From contig NZ_CP059165.1 of assembly GCF_013466425.1 (NCBI RefSeq), positions 2,480,001 through 2,544,000 of the forward strand: 64,000 nt of DNA, written 5' to 3'. This stretch comes from Mycobacterium vicinigordonae (GTDB lineage Bacteria; Actinomycetota; Actinomycetes; Mycobacteriales; Mycobacteriaceae). The position numbers and the translations under genes were made by a program. Below the pieces are notes generated by a model. That model was not told the origin of the DNA. It saw nothing but the letters and a program-made list of their open reading frames with translations, and did not search any database. Positions 1 to 64,000 of this stretch are shown here, one piece after another (position 1 is the stretch's first letter; the number at the start of each line of letters is the position of its first letter).

Positions 1-29
1 TCGCCATCGCCATCGCCATCGCCATCGCC
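1..29. repeat. Hexanucleotide tandem repeat (TCGCCA)n at window edge
   Basis: The window opens with nearly five copies of TCGCCA. It may continue to the left of the window. A reading frame open from base 2 to a stop at 257-259 on the plus strand encodes an Arg/His-rich stretch followed by a hydrophobic segment, but it runs antisense into the PE_PGRS gene and is not recognisable, so no gene is called. Nothing else is seen in bases 30-159. Confidence 0.6.
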
Positions 30-159
30 GCGGTCATCGCGAAGCCAAATGCACGTGGGCAACGCGCTGGGTCTTCGCGGGGGTGGGGGTATCCATGGTC
101 GCTGCCGCGGTGGTGCTGGCTGCGCCATCGGAGGCGGGTCGCGCATTCGCGGCGGGACC

Positions 160-3100
160 TCAGGCGGATGCAGATGCGCCGCGGCTACCCCCGATGTCCG
201 GGCCGGAGTACAAGCCAAGGCCGCCGCGGCCCCCGTCGCCGGCAGTAAACCCCCCATGACCGCCCGTGAGGCCAAACACACCGCCGTTGCCCTGTCCGCC
301 ATCTCCGCCACTGATGCCGTTGAGCCCGGGGAGTCCGGGACCCGCGGTGGGTGTGCCCTGGCTAACGCGCGAAATCGAGCCGCCGCCGCCTCCGCCACCG
401 ACTCCCGCGTAAAGAGCGGTGCCGCCGCCGGGGGCTCCAGTCCCGCCGAGTCCCCCGTCAGCGCCGACGGTGCCCACGGCGGTCTGCCCGCCCGCGCCAC
501 CGTTTCCAGCGGTACCGCCGGTGCCGCCGGCGGCACCGCCGCCTCCACCACCGCCGCCGTAGGCGCCATAACCGAGGACGGCGTTTCCTGCTTCAGCGCC
601 GGCGCCGCCCCCGCCGCCGCCTCCGCCGGTGCCGCCGAGTTCGCCGGAGGCCGTGCCGCCGCCGCCGCCGCCGCCTCCGCCGCCGCCCTCCGCGAAGGCC
701 ACACCTGACGAATTCGAGCTGGCCAGTCCGCCGCTGCCGCCGTTGCCGCCGTTGCCGCCGTTGCCGCCGGCCGCGCCGCCGCCGCCGCCGTTACCGCCGT
801 TGCCGCCGGCGCCGCCGCCTCCTCCGCCGCCGGCGGAACCGAGGGTGGTGGTGGTGCCCGAGGTGTTGGATCCGCCGAAGCCAGCGTTGCCGCCGTTGCC
901 GCCGTTGCCGCCTTGGCCACCTAGCGTATTGCCGGCGCCGGGAGCCCCACCAGCACCTCCAGCCCCTCCGTTACCGCCGTTACCGCCTGTGGCGCTGGTA
1001 GTGCCGTTGAGGCCGGTGTTCTGGCCGCCGTTGCCGCCGCCGCCTCCGTTGCCACCTTGGCCGCCGTTACCGCCGGCACCGCCGCCCTGAACGCCAGCCA
1101 AGCCGCCGATGCCAGCCCCCCCGTCGCCGCCGGTGCCGCCTTGGCCGCCGTTGCCGCCGTTGCCGCCGACGGTGGGTGTGGTGCCGGTGATACCGGCGGT
1201 GCCGACGGCGCCGTTGCCGCCGTTGCCGCCGGTCCCACCGGTGCCGCCTTTACCGATAGCGCCCTGGAGGGGGCCGACGTTGCCGCCGCCACTGTCGACA
1301 GTGACACCAGCGGCGCCGGCGCCACCCCCGGTGCCGCCTTTGCCGCCCTTGCCGCCCGTGCCCGCGGTGGTGCCGGTGTTGTCGCCGCCGTTGCCTCCTT
1401 GGCCGCCGTTGCCGCCGTTGCCGCCGGTGCCGGCTTGTCCGCCGCCGGTACCGTTGATGCCGGCCCCGGATTGACCGCCCGCGCCGCCGTCGCCGCCTTG
1501 GCCGCCTTGGGCGCCGTCGCCGGGTGTGGCGCTGCTGGTGCCGCCGGCGCCGGTGGCGCCCTGGCCGCCGTTACCGCCGTGGCCACCGTTGCCGCCGGTG
1601 CCGATGCCACCGGCGGCGCCGCCGTCGATTTGGGTGCCGGCGGCGCCGGCGCCGCCACCGGTGCCGCCGGTGCCGCCGTCGGCGCCTTTGCCGCCCCCGG
1701 TGAGCGCGGTGGTGGTGGTGCCGGTGTTGGTGCCGCCGTTGCCGCCGTTGCCGCCTTGGCCGCCGTTGCCGCCGGTGCCGGCTTGTCCGCCGCCGGTGCC
1801 GTTGATGCCGGCCCCGGATTGACCGCCGGTGCCGCCGTTGCCGCCTTGGCCGCCGTGGGCGCCGGCCCCGGGGGTGGTGGGGTCGTTGGCGCCGGTGGCG
1901 CCGGTGGCTCCGTTACCGCCGTTGCCGCCGTGTCCGCCGTTGCCGCCGGTGCCGTTGTTGCCGGCGGTGCCGCCGTCGATTTGGGTGCCGGCGGCGCCGG
2001 CGCCGCCACCGGTGCCGCCGGTGCCGCCGTCGGCGCCTTTGCCGCCCCCGGTGAGCGCGGTGGTGGTGGTGCCGGTGTTGGTGCCGCCGTTGCCGCCGTT
2101 GCCGCCGGTGCCGCCGTTGCCGCCGGTGCCGGCTTGTCCGCCGCCGAGCCCGTTGATGCCGGCCCCGGATTGACCGCCGGTGCCGCCGTTGCCGCCTTGG
2201 CCGCCGTGGGCGCCGGCCCCGGGGGTGATGGGGTCGTTGGCGCCGGTAGCGCCGGTGGCCCCGCCGCCACCGTTGCCGCCGTGGCCACCGGCCCCGCCGG
2301 TGCCGATACTGCCGGCGGCGCCGCCGTCGATTTGGGTGCCGGCGGCGCCGGCGCCGCCACCGGTGCCGCCTTGGCCGCCGTCGGCGCCTTTGCCGCCCCC
2401 GGTGAGCGCGGTGGTGGTGGTGCCGGTGTTGGTGCCACCGTTACCGCCGTTGCCGCCTTGGCCGCCGTTGCCGCCGGTGCCGGCTTGTCCGCCGCCGAGC
2501 CCGTTGATGCCGGCCCCGGATTGACCGCCGGTGCCGCCGTTGCCGCCTTGGCCGCCGTGGGCGCCGGCCCCGGGGGTGGTGGGGTCGTTGGCGCCGGTAG
2601 CGCCGGTGGCCCCGCCGCCACCGTTACCGCCGTGTCCGCCGGCCCCGCCGGTGCCGATACTGCCGGCGGCGCCGCCGTCGATTTGGGTGCCGGCGGCGCC
2701 GGCGCCGCCACCGGTGCCGCCGGTGCCGCCATCGGCGCCTTTACCGCCCCCGGTCGCCCCGGTAGTGGTGGTGCCGGTGTTGGTGCCGCCGGTGCCGCCG
2801 GTGCCGCCGTTGCCGCCGTTGCCGCCGGTGCCGGCGTGTCCGCCGCCGAGCCCGTTGATGCCGGCCCCGGATTGACCGCCGGTGCCGCCGTTGCCGCCTT
2901 GGCCGCCGTGGGCGCCGGCCCCGGGGGTGGTGGGGTCGTCGGCGCCGGTAGCGCCGGTGGCTCCGTTACCGCCGTTGCCGCCGTGGCCACCGTTGCCGCC
3001 GGTGCCGTTGTTGCCGGCGGCGCCGCCGTCGATTTGGGTGCCGGCGGCGCCGGCGCCGCCACCGGTACCGCCGGTGCCGCCGTCGGCGCCTTTACCGTCG

Positions 3101-5196
3101 GTGGGAGGGGTGGAGGGGCCGGAGTTGCCCTGGCCGCCGCCGGTGATGGTGCCGGTGTTGGTGCCACCATTACCGCCGTTGCCGCCGGTGCCGCCGTTGC
3201 CGCCGGTGCCGGCTTGTCCGCCGCCGAGCCCGTTGATGCCGGCCCCGGATTGACCGCCCGCGCCGCCGTTGCCGCCGTTGCCGCCGTGGGCGCCGGCCCC
3301 GGGGGTGGTGGGGTCGTTGGCGCCGGTAGCGCCGGTGGCCCCGCCGCCGCCGTTGCCGCCGTGGCCACCGGCCCCGCCGGTGCCGTTGTTGCCGGCGGCG
3401 CCGCCGTCGATTTGGGTGCCTGCGGCGCCGGCGCCGCCACCGGTGCCGCCGGTGCCGCCGTCGGCGCCTTTACCGTCGGTGGGAGGGGTGGAGGGGCCGG
3501 AGTTGCCCTGGCCGCCGCCGGTGATGGTGCCGGTGTTGGTGCCACCATTACCGCCGTTACCGCCGGTGCCGCCGTTGCCGCCGGTGCCGGCTTGTCCGCC
3601 GCCGAGCCCGTTGATGCCGGCCCCGGATTGACCGCCCGCGCCGCCGTTGCCGCCTTGGCCGCCGTGGGCGCCGGCCCCGGGGGTGATGGGGTCGTTGGCG
3701 CCGGTAGCGCCGGTGGCCCCGCCGCCGCCGTTGCCGCCGTGGCCACCGGCCCCGCCGGTGCCGATACTGCCGGCGGCGCCGCCGTCGACTCCGGTGCCGC
3801 CCGCGCCGGCGCCGCCACCGGTACCGCCGGTGCCGCCATCGGCGCCCTTACCGTCGGTGGGAGGGGTGGAGGGGCCGGAGTTGCCCTGGCCGCCGCCGGT
3901 GATGGTGCCGGTGTTGGTGCCACCATTACCGCCGTTACCGCCGTTACCGCCGTGACCGCCGGTGCCCCCGGCGCCACCGCCGACCCCACCGATACCTTTG
4001 CCGCCGTTACCGCCCTGGCCGCCGTCACCGCCCTGCCAACCGTGTCCACCGCCGGTGGGCGCGATACTCGACGCGCCGTTCCCGCCGGCGTCGCCTTGGC
4101 CGCCGGTACCACCGTTACCGCCGGCACCACCGATGCCCGCACCACCGGCATGCCCGCCGGTCCCGAAGAACCCGCCGGTCCCACCGGCCCCACCCACCCC
4201 CGCGCCACCACCGTTACCGCCCGTGCCGCCGTTACCGCCGTCGGCCTGGAAACCCACCCCGGTACCGCCGTGACCACCCTGACCCCCGGCCCCACCGGTG
4301 CCACCGACACCGCCTGCCCCACCGGAACTGAACAGCCCATACGCGGACCCCCCGGCCCCACCAGCCCCGCCGGTACCGCCGTCGAACCCGAGACCGCCCT
4401 GACCGCCGATCGGACCGGCGCCCGCGGTCCCCGCCGCACCCATGGCGCCCTCGCCGCCGGTGCCGCCAGCCCCGCCGGCGCCGCCGCCGCCGAACACCAA
4501 CGCCCGCCCCGCGCCGCCGACACCGCCGGACCCACCCGCACCGCCCACCGTGCCGACACCCATACCGCCGGTACCTCCGGCGCCCCCGACGCCACCAAAC
4601 CCGCTCAACCAGCCACCGGCCCCCCCGGCGCCACCGGTTCCCCCGACACCCCCGGGGCTACCGGTTCCACCCATTCCGCCGGCACCGCCATTGCCCCACA
4701 ACCCGGCATCACCGCCACGCCCACCGGATTGCCCCACGGCACCGGACCCCCCGGCACCGCCATTGCCCCACAAAATCCCGCCATCACCACCGGCCTGACC
4801 CGTACCCGCGGCCCCGTTGGCCCCGTCACCGATCAGCGGCCGTCCCAACAACGTGTTGGTAGGGGCGTTAACCAACCCCAACACACTTTGCTCCAGGAAC
4901 TGCAACGGCGAGGCATTAGCGGCCTCAGCAGCCGCATACGCAGCCCCACCACCACTCAACGCGCGCACAAACTGGTCATGAAAAAGCCCCACCTGCACAC
5001 TGACGGCCTGATACTCCTGACCCAACCCGCCGAACAACCGCGCCACCGCCGCCGACACCTCATCACCAGCCAACGGCACGATCCCCACCGTCGCCGGCCC
5101 AGCCTGCAACGCCGCCGCCCGCAACACCTCACCCAACCCCCGCAAATCACCCGCCGCCACCGCAACACCCTCCGGAGCAGCAACCACAAAAGACAA
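160..5196 (-). CDS. PE_PGRS family protein (1678 aa), TTG start
   Basis: This is a PE_PGRS protein. The family is exported by type VII secretion (usually ESX-5) to the mycobacterial surface; the individual function is unknown. The PE domain (residues 1-96) has the Pro-Glu pair at 8-9 and a YxxxE secretion motif at 87-91. The linker motif GRPLI is at 118-122, followed by about 1550 residues of Gly-Gly-Ala/Asn repeats and a non-repetitive tail. The start is TTG at 5196, chosen because GGGAGG lies about 7 bases upstream and because the next residues are the canonical SFVVAAPEG. It is much longer than an average PE_PGRS protein because of tandem 117-residue modules. Its first 1.26 kb is almost identical to the start of the gene ending at 9394. 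Stop at 160-162. Confidence 0.93.
1480..3947 (-). repeat. Long-period tandem repeat (351 bp / 117 aa) in the PGRS domain
   Basis: The glycine-rich region is built from whole modules of 351 bp, for example with equivalent points at 1829, 2180, 2531 and 2882. Later modules are 378-387 bp because the segment containing [20 protein letters not shown] is 9 or more residues longer. Each 117-residue module contains [38 protein letters not shown] and [14 protein letters not shown] landmarks. Module boundaries are approximate. Confidence 0.8.
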
Positions 5197-5209
5197 TTCG
5201 GGCCTCCCA
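3948..5209 (-). repeat. Near-identical 1.26 kb block, copy A (5' part of PE_PGRS gene)
   Basis: This block matches 12663-13924 at a constant offset of 8715 bases. The only difference seen on line-by-line reading is base 4943 (G here, A at 13658), which changes residue 85 from Ala to Val. It covers the ribosome binding site, PE domain, linker and first part of the PGRS domain. The sequence just upstream (5230-5300 versus 13940-14010) is still recognisably related but clearly diverged, so identity stops abruptly at 5209. Confidence 0.9.
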
Positions 5210-6059
5210 GCTGACGGGATCGATTGATCTACGAATGCGCAGAGAACGCTACTCGCGGGAGAAGGGAATTTCAGTCAGTTCGATGCAGTTGAATGCAATT
5301 CTAAAACTCGCCGCGTCCGGTGACGCCACCCAGCGGCTTGGGTAATTGAACCCGTTATTTGCTGATGCACAGCTGCGCCGCCTCGTGCCTCCATGCCGAC
5401 GAATCCGAGTGTCGCTCAATGGGCTGGGAACTCGCCCGACTGCAGCTACAAAGCGGTTGCTCGACAGCCTGCAAGAAAGAGTCTGTTGCAACCGGCGGCC
5501 GGGGCCTTCCCACGACAACCACCGCGGACATCCCAAGTGGACACAACACTGAGATCACGACGTTCTATCCGCTGGCCGGGACAGGGATCCGCCACCCTGC
5601 TAAGCGTCGGCCGGTGGGCATTGGCGCCGCTATTGGCGGGCGCGTGCCATCCGGGCAGCCGCCACAAATCAAAACTGAAATCATGTTTCGCTGCTTGTCT
5701 ATCCACAAATAGCCGACAGGACGAATCTCCGTAGGCGCGTGATGGTCAGTATGCTGCTGTGTTGTACTTCGATTTTCGCGCCATCTGTTACGACAGGCGA
5801 GTCTTTGCTCCTGCTCCAACGCGCGACACGCCCATGCCCGCCGCAGGCTAACTCATTGAAGACGCACTCAATTAATCAAAATGCCGCAGATCTGCGCCAG
5901 GCACGATAACCTTCGCTGCGCGGTCCCGGGTAGATCGCTCAGGTCATTCGGGGAGCACCGGGAACCATCGGGCTACCGCCTGATGGTGCTCCGGGGCGCA
6001 GATCGTCCCGCTGGTGACGTCGCATAGTCGGAAATGTCGATCGCCAGGAGGCGACTTTC
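5197..6059. other. 863-bp intergenic region between divergent PE_PGRS genes
   Basis: No convincing gene is seen. Short open frames here have no recognisable product. The region must hold the promoters of both flanking PE_PGRS genes, but no clear -10/-35 pair was identified. It contains copy A of a dispersed intergenic repeat (about 5381-5700) and, 70 bases before the plus-strand gene, nested inverted repeats: GGAGCACC (5952-5959) with GGTGCTCC (5985-5992), and ACCATC (5964-5969) with GATGGT (5982-5987). The two stems could be alternatives. Confidence 0.6.
5381..5705 (+). repeat. Dispersed intergenic repeat, copy A
   Basis: This shares several collinear blocks with 9128-9345: CCTCGTGCCT followed by ATGCCGACGAATCCGAG, then GCTGG(G/C)AACTCGCCCGAC, GGGCCTTCC-ACGAC, ACACAACACT--ATCACGAC, CGCTGGCC and CCACAAATCAA. 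The order and strand are the same in both copies, with an extra insertion in copy A. The function is unknown; it could be a decayed gene, part of a duplicated flank, or an unnamed mobile relic. Confidence 0.6.
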
Positions 6060-8489
6060 ATGTCTTTTGTGGTCATGTCCTCGGATGCGCTGAGTTCAGC
6101 AGCCGCTGATCTAAGCAACCTCGCGAATTCGCTCAGTGAAGCCAACCTGGCGGTGGCCGCGCGGACACTCAACATTCCGGTCGCGGCCGCAGACGAGGTG
6201 TCGTCCGCCATCGCGTCGCTATTCGCCTTGCACGGCAGCGAGTTTCAATTCGCTAGCGCACAGGCGCGTGCCTTACACGACCGCTTTGTGCTGGCATTGA
6301 CTTCGGGTGCGGCCGCGTATTCGGGCGCCGAAGCAGCCAACGCCTCGCCATTGCAGACAGTGCTCGACGTGATCAACGCCCCCATCATCACGCTCACCGG
6401 CCGTCCCCTGATCGGCAATGGTGCCAATGGTGCACCCGGGACCGGCGCAAACGGTGGCGCCGGCGGATGGTTACTCGGCAACGGTGGCTCCGGCGGGTCG
6501 GGGGCGCCGGGTCAGACCGGCGGCAACGGCGGCGCGGCCGGATTCATCGGGACCGGCGGCGCAGGCGGTGCCGGCGGCAACTGGGCCGGCGGGACCGGCG
6601 GCGCCGGCGGCAACGGCGGAGCTGGTGGGTGGTTGTGGGGCGATGGCGGTGCGGGTGGAGTCGGCGGCAGTGCGTTGGGCGGCAACGGTAGCGGCGGTAC
6701 CGGCGGTATGGGCGGTGGCTCGGGCTTGTTCGGTTATGGGGGTGCCGGGGGTGCCGGGGGTGCTGGCGCTCAGGCAGGCCTCAACAACTTCATCGCTAAC
6801 GGGGGTACCGGCGGGACCGGCGGCAACGGCGGATTGTTCTGGGGCTCCGGCGGAAGCGGCGGCGCGGGCGGCGCAGCGTTTGTCGGGAACGCCGGCAGCG
6901 GTGGGACCGGCGGCAACGGCGGCTTGCTGTTCGGGTCCGGCGGTGCCGGGGGCAGCGGCGGATGGGGCGCAAACAGCGGTGGCCAAGGGGGCGACGGCGG
7001 TACCTCGAGCTGGTTACTCGGCAACGGCGGCGTCGGTGGCGCCGGTGGCAACGGGAGCGGAGCCAGCTACCCCGCCGGAGTCGGCGGTGCCGGCGGCCGC
7101 GCTTTGCTGATAGGCAACGGCGGAGCCGGGGGAATTGGCGGGTTCGGGTTGTACGGCATCGGAGGTACGGGCGGGGAAGGCGGGTTCGGCGGCGTGCTGT
7201 TCGGCAACGGCGGCGCCGGCGGCGCTGGCGGCTACGGCGCTACCGGTTTTGGGCTGGGCGGTGCCGGCGGAACGGCCGTATTGATAGGTAATGGCGGCAA
7301 CGGCGGAGCGAGTTCCTTAGGTTCTGCTGGTGTTGGCGGCACCAGCGGGATGCTCGTCGGCGTCGACGGCTACAACGCACCGATCAGCACCTCGCCGGTA
7401 CACATCCTGCAGCAGCAGGTTATGGGGGCGATCAACGCGCCCGCTGAGACGCTGCTTGGTCGTCCGCTGATCGGCAACGGGCTGCCCGGTGTAGCGGGTT
7501 CAGGGCACGCCGGCGCGGCGGGGGGGATCCTGCTTGGTGACGGCGGTGCCGGTGGCGCCGGCGCGCCGGGCCAAGCCGGGGGGGCCGGCGGGGCAGCGGG
7601 GCTGTTCGGGACGGGCGGAGCTGGTGGGTTCGGCGGTTCCATGAACGGCGGAGCCGGAGGGAACGGCGGTGCCGGCGGCACCGGCGGGTGGTTGTTCGGT
7701 GACGGAGGCTCCGGTGGAGCGGGCGGGTTTTCCAAGGACTCCAATTTGGTCGGCGGAGCCGGAGGCGTCGGCGGAGCGGGAGGGCTGTTGGGCGCCGGGG
7801 GTGCGGGGGGCGGCGGCGGTGCCGGCTACGGTGGGCAGGCTGTCGGGGGAGCCGGTGGCGCCGGCGGTGCTGGTGGCCTGCTCGCAGGCTTGGTTGGCGC
7901 GGGCGGCGGCAACGGCGGAATTGGCGCTTTTGGGTCCTATTCCGCTGGTGCAGGGGGTGACGGCGGCGTAGCCGGCCTACTCGGGGGGACCGGCGGCTCC
8001 GGCGGCGCCGGTGGGGATACCGCTTACGGTGCCGGGGGAATGGGCGGACGCGGCGGAAACGCTGGCCTTCTGTTTGGTTCGGGCGGTAGCGGAGGGGCCG
8101 GCGGCTTCAGCGATGGGTTTCCAGGGGGGCCGTCCGTGGTCTCGGCGGGTCAGGGCGGTGCCGGCGGTAATGCCGGATTGTTCGGCTTCGGCGGTGCCGG
8201 CGGCATGGGCGGAGCCGGGCTTGGTACCACGGCGGCCAGCACCGGCGGCACCGGCGGTGCTGGCGGCAAGGGCGGTCAGCTACTCGGGATCGGTGGTGCC
8301 GGCGGCGTCGGCGGGTACGGCGGATCGACCGGAGGTCGGGGCGGCGCCGGTGGTGACGGGGTCCTCCTCGGGGGCGGCGGCAACGGCGGCAACGGCGGCG
8401 ACAGTGCGACGCCGGCAAACGACGGACCTGGTGGAGCCGGTGGTGGCGGAGGATTCTTCGGCACCGCCGGGCACGACGGCATATCGTAG
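6060..8489 (+). CDS. PE_PGRS family protein (809 aa) with degenerate PE motif and two linker units
   Basis: This is a PE_PGRS protein on the strand opposite to the other three. The start ATG follows AGGAGG with 8 bases between. Residues 1-96 align with the PE domain, including the YxxxE motif at 87-91, but positions 8-9 are Ser-Asp instead of Pro-Glu. The linker GRPLIGNG is at 114-121. The glycine-rich region uses modules with hydrophobic [14 protein letters not shown] units instead of the NTGT/GADGG modules of its neighbours. A second linker-like segment ([16 protein letters not shown], coded near 7425-7480) sits in the middle, so the protein looks like two linker-plus-PGRS units joined, with the PE domain present only once. 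Confidence 0.92.
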
Positions 8490-8494
8490 TTTGA

Positions 8495-8587
8495 GCCCGG
8501 TCAGCGACCGATGTCGAACCGGGCACACGATTTGGGCGGCGTGCGGTAGGTCGGCCGGTATGTGGTGCGCGCCTCAGCGCGCACCAC
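8495..8587 (+). terminator. Tandem hairpins after PE_PGRS gene (likely terminator)
   Basis: Two perfect stems follow the stop codon at 8489. GCCCGGT (8495-8501) pairs with ACCGGGC (8518-8524). A stronger 11-bp stem, GTGGTGCGCGC (8562-8572) with GCGCGCACCAC (8577-8587), has a 4-base loop. There is no T-run, as is common for mycobacterial intrinsic terminators. Confidence 0.6.
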
Positions 8588-9393
8588 CGCACCGGCGTCG
8601 GAGGATAGCTGTTCGTATTAGGGAGTCCGCACGTACGGGCGACGCTGGGCGCGTCCACCACCGAAATGTGAGTGTGGTCACCTGATCTGGCCCAGTTCGG
8701 CCCGTTGTCGTCGCTAATTTCGGCCCCACCTGGGGTGATCGTCGGCCGCATCACCTTCAACGCGCACATCTTGGAAACCGGCCGAGTACTACTGGCTACA
8801 GACCTCGAAGACCACCCCCGCCGGAAACGGGTCAGTAGGGTCCCCGGTGACTTGGACGCGGCCCACCACCAAGTTTCGTATGCGTGCCAATGTTCATGCC
8901 GAATCTGGTCCCTCGCGTGGTACCAGCGACGGACAGCTAGACAACAACCACCAAGGCGCATTGACCGGATTGCTGCTAGTTATCCTGGGTGCCTGGGGAG
9001 CACTGATCCCGTTTCTCGGCCCGAACTTCTTCTCGGCCCGAACTTCGAGTTTGCTTACATGCCGCGACAAGTGTGGACCGCCGCGCGCGGGTGGTTGGAA
9101 GTGCTGCCCGGTACGGCTACCGCGGTGGGTGGGCCTCGTGCCTATTAATGCCGACGAATCCGAGCGCGTCGCTCACTGTGCTGGCAACTCGCCCGACAGG
9201 GCCTTCCTACGACACGACCGAGGGCTCCGCGGGCACACAACACTCAAATCACGACATCGTATTCGCTGGCCCGTATTGGCTTGCCTTTTCGCGGTGCAAG
9301 TCGCCCCGGTAGCTTCCACAAATCAAGAGCGAATTCTAGTTTCGTAGCAAACTGCGAATAGCGGGCGCGGTGACCGAATTGCTTTTGCCGGCG
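8588..9393. other. Intergenic region between convergent PE_PGRS genes
   Basis: About 800 bp without a convincing gene. The longest plus-strand open frame here (8847-9347) encodes no recognisable protein and covers the repeat copy at 9128-9345, so it is not called. Nothing else is recognised. Confidence 0.5.
9128..9345 (+). repeat. Dispersed intergenic repeat, copy B
   Basis: This is the second copy of the element at 5381-5705, in the same orientation and about 100 bp shorter. Shared blocks are listed at copy A. Here it lies between the 3' ends of two PE_PGRS genes, whereas copy A lies upstream of PE_PGRS genes, so it is not simply a promoter. Confidence 0.6.
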
Positions 9394-12300
9394 TCAGCCA
9401 GATTGGCCGGCACCGCCCCGCGTGTCCGGGTTGGCGAAGTATCCCTGGCCCCCTTGGCCTCCTGCGCCGGTGTCGGTGCCGCCGATGCCTCCATGAAGAC
9501 CGAAGGCATTGCTGAAGGCGCCGAGTCCGCCCTCGCCCCCGAACTCACCGGAGAGCCCGGCAAAGCCTGCCAGTGCGGTGGGCGAGGGCGGGATACCTCT
9601 GTTGATCGCTGCGCTACCGCCGCCTCCGCCGCCACCACCTCCGCCGGTGGCACCCACGCCGCCGCTACCGCCCAGCGCGCCGGCGCTCACCAAGTTCGCT
9701 GCACCGGCGGTGCCTCCGGTTCCGGCGACACCGCCGGTGCCGCCGGCAGCGCCGCCTCCGCCTCCGCCGCCCCCGAAGGCGCCAACGCCAACAGAACTGC
9801 CGCCGCCGGCTGCGGCTCCGCCGCCTCCGCCGCCTCCGCCGCCGCCATTGCCGCCGGTGGCGCCGGTGTGGTTGCCGCCCCCGCCGCCGCCACCACCGGC
9901 TCCGCCGCCGGCGATTGTGTCGGTGCTCCCGCTGACTGCCGTTCCGCCGTTGCCGCCGTTGCCGCCGTTGCCGCCGTTGCCGCCGGAGGCGGTGTTGCTG
10001 CCGGCGTTGCCGCCGCCGCCGCCGGCGCCGCCGCCCCCGCCGCCGCCGGCGTAGCCGAGTGCCGTCGCGGTGCCCGAGGTGTTGATACCGCCGGTGCCGC
10101 CATTCCCGCCGTTGCCGCCATTCCCGCCGTTGCCGCCGGTGGTGTTGCCGGCGCCCGGGATGCCGCCGTCGCCGCCGGTGCCGCCGCGGCCGCCTTGGCC
10201 GCCGTTGGCGCTGGTGGTGCCGTCGGGTCCGGTGTTGGTGCCGCCCTGGCCGCCTTGGCCCCCGCCGCCGCCGGTGCCGCCGCCGCCGCCCGCGCCGCCG
10301 CCGAAGCCGTTGATGCCGGCGCCGCCGTCGCCGCCAGTGCCGCCGTTGCCGCCGGTGCCGCCGTTGCCGCCAGCTGTGGGTGTGGTGCTGTTGGTGCCGG
10401 TAGTGCCCGCGGCACCGTTGCCGCCGTTGCCGCCTTGGCCGCCGTTGCCGGCGATGCCGTTGGCGTAGATTCCGGTGCCGCCACCGGTTTCGGTGCCGGC
10501 GGCGCCGGCGTCGCCCCCGGTGCCGCCTTTGCCGCCTTTGGCGCCTGTGCCTGCGGTGGTGCCGGTGTTGTTGCCGCCGTTTCCGCCGTTGCCGCCTTGG
10601 CCGCCGTTGCCGCCGGCACCGGCTTGTCCACCGCCGGTGCCGTTGATGCCGGCGCCCCCGTTGCCGCCTTTGCCGCCGTTGCCGCCGTTGCCGCCCGTGC
10701 CGCCGTCTTCGGGGATGGTGCCGTCGCTGCCGGTGGTGCCGGTGCCGCCGTTGCCGCCGTTGCCGCCGTGACCGCCGGCGCCGCCGGTACCGATGTGGCC
10801 CTTGGTGCCGCCGTCCATTCCAACGCCCGCCGCTCCGGCGCCGCCGCCGTCGCCGCCGTCGCCGCCTTTGGCGCCTGAACCTCCGGTGTTGCCGGTGTTG
10901 TTGCCGCCATCCACACCGGCGCCGCCCTTGCCGCCGTTGCCGCCGTTGCCGCCGTTGCCGCCCCCGGAACCGCTAATACCGGCCCCGCCGTCACCACCGG
11001 CGCCGCCAGTCCCACCCTGGCCGCCGTTACCGCCGGCGGTGGGCGCAATACCGGATTTAGCCGTGGCGCCGGTTCCCCCGTTGCCGCCGTTGCCGCCGTT
11101 GCCGCCTTGGCCGCCGGTGCCGATGCTGCCGGCGTGGCCGCCGTCGGTGCCGGTTCCGGCGGCCCCGGCCGTTCCGCCGGTGCCGCCTTTACCGCCCGCG
11201 GCGCCCGCACCGCCGGCGGTGGCAGTGTTGTTGCCCCCGTCGCTGCCTTGGCCGCCGGTGCCGCCTTGGCCGCCGTTGCCGCCGTTGCCGCCGCCGCTGC
11301 CGTGGATGCCGGCGCCGCCGGTGCCGCCTTGGCCGCCGGTGCCGCCTTGGCCGCCTTGGTTACCCAGGGTCGGTGAGGTGCCCGACTTGGCGGTGGCGCC
11401 GGTGGCTCCGTTACCGCCGTTGCCGCCGTGTCCGCCGTTGCCGCCGGTGCCGTTGTTGCCGGCGGTGCCGCCGTCGATTTGGGTGCCGGCGGCGCCGGCT
11501 CCGCCACCGGTGCCGCCTTGGCCGCCGTCGGCGCCTTTACCGCCCCCGGTTGCCCCGGTAGTGGTGGTGCCGGTGTTGGTGCCACCGTTGCCGCCGTTGC
11601 CGCCGGCGCCGCCGTTGCCGCCGGTGCCGGCTTGTCCGCCGCCGGTGCCGTTGATGCCGGCCCCGGATTGGCCGCCCGCGCCGCCGTTGCCGCCGTTGCC
11701 GCCGTGGGCGCCGGCCCCGGGGGTGGTGGGGTCGTTGGCGCCGGTAGCGCCGGTGGCTCCGTTACCGCCGTTGCCGCCGTGGCCACCGTTGCCGCCGGTG
11801 CCGTTGTTGCCGGCGGTGCCGCCGTCGATTTGGGTGCCGGCGGCGCCGGCTCCGCCACCGGTGCCGCCTTGGCCGCCGTCGGCGCCTTTACCGCCCCCGG
11901 TTGCCCCGGTAGTGGTGGTGCCGGTGTTGGTGCCACCGTTGCCGCCGTTACCGCCGGCGCCGCCGTTGCCGCCGGTGCCGGCTTGTCCGCCGCCGGTGCC
12001 GTTGATGCCGGCCCCGGATTGGCCGCCCGCGCCGCCGTTGCCGCCGTTGCCGCCGTGGGCGCCGGCCCCGGGGGTGGTGGGGTCGTTGGCGCCGGTAGCG
12101 CCGGTGGCTCCGTTACCGCCGTTGCCGCCGTGGCCACCGTTGCCGCCGGTGCCGTTGTTGCCGGCGGTGCCGCCGTCGATTTGGGTGCCGGCGGCGCCGG
12201 CGCCGCCACCGTTGCCGCCGGTGCCGCCGTCGGCGCCTTTACCGCCCCCGGTGAGCGCGGTGGTGGTGGTGCCGGTGTTGGTGCCGCCGTTGCCGCCGTT

Positions 12301-13911
12301 ACCGCCGGCGCCGCCGTTGCCGCCGGTGCCGGCTTGTCCGCCGCCGGTGCCGTTGATGCCGGCCCCGGATTGACCGCCCGCGCCGCCGTTGCCGCCGTTG
12401 CCGCCGTGGGCGCCGGCCCCCGGGGTGGTGGGGTCGTTGGCGCCGGTAGCGCCGGTGGCCCCGCCGCCACCGTTACCGCCGTGTCCGCCGGCCCCGCCGG
12501 TGCCGATACTGCCGGCGGCGCCGCCGTCGACTCCGGTGCCGCCCGCGCCGGCGCCGCCACCGGTACCGCCGTTGCCGCCATCGGCGCCTTTACCGCCCCC
12601 GGTCGCCCCGGTAGTGGTGGTCCCGGTGTTGGTGCCACCGTTACCGCCGTTACCGCCGGCGCCGCCGTGACCGCCGGTGCCCCCGGCGCCACCGCCGACC
12701 CCACCGATACCTTTGCCGCCGTTACCGCCCTGGCCGCCGTCACCGCCCTGCCAACCGTGTCCACCGCCGGTGGGCGCGATACTCGACGCGCCGTTCCCGC
12801 CGGCGTCGCCTTGGCCGCCGGTACCACCGTTACCGCCGGCACCACCGATGCCCGCACCACCGGCATGCCCGCCGGTCCCGAAGAACCCGCCGGTCCCACC
12901 GGCCCCACCCACCCCCGCGCCACCACCGTTACCGCCCGTGCCGCCGTTACCGCCGTCGGCCTGGAAACCCACCCCGGTACCGCCGTGACCACCCTGACCC
13001 CCGGCCCCACCGGTGCCACCGACACCGCCTGCCCCACCGGAACTGAACAGCCCATACGCGGACCCCCCGGCCCCACCAGCCCCGCCGGTACCGCCGTCGA
13101 ACCCGAGACCGCCCTGACCGCCGATCGGACCGGCGCCCGCGGTCCCCGCCGCACCCATGGCGCCCTCGCCGCCGGTGCCGCCAGCCCCGCCGGCGCCGCC
13201 GCCGCCGAACACCAACGCCCGCCCCGCGCCGCCGACACCGCCGGACCCACCCGCACCGCCCACCGTGCCGACACCCATACCGCCGGTACCTCCGGCGCCC
13301 CCGACGCCACCAAACCCGCTCAACCAGCCACCGGCCCCCCCGGCGCCACCGGTTCCCCCGACACCCCCGGGGCTACCGGTTCCACCCATTCCGCCGGCAC
13401 CGCCATTGCCCCACAACCCGGCATCACCGCCACGCCCACCGGATTGCCCCACGGCACCGGACCCCCCGGCACCGCCATTGCCCCACAAAATCCCGCCATC
13501 ACCACCGGCCTGACCCGTACCCGCGGCCCCGTTGGCCCCGTCACCGATCAGCGGCCGTCCCAACAACGTGTTGGTAGGGGCGTTAACCAACCCCAACACA
13601 CTTTGCTCCAGGAACTGCAACGGCGAGGCATTAGCGGCCTCAGCAGCCGCATACGCAACCCCACCACCACTCAACGCGCGCACAAACTGGTCATGAAAAA
13701 GCCCCACCTGCACACTGACGGCCTGATACTCCTGACCCAACCCGCCGAACAACCGCGCCACCGCCGCCGACACCTCATCACCAGCCAACGGCACGATCCC
13801 CACCGTCGCCGGCCCAGCCTGCAACGCCGCCGCCCGCAACACCTCACCCAACCCCCGCAAATCACCCGCCGCCACCGCAACACCCTCCGGAGCAGCAACC
13901 ACAAAAGACAA
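9394..13911 (-). CDS. PE_PGRS family protein (1505 aa), TTG start
   Basis: This is the third PE_PGRS protein of the cluster and a close paralogue of the gene ending at 160. The PE domain has Pro-Glu at 8-9, a YxxxE motif at 87-91 and GRPLI at 118-122, followed by a very long glycine-rich region and a distinct tail that contains [10 protein letters not shown]. The start is placed at TTG 13911, because GGGAGG precedes it and the paralogue starts the same way. An in-frame ATG at 14115 would add 68 residues unrelated to PE proteins and is rejected. The first 1.26 kb matches the paralogue with one base difference, while the C-terminal third differs. Confidence 0.92.
11390..12662 (-). repeat. 351-bp tandem modules in the PGRS domain
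   Basis: Three to four modules of the same 351-bp type as in the gene ending at 160 recur here, with equivalent points at 11401, 11752 and 12103. Adjacent modules are nearly identical. Upstream and downstream modules are more divergent, with variants such as TAKSG replacing TGAND. Confidence 0.75.
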
Positions 13912-13924
13912 TTCGGGCCTCCCA
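12663..13924 (-). repeat. Near-identical 1.26 kb block, copy B
   Basis: Partner of 3948-5209 at an offset of 8715 bases. It ends at the ribosome binding site of the PE_PGRS gene. One substitution was seen (13658). Confidence 0.9.
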
Positions 13925-14768
13925 AGGAAATTGGTGAATTCACGAATGCAGAGAAGAGTACACGCGACGAACCAGGACTTCAGCTGAATCGGAGAGATGG
14001 AAGCAATCGCGGACCCTGCCTGTTGAGCTGCGTTGAATTCTCTTCCCGGAAGAAACGTCCCGAATGCGCAGATGGTACTGGCGGTGAAAGAAAGGTAATG
14101 GGCCAACTCGAACATCAGGATGAGCCAATCGGAAATCGCTGGGATGCACGTCGGTGCGTTTTCGACGCATCACCGCGGTAGTCGCAGATCTGACCTTGAC
14201 CAGTCTCGGCAGTGACATATCGCCATCCGGTGTCAGATGGCACGATTCGCTGCGGTGCCTCTCGGTTCGCAGTGCACAGGCAAGCGGCAGCGTGACCCGT
14301 GCCGTGCGACGCCGGAATCTCGATACCTGCCCATCCCGCAACCATCGTTGAGCCGACAGACAGCCGCGGTGAGGTCCGCGGGATCGGGGTCATCAACGTG
14401 CGACCATGTCGCGCGTTGTGAAAATGTGCACTGGTTTAAACGATTTGCACAATATTTGCAGATTGGATAATTCGCGAGATGCGGACCTGAACACCCTACT
14501 TCGCTTCTGTCGGAGTTGTGTCGACGTTCAACTCCGTCGCGTGTGAATTTCAAATGAGTTGCTTATGGGCCCATACTGGAATTTTGTTTCAGTCTATATC
14601 GCAGCAGACGCCGCGGACACAACGAGGCACGTCAATTCAAGTGCGCACGCTATAGCTTTCTAGCTGTGCAGCAGCGGCAGCTGAGATGTCCGACGCTGCA
14701 CATCCGGCGGGGCGCGCAGCAACATTTCGGCATATCGTAGGTTCGGCCCGCTGGCCAGCGCCGGTGCG
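13925..14768. other. 844-bp intergenic region upstream of PE_PGRS gene
   Basis: No gene is recognised. The first 80 bases are a diverged match to the region upstream of the paralogous PE_PGRS gene (both carry ACGAATGC followed by AGAGAA and a TAC-CGCG block). The middle (about 14430-14660) is lower in GC than its surroundings and may hold promoter elements for the minus-strand gene at 13911. Short open frames have no recognisable product. Confidence 0.5.
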
Positions 14769-16826
14769 TTAGGTGGATTCGCCCTGAGCGCCGACATTGC
14801 CGGAGTAAAAGTCCACAAATGGCGAGCCGCCGAAGCCGCCTGACCCGTACAACTGCCCGCCCCGTCCGCCCTGCTGGAACGGTTGTGTGCCGCCGCCACC
14901 GCCCCCCGTGTTGCCCGAACCGCCGGGTAGACCGTCAATGGCAATCGGAAGACCATTGGTTGGATCGATCCCGGCGTATCCGCCTTGGCCGCCGCCGCCG
15001 CCGTGACTGTCAAGGTCTCCTGCGCCGCCCGCTCCGCCCATCCCTATCGTGCGCTGGTCGAAACCTTGCGCCAGACCACCGGACCCGCCGCTGCCGGACG
15101 TACCACCCGGATTGCCGGGTGCGCCGCCGCCTCCACCGCCTCCGCCCCAGAACGAATTCGCGAAGGCGTCGCCGCCACCGCCACCGCCACCGCCGCCGCC
15201 ACCTTTGCCGCCGGTCTCCCCGGAGGCTGGGGCGCCGCCTCCGCCGTGCCCGCCGCCGCCTCCTGCTCCGCCACCGCGGCCCTGGACGCCGTCGAAGAAC
15301 CCCACCCCGCCGAATCCACCAGTGCCACCCGTGCCGCCCTGCCCGCCGGCCGCTCCGCCACCGCCACTGTTGCCGCCCGTACCACCCGCGCCTCCTCCGC
15401 CGCCACCACCACCTGCCACGAAGGAGGTGGAACTAATCTGGGTGGCGCCATTGCCGCCGGTGCCGCCGGTGCCGCCCTGTCCGCCTTGGCCTCCCAGGGT
15501 TGCGCCGGCACCCGGTGCGCCTCCGTCGCCACCGGTGCCGCCTGCGCCGCCTTGGCCGCCCTCCCCACCGGCAAGAACGCTGGCGTTGCTGACCATGAGG
15601 CCGCCCAGGCCGCCCTTCCCGCCGCCGCCGCCTGCGCCGCCCTGACCGCCGATGCCGCCGCCGGCACCATCGATACCTGCACCACCTGCGCCACCAGCAC
15701 CACCCGTCCCGCCGGCCCCACCCTTCAACCCTTTGGTGGGCACTTTCCCGCCATCGCCGATGTCGCCCTCGCCACCGTCGCCGCCGCCGCCCCCGATGCC
15801 GCCGGTGCCACCGTGCCCATTGGCTCCGAACAATCCACCGGCGCCGGCCGCTCCGCCGGCCCCAGCGGCGCCGCCGGTACCGCCGGGGCCACCTTCGGCG
15901 TCCATCCGCACGCCACTCCCGCCTGCCCCGCCCAGGCCGCCGGTTCCCCCGGTGCCGCCGTCTCCTCCGGAACTCAGCAGCCCATAACTCGCCCCGCCAG
16001 CACCTCCCGCGCCGCCGTTCCCGCCCGTATATCCGACGCCCGAGAAGGGGCCCCCGCCGTTCGGGCCCGCGGCGCCAATCCCGCCATCTCCTCCGATTCC
16101 ACCGGCACCGGCGCCGCCACCCCACAGCGCCCGGCCGGCGCCTCCCGCGCCGCCGGTTCCGCCGTTGCCTCCCGGACTGTCGACACCGGGCCCCCCGGTT
16201 CCGCCGCCACCGCCCGTGCCGCCGAAGCCGCTCAACCAGCCTCCCGCCCCGCCGGCGCCACCGGCGGCGCCGTTCTGCCCGGCAGCACCGCTCCCGCCGG
16301 CCCCACCAGCTCCGCCATCGCCCCAGAGCCCGGCGTTACCGCCCCGCCCTCCGTTCTGCCCGGACGCCCCGGAGCCGCCGGTGCCGCCATTGCCCCAGAG
16401 AATGCCGCCGTCGCCACCGGCTTGCCCCGTGCCGGGGGCTCCGTTAGTACCGTTGCCGATCAGCGGGCGACCGAGCAGCGTATTAGTGGGGGCGTTGATC
16501 AACGCCAGTAAGTCTTGCTCGATGGACTGCAGGGTGACGAGGTTGATGGCCTCGGCGCCTGCATACGATGAACCCCCGGCGCTTAGTGTGCGCAAGAAGT
16601 GGTCATGAAACTGCGCCGCGTGCGTTCCGAGGGCCTGGAAATCCTGCGCGTAGGCGCCGAACATCGCCGTGACGGCCGCCGACACCTCGTCGCCGGCCAA
16701 CGGGGCGATGATGGTAGTGACAGGCTGCGCCGCCGCAGCGGCCGACTCGAGCGCCTGCCCGATCCCTCGCAAATCACCCACCGCTGTAGCCAATGCCTCG
16801 GGTGCTGCGACCACGAAAGCTGACAT
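14769..16826 (-). CDS. PE_PGRS family protein (685 aa), PE_PGRS44 position
   Basis: This PE_PGRS protein lies directly downstream of fadD9 on the same strand, which is the place PE_PGRS44 (Rv2591) holds in M. tuberculosis by recalled gene order. The start is ATG 16826, with AAGGAGG 6 bases upstream; a longer frame from 16892 adds 22 non-family residues and is rejected. The Pro-Glu pair is at 9-10, YxxxE at 88-92 and the GRPLI linker at 119-123. The glycine-rich part is about 470 residues, lacks the 117-residue modules, and ends in a unique tail with PFVDFYSGN. The PE domain differs from those of the neighbouring paralogues, so it is an older relative. Confidence 0.92.
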   Translation of the reverse strand: MSAFVVAAPEALATAVGDLRGIGQALESAAAAAQPVTTIIAPLAGDEVSAAVTAMFGAYAQDFQALGTHAAQFHDHFLRTLSAGGSSYAGAEAINLVTLQSIEQDLLALINAPTNTLLGRPLIGNGTNGAPGTGQAGGDGGILWGNGGTGGSGASGQNGGRGGNAGLWGDGGAGGAGGSGAAGQNGAAGGAGGAGGWLSGFGGTGGGGGTGGPGVDSPGGNGGTGGAGGAGRALWGGGAGAGGIGGDGGIGAAGPNGGGPFSGVGYTGGNGGAGGAGGASYGLLSSGGDGGTGGTGGLGGAGGSGVRMDAEGGPGGTGGAAGAGGAAGAGGLFGANGHGGTGGIGGGGGDGGEGDIGDGGKVPTKGLKGGAGGTGGAGGAGGAGIDGAGGGIGGQGGAGGGGGKGGLGGLMVSNASVLAGGEGGQGGAGGTGGDGGAPGAGATLGGQGGQGGTGGTGGNGATQISSTSFVAGGGGGGGGAGGTGGNSGGGGAAGGQGGTGGTGGFGGVGFFDGVQGRGGGAGGGGGHGGGGAPASGETGGKGGGGGGGGGGGDAFANSFWGGGGGGGGAPGNPGGTSGSGGSGGLAQGFDQRTIGMGGAGGAGDLDSHGGGGGQGGYAGIDPTNGLPIAIDGLPGGSGNTGGGGGGTQPFQQGGRGGQLYGSGGFGGSPFVDFYSGNVGAQGEST

Positions 16827-17251
16827 AAATCCTCCTTGACCAAGCGGAATATTGGGCACGTAACGCGGAGAACGCAAGCGTGCGTGACGCACAACCTACT
16901 GCAATTGCACAGAGATTTTGGCAATGCGTTGAAATTATTTACCCAATACCCATTTGCAGTGGCGTCGGGTCCGCTGCCCGGATCAGGGGAGTTCTGATTA
17001 CAATTCGTAAAGTGTTGCAAAACAAGATGTTTCGCGCGTACGGCGACCGGGGTCAAAGCTGTCGTGCCTCGCTGAATCGCTCAAAACGAAATGGTATTCC
17101 GGCGACAGCTTATATTCCTCGGATCGTTCGTCGCTGTATCGATCTACGATGGCTGGAAATTGAAATCTAGTTCTATTCATGTAAAACACAAATCAAATGC
17201 AATTCGTACAGCCATAATCAGGAAACGATTGGGCTCGTTCCGGCAATGGCG
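16827..17251. other. Intergenic region upstream of PE_PGRS gene
   Basis: No gene is seen. The stretch from about 17100 to 17220 is AT-rich for this genome and could carry the promoter of the minus-strand PE_PGRS gene, but no specific -10/-35 pair can be defended. Confidence 0.45.
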
Positions 17252-17315
17252 GAAACAGCTCGTCCCCCCGTTCGATAACGGTCTACCGATATCGAACGGG
17301 GGGACGGCCTGTTTC
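17252..17315 (-). terminator. Large hairpin downstream of fadD9
   Basis: This is a 26-bp stem with a 2-base mismatch: GAAACAG (17252-17258) pairs with CTGTTTC (17309-17315), and CGTCCCCCCGTTCGATA (17261-17277) pairs perfectly with 17290-17306, around a 12-base loop. It begins 15 bases past the fadD9 stop codon. The position and strength fit a factor-independent terminator without a U-tail, and it could work in both directions. Confidence 0.7.
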
Positions 17316-17329
17316 TGCGGCTGCTCGGT

Positions 17330-20300
17330 CTAGAGCAACCCGAGCAGCTCCAGGTCGGTGATGTACTTGACGATCACCGCCGGCGTGACATGCGGGATGT
17401 CCTTGTCGGGGCCGATCTTGGCTTCCTGCACCGCCGCCCGGAAACGGTCGGTCGGGGCCATCGAGCCGTTAATCGGCTTGTCCGGCTGCTGGTAGTTGTG
17501 CAGCAACGGCAACAACGAGTACTGGCGTTGCCGCTCTGGAAGGGCGCGCAGCGAAGTCTCGAACCGCTGCAGCCAGTCCTGGTAGTTGTCAATGCGCTCC
17601 ACGCCGTACCCGGCCTCCACTAGCCAGTCGATGTACTCGTCGAGGCCGATGCCGTCGTCGTAGGGGTTCATCACGTGGTAGGTCTGGAACCCGATGTCGG
17701 GCACCTGCGCACCCAGCGTCGAAATCGACTCGGCGATGAACTCCACCGGCAGCCCGTCGTAGTGGGCACGCTGCCGGTTACCGTCAGCGTCCAGCTCGTA
17801 GAACGACTTCGGTGCGATACCGGAGGCGACGACGCTGAGCATGGTGCGGGTGAACATATCCGGCAGGTTCAGCTGGCCGGCGTAGCTGGTGTCGGCCAGG
17901 ATCATGTCGCAGCGGAACACCGCGACTGGCAGCCCGCACAGGTCGTGGGCCTCGCGCAGAAGCACCTCCCCGGCCCATTTGCTGTTGCCGTAACCGTTGG
18001 CGTAGCTGTCGTCGATCTTGCGGGTCGCGCTCATCACCCGGACGTCAGCGTCCTCGACGAACTTGCCCGGAGTGATCTGGTCGCCCACGCCGATCGTGGA
18101 CACGTAGGTGTAGGGCTTGCGCTTGCTGGTCAGGGCAACTCGGATCAGCTCGGCGGTGCCCAGGGCGTTCGGTCCGAACAACTCGCTGTACGGCAGCACG
18201 TGGTTGACCAGCGCGGCCGGGTCGATGATCAGGTCGACTGTGTCGGCCAGCCGCTGCCAGGTCGCAGCGTCCAGGCCGAGGTTGGCCTCTCCCTTGTCGC
18301 CCGCGATCACCTCGAGGTGATCGGCCGCGAGCTCCCGGTAGTGCGCCAGCAGCTTCGGGTCGCCACTGTCGAACGTCTTGTCTAGGCGGGCCCGGGCGTC
18401 TTCGTCAGACTTTGCCCGAACCAAGCAGATGACCTTGCCGTTCACCAGGTCCATCCGTTCCAGCCAGTCCAGCGCCAGGTAGCGCCCCAGGAAGCCGGTA
18501 GCACCGGTCAGCAACACCGTGCGCACCTCGGTGGCCGGCCCGGGCAGGTTCGGTGCCGCGGCCAGTGTCGCCTCGTCAATGAACTTGTCCAGGGTCAGGT
18601 CACTGGCGTGCACCTCGGTCGCGCCCCGACCATGCACGGAGGCGAAGGTGGGCCGCTTGGAAGCGGCCCGCTCGGCCTCGATGTAGGCGGCGACGGCGGC
18701 CAGGTCGTTGGCCGGGCTGACGATCACGCCCACCGGCACCTCGACGTCGAAGATCTCGTTCAGCAGGTTGCCGAATGTCAACGCCGACAACGAGTCGCCG
18801 CCGAGGTCGGTGAAGTGTGCGTCTGGGGACACCTCGGCGCTGGCGGCGCCCAGCAGCGCGACCGCTGCCCGGGTGACTGTGGTTAGCACCGGGGCGTCGT
18901 TGCCGCTGCGGCGAAGTTCGCTCAGCTCGTTGGCCTGGCCGGCGGCCAGGTCGGCGTAGAGCTGTTCCAGCCGCTCGCCGTAATGTTGCTTGAGCTTGGG
19001 CCAGGCCAGCTTGCGGATGCCGGTCAGCAGGCCGTTTTCCAGCGAGAACGGCGTGGTCTCGATGATGAAGTCGCGCGGCACCTCATAGGACTGCAAGTTG
19101 GCCTCGCGAGCCACGTTCTGCAGCGAGTCGGCGATCAGCGGCTTCAACTCGTCGACCGAATACCGCGACAAGGCATCTTCGGTGGGCACCACCACGGCCA
19201 GCAGGTACGGGTGCGCGCTGTTGCCGTAGACGTAGATCTGCTGCACCAGTGGGCTGTTGCCGAACACAGCCTCGAGCTTGGCGACGGTGACGAACTCGCC
19301 CTGCGCCAGCTTGAGCACGTTGTTGCGGCGGTCGACGTAGACGACGTGGTTGGGAGCGGTCTCCGCGACGACATCGCCGGTGCGGTAGTAGCCATCTTCG
19401 TCGAACACGTTGGCCGTGATTTCCGGACGCATGTAGTAGCCGGGAAACATGTTCTCGGTCTTGAGTAGCAACTCGCCCCGCGGGTAGGGCCGGTCGGTGT
19501 TGAAGTAGCCCAGGTCGGGCACGTCCACCAGCTTGTAGTCGACCACCGGCGGGCGCTGGACTTCGCCGTCGAACAGGACCATGCCGGCCTCGGTGGAGCC
19601 GTAGCCGTCCAGTAGGTGCATCTCCAGCAGGGACTCGACCCAGGTCTTGAGTTCCGGGGAGGTGGGTGCTGAGCCCGTCATCGCGAAGATGAACCGGCCA
19701 CCCAGCAGGTGCTCACGCTGCTCGACCAGCACTTCCGCTTCCACGGCCGCACGGTCTTGAGTGCCATCGGCGAGGCGACGGTCGACCTCGCTGAGATATT
19801 CGGCGTACAGCGTCTCCCATATGCGCGGCACGAAGTTGAGCTCGGTGGGCCGCACCAGGGCTAGGTCTTCCAGCAGCGTGGATAGGTCACTCTTGGCGGC
19901 GAAGTACGCGGTCCCGCCGTTGCCGAGCGTGCCGTAGAGGATGCCGCGGCCCATCACGTGGCTCATCGGCATGAAGTTCAACGTGATCGACGCGGCCGTC
20001 GGGCCGAACCAGTTCTTGGCCGACCGGCGGAACATCTTGCCGACGTTGTACTGCGGGTACATCGCTCCCTTCGGGGCGCCGGTGCTGCCGGAGGTGTAGA
20101 TCAGCAGTGCCAGCGCGTCCTCTGCGAGGTTCTCGACCGGATGGGCTTGCAGTGTTTTGCCTCGCTGGATCAGCTCGGCAAAGGCCTCGACGACCACGCC
20201 TGTGTCGGCTAGGGCGGCTGCAGCACTTTCGACGGCCTCACGCTGGTCTTCGACCTCGGGGTGGTAGTCGAAGACGACGAGCTTGGCCGGCGCGAATCCG

Positions 20301-20836
20301 GTGGAGATCAACGCGACTGCGTCGGCGAGCTGGTTGATGCTGGCTGCCATCATGCTCGGCTCGGTCTCGGCGACGATCGGTTGCAGCCCGGTGATCGAGG
20401 CGCTGGTCTGCAGCGGCACCGACACGGCGCCGATGCTGCCCAGCGCCATGTCGAAGGTGGTGTAGTCGACGCTGGTGAAGCCCAGTACGCAGACCCGGTC
20501 TCCGATCTGCACCGAGTCGGCGGTCAGGGCGCGGCCGACCGCGTCGATCCGTTCGCCGAGTTCGCGATAGGTGATGGTGTCGAAGCGGGGGAGCAGTTTC
20601 AGCTCGGTGCGTCCGGTGGCTTGGTTGGTGACGAAGTCGATGGCGCGCTGTCCGAGGGCGGGCCGGTCTGCATAGCCGGTCAGGACGGTCTGCAGAACCT
20701 CCGGCAACCGCTTATCGGGCTGCTCGAGGGCCGCGGCGACGGTGGGGTCGGGCTGGGCGGCGGCGAATTGCGGGTCGTTGGCAATGAGTTCGGCGGTGCG
20801 GCGGGCTATCCGTTCTTCGGTGGTGATGGTCGACAT
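17330..20836 (-). CDS. fadD9: Carboxylic acid reductase (FadD9/CAR), 1168 aa
   Basis: Three-domain carboxylic acid reductase, orthologous by sequence and position to FadD9 (Rv2590). It reduces a carboxylic or fatty acid to its aldehyde using ATP and NADPH, and needs phosphopantetheinylation. The adenylation domain (about 1-640) has the P-loop [11 protein letters not shown] at 247-257. The carrier domain has the GGDSLS attachment motif with Ser at about 682. The reductase domain begins at the NADP-binding TGATGFLG (777-784), with the Tyr-x3-Lys catalytic pair at 949/953. Length matches the family (about 1170). ATG at 20836 is preceded by AGAGGA 6 bases upstream. A palindrome sits 66 bases before the start and a strong hairpin follows the stop. 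The natural substrate is not evident. Confidence 0.95.
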
Positions 20837-20901
20837 GGCAATCCTCTTTGACTGAATAAAAAGTTTGAAGGCTATTCGCGCGACGTTGCGCTGACTACAA
20901 A

Positions 20902-20922
20902 AACGTTAGCAAAACTAACGTT
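20902..20922. promoter_or_regulatory. Palindromic operator candidate upstream of fadD9
   Basis: Perfect 8-bp inverted repeat AACGTTAG (20902-20909) / CTAACGTT (20915-20922) with a 5-base spacer, in an AT-rich patch 66-86 bases upstream of the fadD9 start. Size and symmetry fit a binding site for a TetR-like dimer. No regulator gene is adjacent, so the protein that binds is unknown. Confidence 0.5.
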
Positions 20923-20944
20923 ATTCCTCAACGACGTTGCCCCG

Positions 20945-20976
20945 TGAACCCGCTGTGAGATCTGACACCGGGTTCA
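20945..20976 (-). terminator. Hairpin after gabT
   Basis: TGAACCCG (20945-20952) and CGGGTTCA (20969-20976) form a perfect 8-bp stem with a 16-base loop, starting 33 bases past the gabT stop. It is likely to separate gabT from fadD9 transcription. Confidence 0.45.
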
Positions 20977-21008
20977 GCTGCCCGGATTCGGGTCCACAGC
21001 GCGCAGCT

Positions 21009-22349
21009 TCACAGCTCGGCAAGTAGTCCCGTCAGCACCTCGACACCCTCCATCAGCAACTCATCGCTGATGGTCAGCGGGGGCAGCAGCCGAATGATGT
21101 TGCCGAACATGCCGCAGGTCAGTACAACGACCCCGGCAGCGTGTGCCGCGGTCGCCAGATTCATAGTGAGCTCGGGATCGGGATCGGAACTACCGGACTT
21201 CACCAGTTCGACGGCGATCATGGCGCCGCGGCCCCGCACGTCGCCTATCCGGTCGTCGCCCGCCTGCGCCCGCAACAGCGGTGCAGTGATCAGGCGTTCG
21301 ATTTCCTGCGCGCGCTCGATCAGCCCGTCGGACTCGATGGTCGCGATGGTGGCCAGCGCGGCCGCGCACGCGACCGGGTTGCCGCCGAAGGTGCCGCCGA
21401 GGCCACCGGCGTGCGAAGCGTCCATGATCTCGGCGCGGCCGGTGATCGCCGACAGCGGCAACCCGTCGGCGATGCCCTTGGCGGTGACGATCACATCGGG
21501 CTCGAGGTCCTCGTGCTCGCAGGCGAACATCGCTCCGGTACGCGCGAACCCGGTCTGTACCTCGTCGGCGATGAACACCACGTCGTTCTCGCGGCACCAC
21601 CGCAGCAGCGCCCGTAGAAATCCCTCGGCCGGGACGATGAACCCGCCTTCACCCTGGATCGGTTCGATGATGACCGCGGCCAGGTTCTTGGCGCCGACCT
21701 GCTTGTCCATCACCGCGATTGCGCGCTCGGCCGCCTTGTCGCCGTCGGTGGCGAGATCCTTGTTCAGCAGTCCGTCGCGGTAGGGGTAAGACATCGGCGC
21801 GCGGTAGATCTCGGGAGCGAACGGACCGAACCCGCTCTTGTACGGCATGGATTTGGCGGTCAGCGCCATCGCCATGTTGGTGCGGCCGTGGTAGGCGTGA
21901 TTGAACGCGACGACGGCCGGCTTCCTGGTGTGGGCGCGGGCGACCTTGATGGCGTTCTCGACGGCTTCGGCGCCAGAGTTGAACAGCACCGAGCGCTTCT
22001 CGCCGGCGCCCGGGGTGATCCGGTTCAGTTCTTCGGCGACGGCGACGTATCCCTCGTACGGCGTCACCATGAAGCAGGCGTGGGTGAATTCGGCGACCTG
22101 CGCGCGCACCGCCTCGACGACCGCCGGCGATGAATTGCCGATCGTGGTGACCGCGATGCCCGAACCCAGGTCGATGAGTCGATTGCCGTCGACGTCCTCG
22201 AGGATGCCGCCGCCGGCGCGCGCCACGAATACCGGCAGGGTGACGGCTACGCTCTGGGACACCGCGGCGGTTCGGCGCTTGTTCAATTCCAGCGATGCGG
22301 GACCCGGGATTTCGGTGACCAGATGACGGCTCTGCTCGAGGCTGGCCAC
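21009..22349 (-). CDS. gabT: 4-aminobutyrate aminotransferase GabT, 446 aa
   Basis: PLP-dependent class III aminotransferase that moves the amino group of 4-aminobutyrate to 2-oxoglutarate, giving succinate semialdehyde and glutamate. The cofactor-binding Asp motif DEVQTG is at about 262-267 and the Schiff-base lysine is in VTAKGIADG (Lys about 291). The segment GSGIAVTTIGNSSP is typical of actinobacterial GabT. The start is set at GTG 22349, which has AAGGAGG 5 bases upstream and gives the family N-terminus (ASLEQSRHLVTEIPGPAS); an in-frame ATG at 22391 would add 14 residues without a ribosome binding site. It lies upstream of fadD9 on the same strand but is separated by 172 bp with a hairpin. 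Confidence 0.93.
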   Translation of the reverse strand: MASLEQSRHLVTEIPGPASLELNKRRTAAVSQSVAVTLPVFVARAGGGILEDVDGNRLIDLGSGIAVTTIGNSSPAVVEAVRAQVAEFTHACFMVTPYEGYVAVAEELNRITPGAGEKRSVLFNSGAEAVENAIKVARAHTRKPAVVAFNHAYHGRTNMAMALTAKSMPYKSGFGPFAPEIYRAPMSYPYRDGLLNKDLATDGDKAAERAIAVMDKQVGAKNLAAVIIEPIQGEGGFIVPAEGFLRALLRWCRENDVVFIADEVQTGFARTGAMFACEHEDLEPDVIVTAKGIADGLPLSAITGRAEIMDASHAGGLGGTFGGNPVACAAALATIATIESDGLIERAQEIERLITAPLLRAQAGDDRIGDVRGRGAMIAVELVKSGSSDPDPELTMNLATAAHAAGVVVLTCGMFGNIIRLLPPLTISDELLMEGVEVLTGLLAEL

Positions 22350-22507
22350 GGACCCCTCCTTCCGCGGCGCGCCTGTCACGTCGCGGTTCAAAGCCTAACG
22401 GTTGGTGCGACACCGCGGCGGCGGACGATGCCGGTCCGTTTGCGACCTGCGGGAATGGCAGACTGGGGCCACCGGACCCGTCCCACCCCCAACAAGAAAG
22501 CGTTTTG

Positions 22508-22846
22508 ATGGAGAGTTTTGTCCTGTTCCTGCCGTTCCTGCTCATCATGGGCGGCTTCATGTACTTCGCGTCGCGGCGTCAGCGCAAGGCGATGCAAGCG
22601 ACCATCGACCTGCACGAGTCGCTGCAGCCGGGGGATCGAGTGCACACCACTTCCGGTCTGGAGGGCACCATCGTCGGCATCACCGAGGACGACGTCGAAC
22701 TTGAGATCGCGACGGGTGTGGTGACCACCTGGATGAAGCTGGCGATCCGGGACAAGATCCTGCCGGAGGAGGACCTGGACGAAGGCCAGGACGAGGCGCT
22801 CGACGAAGACACCGACGACGAGGCACCGGTCGCCAAGGACTCCTGA
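22508..22846 (+). CDS. yajC: Preprotein translocase subunit YajC, 112 aa
   Basis: Small accessory membrane protein of the Sec translocon that works with SecD and SecF. One N-terminal membrane segment (about 4-21, FVLFLPFLLIMGGFMYF) is followed by RRQRKAM and a soluble beta-rich domain with GDRVHTTSGLEGTIVGI. The acidic C-terminal tail is variable in mycobacteria. ATG at 22508 is preferred over the in-frame TTG at 22505. It leads the plus-strand yajC-secD-secF run; the 106-bp gap to secD holds a small GC hairpin. Confidence 0.95.
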   Translation: MESFVLFLPFLLIMGGFMYFASRRQRKAMQATIDLHESLQPGDRVHTTSGLEGTIVGITEDDVELEIATGVVTTWMKLAIRDKILPEEDLDEGQDEALDEDTDDEAPVAKDS

Positions 22847-22860
22847 TCGGGGCTCGCATG

Positions 22861-22877
22861 CCGCGTCTGTGACGCGG
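22861..22877 (+). terminator. Small GC hairpin between yajC and secD
   Basis: CCGCGTC and GACGCGG form a perfect 7-bp stem around a 3-base loop, 15 bases after the yajC stop. It could be a weak terminator or attenuator; there is no T-run. Confidence 0.3.
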
Positions 22878-22952
22878 GCCTGAACGCGACACGTAGTCTT
22901 TCCGGAGGCTCTCACAGGGCAAGAACCGATTCGCAAGGGAGATAGAAGGAAC

Positions 22953-24839
22953 GTGGCATCGTCTTCGGCGCCGGTGCATCCGGCCCGCTACCTGTCGGTG
23001 TTCCTGCTCATGCTGGTCGGCGTCTACCTGCTGGTGTTTCTCACCGGGGACAAAAAGCCGGCCCCCAAGTTGGGCATCGATCTGCAGGGCGGCACCCGAG
23101 TGACGCTCACCGCCCGCACGCCCGATGGCAAGCGTCCCAGCGCCCAATCGCTGGCGCAGGCCCAACAGATCATCAGCTCGCGCGTCAACGGGCTGGGCGT
23201 CTCCGGCTCCGAGGTCGTTGTTGACGGCGACAACCTGGTGATCACAGTGCCGGGCAACGACGGCAACGAAGCCCGCAACCTGGGGCAGACCGCGCGGCTC
23301 TACATTCGCCCGGTGCTGAGCTCGCAGCCCGCGCAGAAGGCTCCGCCGCCCGAAGAGCCCATACCCGCCGAACAGCAGCCGGCGCCGGGCGCTCCCGCTC
23401 CAGGTGCTCCTGCGTCGGGCGCGCCGGCGCCCGGTGCACCGGCCCCTGGCGGTCCGGCACCAGCACCTCAGCAGGGGGCGCCGCAGTCGGGAGCGCCGGC
23501 CCCGGCCGCACCGCGCGGCCAGCCCCGACCGTATCCGCGAGACCCGGCCCCGAGCCCCGCGCCCAGCCCCACCCCAGCCCCCGGCCCTGCGCCGGCCCAG
23601 CAGGCCCCCGGACCTGCCCCGCAAGCGCCCGGCCAAGCGCCGCAAGCGCCCGGGCAAGCGCCGCCTCCCGAGGCGCCCGCGGCACCCGACCCGCGCAAGG
23701 ATCTCGCCGATCGCATCGCGCAGGAGAAGAAGTGGCGGCAAAGCACCAGCCAGTACATCCAGATGATCGCGTTGCAGTTCGAGGCCACCCGCTGCGACAA
23801 AGACGACATCCTGGCCGGCAACGACGACCCGAACCTGCCGCTGGTCACGTGCTCGACGGATCACAAGACCGCCTACTTGCTGGCACCGTCGATCATCAGC
23901 GGTGACCAGATTCAGGACGCCTCCTCGGGAATGGACCAACGCAGCCTTGGATACGTGGTGGACCTGCAATTCAAGAGTGCGGCCGCCAATGTGTGGGCCG
24001 ACTACACCGCCGCGCACGTCGGCACCGCGACCGCCTTCACCTTGGACTCCCAGGTTGTCAGCGCGCCGTCGATCAGGGAGGCGATCCCCGGCGGGCGTAC
24101 CCAGATCAGTGGCGGTGAGCCGCCATTCAGCGCGGCGACCGCCAAACAGCTCGCCAATGTCCTCAAATACGGGTCGCTGCCGCTGTCCTTCGAATCGTCG
24201 GAGGCTCAAACCGTCTCGGCAACACTGGGTTTGACCTCGCTGCGAGCAGGGTTGATCGCCGGCGCGATCGGTCTGGCGCTGGTGCTGCTGTATTCGCTGC
24301 TCTACTACCGGGTTTTGGGACTGCTGACCGCTTTGTCTCTCATCGCCTCCGGAGCAATGGTTTTCGCGATCTTGGTGCTGCTGGGCCGCTACATCAACTA
24401 CACGTTGGACCTGGCCGGTATCGCGGGTCTGATAATCGGAATCGGCACCACCGCCGACTCGTTCGTGGTGTTCTTCGAGCGCATCAAAGACGAGATCCGT
24501 GAGGGACGTTCGTACCGTTCGGCCGTCCCGCGTGGTTGGTCGCGGGCCCGCAAGACGATCGTGTCGGGCAACGCGGTCACCTTCCTGGCCGCCGCGGTGC
24601 TGTACTTCCTGGCGATCGGCCAGGTCAAGGGCTTCGCCTTCACCCTGGGCCTGACCACGATCCTCGACCTCGTGGTGGTGTTCCTGGTGACCTGGCCGCT
24701 GGTGTACCTATCCACCAGGTCGTCCACGCTGGCCAAGCCGGCCTACAACGGGCTCGGGGCGGTCCAGCAGGTGGCGCGCGAACGCCGGGCTGCTTCCGCG
24801 GTAGCACGTTCGGGCGCCGGCAAGACGGGACGGGGATAA
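22953..24839 (+). CDS. secD: Protein translocase subunit SecD, 628 aa, with expanded Pro/Ala/Gly-rich insert
   Basis: RND-type membrane protein that, with SecF, uses the proton gradient to complete Sec export. The first membrane segment is about 13-31, followed by the conserved [12 protein letters not shown]. The periplasmic P1 region is interrupted by a low-complexity Pro/Ala/Gly/Gln segment at about 126-247, and the C-terminal half has five further membrane segments, with GIADSF-type motifs represented by [16 protein letters not shown]. The start is GTG 22953 after GGGAGATAGAAGGAAC. It is longer than M. tuberculosis SecD (about 573) because of the insert. secF follows 3 bases after the stop. 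Confidence 0.95.
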
Positions 24840-24842
24840 CGC

Positions 24843-26207
24843 ATGGCATCCAAACCCAAAGCCAGCGTCGGGGCCAAAAAGGCTGTGCCAAAAGCGACGT
24901 CCAAAACCACCGCCAAGGACTCCAAAGTCGACGAAAACACCACCGTCGCAGTCGAACTCACGGACAGCACCGCCGACACCGCCGGCGGGCCAAAACACAG
25001 CTTCCTGTCCCGGCTCTATACCGGTACCGGCGCGTTCGAGGTGGTCGGTCGCCGCAACCTCTGGTACGGGGTCAGCGGCGCGATCATGGCGATCGCCGTG
25101 CTGGCCATCCTGATCCGGGGCTTCACCTTCGGTATCGACTTCAAGGGCGGTACCACGGTGTCGATGCCCTCCGACGGCGCCCACGGCACCGTCCAGGTCT
25201 CGCAGGTGCAGGACGTGTTCAAGACCGCAATCGGCAAGGACCCCGAAGCGGTGGTCACCGTGGGCAAGGGCGCCTCGGCCACGGTGCAGATCCGCTCCGA
25301 GCACCTGTCCAACGAGCAGACCGAGAAGCTGCGCAATGCTTTGTTCGATGCGTTCGGGCCTAAGGGCTCCGATGGCAAGCCCAACAAGAACGCGATCAGC
25401 GACGCGGCGGTGTCCTCCACGTGGGGCGGCCAGATCACCAAGAAGGCGATCATCGCCCTGGCGGTGTTCCTGGCGTTGGTCGCCATATATATCACCGTGC
25501 GCTACGAGCGCTACATGACGATCTCGGCGCTGGCGGCCATGATCTTCGACATCACCGTGACCGCAGGGGTCTATGCACTGGTGGGCTTCGAGGTAACGCC
25601 GGCCACGGTGATCGGCTTGCTGACCATCCTGGGCTTCTCGATCTATGACACCGTCATCGTGTTCGACAAGGTCGAGGAGAACACCCAGGGCTTCCAGCAC
25701 ACCACCCGCCGCACCTTCGCCGAGCAGGCCAACCTCGCCGTCAACCAGACCTTCATGCGCTCGATCAACACCAGCCTGATCTCGGTGCTCCCAGTGGTGG
25801 CGCTGATGGTGGTGGCCGTGTGGCTGTTGGGTGTCGGCACGCTCAAGGACCTGGCGCTGGTTCAGTTGATCGGCATCATCGTCGGAACCTATTCATCGAT
25901 CTTCTTCGCCACCCCGCTGCTGGTCACCCTGCGCGAACGCACCGAACTGGTGCGCACCCACACCAAGCGGGTACTACGTCGGCGCGGCGCGGCGCCGACC
26001 GCGGAAAAGGCATCGGCAGACAAGGCATCGGCGGAAAAAGCATCGGCGGAGCCGGAACCGTCCGACGACACAGCCGCCGAAGAGGTCACCCGGGCCGTCG
26101 AGCTCACCAAACCCACGGCGGCGAGCAAACCGGCCCCCGGTGCGAGGCCGGCGCGCCCCACCGGCACCCGGCGTCCCACCGGCAAGCGGAACGCTGGTAA
26201 GCGGTAG
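24843..26207 (+). CDS. secF: Protein translocase subunit SecF, 454 aa
   Basis: Partner of SecD. An N-terminal cytosolic Lys/Thr-rich leader (about 1-45) comes before the first membrane segment. Then come the conserved GIDFKGGTTVSM and a C-terminal five-segment bundle containing GFSIYDTVIVFDKVEEN, the SecF signature. The C-terminal cytosolic tail is rich in Ala/Lys/Glu (repeated KASAEKASAD/E units), then Pro/Arg. The start ATG lies 3 bases after secD, so the two are surely co-transcribed; the solute-binding lipoprotein starts 4 bases after the stop. Confidence 0.95.
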   Translation: MASKPKASVGAKKAVPKATSKTTAKDSKVDENTTVAVELTDSTADTAGGPKHSFLSRLYTGTGAFEVVGRRNLWYGVSGAIMAIAVLAILIRGFTFGIDFKGGTTVSMPSDGAHGTVQVSQVQDVFKTAIGKDPEAVVTVGKGASATVQIRSEHLSNEQTEKLRNALFDAFGPKGSDGKPNKNAISDAAVSSTWGGQITKKAIIALAVFLALVAIYITVRYERYMTISALAAMIFDITVTAGVYALVGFEVTPATVIGLLTILGFSIYDTVIVFDKVEENTQGFQHTTRRTFAEQANLAVNQTFMRSINTSLISVLPVVALMVVAVWLLGVGTLKDLALVQLIGIIVGTYSSIFFATPLLVTLRERTELVRTHTKRVLRRRGAAPTAEKASADKASAEKASAEPEPSDDTAAEEVTRAVELTKPTAASKPAPGARPARPTGTRRPTGKRNAGKR

Positions 26208-26211
26208 CCGC

Positions 26212-27864
26212 ATGGCCGCTCGGTGTTGCTTGCGCAAAGCCTTGCTGGCCACGGGTGTTGCTGCTGTGTTGGCGGCATCGGGCCTGACCGCCTGCTCGGG
26301 TAGCGCCGCGGGTCGGATCGACTACGTCGTCGACGGCGTACTGTCCACGTACAACACCAACACCACCATTGGTTTCGCCTCGGCCGGGGCGCAGGCGTTC
26401 GCCCGCGTGCTGACCGGGTTCGGCTACCACGGACCCGAGGGGCAGGTGGTCGCCGACCACGACTTCGGCACCATCTCGGTGGTGGGTGGATCGCCGCTGG
26501 TGCTGGACTACCAAATCGCCGATAACGCCGTCTACTCTGACGGCAAGCCGGTCACCTGCGACGATCTGGTGCTGGCCTGGGCCGCCCAGTCGGGCCGCTT
26601 CGCCGGTTTCGACGCGGCGACGCAGGCTGGCTATGTCGACATCGCCAACGTCGAGTGCACGCCCGGCCAGAAGAAGGCCCGGGTGTCGTTCATTCCGGAC
26701 CGCGGGGTGGTCGACTACACGCAACTGTTCACCGCGACCTCGATGATGCCGTCGCACGTCATAGCCGACACACTGGGTACCGACATCACCACCGCACTGC
26801 AGAACAACAGGGTGTCGGTGGTGGAACAGGTCGCGCGACTGTGGAACAGCACCTGGGACCTCAAGCCGGGCGCCGACCTCAAGCGCTTCCCGTCGTCGGG
26901 TCCGTACAAGATCGAGCGCATCCTGGACGGCGGCGCGGTGGTGCTCGTCGCCAACGATCGATGGTGGGGCACCAAGCCGATCACCAAGCGGATCACGGTG
27001 TGGCCGCAGGGTGGCGACATCCAGGACCGGGTCAATAACCGCCGGGTAGACGTGGTCGACGTCGCGGCCGGATCCTCGGGGGCGCTGGCCACTCCGGACG
27101 GCTATCAGCGCGGCGACTCGCCATCGGGGGGCATCGAGCAGTTGATCTTCGCGCCGCAGGGGGCAATGGCCGGCGTACCGGCCCGCCGCGCCTTCGCCTT
27201 CTGCACGCCCCGCGACGTGATCGCCCGCGATGCCGGGGTGCCCATCGCCAATTCTCGGCTGTCCCCGGCGACCGACGACGCCCTGTCCGCGGCCGACGGC
27301 AGTAACGAGGCCGGCCCGTTCGGGAAGTCCGATCCCAATGCTGCCCGCGATGCGCTGCGCGGGGCCCCGCTGACGGTGCGGATCGGCTACCGCGGCCCCA
27401 ACGCGAGGCTGGCGGCCACCGTCGGCTCCATCGCGTCGGCGTGCGCACCCGCCGGGATCACAGTGACGAACGTGACGCTGGATACCTCGGGAGCTCAGGC
27501 GTTGCGGGACTCGAAGATCGACGTGCTGCTGGCCAGCACCGGTGGCGCCGCCGGCAGCGGCTCCACCGGTTCGTCGGCGATGGACGCCTACGCCCTGCAC
27601 GGCGGCAACGGGAACAACCTGTCTGGTTACTCCAACCCGCAGATCGACGGAATCATCGGTGCGCTGGCGGTCTCGGCCGACCCCGCCGAGCGAGCCCGGC
27701 TGCTCGCCGAGGGTGCGCCCATCCTGTGGGGCGACATGCCGACCCTGCCCTTGTACCGGCAGCAGCGGACGCTGCTGATGTCGAAGAAGATGTATGCCGT
27801 GAGCCGCAATCCCACCCGGTGGGGCGCGGGCTGGAACATGGACCGATGGGCGTTGGTGAAGTGA
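26212..27864 (+). CDS. Family 5 extracellular solute-binding lipoprotein, 550 aa
   Basis: Predicted substrate-binding lipoprotein of a peptide/nickel-type ABC transporter (SBP family 5), orthologous by position to Rv2585c. The start ATG 26212 gives a signal peptide with positively charged residues, a hydrophobic core and a lipobox LTAC with the lipidated Cys at 28; a longer frame from 26140 would bury this signal and is rejected. The mature part has family features such as [15 protein letters not shown] and [12 protein letters not shown]. No permease or ATPase genes are nearby, so it either works with a transporter coded elsewhere or has another role. It sits between secF (4-base gap) and apt (4-base overlap). 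Confidence 0.88.
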
Positions 27865-28394
27865 GTTCCGTGACCGATGTGGCGGCCATGATCGACGCCA
27901 TGACCCGCAAGGTCGCCGACTTTCCCGAGCCCGGCGTCCAGTTCAAGGACCTCACCCCGGTGTTCGCCGACCGCGACGCGCTGGCTGCCATCACCGACGC
28001 GCTGGCTGACGTCGCCGCAGGCGCCGATCTGGTCGCCGGCATCGATTCCCGCGGCTTCCTGCTGGCCGCCGCCGTCGCGACCCGGCTGCGCACCGGAGTC
28101 CTGGCCATTCGCAAGGGCGGCAAGTTGCCGCCCCCGGTGATCAGCGAGGACTACCAGCGCGAATACGGCGCGGCCACCATCGAAATCCCCGCCGACGGAA
28201 TCGAGTTAGCGGGTTTGCGTGTTGTGGTCATCGATGACGTGCTGGCCACCGGGGGCAGCGTCGCCGCTGCGAGGCGGCTGCTGGAACGCAGCGGCGCTAA
28301 CGTTCCGGCGGCGGCGGTGGTCGTCGAGCTTCCCGAACTGGGCGGCCGTGCGGCGTTGGCGCCGCTACCGGTGCACAGCCTGAGCCGCGCATAG
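27861..28394 (+). CDS. apt: Adenine phosphoribosyltransferase, about 177 aa
   Basis: Purine salvage enzyme that makes AMP from adenine and PRPP. The N-terminal [17 protein letters not shown] and the PRPP-binding [13 protein letters not shown] are typical of Apt, as is [20 protein letters not shown]. The exact start is uncertain: GTG 27861 overlaps the preceding stop by 4 bases and is chosen for that; GTG 27870 and an upstream ATG 27846 are alternatives. The protein is shorter than the annotated M. tuberculosis Apt (about 223), which has an N-terminal extension. Confidence 0.9.
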
Positions 28395-28452
28395 CCTTAG
28401 CCTTCGTTGCGAACGTAACCTGGCTGCGAATTCCGGCTCGCTGTTTGTCAGT

Positions 28453-28482
28453 GTCGTTACGCTCGCGAACGACAGATATCCT
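28453..28482 (+). promoter_or_regulatory. Possible promoter upstream of rel
   Basis: TCGTTA (28454-28459) and TATCCT (28477-28482) are 17 bases apart and lie 20 bases before the chosen rel start. The -35 match is poor. A 6-bp inverted repeat GTCGTT (28453-28458) / AACGAC (28468-28473) overlaps it. The call is weak. Confidence 0.3.
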
Positions 28483-28502
28483 CAAAGGCGGAGGTGACCA
28501 AC

Positions 28503-30863
28503 GTGGCGGACGAAAAGAGCGTGCTGCAGGCTGCCGCGCCGCCCACCGAGCCGCTACCCGTCAGCGAGGTGCCCGAGCCGCCGGTTGAGCAACTCAAGAC
28601 CACTAGCAGCGCGTCCCGCCGGGTCCGGGCTCGGTTGGCCCGACGGATGACCGCGCGCAGCAGCGCCATCAACCCCGTCCTTGAGCCGCTGGTGGCGGTG
28701 CACCGCGAGGTCTACCCGAAGGCCGACCTCTCGATGCTGCAGCGCGCATACGAGGTCGCCAACCAGCGGCACGCCACGCAAATGCGGCACTCCGGGGACC
28801 CCTACATCACTCATCCGCTAGCCGTGGCCAACATCCTGGCCGAGTTGGGCATGGACACCACCACATTGGTGGCCGCGCTGCTGCACGACACCGTCGAGGA
28901 CACCGGGTACACCATCGAGGCGCTGTCCGAGGAATTCGGCGAGGAGGTGGGTCACCTCGTCGACGGGGTGACCAAGCTGGACCGTGTCGTGCTGGGCAGT
29001 GCCGCCGAGGGCGAAACCATTCGCAAGATGATTACCGCGATGGCCCGTGACCCGCGGGTGCTGGTGATCAAGGTGGCCGACCGGCTGCACAACATGCGCA
29101 CCATGCGGTTCCTGCCTCCGGAGAAGCAGGCTCGCAAGGCCCGCGAAACGCTGGAAGTCATTGCGCCCCTGGCGCATCGGCTCGGTATGGCCAGCGTCAA
29201 ATGGGAGCTGGAGGACTTGGCGTTCGCGATTCTGCATCCCAAGAAGTACGAGGAGATCGTCCGGCTGGTCGCCGGCCGTGCCCCGTCCCGCGACACCTAC
29301 CTGGCCAAGGTTCGCGCCGAGATCACCTCGACGTTAAGCGCATCGAAGATCAAGGCGACGGTGGAGAGCCGCCCCAAGCACTACTGGTCGATCTATCAGA
29401 AGATGATCGTCAAGGGCCGCGACTTCGACGACATCCACGACCTGGTCGGAATCCGGATCCTGTGCGACGAGATTCGGGACTGCTATGCCGCGGTGGGTGT
29501 GGTGCACTCGCTGTGGCAGCCGATGGCGGGGCGCTTCAAGGACTACATCGCCCAGCCTCGATACGGGGTGTACCAGTCGCTGCACACCACTGTCGTCGGG
29601 CCGGAAGGCAAACCGCTGGAAGTGCAGATCCGTACCCGCGACATGCACCACACCGCCGAATTCGGCATCGCCGCGCACTGGCGCTACAAGGAAACCAAGG
29701 GACGCAACGGAGTTCCGCATCCGAACACGGCCGCCGAGATCGACGACATGGCTTGGATGCGTCAGCTGCTCGACTGGCAGCGGGAAGCTGCCGACCCCGG
29801 CGAGTTCCTGGAGTCCCTGCGCTACGACCTTGCGGTACAAGAGATTTTCGTGTTCTCGCCCAAAGGCGATGTCTTCACGCTGCCGGCCGGCTCCACGCCG
29901 GTGGACTTCGCCTACGCCGTCCACACCGAGGTCGGGCACCGCTGCATCGGCGCCCGGGTCAACGGCCGCTTGGTAGCGCTGGAACGCAAGCTCGAAAATG
30001 GGGAAGTCGTGGAGGTTTTCACCTCCAAGGCGCACACCGCGGGGCCTTCGCGGGACTGGCAGCAGTTTGTGGTGTCGCCGCGGGCTAAGACCAAGATCCG
30101 GCAGTGGTTCGCCAAGGAACGCCGTGAGGAAGCACTGGAGGCCGGCAAGGAGGCCATTTCCCGCGAGGTTCGCCGGGGCGGACTTCCGTTGCAGCGCTTG
30201 GTAAATGGCGGGTCGATGGCCGCGGTGGCGCATGAGTTGCACTACACCGACGTGTCGGCGATGTACACCGCGATCGGTGAGGGGCACGTCTCGGCGCGGC
30301 ACGTCGTGCAACGCTTGGTGGCCGAACTCGGCGGCATCGATCAGGCCGAGGAGGACCTGGCCGAACGTTCCACGCCGGCGACCATGCCGCGGCGCCCGCG
30401 CAGCACCGAGGACGTCGGTGTCTCGGTTCCTGGCGCGCCGGGCGTGCTGACCAAGCTGGCCAAGTGCTGCACTCCGGTGCCCGGCGACCAGATCATGGGT
30501 TTCGTCACCCGCGGGGGTGGGGTCAGCGTGCACCGCACCGACTGCACCAATGCCGCGTCCCTGCAGCAGCAGGCGGAGCGGATCATCGAGGTGCTCTGGG
30601 CCCCGTCGCCGTCGTCGGTGTTCCTGGTGGCGATCCAGGTGGAGGCGCTGGACCGGCACCGGCTGCTTTCGGATGTGACGCGGGTGCTGGCCGACGAGAA
30701 GGTGAACATCCTGTCGGCGTCGGTCACCACGTCGGGTGACCGGGTGGCGATCAGCCGGTTTACCTTCGAGATGGGCGACCCCAAGCACCTGGGGCATCTG
30801 CTGAACGTGGTGCGTAACGTCGAGGGCGTTTACGACGTGTACCGGGTGACGTCAGCTTCCTGA
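28503..30863 (+). CDS. rel: Bifunctional (p)ppGpp synthetase/hydrolase Rel, 786 aa
   Basis: Stringent-response enzyme that makes and degrades (p)ppGpp. The HD hydrolase domain contains [10 protein letters not shown] (His-Asp at about 128-129). The synthetase domain contains RFKD at about 344-347, the form found in bifunctional Rel enzymes rather than monofunctional RelA, and EVQIRT. A TGS domain (about 448-507), a Cys-containing linker (KCCTPVPGD) and a C-terminal ACT domain follow. The start is GTG 28503, with GGAGG 8 bases upstream, giving the family N-terminus; GTG 28494 lies inside that ribosome binding site. It is very close to M. tuberculosis Rel (Rv2583c). The kinase gene on the other strand ends 26 bases away. 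Confidence 0.96.
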
Positions 30864-30889
30864 GGCTTCGTGAGGCTCTCTGAGGCCGG

Positions 30890-32014
30890 TTACGGTGTCT
30901 CCTCGGTTGGTTCGGAGGTGACGGTGGTCGTCACCGTGCTCTCCGTCATCGGCTCCGAGCTGTCGGACGACTCGGGGTACTCACTGCTCGTCACGCTGGT
31001 CGTGGTGACTGGTGTCGGCTTGTCCGGGGGAGCGTCGTTACCGCTGGCGAAGAACGCCACCGCTGCGGCCACCAGAACCAGCGTCAGGCCCGAGCCGGCG
31101 ACGGTCGCGATCAGCGCGGCGCGACTGCCCGCCTTGACCGGCTGCGGCGAGTAGTCCGGCCCCGTATCGGGCGGTGGCGGGGGTAACGCGACGGCTGCAC
31201 CGCCCAGCGCCGCCCGGGCGGCGTCGCCGAGTTCGGTCACCGTCTGAAACCGCGTCCGCGGATCCTTGGCCAGTGCTCGCGCGACCACCGCGTCGAAGGC
31301 CGGTGGCACGTCGTGAAACACGGCCGCCGGGCGCGGGGGTGGGGCGTGGAAGTGAGCAGAGATCTGCTCTTCATACGTGTCGCCGGGAAACGGTCTGGAT
31401 CCGGTCAGGCATTCGTAGAGCACGCAGCCCAGGGAATACACGTCAGCGCGGGAATCCGTTATGCCCCTGAATCTTTCGGGGGCCAGATAGGCCAGGGTGC
31501 CCATCGTCTGCCCGGTGCTAGTGAGCGAGGTGTCGGTTTGGGCCCTTGCCAGCCCGAAGTCGATCAGGTAGACAAAATCCCGGGCGTGAGCGACCAGGAT
31601 GTTGGACGGCTTGACGTCCCGGTGCACCAACCCGGCGCGATGCGCGCTTTCTAAGGCTGCCGCCGTCTGGTCGATGATTGCCACCGTCTGTGCGGGGGTC
31701 AGCCGCCCGCCCTTCTCGGCGATGAACTTCACCAGGTCGCGGCCGTCGACCAGCCGCATGTCGACATACAGTCGCCCGTCGATCGCGCCGAAGCTGTGAA
31801 TGGGCACAACATGCGGGTCGCTGAGGCTGGCGGCGATACGGGCTTCGCGGCGGAATCGTTGCTGGAACTCCTCGTCCTCGACCAGGTGCGGGGGAAGCAG
31901 CTTGATCGCCACGACGCGGTCGGTCTGGGTGTCGTAGGCGCGGTAGACCTGACCCATGCCGCCGCGTCCCAGCAATCCCTGTAACTGGTACCGACCGAAT
32001 GAGCTATCGGTCAC
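30890..32014 (-). CDS. Membrane Ser/Thr protein kinase with Ser/Thr-rich outer tail, 374 aa
   Basis: Eukaryotic-type protein kinase. The glycine loop is LGRGGMGQVYRAYD, the ATP lysine is Lys38 (VVAIK), HRD is at 131-133, DFG at 152-154, and the activation loop STGQTMGTLAYLAPERF resembles the autophosphorylated loop of PknB-like kinases. A proline-rich linker leads to one membrane segment (about 298-324) and an extracytoplasmic tail of some 50 residues, dominated by Thr, Ser and Glu, with no folded domain evident. GTG 32014 follows AAGGAGG with 3 bases between. It is the third gene of the ppiB operon, 25 bases after the kinase-cyclophilin gene. I do not recall a kinase at this locus in M. tuberculosis. 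The sensor input and substrates are unknown. Confidence 0.93.
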   Translation of the reverse strand: MTDSSFGRYQLQGLLGRGGMGQVYRAYDTQTDRVVAIKLLPPHLVEDEEFQQRFRREARIAASLSDPHVVPIHSFGAIDGRLYVDMRLVDGRDLVKFIAEKGGRLTPAQTVAIIDQTAAALESAHRAGLVHRDVKPSNILVAHARDFVYLIDFGLARAQTDTSLTSTGQTMGTLAYLAPERFRGITDSRADVYSLGCVLYECLTGSRPFPGDTYEEQISAHFHAPPPRPAAVFHDVPPAFDAVVARALAKDPRTRFQTVTELGDAARAALGGAAVALPPPPPDTGPDYSPQPVKAGSRAALIATVAGSGLTLVLVAAAVAFFASGNDAPPDKPTPVTTTSVTSSEYPESSDSSEPMTESTVTTTVTSEPTEETP

Positions 32015-32039
32015 GAGCCTCCTTCGAGCTAGTCGCGCA

Positions 32040-33833
32040 CTAGTCGGGCAAAACTGAGGTGATCACCACGTCGGTGGCGGGCGATCCGTCCTGGCCACCT
32101 CCTACCACACCCGCCGCGGCGATCCTGTCCAGGGTAGCCAGTCCATCGGCCTGGACGGTGCCAAACACCGTGTAGTTGGGCGGCAACGCGGAGTCGCGGT
32201 AGACGAGGAAGAATTGGCTGCCGTTGGTGTCGGGTCCGGCGTTGGCCATGGCCAGGGTGCCGCGTGGATAGACGACCGGTTGCTGCAGCTTGGGGTCCTG
32301 CGCGGGGTATTGGTCAGTGGGGTATTCGTTGCCGAATTGGTAGCCCGGACCGCCGGTGCCGTTACCAGCGGGGTGGCCGCACTGCAGTACCGACAGCGCC
32401 TTTGCCGTAGTCAGGCGGTGACACTTTGTGTCCTTGAAATAGCCCTGAGTGGCGAGACTGATGAAACTGTTGACGGTGCAAGGGGATTCGTTATTGGCCA
32501 GCATCAAACCGATGTTGCCCTGGTTGGTCACCATGCTGACGCTGACCTGGGCGGGGTCGGTGGGTACCGTGCCGGTGCGCGGCGGTTTGACTTCCTTGGC
32601 AGCCCGTTCCGACGTTGCCGGGTACTGGCAGTTTGCCCCGACGCCGGACGACGGCCGAAACGGCGGGAGCGGTGTCGCGCTGCCGAATTGTGCAGGTGGC
32701 GGGCTGGCGAAGCTGGAGTCGACCGAGGTGCCCCGCGACGTGGTCGAGCCGCTGTGGTCGTCCGTCCCGACCGCGACGGCGACGGCGGTCACCACGGCGA
32801 CGACCGCAACCGCCGCGGCAACCGCCCCGCCGGCGATCCACTGAATTCGGCGTCGTCGGGCCAGCTCGGCGCGTTGCTGGCGCTCTGGCTGCACCCCAAA
32901 ATTCGGCTCCGTGCGCAAGTGTTCGCTGGCCGGGGGCCAGCCGGGAAAGCCGGCAGGTTGGATCGCAGGGTGGGGGGCTGGTGCGTGCGCAATGGGGGTG
33001 GTCCACGCGGAGCCGACCGGGCCGGTCAGGGCTACTCGCGCGGCTCTGGCGAACTCGGACGCAGTTCGGTACCGGTCCTGGGGGTTCTTGGCCATACCCC
33101 GAGCAATCACCGCGTCCAGCGCTTGCGGTAGGTCGGGACAGCGCACCGACGGACGCGGCGGCGGCTTCGTCAGGTGGCCCGCGACCTGCTCCTCGAGACT
33201 GTCGCCGGGGTAGGGCCGCTCGCCGGTGAGGCATTCGTAGAGCACGCAGGCCAAGGCGTATACGTCCGAACCCGGATCCGTTGTGCCGTTGAAACGTTCG
33301 GGTGCCATGTAGGCCAGCGTGCCGATCATGTGCCCGGTCTTGGTCATCGCGGTGTCCGCCGCTGCCCGGGCGATCCCGAAGTCGATGAGATAGGCGAAGT
33401 CGCGCCCGGTGATCAAGATATTCGACGGCTTCACATCGCGATGTACCAATTGCTCCTGGTGCGCGCTGTCCAGTGCGCTGGCCACCTGTTCGATGATCGC
33501 TACGGCTCGTGCGGCGTTGAGTCGTCCACCCTCGTCGGCGATGAGCGTGCCCAAGTCGCGGCCCTCGATGAGCCGCATGTCGACATACAATCGACCGTCG
33601 ATCTCGCCGTAGTTGTGGATGGGCACCACGTGCGGGTCGTTGATGGTCGCCGCCGTGCGCGCCTCGCGACGGAATCGTTGCTCGAATGCCGCGTCCCCGG
33701 CGAGGTCCGCGGGCAGCACCTTGACGGCAACGATGCGTTCGGTGATCGTGTCGTGGGCCCGGTAGACCTCACCCATTCCGCCGCGGCCCAACATATCGAG
33801 AAGTTGATACCGGCCGAACGGCTGTGCTGCCAC
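32040..33833 (-). CDS. Ser/Thr protein kinase fused through a membrane segment to a cyclophilin domain, 597 aa
   Basis: A Hanks-type kinase (about 7-270: glycine loop LGRGGMGEVYRAHD, Lys38, HRD 131-133, DFG 151-153, activation loop TKTGHMIGTLAYMAPERF) is followed by a proline-rich juxtamembrane part, basic ELARRRR, one membrane segment (about 332-356) and, outside, a cyclophilin-like domain (about 424-597). The cyclophilin keeps the catalytic-type Arg (CHR, 473) and the NGSQFF segment, and closely matches the PpiB coded just upstream, including the GANCQYPAT...KEVKPPRTG lead-in and the VITSVLPD end. Four Cys residues (402, 452, 471, 485) are shared with PpiB. GTG start; no strong ribosome binding site, so it may be coupled to ppiB, whose stop is 15 bases upstream. 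The outer domain probably senses or binds proline-containing peptides. Confidence 0.93.
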   Translation of the reverse strand: MAAQPFGRYQLLDMLGRGGMGEVYRAHDTITERIVAVKVLPADLAGDAAFEQRFRREARTAATINDPHVVPIHNYGEIDGRLYVDMRLIEGRDLGTLIADEGGRLNAARAVAIIEQVASALDSAHQEQLVHRDVKPSNILITGRDFAYLIDFGIARAAADTAMTKTGHMIGTLAYMAPERFNGTTDPGSDVYALACVLYECLTGERPYPGDSLEEQVAGHLTKPPPRPSVRCPDLPQALDAVIARGMAKNPQDRYRTASEFARAARVALTGPVGSAWTTPIAHAPAPHPAIQPAGFPGWPPASEHLRTEPNFGVQPERQQRAELARRRRIQWIAGGAVAAAVAVVAVVTAVAVAVGTDDHSGSTTSRGTSVDSSFASPPPAQFGSATPLPPFRPSSGVGANCQYPATSERAAKEVKPPRTGTVPTDPAQVSVSMVTNQGNIGLMLANNESPCTVNSFISLATQGYFKDTKCHRLTTAKALSVLQCGHPAGNGTGGPGYQFGNEYPTDQYPAQDPKLQQPVVYPRGTLAMANAGPDTNGSQFFLVYRDSALPPNYTVFGTVQADGLATLDRIAAAGVVGGGQDGSPATDVVITSVLPD

Positions 33834-33848
33834 GAACCGGCCCAGGCC

Positions 33849-34766
33849 TCAGTCAGGTAGCACGGAGGTGATCACCACATCGGTCGCGGGCGCACCTTCG
33901 GGACCGCCACCGGCGACACCCGCCGAGGCGATCTTGTCCAAGGTGGTCAGCCCGTCGGCCTGGATCGTGCCGAACACCGTGTAGTCGGGCGGCAATGCCG
34001 AGTCGCGGTAGACCATGAAGAACTGGCTGCCGTTGCTGTTCGGCTTTTCCGAGTGAGCCATGGCCAGGGTGCCGCGCGGATAGATAACGGGCTGCTTGAG
34101 CTTGGGATCGTTGGGCGGGAACTGATTGGTGGGGAATTCGTTGGCGAAGTCGTAGCCCGGTCCGCCGGTGCCGGTGCCGGTGGGGTCGCCGCACTGCAGG
34201 ACAGAGAGCCCCGCGGACGCGACCAGCCGATGGCATTTGGTGTCCTTGAAGAAGCCCTGCGTGGCGAGACTAATGAAACTGTTGACCGTGCAGGGGGATT
34301 GGTTGTTGGTCAGCATCAAACCGATGTTGCCCTGGTTGGTCACCATGCTGACGCTGACCTGGGCGGGCTCGGTGGGTACTTTGCCGGTGCGCGGCGGCTT
34401 GACTTCCTTGGCGGCCTTCTCGTCTTTGGTCGCTGGGTACTGACAATTGGCGCCCAAGTTGGCCGGAGCTTTGAACTGCGGCATCGGCACAGCGCCGGCG
34501 AGGTCGACGGGCGGCAGATTCGTGGCAGCCGAACCTGAGGTCGCGCTGCTGGGCGTGGTCGACGCCGACGGTTTGCCTTTGTGGTCGTTCTTGCTGACGA
34601 CGACGGCGACCACCACTGCCGCCACCACGGCGACCGCGGCCACTCCAGCACCGGCGATGGTCAGGATGCGTCGCCTCTTGGCCTGCTGGGCACGGCGCTC
34701 CAGCTGTCGCTCGAGTTTGCGCTTGGCGGTTTCCCGTCGCTGCTTGTTCGTTGGCACGGCCGCCAT
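33849..34766 (-). CDS. ppiB: Membrane-anchored cyclophilin-type peptidyl-prolyl isomerase PpiB, 305 aa
   Basis: Cyclophilin that catalyses cis-trans isomerisation of X-Pro bonds in exported proteins, orthologous to Rv2582. A basic coiled N-terminus (KRKLERQLERRAQQAKRRR) precedes one membrane segment (about 34-57), a Ser/Thr/Pro linker and the cyclophilin domain (about 130-305). The active-site Arg is in CHRL (180), and the Gln/Phe segment in NSNGSQFF is kept; positions equivalent to Trp121 and His126 of human CypA are changed (LPPDYTVFG), as I recall for mycobacterial PpiB. ATG 34766 has GGAAAG directly upstream. First gene of an operon with two kinases, divergent from the glyoxalase-type gene 35 bases away. 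Confidence 0.94.
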   Translation of the reverse strand: MAAVPTNKQRRETAKRKLERQLERRAQQAKRRRILTIAGAGVAAVAVVAAVVVAVVVSKNDHKGKPSASTTPSSATSGSAATNLPPVDLAGAVPMPQFKAPANLGANCQYPATKDEKAAKEVKPPRTGKVPTEPAQVSVSMVTNQGNIGLMLTNNQSPCTVNSFISLATQGFFKDTKCHRLVASAGLSVLQCGDPTGTGTGGPGYDFANEFPTNQFPPNDPKLKQPVIYPRGTLAMAHSEKPNSNGSQFFMVYRDSALPPDYTVFGTIQADGLTTLDKIASAGVAGGGPEGAPATDVVITSVLPD

Positions 34767-34801
34767 CTTTCCACGGCTATGGGGATGGGAAACTGGGCAC
34801 C

Positions 34802-35464
34802 GTGTTGATCACCGGATTTCCCGCCGGGTTGTTGCAATGCAACTGCTACGTGCTGGCCGAGCGGCCAGGCGCCGACGCCGTCATTGTCGACCCGGGCCAG
34901 CGCGCGATGGGCCAGTTGCGGCGCATCCTCGACCAGAACCGGCTGACCCCGGCCGCGGTGCTGATCACCCATGGCCACATCGACCACATCTGGTCTGCGC
35001 AGAAGGTGTCCGACACCTTCGGCTGCCCCACCTACATCCACCCGGAAGACCGGTTCATGCTGAAGGACCCGATCTACGGGCTGGGCCCGCGGGCAGCGCA
35101 GCTGGTGGCTGGCGCGTTCTTCCGGGAGCCTAAGCAGGTCGTCGAGCTGGACCGCGACGGCGACAAGATCGACCTCGGCGGTATCTCAGTCAACGTCGAC
35201 CACACCCCAGGCCACACCCGCGGATCGGTGTGTTTCCGAGTGCTTGCCGACAAAGACCTGGTGTTTACCGGCGATACGTTGTTCGAGCGGTCCATCGGCC
35301 GCACTGACTTGTTCGGCGGCAGCGGCCGGGACCTGCTGCGTTCGATCGTCGACAAATTGCTGGTGCTCGATGACGAGACGGTGATACTCCCGGGCCACGG
35401 CAACCCGACGACCATCGGCGCCGAGCGTCGCTTCAACCCGTTCCTCGAAGGTTTGAGCCCGTGA
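34802..35464 (+). CDS. Metallo-beta-lactamase fold hydrolase, glyoxalase II-like, 220 aa
   Basis: Binuclear-metal hydrolase of the glyoxalase II-like branch, orthologous to Rv2581c. The metal motif is THGHIDH (His57, His59, Asp61, His62), with further ligands in [16 protein letters not shown] and LPGHGNPTT. It would hydrolyse a thioester or a related bond; mycobacteria lack glutathione, so a mycothiol thioester is a reasonable guess but not shown. GTG 34802 gives the family start ([10 protein letters not shown]); an in-frame ATG at 34751 would run back through the ppiB start. Its stop overlaps the hisS start by 4 bases. Confidence 0.9.
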
Positions 35465-36720
35465 GCGAATTCGTGGCCCCCAAAGGGGTGCCGGACTACT
35501 TCCCGCCCGACTCGGCGCAGTTCGTCGCCGTGCGCGATGGGCTGCTGGACGCGGCCCGGCGCGCCGGGTACGGCCACATCGAGCTGCCGATCTTCGAGGA
35601 GACCGCGCTGTTCGCGCGCGGCGTCGGCGAATCCACCGACGTGGTGTCCAAGGAGATGTACACCTTCGCCGACCGCGGCGACCGCTCGGTGACGTTGCGG
35701 CCCGAGGGTACCGCCGGGGTGGTGCGCGCGGTCATCGAACACGGCCTGGATCGCGGCGGGCTGCCGGTCAAGCTCTGTTATGCGGGGCCGTTCTTCCGCT
35801 ACGAACGTCCGCAGGCCGGCCGCTACCGGCAGCTGCAGCAGGTGGGTGTCGAGGCGATCGGCGTCGACGACCCGGCCCTGGACGCCGAGGTGATTGCGGT
35901 GGCCGACGCCGGCTTCCGGTCGCTGGGGCTGGACGGGTTCCGGCTGGAGATCACTTCGCTGGGCGACGATAGTTGCCGGCCCCAATATCGAGAACTGTTG
36001 CAGGAGTTCTTGTTTGGACTGGAATTGGACGACGAGACCCGGCGCCGCGCGGAGATCAACCCGCTGCGTGTGCTGGACGACAAGCGTCCTGAGGTCAGGG
36101 CCAAGACGGCGGACGCGCCGGTTTTGCTCGATCACCTCTCTGATGCGGCCAAGCAACACTTTGACACCGTGCTGTCGCACCTGGACGCGCTGGGCGTGGC
36201 CTACGTCGTCAACCCGCGCATGGTGCGCGGGCTGGACTATTACACCAAGACCACCTTCGAGTTCGTGCACGACGGGCTGGGCGCCCAGTCTGGCATCGGC
36301 GGTGGCGGGCGCTACGACGGGCTGATGCGTCAGTTGGGCGGACAAGACCTGTCCGGCATCGGTTTTGGGCTCGGCGTGGACCGCACGCTGCTGGCGTTGC
36401 GGGCCGAGGGCAAAAGCGTTGGGTCTACGGCGCGCTGCGAGGTGTTCGGGGTGCCGCTGAGCGAGGCGGCCAAGCTGCGGCTGGCGGTGCTCGGCGGCGA
36501 GCTGCGGGCCGCCGGGGTGCGCGTCGATCTGGCCTATGGCGACCGGGGTCTCAAGGGCGCGATGCGCGCGGCCGACCGCTCGGGGGCCCGCTTTGCTTTG
36601 GTAGTGGGGGATCGCGATCTCGACGCCGGGGTGGTGGGTGTGAAGGATCTGGCAAGCGGGGAGCAGGTCTCGATTCCGGTGGATGCTGTCGTTACCGAGG
36701 TGCTTTCGCGATTGGGCTGA
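35461..36720 (+). CDS. hisS: Histidyl-tRNA synthetase, 419 aa
   Basis: Class II aminoacyl-tRNA synthetase that charges tRNA-His. It has motif 2 ([20 protein letters not shown]), the HisRS signatures [13 protein letters not shown] and [10 protein letters not shown], the [16 protein letters not shown] segment, and a C-terminal anticodon-binding domain (about 325-419). The GTG start at 35461 overlaps the preceding TGA, so translation is probably coupled. Length is normal for bacterial HisRS. Downstream lies a 20-bp tandem repeat instead of the dhaA/linB gene that I recall in M. tuberculosis. Confidence 0.96.
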
Positions 36721-36730
36721 CGCGCCCGCG

Positions 36731-36820
36731 CCCCTGCCCCTGCTTCGCGGCCCCTGTCCCTGCTTCGCGCCCCCTGCCACGGCTTCGCGGCCCCTGCCCC
36801 TGCTTCGCGGCCCCTGCCGC
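36731..36820. repeat. 20-bp tandem repeat, 4.5 copies, after hisS
   Basis: Four consecutive 20-bp units at 36731, 36751, 36771 and 36791, plus half a unit at 36811. The consensus is CCCCTGCCCCTGCTTCGCGG; units 2 and 3 carry one to three changes. It looks like a minisatellite (VNTR) and may vary in copy number between strains. The rest of the spacer to 36925 has no gene. Confidence 0.85.
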
Positions 36821-36925
36821 AGCGAGCGTCCTCGTATGTACGGTCAATTGGCCTCGCGACCGGCATCTCGGGGTCTCTCGCTGGCCGGGCGGAGGACAAC
36901 CCTCGCCGAAACCTTGACGCATCAA

Positions 36926-36941
36926 TCGAACTATTGTTCGA
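36926..36941. promoter_or_regulatory. LexA (SOS) box upstream of radical SAM gene
   Basis: TCGAAC-TATT-GTTCGA is a perfect palindrome matching the mycobacterial SOS box (TCGAAC N4 GTTCGA). It ends 7 bases before the ATG of the downstream gene, so bound LexA would block its promoter or early transcription. From memory, the M. tuberculosis ortholog Rv2578c is among the genes with LexA boxes. Confidence 0.88.
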
Positions 36942-36948
36942 ATAGGGG

Positions 36949-37977
36949 ATGCGCTGGTCCGATCAAGTGGTAGCTGTCAACGGATCTGCCGTCGACGACG
37001 GCGCGCTCCCCGGCCTGCAGCGGATCGGCTTCGTCCGAACCGTGCGGGTGCCGCAGTTCGAAGGCATGACTTTTCACGAGGTGCTATGCAAGTCCGCACT
37101 TAACAAGGTGCCGAACGCAGCCGCCCTGCCTTTCCAGTACACGGTCAACGGCTACCGCGGGTGCTCGCACGCCTGCCGCTACTGTTTCGCCCGCCCTACC
37201 CACGAGTACCTGGACTTCGATTCCGGTGCCGACTTCGACACCCAGGTCGTCGTCAAGACCAACGTGGCCGAGGTGCTAAGCCGCGAACTCCGCAGGCCGT
37301 CCTGGCAGCGCGAGACCGTTGCCTTGGGCACCAACACCGATCCATACCAACGCGCTGAGGGCCGGTACGCGCTGATGCCCGGCATCATCACCGCGCTCGC
37401 CGCCTCCCGGACGCCGCTGTCGATCTTGACCAAGGGGACATTGCTGCGCCGCGACCTCAAGCTCATAACCGAAGCGGCCCAGCAGGTTCCGATGTCGGTG
37501 TCGATATCGCTGGCGGTCGGGGACGCCGAACTGCACCGAGACGTCGAGCCGGGCACGCCCACGCCGCAGGCCCGGTTGGCGCTGATCTCGGCAATCCGCG
37601 AGGCCAATCTGGACTGCCATGTCATGGTGGCCCCGGTGCTGCCGTACCTCACCGACTCGGTCGAGCACCTCGACGACCTGTTGGGCCAGATCGCGGCCGC
37701 CGGGGCTACCGGCGTGACCGTCTTCGGTCTGCATCTGCGCGGATCGACGCGCGGTTGGTTCATGTCCTGGCTGGCCCACACACATCCCGAACTGGTCAGC
37801 CGGTATCGCGAGCTGTACCGCCGCGGCGCTTACCTGCCGCAGGCCTACCGCGAAATGCTGCGCGAGCGCGCCCGACCATTGGTCGCGAAGTATCGTCTGA
37901 GCGGCGACAGCCGTCGGACCACGCCCGCCGCCGCGGCCATCGCGATGCCTGAGCCCGTCCAGCAGACGCTGTTCTAA
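36949..37977 (+). CDS. SOS-regulated radical SAM protein (SplB-like), 342 aa
   Basis: Radical S-adenosylmethionine protein of the Rv2578c type, related to spore photoproduct lyase-like proteins. The Cys-x3-Cys-x2-Cys iron-sulfur motif is at 72, 76 and 79 (RGCSHACRYCF), followed by ARPTHEYLDF. GTNTDPYQRAEGRY and TVFGLHLRGSTRGWF are conserved family blocks. It probably takes part in DNA damage repair or tolerance, inferred from the LexA box next to its start and from family membership; the lesion acted on is unknown. ATG 36949 has AGGGG directly before it. The stop codon overlaps that of the convergent phosphatase gene. Confidence 0.9.
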   Translation: MRWSDQVVAVNGSAVDDGALPGLQRIGFVRTVRVPQFEGMTFHEVLCKSALNKVPNAAALPFQYTVNGYRGCSHACRYCFARPTHEYLDFDSGADFDTQVVVKTNVAEVLSRELRRPSWQRETVALGTNTDPYQRAEGRYALMPGIITALAASRTPLSILTKGTLLRRDLKLITEAAQQVPMSVSISLAVGDAELHRDVEPGTPTPQARLALISAIREANLDCHVMVAPVLPYLTDSVEHLDDLLGQIAAAGATGVTVFGLHLRGSTRGWFMSWLAHTHPELVSRYRELYRRGAYLPQAYREMLRERARPLVAKYRLSGDSRRTTPAAAAIAMPEPVQQTLF

Positions 37978-39536
37978 CCGCGTGGCTTGGTCAAAGTGAA
38001 CTGATCCACCGCCCGTGTCGCCCCGTAGGGCCCCGTCACCACGTAGTACGTCGCCTTGATCGACGTGTTTCCGCCGGCTTCGCCCGGGTCGACGTCGAAG
38101 GCGACGAAACCGTACGGGTTGTCGCGGTCGCGAAACGCGGACCAGGGCGCGTCCTCCATGACGTAAATCGGTGCCTTTCGTCCGATCGCGGGATCGAATT
38201 CACCGACGCCAGTGATCACCCGGCACCGCAGGTCGGGAAAGAACAAGCCGTTGGTCGGTCGCGACGTGCCGCCTCCGCCGATGACGAGGTGCACCGTTCC
38301 CCGGGTCACGTCGATGACGTCGCTGCGGGTGTCGACGGGGGTCGGCGTGCGGGTGTCGTTGCCCATTACGCCGCGCAGCGGATGGGACCGCTCGTAGTGA
38401 TGCTCGTGGCCGCACAACACGAGATCGACGTGATATTGGTCGAACAGCGGCAGCCACTCCTGGCGTATTCCTAGGTCGGCGCCGTTGCCCTTGGCGGTCG
38501 AGATCGCGGTCTGGTGCATGCAGATCACCAGCCAGTCGATACCCGGATCACGCCGTGCCGCCGCGAGTTCGCCAGCAAGCCAACGCCTCTGCGCACCGCC
38601 GGAATAGCCGTGCACATACGAGTTACCGCCGTCCTGATAGGCGATGTCGTCGTTGTTGAGGCTGATCACCCGCACCGAACCGGCCGTGAAGGAGTACCAC
38701 AATCCGCGCAGCTCGGCGGCCGCCCCCGAATCCGGCACCTCGAAGTAGGCCTGGTAGGCGCCGTAACCGACTGGCCCGTTGCCCAATTCGTTCTCGTGAT
38801 TGCCCGCTGCGGGCATCCACGGCCGGTGCCGGGCTGATCGGGAGTTGTTGACGAACCAATCCGACCAGGTGCGGATCCGGTCGTGTGCCAGGTTGGCGTA
38901 GCACAGGTCGCCGTTGACCAAGTTGAACAGCGGCGCCATCCGTTCGATCGCCGCGGTGGTGTCGCCCGCCGCGGGGGAGCCGATGTTGTCACTGACGTAG
39001 GTACCGTTGGTCAACCGGCCCAGGCTTGGCGTCGACTGATCGCCGAAACTGGTGAAGCGAAGCGGTTTTCGTCCGGACGGCGCCGTCCGGATCGAGCCGA
39101 GTTCGGGGGTGGCGCCATCGTGCACCGCGGCGTAGATGTAGTCGGTGTCTGGGGTCAGGCCGACGAGCCGGGCATGGTTGACGCGAACTTCGGTGCCCGA
39201 CTTCGCATCCCGATACGTGCGAGTCTCGGCCGCCACGCCGTTGCCTAGGCCTCCGGTCGGCGTCCCAAGCAGGACGCGCGGATTGCGCACGGCGTCGGTG
39301 GTGTGCCAGGAGACCGCCACCTCGGTGGCGGCGTCGCGGCCGTACTGCAGGTGCAGGCCGCCCACTGGCGGGGCGCCGGTGCGGTCGGGCTGAACCCAGG
39401 CCCCGGGGGCGTGCGACTTCGACCACAGCAGCGCCGCACCGCCCACCCCGGCGCCGGCGCCGAGCACGGCCGCTGTGGCCCCGGTACCCAACAGCGCGCG
39501 CCGGCTGATGCCTGAGCGTTCCGGGTCGTCGGTCAT
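37974..39536 (-). CDS. Tat-exported purple acid phosphatase-like metallophosphoesterase, 520 aa
   Basis: Exported metallophosphoesterase orthologous to Rv2577. The start ATG 39536 gives a twin-arginine signal (SRRALLG at 11-17, then an Ala/Gly-rich hydrophobic stretch); a longer frame from 39737 lacks a family match and is rejected. An N-terminal Fn3-like part (TEVAVSWHTTD) precedes the metal-binding core: FTSFGDQS, VNGDLCYANL, AAGNHENE, VICMHQT and LCGHEHHYERSH, the motif order of purple acid phosphatases. It would release phosphate from organic phosphoesters in the cell envelope. It converges on the radical SAM gene with overlapping stops. Confidence 0.88.
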   Translation of the reverse strand: MTDDPERSGISRRALLGTGATAAVLGAGAGVGGAALLWSKSHAPGAWVQPDRTGAPPVGGLHLQYGRDAATEVAVSWHTTDAVRNPRVLLGTPTGGLGNGVAAETRTYRDAKSGTEVRVNHARLVGLTPDTDYIYAAVHDGATPELGSIRTAPSGRKPLRFTSFGDQSTPSLGRLTNGTYVSDNIGSPAAGDTTAAIERMAPLFNLVNGDLCYANLAHDRIRTWSDWFVNNSRSARHRPWMPAAGNHENELGNGPVGYGAYQAYFEVPDSGAAAELRGLWYSFTAGSVRVISLNNDDIAYQDGGNSYVHGYSGGAQRRWLAGELAAARRDPGIDWLVICMHQTAISTAKGNGADLGIRQEWLPLFDQYHVDLVLCGHEHHYERSHPLRGVMGNDTRTPTPVDTRSDVIDVTRGTVHLVIGGGGTSRPTNGLFFPDLRCRVITGVGEFDPAIGRKAPIYVMEDAPWSAFRDRDNPYGFVAFDVDPGEAGGNTSIKATYYVVTGPYGATRAVDQFTLTKPRG

Positions 39537-39609
39537 GGCTGTTTCATACCGCAAGCGGGTGAACACCGACAGAATCAGGCGGGGTAACGAATCCGGTAGC
39601 GTTTCCGAT

Positions 39610-40062
39610 ATGACGAACGTGCGAAGAATCGTAATCGCGGTTGCGGCGACGGCGTACGCGGCGACGATCGCCGCAGTGTTCGCCGTGATGGCGACCCCGG
39701 CGACCGCACACGCCGACCCAGCAGGACACCAGGTCACCTACACGGTTACCGCCACCGGCGAGCTGACCGGCAACGTGCGTTACATCACCGCCGATCCGCC
39801 CAGCCAGGCGGCCTTCGACGCGAACTCGTCGCAATTCCTGACGACCGCGCCGGTGTCGTTCAGCCCCGGCACGCCGCTGGTGTACACCGCCACGCTGACC
39901 AATCCGAACCAGTGGGCGTTTGTCAACGCCAGCGGTGGTTGCCACTGGCCGAACTGCGGGTCGGGCACTCCGGAACTGCACTGCGAGATCGCCGTCGACG
40001 GCCAGGTGGTGGTCAACCAGACCGCCACCACGGGTGTGACCTGTTCGACGCGGCCCTGGTAG
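39610..40062 (+). CDS. Small secreted protein, Rv2576c-like, 150 aa
   Basis: Secreted or membrane-attached protein of unknown function. ATG 39610 gives a signal peptide (basic TNVRRIV, hydrophobic Ala/Val core, cleavage probably after AHA before DPAGH). The mature part has VTYTVTATGELTGNVRYITADPP and a Cys pair region (GGCHWPNCGSG, LHCEIAVDGQVVVNQ), a layout reminiscent of MmpS-type beta-sandwich proteins, though this likeness is only an impression. It is divergent from the phosphatase gene (73-bp gap). Confidence 0.8.
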   Translation: MTNVRRIVIAVAATAYAATIAAVFAVMATPATAHADPAGHQVTYTVTATGELTGNVRYITADPPSQAAFDANSSQFLTTAPVSFSPGTPLVYTATLTNPNQWAFVNASGGCHWPNCGSGTPELHCEIAVDGQVVVNQTATTGVTCSTRPW

Positions 40063-40155
40063 CCAAACGGCGGTTCGCCCAACTCGGGTCGTCGGCATTC
40101 GATTTGTGAGGTCGTCGCCGGACTCCGACGCGAAATAACGTCTGGGTGCGGCACT

Positions 40156-43131
40156 ATGGTTGCTTGGATGCCCACCGACAGTAGCGTCGCGCTTTGGCGC
40201 GAGACTGTGCGCAACGCGCTCGAGCGCTGGGGCGGCGAGGCTGATCCGAGGCTTGGTTCTGACGTCGCCGAGTATGTCGTAACCGGAAACGCCAGAGCGG
40301 ATCTACCCGAACGCCTCGCCGCCGCGGGTCAACTTCAGCCGCTGCGACTCCTGCCCCATGACGACGGCTTGGGGGCGGTTCACGCATTGCTGGACACCAT
40401 GCCCGCGCAAGTCGGACTGCGATGGGCCGAGGTCGTGCTCCGCCTCAAGCGCCACACCCTGACACTCGAGCCGCTTGCCGGCGGCGACGCGATCGAGAAC
40501 CTGATCTGTGATCTCGTCGGCGACTGCGGGATGTTCACCCCCAAATTCCCCGACCTTGCCGTCGGTTACGACACTCTCGACGAGATCGTCGTTGCCGCGG
40601 GTGGTCGGCGCGGAGAGTTGCTGGCGGCGGCCTTCAGCAAGAGCGGGACCCGCCCGGAGGCGTGGATGTGGATGACCCGCAACGTACTGCTGTCAACGCG
40701 GGGCTATGCGGACGCGGTTGCCCGGCACGCTGCCAAACTCTCGCCCTTGGCCGCGGCGCAGACGGGCGAGGACATGCGCTTGCGGGTGCTCGAGTTACTC
40801 GAACCGCTTGACGGCGCTCAGCTCGCGCACTTCGCGGACACCCTGGCCACGTTTGTGGTGGAGGGGAACAGCGAGGTCGCGGGCAAGGCCGAACGGCTGT
40901 GTGCGCGCAGCGATCGTGCGGCGATCTATGCGGCCTTTCAGCGTCAGGTCACCGGACGGCCGGCACGGCGGGCCGCTGCGTTGCGCGCGACGTGGCGGTA
41001 TGCCGACACTGACGCGGATCGCCAGTGGGCAAAAGAAACGGCCCGATCCGATCGGGCGCCCAGCGTGCGACTGATCGTCGACGAGTGGCGCCATTCACCT
41101 GCCGCACCGGTCACCGAGCCGGCGTCCGGATGGCCGGTAATTGATCCTGCTCCCACCCGTGCCGCCCTGGAAACCCTTTTCGCGCAACTCAATTCGGTCG
41201 TCGAAAGCCGAGACTGGGGCGTCAACTCACCGCCGCTGCTCGGTGCGGCGGACGTGCAGGCCGTCGAATCGATGCTCCGCGCCGGCCGGGCGCCGGACCG
41301 GCAGAATCCTTGGCCACCGCACGCCACGGTTTGGATGCGTGACGCGTTGTGTGACTTCGCGAACGCCGACCACGTTGACATGGTGGTGCTGCTGGTGGTC
41401 TGCCACTATCTGGACGAACACGCTTTTGCTTTCCTCGAGTTCGCCGATGCCGTGCACGCCAAGCGCGGCGCTCCGACGCTGGCCGATCTGGCGGCGTTGC
41501 TCGGCGACTTGACCGAGCATGCCGTCACCGCGCTGGTCTATCACTTCGCGATAGGCAAGATAGGCCGTGGCTGGCCGGCCGTTGACGTGCTGCCTTTCGT
41601 TACCGCCAACGCGCAGTACCTGGTCGAGTCGGCGATGAAGGCGAGCTATCTCAAGGAGTCGCCCGCGGTCTACTGGGACACCTTGGCGGCGCTCCCGGGT
41701 TTGCCGGCCGACGTAACCGATTCGCTCTATTCGATCGCTCTGGGGCCCGCCAGCTCCGGTCGCGAGGAGGCTCAGCGGATCCTCGCCGACGCGTCCGATC
41801 GCCGGGCCCGCATCTACACCGCGCTGGCCGACGGTCGTGCCAAGGTCCGACTGGCGGCCGCTCAGTGGATGGCCGGAACCGCCGACGAGTCCGACGTGCC
41901 TCGATTGGAAACCTGCCTGCGCATCGAGGCCGACGATCGGGTGCGCGGAGCGCTGCTCGATGCGCTGACCGCCGCCGGGAGGACCGCGGCCGGTTACCTC
42001 ACGCCCGACCACCTGATCGCCGAATCGGAAGCGGCGCTGCGCTCCGACCCACCGGCCAGCTTGTCCTGGTTGCTGTGGGAGCGGGTGCCGGTGCTGCACT
42101 GGGATGTCAGTGGGGCGCCGGCGCCCGCGTCGGTGGTGCGCTGGCTGATCGTCACGGCATGCCGCGCTAATGACCCCGCACCCGACGCCGGCCTGCGCCA
42201 TCACCTGGGGCTGTTCGCCGCCGATGACCGAGTTGCGTTGGCCGACTTCCTGCTCGACGCATGGACGACGGCCGACGAGTACGCCTTCCATTCCAGCAAG
42301 ACCGCCCAGCAGACGGTCTCAGCCATCAAATCCAAGGGCGTGCTGGCAGTGGTCGCGGCCTGCGGCAGTCCCAACACGCCCGCGCTGGCGTCGGAGTTCA
42401 TCCGCCACTGGGACACCATGCGGATGGCGCAGTGCGGTGCCCTGATGACGATGCTCAGCCACATCGACAGTGTTGAGGTCGTCCGGATCTTGACCTCGGT
42501 GCCTTATTGGTCGAAGTCGGCCCGCCTGATCGAGGAGGCTGCCGGCCAGCTGGCCAAGTTGCCCACCCGGCGGGGGTGGTCGCCGGACGAGGCCGCCGAC
42601 CGGACCGTGCCCTACGTGGGGTTCGATCCGGCGGGCCGTCTACAGCTGTGCTACGGGGATGTCCCGTATTTCGCTGCGCTACAGGGGGATCTGAGTGTCG
42701 CAGTGTATGACGGCGACGGGAACATCTGTGCCAAAGCGGATCTCGCCGGTCCGGACGCGATCCTGACGGTCACCCGCAAGAATCTGGCACGTGTCCGCAA
42801 GTTGGTTGCTCCGGTGGTCGCTGCGCAGACCGATCGGCTGACCGAGGCGATGCGCCGCAAGCACCGGTGGTCTGGGACGGATTTCGAGCGCTTCATCATT
42901 GGGCATCCGGTACTGAGCCGGCTGGCGCGACGATTGGTGTGGGTCGCCGAGACCGACGGCGGTTCAGTGCTTTTCACGGTACCCGGATCGGCCGCTGAGC
43001 CTGCCATCCCGGCTGGGGCGGCGACGGTGCGGATAGCTTGCGTCGACGACGTGCCCCCCGGGCAGACTGCCCAATTGCGCACGGCGATCACCGCCGTCGG
43101 TGCGGCGCCGCTGTTCGAGCAGTTCGGGTAA
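40156..43131 (+). CDS. Large DUF4132-containing protein, 991 aa
   Basis: Cytosolic protein with no signal or membrane segments. Most of it is alpha-helical with Leu/Ala-rich repeats that resemble HEAT-type repeats (for example DGRAKVRLAAAQWMAGTADESDVPRLE). The C-terminal 180 residues (from about RLQLCYGDVPYF; then AVYDGDGNICAKADLAGPDA, RVRKLVAPVVAAQTDRLTEAM, GTDFERFIIGHPVLSRLARRLVW) match my picture of the DUF4132 (MolR/YehI-like) domain. Function unknown. ATG 40156 lacks a clear ribosome binding site; ATG 40168 is an alternative. From memory no such gene lies here in M. tuberculosis, so it opens a likely inserted segment ending at 45439. Confidence 0.85.
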   Translation: MVAWMPTDSSVALWRETVRNALERWGGEADPRLGSDVAEYVVTGNARADLPERLAAAGQLQPLRLLPHDDGLGAVHALLDTMPAQVGLRWAEVVLRLKRHTLTLEPLAGGDAIENLICDLVGDCGMFTPKFPDLAVGYDTLDEIVVAAGGRRGELLAAAFSKSGTRPEAWMWMTRNVLLSTRGYADAVARHAAKLSPLAAAQTGEDMRLRVLELLEPLDGAQLAHFADTLATFVVEGNSEVAGKAERLCARSDRAAIYAAFQRQVTGRPARRAAALRATWRYADTDADRQWAKETARSDRAPSVRLIVDEWRHSPAAPVTEPASGWPVIDPAPTRAALETLFAQLNSVVESRDWGVNSPPLLGAADVQAVESMLRAGRAPDRQNPWPPHATVWMRDALCDFANADHVDMVVLLVVCHYLDEHAFAFLEFADAVHAKRGAPTLADLAALLGDLTEHAVTALVYHFAIGKIGRGWPAVDVLPFVTANAQYLVESAMKASYLKESPAVYWDTLAALPGLPADVTDSLYSIALGPASSGREEAQRILADASDRRARIYTALADGRAKVRLAAAQWMAGTADESDVPRLETCLRIEADDRVRGALLDALTAAGRTAAGYLTPDHLIAESEAALRSDPPASLSWLLWERVPVLHWDVSGAPAPASVVRWLIVTACRANDPAPDAGLRHHLGLFAADDRVALADFLLDAWTTADEYAFHSSKTAQQTVSAIKSKGVLAVVAACGSPNTPALASEFIRHWDTMRMAQCGALMTMLSHIDSVEVVRILTSVPYWSKSARLIEEAAGQLAKLPTRRGWSPDEAADRTVPYVGFDPAGRLQLCYGDVPYFAALQGDLSVAVYDGDGNICAKADLAGPDAILTVTRKNLARVRKLVAPVVAAQTDRLTEAMRRKHRWSGTDFERFIIGHPVLSRLARRLVWVAETDGGSVLFTVPGSAAEPAIPAGAATVRIACVDDVPPGQTAQLRTAITAVGAAPLFEQFG

Positions 43132-43155
43132 TTCGCGCGTCCGGCAGGGTCGGCG

Positions 43156-43686
43156 TCAGCGTCTGGGTTCGGCCTGGGTCACGACAACCACCTCGGCCCG
43201 AACCTTGCCGAGCGCCCGTAATCTGTGGCCGACGGACGCGTCGAAGTAGGCACTGTCGCCCGCTCGCAGCGTGACGGTCTGGTCGCCGTACTCGAGTTCG
43301 ACGGTACCGGTGTGCACGAAGACGAATTCCTGGCCGGTGTGCGTGGGATGCGGGTCGTCGGAGGGGGTATCGGTGGGTCGAACGACGAACGGCGACATGG
43401 ACTTCCCGAGCAGAGCTCCCGCCAGCGCGTGGTACCGGCCGCCCTGGGAATGGGTGCGGTCCGACGCGCGGTCGACGGTGAACTTCTCCTGGGCCGCCTC
43501 GTCGGAAAAGAGCCTGCCCACGTCGACGTCGAGTGCGCGGGCGACCTTGAGTGCCACAGCGATCGACGGAGTGCTTTGGCCGCGTTCGATCTTGGACAGG
43601 TAGCTCTTGGTCAGGCCGGTCTGGTCGGCCAGCTCTTCGAGGGTGAGCCCGCGTTGCCGGCGAACGGCGCGAAGCAATGCTGTCAC
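43156..43686 (-). CDS. XRE-type regulator with C-terminal cupin domain, 176 aa
   Basis: Transcription regulator: an N-terminal helix-turn-helix of the XRE class (LRAVRRQRGLTLEELADQTG, then LTKSYLSKIERGQSTPS) and a C-terminal cupin_2 ligand-binding domain (HTGQEFVFVHTGTVELEYG, RAGDSAYFDASVGHRL). Such proteins usually respond to a small metabolite of the pathway they control. GTG 43686 is chosen because GGGAGG lies 7 bases upstream; GTG 43707 would start before this site. It is divergent from the class II aldolase gene, with an inverted repeat between them, so it probably controls that operon and itself. Confidence 0.88.
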   Translation of the reverse strand: MTALLRAVRRQRGLTLEELADQTGLTKSYLSKIERGQSTPSIAVALKVARALDVDVGRLFSDEAAQEKFTVDRASDRTHSQGGRYHALAGALLGKSMSPFVVRPTDTPSDDPHPTHTGQEFVFVHTGTVELEYGDQTVTLRAGDSAYFDASVGHRLRALGKVRAEVVVVTQAEPRR

Positions 43687-43700
43687 CGGCCGGACCTCCC

Positions 43701-43737
43701 ATGACACAAAGTTTCCTAGAGTGCTACTATTGTGTCA
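43701..43737 (+). promoter_or_regulatory. Promoter with overlapping inverted-repeat operator
   Basis: TGACACAA (43702-43709) and TTGTGTCA (43730-43737) form a perfect 8-bp inverted repeat. Between and over them lies a plausible plus-strand promoter: -35 TGACAC (43702-43707), 17-base gap, extended -10 TGCTACTAT (43722-43730). The arms cover both promoter elements, so a bound XRE-cupin regulator would repress the aldolase operon. The 5' edge is 15 bases from the regulator's own start. Confidence 0.6.
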
Positions 43738-43763
43738 CATATTCGCGAGCGAGGGGTCCGCCG

Positions 43764-44552
43764 ATGGCAACTACCTTCACCGAGTCGAAATCGGAATTGA
43801 TGCGGCGCGCCCAGCAGCGACTCGACGCCGAGACGGTCGAATCGCAACTGAGCACCCGGCAGAAGGTCGCATTGACCTGCCGCGCGCTGTTCGACGCCGG
43901 ACACGATTCCGGCCTGGCCGGACAAATCACCGCCCGCGCCGAGGCGCCTGGCACCTACTACACCCAGCGCCTCGGCCTGGGCTTCGACGAGATCACCGAC
44001 GACAACCTGCTGCTGGTCGACGAGGACCTCAACGTCCTTGAAGGCTCCGGAATTGCCAATCCCGCCAACCGCTTTCACAGCTGGATCTACCGGGCGCGCC
44101 CCGACGTGCAGTGCATTGTGCACACCCACCCCTTCCACGTGGCAGCGCTGTCGATGCTCGAGGTGCCGCTGGTTGTCTCTCACATGGACACCACGCCGCT
44201 CTACGATGACTGCGCCTTCCTGGCCGAGTGGCCCGGAGTGCCCGTCGGCAACGAAGAGGGCGAGATCATCTCCGCCGCACTGGGGGACAAGAAGGCGGCC
44301 CTGTTGGCCCACCACGGGCAGGTGGTGGCGGGCGCCAGCGTCGAGGAGGCCTGCTCGCTGGCCGTCCTGATCGAGCGCGCCGCCAAACTGCAGCTGGCCG
44401 CCATGGCCGCGGGTTCGATCAAAGCGCTGCCCGCCGAACTGGCGCGCGAAGCCCACGACTGGACTCTGACGCCGTCGCGCAGCCGGGCGAACTTCGCCTA
44501 CTACGCGCGGCGAGCCCTGGACCGCCATCCGGACGCACTCAAAAACGTTTAA
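43764..44552 (+). CDS. Class II aldolase/adducin family protein, 262 aa
   Basis: Zinc-dependent aldolase-type protein. The conserved zinc ligands are His120 and His122 in CIVHTHPFHVAA, with a third in the AHHGQVVAG segment, and the N-terminal LAGQITAR matches the family G-N/Q-x-S/T position. It probably cleaves or decarboxylates a small hydroxy- or oxo-acid; the substrate is not evident. ATG 43764 has GAGGGG 8 bases upstream, and a longer frame from 43677 is rejected. It shares an operon with the DHDPS-family gene 17 bases downstream and lies beside the XRE-cupin regulator. Confidence 0.87.
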   Translation: MATTFTESKSELMRRAQQRLDAETVESQLSTRQKVALTCRALFDAGHDSGLAGQITARAEAPGTYYTQRLGLGFDEITDDNLLLVDEDLNVLEGSGIANPANRFHSWIYRARPDVQCIVHTHPFHVAALSMLEVPLVVSHMDTTPLYDDCAFLAEWPGVPVGNEEGEIISAALGDKKAALLAHHGQVVAGASVEEACSLAVLIERAAKLQLAAMAAGSIKALPAELAREAHDWTLTPSRSRANFAYYARRALDRHPDALKNV

Positions 44553-44569
44553 AAATAACAGGAGTCAAC

Positions 44570-45439
44570 GTGCCCGAGAAGTTGCACGGCATCATCGCCT
44601 ATCCGATCACCCCGTTCGCCGCTAACGGGATCGACACCGACCTACTCGCCGCACTGGTCGACCGGCTGGTGTCGTCGGGAGTCCACGCGGTCGCGCCGCT
44701 GGGCAGCACCGGCGAGCTGGCATACCTTGACGAAGGTGAAGTCGACGCGGTCGTGGACACCACGATGGCCACCGTCGCCGGGCGGGTGCCGGTGATCGTC
44801 GGCGTCTCGGATGTCACCACCGCCAAGACGATCCGGCGCGCCCAGTACGCGCAGCACGCCGGCGCCGACGCCGTGATGGTGCTGCCGGTCTCGTACTGGA
44901 AGCTATCCGACCGAGAGATCACCCAGCACTATCGCAGCATCGGCGCGGCCATCGACATCCCGATCATGGCCTACAACAATCCGGCGACCAGCGGCGTCGA
45001 CATGGGTCCTGAGTTGCTGGTCGGCATGTTCGAGAGCATCGAGAACCTGACGATGGTCAAAGAGTCGACCGGCGATCTGTCCCGGATGCAGCGCATCGCC
45101 GAACTCAGCGGCGGCCGGTTGCCGTTCTACAACGGCAGCAACCCCCTGGTGCTCGACGCGCTCAGCGCTGGTGCCGCCGGATGGTGCACGGCCGCACCGA
45201 ATCTGGCACCCCAGCCGTGCATCGACCTGTACAACGCGGTGCGCGGCGGCGACCTGGACAAGGCACAGGCACTCTATGACGACCTCAAGCCGCTGCTGCA
45301 GTTCATCGTGGCGGGCGGGCTGCCCACCACCGTCAAAGCCGGCCTGGACCTGCTTGGCACACCGGTTGGCGACCCCCGGGCTCCGCAGCTGCCGCTCGAC
45401 GAGCAGGGCCGCGGCGAGTTGCGAAAGATCTTGAGCTAG
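44570..45439 (+). CDS. DHDPS/N-acetylneuraminate lyase family protein, 289 aa
   Basis: Class I aldolase fold of the dihydrodipicolinate synthase family. The Schiff-base lysine is Lys164 in MVKESTGD, the catalytic Tyr is Tyr135 in AYNNP, and the oxo-acid binding loop is GSTGE (45-49). It is not the lysine-pathway DapA by context, since it is paired with a class II aldolase and an XRE-cupin regulator; catabolic members act on keto-deoxy sugar acids or related compounds. GTG 44570 follows AGGAG with 5 bases between. The stop codon overlaps that of the convergent zinc peptidase gene. Confidence 0.87.
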   Translation: MPEKLHGIIAYPITPFAANGIDTDLLAALVDRLVSSGVHAVAPLGSTGELAYLDEGEVDAVVDTTMATVAGRVPVIVGVSDVTTAKTIRRAQYAQHAGADAVMVLPVSYWKLSDREITQHYRSIGAAIDIPIMAYNNPATSGVDMGPELLVGMFESIENLTMVKESTGDLSRMQRIAELSGGRLPFYNGSNPLVLDALSAGAAGWCTAAPNLAPQPCIDLYNAVRGGDLDKAQALYDDLKPLLQFIVAGGLPTTVKAGLDLLGTPVGDPRAPQLPLDEQGRGELRKILS

Positions 45440-46320
45440 CCCAAATCGTTGGTCGCGAAGGTGTCGCACTTGTTCGGGTCACCGCTTTGATATCCGGTGG
45501 TGAACCACTTCTGCCGTTGCGCCGACGAGCCATGGGTCCAGGATTCGGGATTGACGCGTCCGTTCACCTCGGCCTGGATCCGATCGTCACCCACTGACGC
45601 CGCCGCCGACAACGCGTCTGCAATATCCTTGTCACTCAACGGATTCAGGAATGGCTTGCCGGTGCTGTCCTGCTTGACCGTCGAGGCGTAGTAGGCCCAC
45701 ACCCCGGCGTAGCAGTCGGCCTGTAGCTCGGTGCGCACGCCGTTGCCCTGCGAGCCCTGCGCACCCTGCTGGGCACGGCCGAGGGTGTGCTGCAAGTTCT
45801 GCACGTGATGTCCGTACTCGTGCGCCACCACGTATTCCTCGGCGAAAGGACCACCGCTGGAACCGAACCGGTCCACCAACACGGAGAAGAAGTCGGTGTC
45901 GAAGTACGCTGTCCGGTCCACCGGGCAGTAGAACGGTCCGACCTCGGTGCTGGCTGGCCCGCATCCGGTACTCACGCTGCCGCTGAACAGTCGCATTTTC
46001 GGTTTGGTGTAGCTGGGCATCAGCTGCTTCCACACCGCGTCGAGCGAATTGCCGGTAGCGACCACCCGGCACTGCACGTATTTGTTGGCGTCGGCGCCGG
46101 TCTTGCATTTGCTGAGGTCGAAGCCCGGTGCCACGTCGCCGCGAGTGTCCATGGGCTGCTGGCTGATAATCCCGCCGGGGTCGACGCCGAGCAGCATCGC
46201 GACCACCACGATCAGCAGGCCACCGATCCCGCCGCCGATGGCGATCGGCCCCATCCCGCCACCGCCACCGGACGAGGACGCGGAGCTGGTATCGATCTGC
46301 ATACCCTCGTTGAAGGTCAT
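45436..46320 (-). CDS. YpfJ-type neutral zinc metallopeptidase, membrane-anchored, 294 aa
   Basis: Putative zinc protease (YpfJ family), orthologous to Rv2575. MTFNEGMQIDTS is the family N-terminus, followed by a Ser/Gly linker, one membrane segment (about 26-46) and an outer domain with the zinc motif HEYGHH (His167, Glu168, His171). ELQADCYAGVWA supplies the third ligand region. Cys pairs (for example in VQCRVV, GCGPAS and FYCPVD) suggest disulfides outside the cell. The substrate is unknown. It is convergent with the DHDPS-family gene. Confidence 0.9.
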   Translation of the reverse strand: MTFNEGMQIDTSSASSSGGGGGMGPIAIGGGIGGLLIVVVAMLLGVDPGGIISQQPMDTRGDVAPGFDLSKCKTGADANKYVQCRVVATGNSLDAVWKQLMPSYTKPKMRLFSGSVSTGCGPASTEVGPFYCPVDRTAYFDTDFFSVLVDRFGSSGGPFAEEYVVAHEYGHHVQNLQHTLGRAQQGAQGSQGNGVRTELQADCYAGVWAYYASTVKQDSTGKPFLNPLSDKDIADALSAAASVGDDRIQAEVNGRVNPESWTHGSSAQRQKWFTTGYQSGDPNKCDTFATNDLG

Positions 46321-46365
46321 CGCACGCTCCCGGAATCTGAGTTTGGTTACCGCGCCGCAATCAGC

Positions 46366-46869
46366 CTATCGCTGCTGCGCGGCGGCAAACCTGGTGTCGG
46401 TGTAAGTGCGCAGGTTACGCAGAAACCACCGCAGGCCCAGGTTCAGTAACGGACCGAACAGCACCATGCCTAGGCCGGCGCCACGGGCCGGCTGCTGAGC
46501 CATGATCCAGGTCAGCCGGCAGCCGCCTGGGATGGCCTGCACTCGGTAATCCTCGGCGAACGCGGCGACTGCCTTCGTCGAGCATGAGTTAAATCGAAAT
46601 GCCATGTGAGTGAACGGTTCCCAGGCAATGAACTCCTCGTCGCCGACGATGCCGCCGCGCATCTCGACCACCCGGGTGGTGCCGACCCCGCGCGGCTGGG
46701 GGCTGGTCCAGGTGACTTTGGTGATCGCCTTTGCCCAGCGCGGCCAAGCCTGCGCGTCGGCCAGCACCTCGAACAGCTGCTCAGGCGTGATGGTCAGGTC
46801 GACGCTGTTGCAAAAGCGGTACTTGGCGTTGTCGATGAAGCCCAAGTCGACGCGTTCGCACGGATGCAT
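46366..46869 (-). CDS. SRPBCC (polyketide cyclase/START-like) protein, 167 aa
   Basis: Ligand-binding-fold protein orthologous to Rv2574: LTITPEQLFEVLADAQAWPRWAKAI is the SRPBCC start, followed by VVEMRGG, an alternating beta pattern (CRLTWIMAQQP) and a long C-terminal helix (LLNLGLRWFLRNLRTYTDTRF). It may bind a lipid or aromatic compound; its role is unknown. ATG 46869 is chosen over GTG 46878 because the AAGG ribosome binding site precedes it at usable distance. It starts 11 bases after the PanE-like gene and is likely co-transcribed with it. Confidence 0.85.
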   Translation of the reverse strand: MHPCERVDLGFIDNAKYRFCNSVDLTITPEQLFEVLADAQAWPRWAKAITKVTWTSPQPRGVGTTRVVEMRGGIVGDEEFIAWEPFTHMAFRFNSCSTKAVAAFAEDYRVQAIPGGCRLTWIMAQQPARGAGLGMVLFGPLLNLGLRWFLRNLRTYTDTRFAAAQQR

Positions 46870-46879
46870 GCTGTGCACC

Positions 46880-47746
46880 TTAGCCGGGGCCTTCGCTGGC
46901 CGCGGCCAGCAGCGGTACCAGGACGTCGCTGATCGGGGTGGGCAGTCCGTGGGAGCGGGCCTTGCGAACGATGACGCCGTTGCGCAGATCCCATTCCAGC
47001 GGCCGATGGTTTTCCCGATCGGTCAATATCGACGTCGTCATGTCCGCGGGAACCGCCCGGAACGAGTCGACGATCTGCTCGACGACGTCGTCGTCGAGTC
47101 GGGCGCCCTCGGCCTGCGCCACTGCGACGCACTCGGCCACATACCGTCGCGACAGGGCGGCGACGTCCTCGCGGCGGAACATCCCCGAACGCCGCCCGGT
47201 GAGCGCCATCAGTCCGGCCAGAGCGTTGAGCAGCAGTTTGCGCCAAATCACGGTGGTGAAGTCGGGGTCGCAGTCCACCTGGCAACCGGCCGCGCGCAAC
47301 AGCTCGGCGAGAGCCTCCGCCGCCGGCCCGGTGGGCAGCACCAACGCAGCCTTGCCCCGCAACCGCACCCACCCGTCGGGCTGGGTCTCCGCCGAGTACC
47401 ACACACTGCCCGGAACCACGGTCGACGACGGGCACAACGGTTGCACCTGCTCGAGATGTTCGACGCCGTTCTGCAGTGCCGCCACCACTGTGCGCTCGTC
47501 GCACAGCCGGGCGAGCCAGCTTGCGCAAGCATCGTTCTGGGTGGCTTTGACGGCCAGGATCAGCACTTCGACCGGTCCGCTGACCTGCGCCGGATCGGTG
47601 TGCACGGGGCCGGGCACCACGATCGGGTCACCGTCGTCGGGCCTCAGTTCGACGCGGTCGCGTGGGGTGTGGCCGCACAGCAGCACCGGGTGCCCGGCGC
47701 GATGCAGCAGCGCGGCGACCGTTGTGCCGACGGCGCCGGGGCCCAC
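46880..47746 (-). CDS. Ketopantoate reductase-like protein (PanE/ApbA family), 288 aa or slightly longer
   Basis: NADPH-dependent 2-dehydropantoate 2-reductase-like enzyme, orthologous to Rv2573. The dinucleotide motif GPGAVGTT is at the very N-terminus, with VLILAVKATQND, ALQNGVEHLEQ, the catalytic Lys region IWRKLLLNALAGL, and the C-terminal HRPLEWDLRNGVIVRKA. If translation starts at GTG 47746, the first beta strand is lost. The reading frame continues upstream as IATSIALV with an ATT codon at 47767, where I recall that M. tuberculosis has ATG, so an ATT start is possible. It would supply pantoate for CoA or reduce a similar oxo-acid. Confidence 0.85.
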   Translation of the reverse strand: MGPGAVGTTVAALLHRAGHPVLLCGHTPRDRVELRPDDGDPIVVPGPVHTDPAQVSGPVEVLILAVKATQNDACASWLARLCDERTVVAALQNGVEHLEQVQPLCPSSTVVPGSVWYSAETQPDGWVRLRGKAALVLPTGPAAEALAELLRAAGCQVDCDPDFTTVIWRKLLLNALAGLMALTGRRSGMFRREDVAALSRRYVAECVAVAQAEGARLDDDVVEQIVDSFRAVPADMTTSILTDRENHRPLEWDLRNGVIVRKARSHGLPTPISDVLVPLLAAASEGPG

Positions 47747-47828
47747 GAGTGCGATGGAGGTTGCAATGCGATCGAAGTTACCCCGTGGGGCGGGTGTTTA
47801 GACTGGGCAGTCGTTCAATCGAAGGGGA

Positions 47829-49610
47829 GTGTTTGTGCTGCGCAGCCACGCCGCAGGTTCGCTACGGGACAGCGATGCCGGGCAACAGGTGACGTTGGCA
47901 GGCTGGGTGGCGCGCCGCCGCGACCACGGCGGTGTCATTTTCATCGACCTACGCGACGCGTCCGGCGTCGCGCAGGTGGTGTTCCGCGACGCTGACGTGC
48001 TGGCCCAAGCGCACCGGCTGCGCTCGGAGTTCTGCATCAGCGTCACCGGGATAGTAGAGAACCGCCCGGAAGGCAACGCCAATCCCGAGATCGCCACTGG
48101 TGACATTGAGGTCAACGCCAGCGCGCTTACTGTGCTCGGTGAATCCGCGCCGCTGCCGTTCCAGCTCGACGAGCCCGCCGGCGAGGAATTGCGGTTGAAG
48201 TACCGCTATCTCGATCTGCGCCGCGACGGCCCGTCCGCGGCAATTCGGTTGCGCTCCAAGGTGAATGCCGCAGCCCGCGAGGTGCTGGCCCGGCACGCAT
48301 TCGTTGAGATCGAGACACCGACCATCACCCGCTCCACCCCGGAAGGAGCGCGCGACTTCCTGGTACCCGCCCGGCTGCGGCCCGGCACGTTCTACGCGCT
48401 GCCGCAGAGCCCGCAGCTGTTCAAGCAGCTGCTGATGGTGGCCGGCATGGAACGCTACTACCAGATCGCGCGCTGCTACCGCGACGAGGACTTCCGTGCC
48501 GACCGCCAGCCTGAGTTCACCCAGCTCGACATGGAGCTCAGCTTCGTCGACGTCGACGACGTCATCGCGATCTCCGAGGAGATCCTGTCCGCGCTGTGGG
48601 CGTTGATCGGCTATCAGATCTCCACTCCGATTCCGCGGATGACCTACGCCGACGCCATGCGCCGGTTCGGCTCCGACAAGCCGGACCTGCGCTTCGGGCT
48701 GGAACTCGTCGAGTGCACCGAGTTCTTCAAGGACACCACGTTCCGGGTGTTTCAGGCGCCCTACGTCGGCGCGGTGGTGATGCCCGGAGGAGCGTCCCAA
48801 CCGCGGCGCACCTTGGACGGCTGGCAGGAGTGGGCCAAGCAGCGCGGGCACCGTGGACTGGCCTACGTGCTTGTCGGCGACGATGGCACCTTGAGCGGAC
48901 CGGTTGCCAAGAACTTGACCGACGCCGAGCGCGCCGGCCTGGCCGATCACGTCGGTGCCAGCCCGGGCGACTGCATCTTCTTCTCCGCCGGCCCGGTGAA
49001 GGGATCGCGGGCATTGCTGGGCGCGGCGCGCTCGGAGATCGCCCACCGCCTGGGCCTGATCGAACCGGGCAGCTGGGCCTTTGTCTGGGTGGTCGACCCG
49101 CCGCTGTTCGAGCCGGCCGACGACGCCGTGGAAGCCGGTGACGTCGCCGTCGGCTCTGGGGCGTGGACCGCGGTCCATCACGCGTTCACCTCACCCAAGC
49201 CGGAGCAGCAGGACAGCATCGAATCCGATCCCGGCGCTGTGCTGGCCGACGCTTACGACATCGTCTGCAATGGCAACGAGATCGGCGGCGGCTCGATCCG
49301 TATTCATCGCCGCGACGTCCAGGAACGGGTGTTCGAGGTGATGGGCATCGGCCCCGACGAAGCGCGGGAGAAGTTTGGATTCCTGTTGGAGGCGTTCACT
49401 TTTGGCGCACCGCCGCACGGCGGCATCGCGTTCGGCTGGGACCGGATCAACGCGCTGCTGTCGGGGGTCGACTCGATTCGCGAGGTGATCGCGTTCCCCA
49501 AGACCGGCGGCGGCGTTGACCCCCTGACCGATGCGCCGGCGCCGATCACGGCACAGCAGCGCAAGGAGTCCGGAATAGATTTCAAACCCAAGCCGCTTGA
49601 CGGGGTATGA
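47829..49610 (+). CDS. aspS: Aspartyl-tRNA synthetase, 593 aa
   Basis: Class II synthetase for aspartate. It has an N-terminal OB-fold anticodon domain ([23 protein letters not shown]), the [20 protein letters not shown] segment, motif 2 ([19 protein letters not shown]), a bacterial GAD insert, and motif 3 (GIAFGWDRI). Mycobacterial AspRS is known to be non-discriminating and also charges tRNA-Asn for the GatCAB route. GTG 47829 gives the family N-terminus; GTG 47835 has better spacing from GAAGGGG and cannot be excluded. It is divergent from the PanE-like gene. Confidence 0.96.
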
Positions 49611-49658
49611 CGCGCGGCCGTTGAGGCGGGAGCGCAGCGACGGGGAGGAGCGGCGCAT

Positions 49659-50096
49659 ATGACTGAGGACCCGAAGGCGATGGCCGAGACGGCCAAGGCG
49701 ATGAACAAAGACATCATCGCTGAATTCCGTGCCAACGACGGAAAGGTGGGCGGCCAGTTCGAGGGCGCCAACCTCTTGCTGCTGCACACCACCGGCGCCA
49801 AGACCGGCGAGCAGCGGACTTCGCCGCTGGCGTACTTCGACGTCGACGGCAAGCTGATCATCATCGGGTCCTTTGCGGGCGCTCCGGTCAACCCGGCCTG
49901 GGTGCACAACCTGCGGGCAAACCCGAAGGCCCGTATCGAGGTCGGCACCGAGGCCTTCGACGTGACCGCGCGCGAACTGCGGCCCGACGAGCGCGACGCG
50001 TTGTTCGACAAGATCACCGCCAAGGCGCCCGGCTTCGCGCAGTACCAGTCGAAGACCACCAGGATCCTGCCGTTGTTTGAGTTGCAGCGCGGCTAG
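49659..50096 (+). CDS. Deazaflavin-dependent nitroreductase (DDN) family protein, 145 aa
   Basis: Small split beta-barrel protein of the DDN family, which binds cofactor F420 and reduces quinones or nitro compounds. Family blocks: LLLLHTTGAKTGEQRTSPLA, DGKLIIIGSFAGAP, NPAWVHNLRANPKARIEVG. ATG 49659 follows GGAGGAG at 7-8 bases. It lies 48 bases after aspS. I do not recall a DDN gene here in M. tuberculosis, so this is a local gain or a loss there. The physiological substrate is unknown. Confidence 0.88.
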   Translation: MTEDPKAMAETAKAMNKDIIAEFRANDGKVGGQFEGANLLLLHTTGAKTGEQRTSPLAYFDVDGKLIIIGSFAGAPVNPAWVHNLRANPKARIEVGTEAFDVTARELRPDERDALFDKITAKAPGFAQYQSKTTRILPLFELQRG

Positions 50097-50180
50097 GGCT
50101 TCTGGCAAACCGCCAGGGTCGCCGGGGACGAACCGCGGATCCAACTACCCAATCCACCCACGCTGCGGTAAGCAGGCGTG

Positions 50181-51239
50181 ATGGGCACTTCGCTGCTGAC
50201 CGGCGTGGCCGACGAGGCAGCCGCCGCCATGCACCGGCTGCGCGCCGTGCTGTGGCCGATCACCCAAACCTCCGTGGTCGCCGCCCTGGCGTGGTACCTG
50301 ACGCACGATCTGCTGCACCACCAGCAACCGTTCTTCGCACCGATCTCCGCGGTGGTATGCATGTCAGCCAGCAACGTGCTGCGGGCGCGGCGTGCCACCC
50401 AGATGATGGTCGGCGTCGCGTTGGGTATCGCGGTGGGCGGCAGCGTGGAAGGCCTTCTCGGTCGCGGTTACCTCGCGATCGGTGTGGCGGTGTTCGTGGC
50501 GCTGTCGGTCGCGGTGCTCAGCGGGCGGGGCGTGATGGGTCAGGGGCTGATGTTCGTCAATCAGACGGCGGTCTCGGCAGTCCTGGTTCTGGTGTTCGCG
50601 CATAGCGGCGTGGTGGTGACCGAACGCCTCTTCGACTCGTTGATCGGCGGTGGGTTGGCCCTGGTGTTCGCTATCGGGTTTTTCCCCGCCGACCCGCAGC
50701 GCCTAATCGCCCAGGCTCGGACCGGGGTCCTGGCGGCCGCGCAAGAGGCACTCGAGCAGGCCGCGAGCATCTTGCGTGATCCGGACAGCCGCACCCCCGA
50801 TTGGCCGCGCGACGTCTCAGATCGCCTGCATGCGCAGGTCGGCGCGCTGATCGAGGCCCGCTGCACTGCCGACCTGGCAGCGCGCCGGGCACCGAGGCGT
50901 TGGGCGTTGCGCGGCCTGATCCGCGATGTCGACGCCCAAGCGGCACAGCTGGGCCTGTTCGCGGGGTGTGTGCTGCACCTGGTCCGCTCGGTGACCCGCC
51001 CCGTCGGCCTGAAGGTAATGCCCGCCATGCAGGCGGCGGTGGCCGACCTGGCTGCGGCGACGGCCCTGGCGGACTCTGATCCCGCGGGCGCGGCCGCCCG
51101 CCTCAACGCGGCCCGCCGTCACGCCGCCGAACTGCAAAAAGAGGCCGTAGACAGCACCGATGTTCTACTCGCCGACGTGCTCGCCGGCTGCGCTGAGGAC
51201 CTGCACGCCGTTAGCCAGACTTGGCCAGAAACTCCTTGA
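50181..51239 (+). CDS. FUSC family membrane protein, 352 aa
   Basis: Membrane protein with about six N-terminal segments (WPITQTSVVAALAWYL; FFAPISAVVCMS; QMMVGVALGIAVGGSVEGLL; LAIGVAVFVALSVAVL; TAVSAVLVLVFAHSG; LIGGGLALVFAIGFF) and a long helical cytosolic tail, the plan of FUSC/aromatic acid exporter-like proteins. It is orthologous to Rv2571c. It probably moves small organic acids or other amphipathic compounds out of the cell. ATG 50181 is chosen over GTG 50178. Its 3' end overlaps the convergent YjbR-like gene by 29 bases. Confidence 0.85.
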   Translation: MGTSLLTGVADEAAAAMHRLRAVLWPITQTSVVAALAWYLTHDLLHHQQPFFAPISAVVCMSASNVLRARRATQMMVGVALGIAVGGSVEGLLGRGYLAIGVAVFVALSVAVLSGRGVMGQGLMFVNQTAVSAVLVLVFAHSGVVVTERLFDSLIGGGLALVFAIGFFPADPQRLIAQARTGVLAAAQEALEQAASILRDPDSRTPDWPRDVSDRLHAQVGALIEARCTADLAARRAPRRWALRGLIRDVDAQAAQLGLFAGCVLHLVRSVTRPVGLKVMPAMQAAVADLAAATALADSDPAGAAARLNAARRHAAELQKEAVDSTDVLLADVLAGCAEDLHAVSQTWPETP

Positions 51240-51600
51240 CCAGCCGTTTCGGCGCTTGGGTCAGCCAGCCCTCGGTGATCAATTCGCGTAGCTCGGGCAC
51301 CTCGATCCGGGCCAGCCGGACCAGGACCGCCGCGTACCCGTCGAAATGCGGGGTGGTGAAGTACACCCTCGGATCGTCGGCGATCAATGCGAACTTCACG
51401 CCCTCGTCGGGAACCCGAACGCCGAGGATGTCGCCCGACGGCGGCTGCACGCCGGCGCGGTTCAGCGCTTCGATGTCAGACTTACGCAGCGGCCGTTCCC
51501 AGGCCAGCAACTTCTTGCCGACTCGCCAGTCGTGCGGCGCCAGTTCGCCGGTCAGTGGCAGCTCCGCAGCGATGCGAGCCACGTCGTCCCAGGTGGCCAC
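51211..51600 (-). CDS. MmcQ/YjbR-like protein, 129 aa
   Basis: Small cytosolic protein of the MmcQ/YjbR (CyaY-like fold) family, orthologous to Rv2570: WRVGKKLLAWERPLRKSD, KFALIADDPRVYFTTPHFDGYAAVLVRL split over the fold, and a C-terminal helix with APKRLVKEFL. Members may bind DNA, but the function is not settled. Overlaps the FUSC gene at its 3' end. Confidence 0.85.
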   Translation of the reverse strand: MATWDDVARIAAELPLTGELAPHDWRVGKKLLAWERPLRKSDIEALNRAGVQPPSGDILGVRVPDEGVKFALIADDPRVYFTTPHFDGYAAVLVRLARIEVPELRELITEGWLTQAPKRLVKEFLAKSG

Positions 51601-51633
51601 GTCTTCGATTGTGCGCCCGACCGCCCCGCTACG

Positions 51634-51811
51634 GAATGGTTCTCGGCAAACTCAGGTGCCTGGGTCCCGATCCAGCTCAGCAGTCTGTCGTAGACCGCCG
51701 GATCGTTGAGCAAGGTCGAAGTGGTTCAGACCGGTCAAGGTCAGCCCGTGCTCCGGCTCGGGGTCGAAAGGAATTTGGCGTCCCGGCCGCGGGCCTGTAT
51801 AACCGCTTCCT
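51634..51811 (-). pseudogene. Frameshifted remnant of an alpha/beta hydrolase-like gene
   Basis: Reading the minus strand, one frame gives GRQIPFDPEPEHGLTLTGL then NHFDL; after a one-base shift near 51715 a second frame continues NDPAVYDRLLSWIGTQAPEF. Together this resembles the C-terminus of an alpha/beta hydrolase or esterase (active-site-type His in NHFD, then a final helix). An upstream frame (SEEAVIQARGRDAKFLS) suggests a further shift. No intact gene is possible here. The limits are approximate. Confidence 0.45.
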
Positions 51812-51883
51812 CGCTGTCTGACGGTCCTCAGACGCGCGGTGTTCCCCGTTGCCGACGGAATAGTCGGGCATGTGGTGTGATCT

Positions 51884-52867
51884 ATGGCCGAGGGGGATCA
51901 CGCACAGGGGAGACGCCACTTGCCGTATACCGAGTTGTCCGGCCTGACCAGCCCTGCCGACGCTAAACGCTACCGAGTGACCCATCGCACCGAATACCGG
52001 TACTCCGATATTGTGACCAGCTCTTACGGGCGCGGTTTCCTCACCCCGCGCAACTCGCTGCGCCAGCGCTGTGTCGCGCACCACCTGGTGATCAACCCCA
52101 CCCCGTCCGACAGCTCCACCAGCCGCGACACGTACGGCAACATCAGTTCCTACTTCCACGTGACTGAGCCCCACCGCGCGCTGACGATCACCAGCGACTC
52201 GATCGTCGATGTGGCCCCACCGCATCCCGGGCTCTACAACAGCGGTCCGGCGCTGCAGCCATGGGAAACCGCACGGCCGGCCGGGACGGCCGGAGCGCTG
52301 GCTGTCGATTTCACGCTCGACCTCACTCCACCCGAGATCACCGCCGAAGTCCGTGAGTACGCCGCACCTAGCTTCGAACCCGGTCGCCCGCTGGTCGAGG
52401 TGTTGCGTGACCTCTCATCGCGAATCTTCCGCGATTTCACCTACCGGTCCGGATCGACCACCGTTTCCACCCGCGTCAACGAGGTTCTGATCGCCCGCGA
52501 GGGGGTATGTCAAGACTTCGCGAGACTGGCGATCGCCTGTCTGCGCGCCCACGGTCTGGCGGCCTGCTACGTGTCCGGGTATCTGGCCACCGACCCACCA
52601 CCGGGGAAGGATCGGATGATAGGCATAGACGCGACACATGCCTGGGCATCGGTGTGGACACCACAGCAGCCAGGCCAATTCGAGTGGCTGGGACTGGATC
52701 CCACCAACGACGCGCTCGTCGACCAGCGCTACATCATCGTCGGGCGCGGCCGCGACTACGCGGACGTGCCCCCGCTGCGCGGCATCATCTACACCAACAG
52801 CGAACGTAGTGTGATCGACGTCGGCGTCGACGTCGTCCCGTTCGAAGGTGATGTGTTGGATGCGTGA
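51884..52867 (+). CDS. Transglutaminase-like protein, 327 aa (or 315 aa from TTG)
   Basis: Transglutaminase/protease-like fold with an N-terminal BTG region (RVTHRTEYRYSDIVTSSYGRG). The catalytic triad is Cys209 (REGVCQDFARL), His252 (DATHAWASVW) and Asp272 (GLDPTND). Orthologous to Rv2569c. It may hydrolyse, form or transfer amide bonds. The start is uncertain: ATG 51884 has no ribosome binding site, whereas TTG 51920 has AGGGGAG 7 bases upstream. The next gene, a zinc-ribbon peptidase, starts 8 bases before its stop, so the two are translated as a pair. Confidence 0.88.
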   Translation: MAEGDHAQGRRHLPYTELSGLTSPADAKRYRVTHRTEYRYSDIVTSSYGRGFLTPRNSLRQRCVAHHLVINPTPSDSSTSRDTYGNISSYFHVTEPHRALTITSDSIVDVAPPHPGLYNSGPALQPWETARPAGTAGALAVDFTLDLTPPEITAEVREYAAPSFEPGRPLVEVLRDLSSRIFRDFTYRSGSTTVSTRVNEVLIAREGVCQDFARLAIACLRAHGLAACYVSGYLATDPPPGKDRMIGIDATHAWASVWTPQQPGQFEWLGLDPTNDALVDQRYIIVGRGRDYADVPPLRGIIYTNSERSVIDVGVDVVPFEGDVLDA

Positions 52868-53900
52868 CTTCCATTGCCCCACTTGTGGACAACGCCTGAC
52901 ATTCGAGAACTCCGAGTGTTTGAGCTGTGGAAGTTCGCTGGGTTTTTCGCTGGACCAGATGGCATTGCTGGTGATCGCCAAGAAAGACGACGAAGACCAC
53001 GCCGGGGCGGTGCCCGCCGCGGAGTATAAGCTGTGCGCCAATCTCCATCTCGCCGAATGCAACTGGCTGGTTCCGGTCGATCCCCCGGGCACCCTGTGCG
53101 AGTCGTGCTCGCTGACCATCGAGCGCCCTAACGACGCGGACACCGTTGGGCTGGCGGAGTTCGCACGGGCCGAGGCGGCCAAGCGCCGGCTGATCGCCGA
53201 GTTGCGTGAGATGAAGCTTCCCATCATCGGCCGCGTGGAGGACCCAGATTACGGCCTGGCCTTCCGGCTGCTGTCCAGCGCCCACGAGAAAGTTTTCACC
53301 GGCCACGAAAACGGAGTCATCACACTGGATTTGGCTGAAGGTGACGACGTGCACCGGGAGCAGCTGCGGGTCGAGATGGACGAGCCTTACCGCACATTGC
53401 TGGGGCACTTCCGCCACGAGGTCGGGCACTACTACTTCTACCGGCTGATCAGGTCGCCCGAATACCGGCAGCGGTTCAACGAGCTGTTCGGCGACCCCGA
53501 CGCGGACTACCAGGCTGCGCTGGACCGCCATTACGGCGAGGGTGCACCCGCGGGCTGGCAGGAGACCTATGTCTCGTCATACGCGACCATGCATGCCGCC
53601 GAGGATTGGGCTGAAACCTTCGCGCACTACCTGCACATCCGCGACACACTGGACACCTCGGCGTGGTGCGGCTTGGCGGCAGCGTCGGCAACCTTTGACC
53701 GACCACCCTTGGGCCCTAGCGGTTTTCAAACGATCATCGACATGTGGCTGCCATTGTCGTGGTCGCTGAACATGGTTAACCGGTCGATGGGACACGACGA
53801 TCTGTACCCGTTCGTGTTGCCGCCGGCGGTGCTGGAGAAGATGCAGTTCGTGCACGACGTGATCGACGAGGTCACATCGCAACTGGCGGTAGCACGATAG
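52860..53900 (+). CDS. Zinc-ribbon putative metallopeptidase (Rv2568c-like), 346 aa
   Basis: N-terminal zinc ribbon with Cys6, Cys9, Cys20 and Cys23 (FHCPTCG, ECLSCG), further Cys at 59, 67, 80 and 83, and a peptidase-like core with the motif HEVGH (His186, Glu187, His190; GHFRHEVGHYYFYRL) and a later AAEDWAETFAHYL that may give the third metal ligand. This fits the COG4307 group, which is known to sit beside transglutaminase and ATP-grasp/alpha-E genes. ATG 52860 overlaps the transglutaminase stop by 8 bases and has GAAGGTG 9 bases upstream. Convergent with the ATP-grasp gene. Confidence 0.85.
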   Translation: MRDFHCPTCGQRLTFENSECLSCGSSLGFSLDQMALLVIAKKDDEDHAGAVPAAEYKLCANLHLAECNWLVPVDPPGTLCESCSLTIERPNDADTVGLAEFARAEAAKRRLIAELREMKLPIIGRVEDPDYGLAFRLLSSAHEKVFTGHENGVITLDLAEGDDVHREQLRVEMDEPYRTLLGHFRHEVGHYYFYRLIRSPEYRQRFNELFGDPDADYQAALDRHYGEGAPAGWQETYVSSYATMHAAEDWAETFAHYLHIRDTLDTSAWCGLAAASATFDRPPLGPSGFQTIIDMWLPLSWSLNMVNRSMGHDDLYPFVLPPAVLEKMQFVHDVIDEVTSQLAVAR

Positions 53901-53976
53901 CTGCGAGGCCGGCAGCGCCCCCGGTGACCTGCGCGCCATAAGGCATGATTCTGCTGACTGCCGGTACGACGGCCGG

Positions 53977-56685
53977 TCAGGCCGGTAGCGTGCGGCGCTC
54001 GTCGGGGCCTCCCCACAGCGGCTGCATGCCGCCGGGCAGCGCCAGCTGCGTGGCGGTGATTGCGTCGGCCAGGTCGCGCAGCGCGGCGTGCACCCAGTCC
54101 AGCAGCTCGGCCAGATTGGCCCGGTGCCCATCGTTGATCTCTTCCAGCTCAACGGGATCCGAGCGGCGCAGCCGGGTGCCGATCTCGTCCACAATCCGCT
54201 CGGGACGCGAGGACCCCGACGAGCCGGGCAGGTCTTTGAGGTGCGCCCGCAACTGCTCCAGCTGATACAACAACGAGCGCGGGTTCTGCGGATCGAACAA
54301 CATCAACTCGGTCACCGCGGCCACGCTGATCTTGCCCAGGGTGCGACGCCGATAGATGACCGACGACTCACAGGCAACCAGCGTCGCCTCGACGATCGAC
54401 TGCTCGGCGACGGTGCTTCTTATCGTGGTCAGCGTTTTGGCCAGCAGCGCGGTCAGCCATAAGCCCCGTTCGATCCGTTTGCCGATGTCCATCATCGTCC
54501 AGCCGACGTCGCGCACCATCGACTCACCGGCCACCCCGGCCAGCGTCAGCATCCCCGCCAGCGCCTGGGACTGAGCCGCGGCGAGCAACGCGTCGGCTTC
54601 GGCCAGCGACTGCGGCGGGTCGGACCGAAGCGCAACGGCGCGTTCGACATTGGCGAGCACCATCCATGTGTCGTTGGACAGCTGATCGCGTACCGCGCGG
54701 GCGGCCAGCGCCAACCCCTCCACCGACTGGATCAGCGAACCGGGTCGGCCCGGCTCCACCGTCAGTGCCCACAGCATCGAGGGCGCGACGGCGATCATCT
54801 CGGCCGGGTCGTACTCGTCGGCACCGCCGGTTCCCGTGTCGGTGCCGGTGATGCGTCCCAGCGCGGCCATCAGTAGCGGCACGCATTCACTTTCTTCGCT
54901 GTCCTGATGGTGCCGGTAGACGTGGTAGCGCTCCCGCGCGACGATCAGCAGCCGCGCCATGTCCTCGGCGCGCTCGCCGTAGCGTCCCATCCAGAACAGG
55001 TCTGAAAGCACGCGCGGCGAGCTGACGGCCCAGGTGCCCGCGCCAGACTTCACCGGCTGCGGCTCCGACGGCAGACGCACCGCCTCGGCGATCGCACGTT
55101 CTGTTGGACGCACCCAAATATCTTTTGCAGCAACAGTTTTCAATGTATATGCGGCAGTGCCCGGTGCCACCACGTAGCCAAGACCGCCGATCATGGGGGC
55201 GTAGCCGCCGCGTTGGGCAACGGTGAACAACCGCATCCCGACGCCCGCCGAAGACAGCACCCCGGCGTGGTCGGTGGGCGCCGAAGAGAACGTCGGCGGC
55301 TCCTGGCCGGTCCACCGCCACGGCGCTGCGTCGATGCGGGCGGTCAGGTCACTTAGCTGAGTGGACGAAAGTGTCGGACCGACAAGGGTTTCCCCGCCGT
55401 CCACCGGCCGGATCAGCAGCCGCGAGAGGTTGGCCAGCAGGTGGGAGAGTTCGGCCGGGATGCCGCCCCAATATACCTGCGCCGACGGCAGCAGCGGCTC
55501 CTCGCCGAGCAACCGCTCGGCCAGCTCGGGTAGAAAACGAAGCAGCCCAGGGCTTTCCAGTATCCCGCTGCCCAAGGTGTTGACCACGGTCACGGTGCCG
55601 CGGTGCAGGGTCTCCACCAGGCCGACCACGCCGAGCCGAGAGTCGGCACGCAGGTCCAGCGGGTCGGCGTAGAGCGCGTCGACACGGCGCAACACCACGT
55701 CGACCCGCTTGAGCGTGCCCAGCGAACGCATCCACAGCTTGCCGTCGCGTACCACCAGATCGGCGCTCTCCACCAACGGAAAACCCAGCAGCGTGGCCAG
55801 ATACGCCTGGTCGAACGCCGTCTCGGAGTAGATGCCGGGGCTGAGCACCACCACCACCGGGTCCTGCGCCGCGTCCGGCGCGGCGTCGATCAGCGCCAGC
55901 CGCAGCGCCTGGGCGAACGGGGTGTTCGCCCGCGGCGCGATCCGTTCGTAAAGGTCCGGAATCGCGTGCGCCAGCACCCGCCGGTCGGCCAGGGCGTATC
56001 CGGCGCCGGACGGGGCCTGCGTCCAGTCGGCATTGACCTGAAAGCCGCCGTCCGCGCACCGGCTCAGGTCGCATCCGTGCATGAACAGTTGGTGGTGGCC
56101 AGGAACCTCGATCCCGTTGGCGGGCCGCACGTATCCGGGATGGGCGAAAACCAGCTGCGGCGGCAGCAGTCCCTCGGTGAGCAGATGACGCGACCCGTAA
56201 AGATCGGCGAGCGCCGCGTCAAGCAGCCGGGAGCGCTGTACCAGCCCGGCTTCGAGTATCTCCCAATCGGCCGCCGAGACCACCAGGGGCAGTGTGTCCA
56301 GGTGCCACAGCCCCGGCTCCGGTCCGTGCCCGAGGTAGGCCTCGCGCGCGTACGGCGTTTCTGCGACGCCGGTATAGGTGATGCCGTCGTGGTCAATCAG
56401 GCTGTGCACGACCGACCGCAACCGGTCCAGCCCGGCCCGGCCGCGCTCGGCGATCGAGTCGGCGAGTTCGTGCCAGCCCGGCCGGACGTTGCCGTCGGCG
56501 TCGACGAACTCGTCGTAGCCGACGCCGGGCCCGTCCCGCAGGTCGAACAGCGCTTCCTGGGCGCGTGCGGTGCGGTACCCGGCCAGCAGCCGGTCGACGT
56601 CGTAGTGCCGGTCCTCCGCCCCCGCAGAGCCCGCTCGGGGCCCGGCGAACGCCGAAGGCCCGCTCATGCTCATGCCGACTGCCAT
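53977..56685 (-). CDS. Circularly permuted ATP-grasp / alpha-E fusion protein, 902 aa
   Basis: Two domains in one chain. The N-terminal half (about 30-480) matches the circularly permuted ATP-grasp family (YDEFVDADGNVRPGWHELAD, LVVSAADWEILEAGLVQRSRLLDAALADLYG, VVVLSPGIYSETAFDQAYLA, DPLDLRADSRLGVVGL). The C-terminal half (about 520-880) is the all-helical alpha-E domain (LSDLFWMGRYGERAEDMARLL, RDVGWTMMDIGKRIERGLWL, NPRSLLYQLEQLRAHL). It is orthologous to Rv2567. ATP-grasp enzymes join a carboxylate to an amine, so a peptide-like bond is the likely product. It follows the large transglutaminase gene by 36 bases. Confidence 0.9.
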   Translation of the reverse strand: MAVGMSMSGPSAFAGPRAGSAGAEDRHYDVDRLLAGYRTARAQEALFDLRDGPGVGYDEFVDADGNVRPGWHELADSIAERGRAGLDRLRSVVHSLIDHDGITYTGVAETPYAREAYLGHGPEPGLWHLDTLPLVVSAADWEILEAGLVQRSRLLDAALADLYGSRHLLTEGLLPPQLVFAHPGYVRPANGIEVPGHHQLFMHGCDLSRCADGGFQVNADWTQAPSGAGYALADRRVLAHAIPDLYERIAPRANTPFAQALRLALIDAAPDAAQDPVVVVLSPGIYSETAFDQAYLATLLGFPLVESADLVVRDGKLWMRSLGTLKRVDVVLRRVDALYADPLDLRADSRLGVVGLVETLHRGTVTVVNTLGSGILESPGLLRFLPELAERLLGEEPLLPSAQVYWGGIPAELSHLLANLSRLLIRPVDGGETLVGPTLSSTQLSDLTARIDAAPWRWTGQEPPTFSSAPTDHAGVLSSAGVGMRLFTVAQRGGYAPMIGGLGYVVAPGTAAYTLKTVAAKDIWVRPTERAIAEAVRLPSEPQPVKSGAGTWAVSSPRVLSDLFWMGRYGERAEDMARLLIVARERYHVYRHHQDSEESECVPLLMAALGRITGTDTGTGGADEYDPAEMIAVAPSMLWALTVEPGRPGSLIQSVEGLALAARAVRDQLSNDTWMVLANVERAVALRSDPPQSLAEADALLAAAQSQALAGMLTLAGVAGESMVRDVGWTMMDIGKRIERGLWLTALLAKTLTTIRSTVAEQSIVEATLVACESSVIYRRRTLGKISVAAVTELMLFDPQNPRSLLYQLEQLRAHLKDLPGSSGSSRPERIVDEIGTRLRRSDPVELEEINDGHRANLAELLDWVHAALRDLADAITATQLALPGGMQPLWGGPDERRTLPA

Positions 56686-56721
56686 AGATGTGTCAATTCC
56701 AGTGCCGTGTCCCGAACGCCA

Positions 56722-59700
56722 CTACTGCTGCACGGTACGCACGCGCCGCAGGTCCAGGATGCCCGGCGCGCCGATGTCGGTGAACAAACGCGCCTGCTTC
56801 TCCCGGATGCCCGCCAGGTCGAGCTTGCCGGGTGTGAACCCCGTCGCCTCGAATCGACGCGACCGGCGTGATTCGGCTTCCACGGCGTTAACCGGCGGCT
56901 CATCGTAGGCGCGGCCGCCAGGGTGGGCGACGTGGTAGGTGCAGCCGCCGCGAGACGTCCCGGTGGTCAGGTCGATCAGTTCAAATTGCAGCGGCGTGTC
57001 CGTGGAGATGGTGGGGTGCAGGGCGCTGGGCGGCTGCCACGCCTTGAACCGCACCCCGCCGACGTGGATGTCGGGGTTGTCGGTGGCCAGCAACGGGACG
57101 GGGTAGCCGTTGCAGGTCACCGCGTAACGGTGCCGGTCGGCGCCGATGACGCGGACCTGGACCCGCTCGACCGAGGAGTCGACATAGCGGGCGGTGCCGG
57201 TGGCGGAGGACTCCTCGCCCAGGGTGTTCCACGGCTCGATCGCCCCGCGCAGTTCGATCTCCACACCGTCGAACACCGCGGTGCCAATGCGGGGGAAGCG
57301 GAACTCGGTAAACGGGTCCAGCCAGCTGGTCTCGAAACCGATGCCGTGCGCGCGCAGGTCGGCTGCGACGTCAGCGATGTCGTGAATCAGGAAGTGCGGC
57401 AACAGGTATCGTCCATGTAGGTTCTCGCCGTGCCGGATCAGCGGGGCGCGCAGTGGCTCGTCCCAGAACCAGGCCACGAGCGAGCGCACCAGCAGCGACT
57501 GCACCATCGCCATCCGCAGATGCGGCGGCATCTCGAAGCCGCGCAGCTCCAGTAGGCCCAGCCGGCCGCGGGGCCCCTCTGGGCTGTACAGCTTGTCGAT
57601 GCAGAATTCGGCGCGGTGGGTGTTGCCGGTGATGTCGGTCAGCAGGTGGCGCAGCGCGCGGTCGGTCACCCATGGCTTGGCGTTGCTTTTCAGCCCACCG
57701 CCGCCCAGCCGGGCGATCTCGGCGAAGGCGATTTCCAGCTCGTAGAGCGCCTCGGCGCGGCCCTCGTCGACCCGCGGCGCCTGCGAGGTGGTGCCGACGA
57801 ACCGGCCGGCAAACAGGTAGGACAGCGATGGGTGCCGCTGCCAGTAGGTCAACAGCGAGACCAGCAAGTCCGGGCGGCGCAGCAGCGGCGAGTCGGCCGG
57901 GGTGACGCCGCCGAGGGTGATGTGGTTGCCACCGCCGGTACCGCCGTGCGTGCCGTCCACTTCGAACGACTCGGTGGACAGCCGGGACAGCCGGGCTTGT
58001 TCGTACAGCGTCTCGAGCTGCCGGCGCTGGTCGTCGAAACTGGCGGTCGGGGCAACGTTGACCTCGATGACGCCGGGGTCGGGGGTGATTGTCGTCGATA
58101 TCAGCCGGGGGTCGGTCGGGGGCCCGTACCCCTCGATCACCACCGCGGTGCCGGCCTTGGCGACCGCAAGCTCGACACGGCTGATCAGATCGATGAAGTC
58201 TTCCAGCGCCGTGGTGGGCGGCAGGAAGATGTAGAGCAAGCCATCGCGGACCTCGGCGACAAGCGCGGTCGGTGGCGCGCCCTGCGCGTCCACCAGCACC
58301 GCCGGTTCGCCGGTCGCGGCCGGTTCGGGTAGCGGCAACGGCCCTAAGGCTGCCGGGTCGGCGTCGAACGGCGTCGGCGGCGGGCGCCAGCTGATGGAAT
58401 CCAGCGGCAGCCGCAGGCCGGCGGGTGAGTCGCCCTCGGTCAGCACCAGCCGCCCGCGGCGCAGCTGCCAGTCCGCGCTGGCCCAGCCGGAGCCGTCCTC
58501 GCGGCGGTGGATCGGGAGCACGAATGCCACCGGAACCGTGACGGTGTCGTCCAGTCTGGCGAGCAGGGCGGCGCCGTCGTACCCGGAGCCGGGACGCAGG
58601 TCGTCGGCGGGATCCACCGGGTCGCCGGCTGGCATCCGCACCGCGGCCGCCAGCCGTGCCAGCGGGTCCTCGTAGGCCGGGCGTACCTGGGAGAGCGGCA
58701 GCCCCAGACCCTCGGCAACCGTTGCGAGCACATCGCGGGCGACCGCGCTGTCGATCACCGGGTCGGCGTGTTGCGGCGGTTCCCGGGTCCCGGGGTCAGC
58801 CAGCAGCGCCTCGTTGGTCCACAGCGGGCGGCCGTCGGCGCGCCAGTACAGCCCAATCTGCCAGCGCGGCAACGGTTCTCCCGGGTACCACTTGCCCTGG
58901 CTGCGCTGCACCAGCCCCTGTGGCGCCCACTGGGCTTTGAGCCGGGCGGCAAGTTGTGAGGCCAGCCGGCGTTTGTGGGGGCCATCGGCAGCGGTGCGCC
59001 ATTCCGGGTCGACCTGGTTGTCCACCGACACGAAGGTGGGTTCGCCGCCGATGGTGAGCCGGACGTCGCCGGCGGCCAGCCGCTCGTCGACGCGGTGGCC
59101 GACCTCGCAGATGGTCCGCCAGGCGGCGTCGGAGTAGGGCAACGTGACCCGCGGATCTTCGTGGACGCGGGTGACGGTGTTGGAGAATTCCAGCACCGAG
59201 GTGCAGGGATCGGTGGTGCCGGTGATCGGCGCCGCCGACGACGGGTGCGGGGTGGCCGCCAGCGGGATGTGGCCCTCGCCGGCGAACAGCCCGGACGTCG
59301 GGTCCAGCCCGATCCAGCCCGCACCGGGGATGTACACCTCGGTCCAGGCGTGCAGGTCGGTGAAGTCGGCGGCCGGCCCCGACGGGCCGTCCAGTGCCTC
59401 CACGTCGGATGCCAGTTGTACCAGGTAGCCCGACACGAAGCGGGCGGCCAGGCCGAGTTGCCGCAGGATCGACACCATCAGCCAGGCAGAGTCGCGGCAC
59501 GAGCCCACGCCGCTGCGCAGCGTGAAATCCGGTGTCTGCACGCCGGGCTCCATCCGCAGGCTGTAGGTGACGTCGGCGTTGATTGCGTGGTTGAGCGCGA
59601 CCAGGAAGTCGATCGTGCGGGTGCCGGCGGGGACGGCGAAGTTGCGCACCCAGGCCTGCACGAGTTCGCCCGGCCCGGATCCGTCGTGGTACTCATCGAC

Positions 59701-60069
59701 GGGCCGCATGAACGGCTCCAGGTCGGCGGCCAAAGCTTTGGGGTAGCGCAATCCCGCGGCTGGCCACGTCTCAGCCCAGTCTTCGATGAAGAAATCGAAC
59801 GGGTTGATCACCTTGAGGTCGGCGATCAGGCCGACGGTGATGGTGAGCTCGGGGGTGGGTTTCGGAAAGACCAACCGTGCCAGGAAGTTGCCCAGCGCAT
59901 CCTGCTGCCAGTTAATGAAGTGCTCGGCCGGTTCGACGCGCAACGAGTAAGCCTCGATCGGGGTGCGTGAGTGCGGCGCCGGCCGTAGCCGCACGATGTG
60001 CGGGTAGACCTGGACCAGCTTGTCAAAGGTGTAACTGGTGCGGTGCTCCAGTGCAACTTTGATGCTCAT
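56722..60069 (-). CDS. Large transglutaminase-domain protein, 1115 aa
   Basis: Orthologous to Rv2566. The N-terminal BTG region (KVALEHRTSYTFDK) and transglutaminase core have Cys191 (GVGSCRDSAWL), His240 (TDLHAWTEVY) and Asp256 (GLDPTSG). The remaining 800 residues match the large C-terminal region seen only in this family: RLTIGGEPTFVSVDN, WRADGRPLWTNEALLAD, GTHGGTGGGNHITLGG and a late block with DKLYSPEGPRGRLGLLELRG. ATG 60069 gives the family start; the frame stays open to 60933 but that part overlaps another gene and is rejected. First gene of a two-gene operon with the ATP-grasp/alpha-E protein. Confidence 0.9.
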   Translation of the reverse strand: MSIKVALEHRTSYTFDKLVQVYPHIVRLRPAPHSRTPIEAYSLRVEPAEHFINWQQDALGNFLARLVFPKPTPELTITVGLIADLKVINPFDFFIEDWAETWPAAGLRYPKALAADLEPFMRPVDEYHDGSGPGELVQAWVRNFAVPAGTRTIDFLVALNHAINADVTYSLRMEPGVQTPDFTLRSGVGSCRDSAWLMVSILRQLGLAARFVSGYLVQLASDVEALDGPSGPAADFTDLHAWTEVYIPGAGWIGLDPTSGLFAGEGHIPLAATPHPSSAAPITGTTDPCTSVLEFSNTVTRVHEDPRVTLPYSDAAWRTICEVGHRVDERLAAGDVRLTIGGEPTFVSVDNQVDPEWRTAADGPHKRRLASQLAARLKAQWAPQGLVQRSQGKWYPGEPLPRWQIGLYWRADGRPLWTNEALLADPGTREPPQHADPVIDSAVARDVLATVAEGLGLPLSQVRPAYEDPLARLAAAVRMPAGDPVDPADDLRPGSGYDGAALLARLDDTVTVPVAFVLPIHRREDGSGWASADWQLRRGRLVLTEGDSPAGLRLPLDSISWRPPPTPFDADPAALGPLPLPEPAATGEPAVLVDAQGAPPTALVAEVRDGLLYIFLPPTTALEDFIDLISRVELAVAKAGTAVVIEGYGPPTDPRLISTTITPDPGVIEVNVAPTASFDDQRRQLETLYEQARLSRLSTESFEVDGTHGGTGGGNHITLGGVTPADSPLLRRPDLLVSLLTYWQRHPSLSYLFAGRFVGTTSQAPRVDEGRAEALYELEIAFAEIARLGGGGLKSNAKPWVTDRALRHLLTDITGNTHRAEFCIDKLYSPEGPRGRLGLLELRGFEMPPHLRMAMVQSLLVRSLVAWFWDEPLRAPLIRHGENLHGRYLLPHFLIHDIADVAADLRAHGIGFETSWLDPFTEFRFPRIGTAVFDGVEIELRGAIEPWNTLGEESSATGTARYVDSSVERVQVRVIGADRHRYAVTCNGYPVPLLATDNPDIHVGGVRFKAWQPPSALHPTISTDTPLQFELIDLTTGTSRGGCTYHVAHPGGRAYDEPPVNAVEAESRRSRRFEATGFTPGKLDLAGIREKQARLFTDIGAPGILDLRRVRTVQQ

Positions 60070-60091
60070 AACCGCTGATCCCATCACAAGT

Positions 60092-60178
60092 GACTGCCGC
60101 CCGCAGCGCGCGCCGTTTCCGGCTTGTGCTGCGGGCGGCAGTCTTTCGTTCATCAGGCCGCTGCGTGTGAACGGCCTG
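60092..60178. terminator. Two strong hairpins between the Rv2560-like and transglutaminase genes
   Basis: GACTGCCGCCCGCAG (60092-60106) pairs perfectly over 15 bp with CTGCGGGCGGCAGTC (60129-60143), loop 22 bases. CAGGCCG (60154-60160) pairs with CGGCCTG (60172-60178), loop 11 bases. Both are followed by TTT only on the plus strand, although the neighbouring genes run on the minus strand. They may end transcripts from either side or form a structured leader upstream of the transglutaminase gene. Confidence 0.6.
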
Positions 60179-60200
60179 TTTCGCTGGGGTTTAGGAGTAC

Positions 60201-61235
60201 TTACGAATACTGCGGACCCGGGTACTGGCCCGGCGGCGGGCCGGGTGGCAGACCGCCCGGTGCATCCGCCGGAACCACCTGTCCGCCGGAGAGCTTGCGG
60301 TAGGTGTAGGTCAGTACGAGCGCGCTGACCGGGACGGCCACCAACAGGCCGATCCCGCAGGTGATCTGGCCAAGGATGGCGGCAGCGACCAGGACGAGCA
60401 CGCACAACAGCGCGGGGCCGACGTTGGCCCGTACGGTAGCGATACTGGCCTTGATCGCCTCGACCGGTGACAGGGACCGGTCGATCGCGAACTGGATCGA
60501 GAACATCGCCAGCACAGCGAAGATCAGCCCGGGGATGATGCACAGGATGGTCCCGATCGTCACGCCGATACCCACCAACAGCATCGTGAGTACCGCCCCG
60601 CCCAGATTGCGGGGCTTGAAGAACGTCCCGATGGACACCGGGCGGCCGTCGGCGATGTCGAGGGTTCCAGACGCGAACGAGGCCTGCTGGTAAATCCCAA
60701 CCGCGGCGACCAGCAGGTAAATGACCAGGGAGAGGGCCATTGCGCCGCCACTGGCCGCGGAGTCCGGGGCTGAGGAGTAGGTGCCGGTCTCGGCGTCGTA
60801 ATGGGTGCCCCCGCCACTCATGGCGGCTGCGAAGGTAGTCGCGTAGACCACTCCGATGAGCACGCCGTTGATCAGGCTGTAGACCAGGGCCGGGACGATC
60901 AGCGCCGCGGCGTTCTTGGTGAACTTGTTCCACGCCCAGCCCACCGCGTCACCGATGCTGAACGGCACGCCGGGTCCGCCTGCCGGCGGGTAGCCCGCCG
61001 GCGGCCCGCCGGGAGCGCCGTAGCCGGGGGGCGGGGGCGGGGGCTGGCTGCCGTAGCCGGGCGACTGATAGCCGCCCGGCGGGCCCTGTGGTGGCGGTGG
61101 GGGCGTGTAGCTAGGCGGCGGCGCGCCGTAACCACCTCCGGGCGGTGGCCCGCCGTAACCCCCTCCGGGTGGCGGCGGGGGCGGGTAGCCCTGCGGATCG
61201 GACGGGTTGCCTGGATATTCTGGCGGCTGGCTCAT
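60201..61235 (-). CDS. Proline/glycine/tyrosine-rich membrane protein (Rv2560-like), 344 aa
   Basis: The N-terminal 90 residues are low-complexity PPPPGGGYG-type repeats facing the cytosol. The rest has about five to six membrane segments (for example ALIVPALVYSLINGVLIGVVY; MALSLVIYLLVAAVGIY; AVLTMLLVGIGVTIGTILCIIPGLIF; LLCVLVLVAAAILGQITCGIGLLV) with DIADGRPVSIGTFFKPRNLG and AIDRSLSPVEAIKASI between them. A C-terminal tail has YRKLSGGQVV and more Pro/Gly. Function unknown. ATG 61235 with AGGA 5 bases upstream is chosen over a frame from 61319. Confidence 0.88.
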   Translation of the reverse strand: MSQPPEYPGNPSDPQGYPPPPPPGGGYGGPPPGGGYGAPPPSYTPPPPPQGPPGGYQSPGYGSQPPPPPPGYGAPGGPPAGYPPAGGPGVPFSIGDAVGWAWNKFTKNAAALIVPALVYSLINGVLIGVVYATTFAAAMSGGGTHYDAETGTYSSAPDSAASGGAMALSLVIYLLVAAVGIYQQASFASGTLDIADGRPVSIGTFFKPRNLGGAVLTMLLVGIGVTIGTILCIIPGLIFAVLAMFSIQFAIDRSLSPVEAIKASIATVRANVGPALLCVLVLVAAAILGQITCGIGLLVAVPVSALVLTYTYRKLSGGQVVPADAPGGLPPGPPPGQYPGPQYS

Positions 61236-61367
61236 GGCGGTCCTAGTTGCCTCGTAGTTCGCTCTGGTCGATCGGGGCCTCAACTTTTCAATCAGGCGTA
61301 GCAAACGGGAACTTAGCAAATCAGAGCCGGGATCGCGCGCATTGGTCGGCTATCTGCACAGCGTGGT

Positions 61368-62735
61368 ATGCCTGAACTCGTGTCCGACGGTCTGTTCGAC
61401 CTTCCCCGGGAGCCGGTCACCCCTGGCTTGAGCGGCGCGGAAGCGGCGGCGGCTGCGTCAGTTTCGGCGCCGCTGGCGGTGCGGATGCGTCCGGCGACGC
61501 TGGACGAAGTCGTCGGGCAGGACCATCTGCTGGCGCCCGGATCCCCGCTGCGGCGTCTGGCCGAGGGCTCCGGTGTCGCGTCGGCCATCCTCTACGGGCC
61601 GCCGGGAAGTGGTAAGACCACCTTGGCTTCGTTGATCTCCCAGGCCACCGGCCGTCGATTCGAGGCGCTCTCGGCACTGTCGTCCGGGGTCAAAGAGGTG
61701 CGGGCGGTGATAGAGCAGGCGCGCCGGGGCCTGCTTTCCGGCGAGCAGACGGTGCTGTTCATCGACGAGGTGCATCGCTTCTCCAAGACTCAGCAGGATG
61801 CGCTGCTGGCCGCCGTGGAGAACCGGGTGGTGCTGCTGGTGGCGGCGACCACCGAGAATCCGTCCTTCTCAGTCGTGGCGCCATTGCTGTCGCGGTCGCT
61901 GATCCTGCAGCTGCGGCCGCTGACCGCCGACGACATCCGCGCCGTGGTGCAGCGCGCGATCGACGACCCCCGCGGCCTAGGCGGCAAGGTAGCCGTCGAT
62001 GCCGCCGCCGTCGACCTGCTGGTGCAGTTGGCGGCCGGCGACGCCCGCCGCGCCTTGACCGCGTTGGAGGTGGCCGCGGAGACGGCGGGGGAGGCCGCGG
62101 TGACCGTCGAGACGGTCGAGCAGTCCCTGGACCGGGCCGCGGTGCGCTACGACCGCGACGGCGACCAGCACTACGACGTCGTCAGCGCGTTCATCAAGTC
62201 GGTGCGAGGCTCGGATGTGGATGCGGCGCTGCACTACCTAGCCAGAATGCTGGTCGCCGGCGAGGACCCCAGGTTCATTGCGCGCCGGCTGATGATCCTG
62301 GCCAGCGAGGACATCGGTATGGCAGACCCGACCGCCCTGTTGGTGGCGGTGGCCGCCGCGCAGACCGTCGCACTGATCGGCATGCCCGAGGCGCAGCTGA
62401 CGCTGGCGCACGCCACCGTGCACCTGGCGACCGCGCCGAAGTCCAACGCGGTGACCACGGCGCTGGGCGCGGCGATGGGCGATGTCAAAGCGGGCAAGGC
62501 CGGCATGGTGCCGCCCCAGCTGCGTGATGGGCACTACTCCGGTGCGGCGGCACTGGGCAATGCACAGGGCTACAAGTACTCCCACGATGACCCGGATGGT
62601 GTTGTAGCACAACAGTATCCGCCGGATGAGCTGGTTGGGGTGAACTACTACCGCCCGACGGGCCGGGGCGGGGAACGGGAGATGGCCGGGCGCTTGGAGC
62701 GGTTGCGAGCCATCATCCGCGGGAAACGGCGCTGA
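61368..62735 (+). CDS. rarA: Replication-associated recombination ATPase RarA/MgsA, 455 aa
   Basis: AAA+ clamp-loader-like ATPase that acts at stalled replication forks, orthologous to Rv2559c. Conserved blocks: [20 protein letters not shown], Walker [10 protein letters not shown], Walker [18 protein letters not shown], sensor 1 region [11 protein letters not shown], and the C-terminal tetramerisation part [20 protein letters not shown] with [23 protein letters not shown] 61368 is taken; GTG 61380 would match the M. tuberculosis start, and neither has a clear ribosome binding site. Divergent from the Rv2560-like gene (132-bp gap). Confidence 0.95.
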
Positions 62736-62752
62736 CGGGTCGCCCGTGCGGG

Positions 62753-62805
62753 CCCACCCGCGATTTGCTGCGCTGAAATCGCGGTGGGGTCCGCTTCGTG
62801 GACCC
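62753..62805. terminator. Bidirectional terminator between convergent genes
   Basis: CCCACC-GCGATTT (62753-62766, with one bulged C) pairs with AAATCGC-GGTGGG (62776-62788) around a 9-base loop, a 13-bp stem. An overlapping alternative stem GGGTCC (62787-62792) / GGACCC (62800-62805) follows. It lies in the 76-bp gap between the convergent rarA and Rv2558-like genes. Confidence 0.6.
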
Positions 62806-62811
62806 GAAGGT

Positions 62812-63432
62812 TCAGACCAGTTCGGGCACCCGCAGCCGGGCGATTGCCAGCTCGAATTCGCCGACGTCGTCCTGGTCGATTCCAAGGTCCCGCAGGATCG
62901 CCGTGCGCAGCGAACGCGCCGCCTCGCTGCTGCGATCCATTGCCTCGCGGCTGTCGTAGGTCACCGACACCACCGCCCGCGCCGAGGTGCGGTCGATCAT
63001 CAGGCTGGCGCTGCAGAATCCGTCGAACTGCTCGACGGCCGGCAGCACTGCCAGCTTGTAGTAGTCCAGGGCCTGGTCGAATCTCTCCGGCCGGGCCTTG
63101 AGCCAGGTGGCCCGCACGCAGGCGCCCAGGCCCGAGCGGTGGTCGCGGTGCAGCATCGAGATGTCCCACTGGTCCACCACTGCGCTACCGCCGAAGATCT
63201 TGACGGCCCTGCTCCGGATCGGCCACACCCGCTCCGCACTGCCGCGCATCGCCTCCGCGGTCTCCCAGGCGCTGGTCGCCACGCACCGCGCGGATTCGCG
63301 GTCCACCAGCAGCGACATGCCCAGGCACCCGTCGATGTCCTGCAGGGTTGGCAACACCACGTCGCGCATATGGGCCACACCCATGTTGAGCAGCGAAGGT
63401 TGCGCCTGGATGGTGGTAGAGCGTGCGTACAC
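62812..63432 (-). CDS. Rv2557/Rv2558-like protein with two related halves, 206 aa
   Basis: Orthologue of the Rv2557/Rv2558 pair of M. tuberculosis, recalled as starvation-induced. It consists of two similar halves, each like an antibiotic-biosynthesis monooxygenase (dimeric alpha-beta barrel) unit: [34 protein letters not shown] and [34 protein letters not shown] read in parallel. The end [13 protein letters not shown] is shared with Rv2558. Function unknown. GTG 63432 follows AAAGGGA with 7 bases between. Only one copy is visible here. Confidence 0.85.
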
Positions 63433-63553
63433 GATCGGTCCCTTTCTCCCGTCTTTGGTGGTGCATCACCCACCTTCCTCCGACCCCGCGGGTGTGGCAA
63501 CCGTCACACTGTCGATTGGCAGCGCGCCGACGCCGCGCCGTACGCTGGACCGG

Positions 63554-63955
63554 ATGCATACCGACGTGCTTGAAGTGGACACCGCGCGTCGCCGCATCGT
63601 CGATCTGACTGAGGCGGTGCGCAGGTTCTGCGGTAGTCACGAAGACGGCCTGTGCAACGTCTTCGTCCCGCACGCCACCGCCGGGGTGGCCGTCATCGAG
63701 ACCGGCGCCGGCTCCGACGACGACCTGGTCGACACGCTGGAGCGGCTGCTGCCGCGCGACGATCGCTACCGGCATGCGCACGGATCGCACGGGCACGGCG
63801 CCGACCATGTGTTGCCGGCCATTGTCTCGCCGTCGGTGACGGTGCCGGTCCATGGCGGCGAGCCGCTGCTGGGCACCTGGCAAAGCGTCGTGCTGGTCGA
63901 CCTGAACCGTGACAACCCCCGGCGGTCGGTCCGGTTGAGCTTCGTCGAAGGCTGA
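63554..63955 (+). CDS. YjbQ/UPF0047 family protein, 133 aa
   Basis: Small conserved protein (secondary thiamine-phosphate synthase-like fold), orthologous to Rv2556c. Family blocks: CNVFVPHATAGVAVIETG, the histidine-rich HAHGSHGHGADHVLPA, and GTWQSVVLVDLNRDNPRR. Some members show weak thiamine-phosphate synthase activity; the true role is unsettled. ATG 63554; an in-frame extension back to 63098 lies antisense to the Rv2558-like gene and is rejected. The last 45 bases of the window hold no gene that can be supported. Confidence 0.9.
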   Translation: MHTDVLEVDTARRRIVDLTEAVRRFCGSHEDGLCNVFVPHATAGVAVIETGAGSDDDLVDTLERLLPRDDRYRHAHGSHGHGADHVLPAIVSPSVTVPVHGGEPLLGTWQSVVLVDLNRDNPRRSVRLSFVEG

Positions 63956-64000
63956 ATGGAAGGCTAAGCGGGCCGAATTCCGTATTCGGTAGCCGGCCGC

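Follow-up and report, generated by a model that had tools for sequence, protein, structure and literature searches.

The stretch of DNA analysed here (the window; 64,000 nucleotides of the Mycobacterium vicinigordonae genome) contains at 32040..33833, on the minus strand, a single open reading frame with a GTG start encoding a 597-residue protein, designated KC, in which a protein kinase, a membrane segment and a cyclophilin are fused. A Hanks-type Ser/Thr kinase domain occupies residues 9-255 (33069..33809, minus strand; Pfam PF00069, 145 bits) and a cyclophilin domain occupies residues 432-594 (32052..32540, minus strand; Pfam PF00160, Pro_isomerase, 87.2 bits). Both exceed the Pfam cut-offs (31.7 bits for Pkinase and 21.7 bits for Pro_isomerase), which agrees with the preliminary description of a complete Hanks-type kinase, one membrane segment and a PpiB-like cyclophilin in one frame. 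Between the domains, a membrane helix was predicted at about residues 333-355 (32769..32837, minus strand), hydropathy being highest in the 19-mer starting at residue 337 (mean 2.81), after RRRR. An AlphaFold2 model (22 rows; mean pLDDT 75.0, pTM 0.48), which is uninformative on domain orientation, has a helix at residues 317-351 and pLDDT below 50 for segments 275-316 and 350-382, with values mostly of 70-96 in the kinase and cyclophilin blocks that drop at the activation loop and around 490-500. Sequence and model together give the layout of a receptor-type Ser/Thr protein kinase, with an N-terminal kinase, one membrane helix and a folded C-terminal domain, and the predicted topology should place the cyclophilin outside the membrane and the kinase inside. 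A chance open frame or a sequencing artefact was ruled out, because in other genomes the same frame also runs unbroken through both domains. The host genome, a single contig of 6.27 Mb, has three cyclophilin genes (15063-15551, ppiB and KC).

The stand-alone cyclophilin gene ppiB (33849..34766, minus strand), encoding 305 residues with an N-terminal hydrophobic anchor, lies 15 bp upstream of KC, and a gene for a second kinase of 374 residues, K2 (30890..32014, minus strand), which has a hydrophobic segment but lacks a Pfam outer domain, lies 25 bp downstream; the sequence GAAGGAGG lies at 32018-32025. Beyond K2 is the convergent right-hand neighbour of the locus, relA (28494..30863, plus strand), and beyond ppiB are the divergent left-hand neighbour, a gene for a metallo-beta-lactamase-fold hydrolase (34751..35464, plus strand), and hisS. 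Behind its hydrophobic segment K2 has only a Ser/Thr/Pro-rich tail; in the kinase tree it clusters (99/97) with the kinases that stand alone at the locus in M. gordonae and M. asiaticum. Scanning for motifs gave five terminator-like sites, every one on the plus strand, and no promoter-like site. The short gaps of 15 and 25 bp suggest that ppiB, KC and K2 are co-transcribed as one transcript. This proximity, and the lack of a Pfam outer domain in K2, would suit an inside-out arrangement in which cytosolic cues or K2 activate the kinase, the kinase in turn governs the outer isomerase or the export of its clients, and the outer domain is the output. We consider this arrangement improbable: the gap between ppiB and the kinase in the named loci described below ranges from -260 to 445 bp (median 75; 50 pairs, mechanical start codons), and tight coupling is therefore not general; the isomerase site is eroded in one clade; and the single helix between long low-confidence linkers in the model would make ligand-induced dimerisation the more natural mode.

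The kinase half contains the catalytic set Lys38, Glu57, H131-R132-D133, N138, D151-F152-G153 and T164-K165-T166-G167, and its Pfam domain, catalytic Lys, HRD, DFG and activation-loop Thr identify it, as far as sequence can, as a Hanks-type Ser/Thr kinase. The nearest solved sequence was PknE of M. tuberculosis (2h34, 311.8 bits), from which KC differs in having an outer domain that is a cyclophilin of ppiB origin; 'DsbG' was not found among the matches listed in the literature on PknE. The top NCBIfam match was StpK7 (NF052427, MSMEG_1200; 458.2 bits over residues 1-278), which resembles the kinase half but whose match ends before the outer part, and membership was rejected at the NCBIfam cut-off of 900 bits. 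Membership of the PASTA kinases (NF033483, PknB_PASTA) was likewise rejected, at 322 bits against a cut-off of 450. KC has the receptor layout in common with the PASTA kinases PknB, PrkC and StkP and the propeller kinase PknD, and differs from them in that no PASTA or propeller domain was detected. Among the fusions at the named loci, K38, E57, HRD, N138 and DFG were retained in every sequence with letters there (41/41 or 42/42) and the activation-loop position T166 was T in 37/42, while K38, D133 and D151 were all retained in 114/119 database fusions, at least one being missing from the alignment in the other five.

Site residues of the outer domain were mapped via an alignment to PPIL1 (2x7k), which gave R473, Q484, Q540, F542, L550 and Y554 as the putative isomerase-site residues, equivalent to positions 55, 63, 111, 113, 122 and 126 of human CypA. 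With R473, Q484, Q540 and F542 at the positions of CypA R55, Q63, Q111 and F113, the putative catalytic site is intact. Replacement of CypA F60 by S481 (ppiB also has S, G or A there) means that the proline pocket is not of the textbook type, and CypA W121 is A549 in KC. The structure 7l6y matched the cyclophilin domain (E 2.5e-19); in a structure-library fold comparison run with the KC model as a whole, kinase chains filled the match list. All four cysteines conserved in ppiB are found in KC (C402, C452, C471 and C485, within 32379-32630), and they are conserved in the stand-alone and most fused cyclophilins: Cys 402, 452 and 471 were retained in all four cyclophilin groups (with a gap at 402 in one stand-alone row) and Cys 485 in 32/38 fused cyclophilins of the eroded group defined below. 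With Cys 471 and 485 on either side of the catalytic Arg and Gln, a redox-sensitive pocket is conceivable. By its domain score and catalytic-site residues the outer domain is predicted to be a cyclophilin-type prolyl isomerase, and the N-terminal anchor and four conserved cysteines assign the outer part, at the level of primary structure, to the mycobacterial PpiB type.

A protein-database search for the joint architecture revealed a gene family: all 120 proteins listed for the KC query, its own among them, carry both Pfam domains, and at least 24 of the 198 Mycobacterium genomes sampled have a full-length KC-type fusion. The latter figure combines 11 carriers detected with a profile of 18 fusions among the first 98 genomes (in G017, G046 and G058 the single-sequence search had listed no full-length match) and 13 among the other 100, which were covered by the single-sequence search only; that search listed 24 full-length matches in 21/198 genomes. 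The gene is missing from many Mycobacterium genomes. No match at E <=1e-100 spanned the fusion profile in 61 genomes of the family, and thus fusions were found in 0/59 genomes from its other genera. A search with the cyclophilin half across 249 genomes of the order yielded open-frame lengths, which cannot prove fusion. Carriage of KC as plasmid cargo was rejected, as 0/10 matching plasmid records reach 80% of the query.

The genome scan gave 77 named loci, 56 with the ppiB-relA locus or part of it and 21 with kinases elsewhere. A fusion was present in 38 of the 56 (36 whole), a kinase without cyclophilin in nine (M. gordonae, M. asiaticum and kin) and no kinase in five (M. attenuatum, M. persicum, M. 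innocens, M. simiae and M. gastri), with four cut or broken; since the scan gave best matches only, these shares are biased towards carriers of sequences like the query. The two fusions that are not whole are those of M. genavense (split, two frames) and E1747 (cut by a contig end). Carriers include M. intermedium, M. szulgai, M. angelicum, M. colombiense, M. interjectum and M. triplex. All 38 fusions adjoin ppiB on its relA side save for contig-edge cases, in which ppiB (E1747) or relA (M. intermedium) is off the contig; relA is 3 to 4 kb distant in two loci (L048 and L049). Five loci (L039, L043, L044, L058 and L128; examples are M. numidiamassiliense and M. rhizamassiliense) have a tandem pair of different fused kinases beside ppiB, two (L057, M. 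genavense; L072, M. parascrofulaceum) have the fusion broken into two overlapping frames, and in Mycobacterium sp. 4858 (L065) the locus is repeated in inverted order, perhaps through misassembly.

Local alignment showed that KC residues 301-597 (32043..32933, minus strand) are homologous to PpiB from residue 5 to its last residue, 305, including the cytosolic tail and membrane anchor. As the homology spans PpiB from residue 5 to its end, the KC outer part originates from ppiB, and tail, anchor, linker and cyclophilin domain, all of which KC contains, moved together. It had been proposed that a very close match to the adjacent ppiB reflected local duplication of that gene onto a kinase gene. 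The homology and the ppiB origin hold; the closeness was overstated, as KC and its own ppiB are 77.6% identical over the cyclophilin domain and 24/100 other cyclophilins are closer. Duplication in this lineage is not supported in the form proposed, given a kinase clade that spans other species, fused cyclophilins of 14 window-type proteins that do not form a clade, and a 57-bp identical tract. The tail motif RRxxAKxKL is present in 54/56 stand-alone proteins, 3/43 fusion frames from the window and loci (those of M. intermedium and of strains E2733 and ACS4054) and 8/119 database fusions, and has been lost from KC's own tail.

In a 51-row kinase tree (12 loci omitted by thinning of near-copies and two M. 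genavense pieces dropped), a starred branch separated KC and the kinases of M. intermedium, E2733 and ACS4054 from the remaining locus kinases; the rooting is unsure because outgroup rows fell on both sides (one on the far side). A 48-row tree, using 25 loci and 19/119 database fusions, placed 14 window-type kinases on one side of a 96/93 branch, and these were the rows picked as window-type (P0012 among them is M. intermedium again). Since this kinase clade is common to M. intermedium, E2733, ACS4054 and database proteins, the fusion is older than this species. For the cyclophilin halves of these 14 proteins a single clade was rejected (AU p 5e-6, lnL difference 144; 66 rows). In M. intermedium the fused cyclophilin and the neighbouring ppiB were sisters (100/100); the fused cyclophilins of E2733 and ACS4054 fell among ppiB genes from M. 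europaeum, M. colombiense and kin, in a tree of which one version was built without 19 loci. In the last two loci (L035 and L058) the fused cyclophilin resembles the usual ppiB of relatives and the stand-alone gene is on a longer branch, as if swapped. The KC cyclophilin was sister to its own ppiB at 98/96 in one tree and 88/95 in another; the pair was absent from one free tree search, the constrained pair scoring 5.07 log units better, and the pairing is thus moderately supported and sampling-dependent.

A 67-row cyclophilin tree of selected sequences united the fused cyclophilins with the ppiB of carriers and kin in one clade (100/97), which excludes both cyclophilins of 14 two-copy Mycobacterium genomes. 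The second stand-alone cyclophilin of such genomes was rejected as the source of the fusion: it forms its own clade (99/89), apart from the fused and neighbouring stand-alone sequences (100/97), in a test whose bootstrap is not fully settled. These genomes (L111-L124), which we guess to be rapid growers, and one of another genus (L125), carry two tandem stand-alone cyclophilins between the metallo-hydrolase gene and relA and no kinase; tandem ppiB at this position predates the genus or arose twice. A recent ppiB duplication in this species was rejected on the kinase tree, the identity ranking and the AU tests. An old fusion followed by gene conversion from ppiB would explain these data better than a fresh duplication, and repeated capture of ppiB is a possible alternative to conversion.

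The identical tract of 57 bp (32499..32555 in KC and 34311..34367 in ppiB, both on the minus strand; permutation p 2e-4) was read as a gene-conversion tract. Over KC residues 423-442, 59/60 bases and 11/11 fourfold sites are identical to ppiB, against only 41/72 fourfold sites over residues 443-597; over residues 423-442, window ppiB matched the ppiB of other species at 4 to 8 of 10 or 11 fourfold sites (five comparisons). The permutation test scored the longest identical run over variable sites in 42 fusion/own-ppiB pairs, and Bonferroni correction was passed by three, all of the window type: the window (57 bp), E2733 (105 bp) and M. intermedium (174 bp). ACS4054, the fourth window-type pair, failed the correction (p 0.036), as did three other pairs with p below 0.05. 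Because the test treats sites as independent, its result may be inflated by uneven conservation; the fourfold comparison, with its few sites, speaks against uneven conservation as the full cause. The tract speaks for gene conversion between the adjacent KC and ppiB after the fusion, recombination between the repeats seems to be ongoing, and the intact pocket of the window-type fusions may be a by-product of conversion from ppiB.

Apparently continuing recombination, together with the broken fusion copies L057 and L072, could also be taken to mean that the fusion is an accident of recombination, a neutral joining of neighbour genes with no function of its own. This is very improbable, given that dN/dS is far below 1 in both halves, that the fusion has been retained across many species and that the kinase residues are conserved. 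In seven pairs, dN/dS was 0.07-0.15 for the kinase, 0.05-0.25 for the cyclophilin and 0.17-0.50 for the linker (silent sites being near saturation in the window pair), and both domains are under purifying selection.

The six site residues (R, Q, Q, F, L and Y) were kept in 57/57 stand-alone cyclophilins, 4/4 window-type fusions and 3/3 fusions of the szulgai/angelicum/SCH5372311 group. The commoner kind among fused cyclophilins of the window and named loci is an eroded pocket, found in 38/45 (36 fusion frames, one of them an M. genavense piece, and two split-off halves). Q63 is left in four of these 38, F113 in six, L122 in six and Y126 in two; Q111 is still present in 37 and R55 in 32. Among 119 database fusions all six residues were present in 82, five in eight and fewer in 29, intact pockets being over-represented because these are the matches nearest the query. 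The eroded rows cluster in one clade of 32 in a quick kinase tree (129 rows, SH-aLRT 98), which contains most of the named species sampled and in which one row retains five site residues. Cyclophilin dN/dS was 0.09-0.25 in four eroded-type pairs; with values of at most 0.25 despite the eroded pocket, the outer domain is under selection even in the clade where catalysis appears to have been lost.

These two fates of the pocket bear on whether the cyclophilin simply acts as a tethered second enzyme, adding membrane-bound isomerase capacity beside PpiB, with the kinase working independently, e.g. on cytosolic targets at a constant level. PpiB is itself N-terminally anchored, the fusion retained its anchor and linker, the catalytic residues of KC are intact, and the 14 other Mycobacterium genomes with two stand-alone cyclophilins at this locus suggest that an extra dose alone may be selected. 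We nevertheless regard this explanation as rather unlikely, because a pure enzyme-dose role fails to explain the eroded clade, in which the isomerase site was lost and the domain is still fused and under purifying selection.

Several of the 120 listed database matches bear automatic names that join both functions, and JGI entries named 'serine/threonine protein kinase/cyclophilin family peptidyl-prolyl cis-trans isomerase' have the same architecture by automatic annotation. On whether the architecture was already well described, the answer is divided: it is present in databases (120/120 listed matches), and no paper describing it was found in the literature. A kinase-cyclophilin receptor was undescribed in titles and abstract openings of the full-text literature among the matches listed, a corpus with most subscription papers and all preprints outside it. 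The cyclophilin was rightly called an unusual outer domain, in that none turned up for a bacterial kinase in the literature searches. In the portions of text available, a survey of M. ulcerans kinases has 'cyclophilin' only in one reference title, twice (PMC4238996), a review of bacterial kinases has no 'cyclophilin' (PMC6213207), a review of pathogen cyclophilins has no 'kinase' (PMC13162259), and no fusion was seen in a PpiA paper with mycobacterial cyclophilin trees (PMC3913756). KC is thus a real, selected receptor layout that was found undescribed in the literature, the architecture itself being known from databases.

The named relative of window ppiB is M. tuberculosis PpiB (Rv2582), which we take to be the same locus and which differs from KC in having no kinase. 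In vitro, recombinant M. tuberculosis PpiB isomerises a prolyl peptide and also binds proteins in a non-native state (PMC4794191), and ligand-induced pairing of two receptors is the activation model for PASTA kinases (PMC6213207). We think it probable, with the coupling inferred, that KC works as a receptor-type Ser/Thr kinase whose PpiB-derived outer domain binds envelope or secreted polypeptides containing proline. By its sequence, KC descends from a PknE-like kinase gene that acquired nearly the whole of a ppiB gene at its 3' end, at the ppiB-relA locus in an ancestral Mycobacterium. In the proposed scheme the outer domain would recognise the proline-containing stretches of such polypeptides in the manner of PpiB, ligand binding would alter the pairing of two KC receptors, and the paired kinases would phosphorylate each other's activation loop at T164/T166. 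Binding and isomerisation may both occur in intact-pocket fusions (the window's and 82 of its 119 nearest database relatives), and selection without an intact pocket in the eroded clade would be expected if binding, not catalysis, matters there. Gene conversion with ppiB would hold the outer domain of some fusions, including the window's, near the neighbouring enzyme. It is a bolder and unlikely extension of the receptor reading that KC senses envelope folding stress by reading PpiB load via PpiB's own binding domain: conversion would keep a shared client specificity, the kinase would fire when clients exceed the capacity of the stand-alone enzyme, and the one clade that escaped homogenisation would have lost catalysis to become a pseudo-enzyme receptor for other ligands.

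For most mycobacterial receptor kinases, little is known about the ligands. The parent enzyme of the KC outer domain has known peptide substrates, so candidate ligands such as standard prolyl peptides and cyclosporin A are directly testable. Cyclosporin A is reported to bind M. tuberculosis PpiB (PMC6333787); the affinity of KC for it may be low, because Ala replaces Trp121 of human CypA. The fusion family offers a natural experiment, in which intact-pocket fusions stand beside eroded-pocket fusions with the kinases retained in nearly all. The data suggest a receptor and its parent enzyme that exchange sequence by gene conversion; to judge by the relatives in other mycobacteria, a protein that helps folding may have been recruited as a signal receptor.
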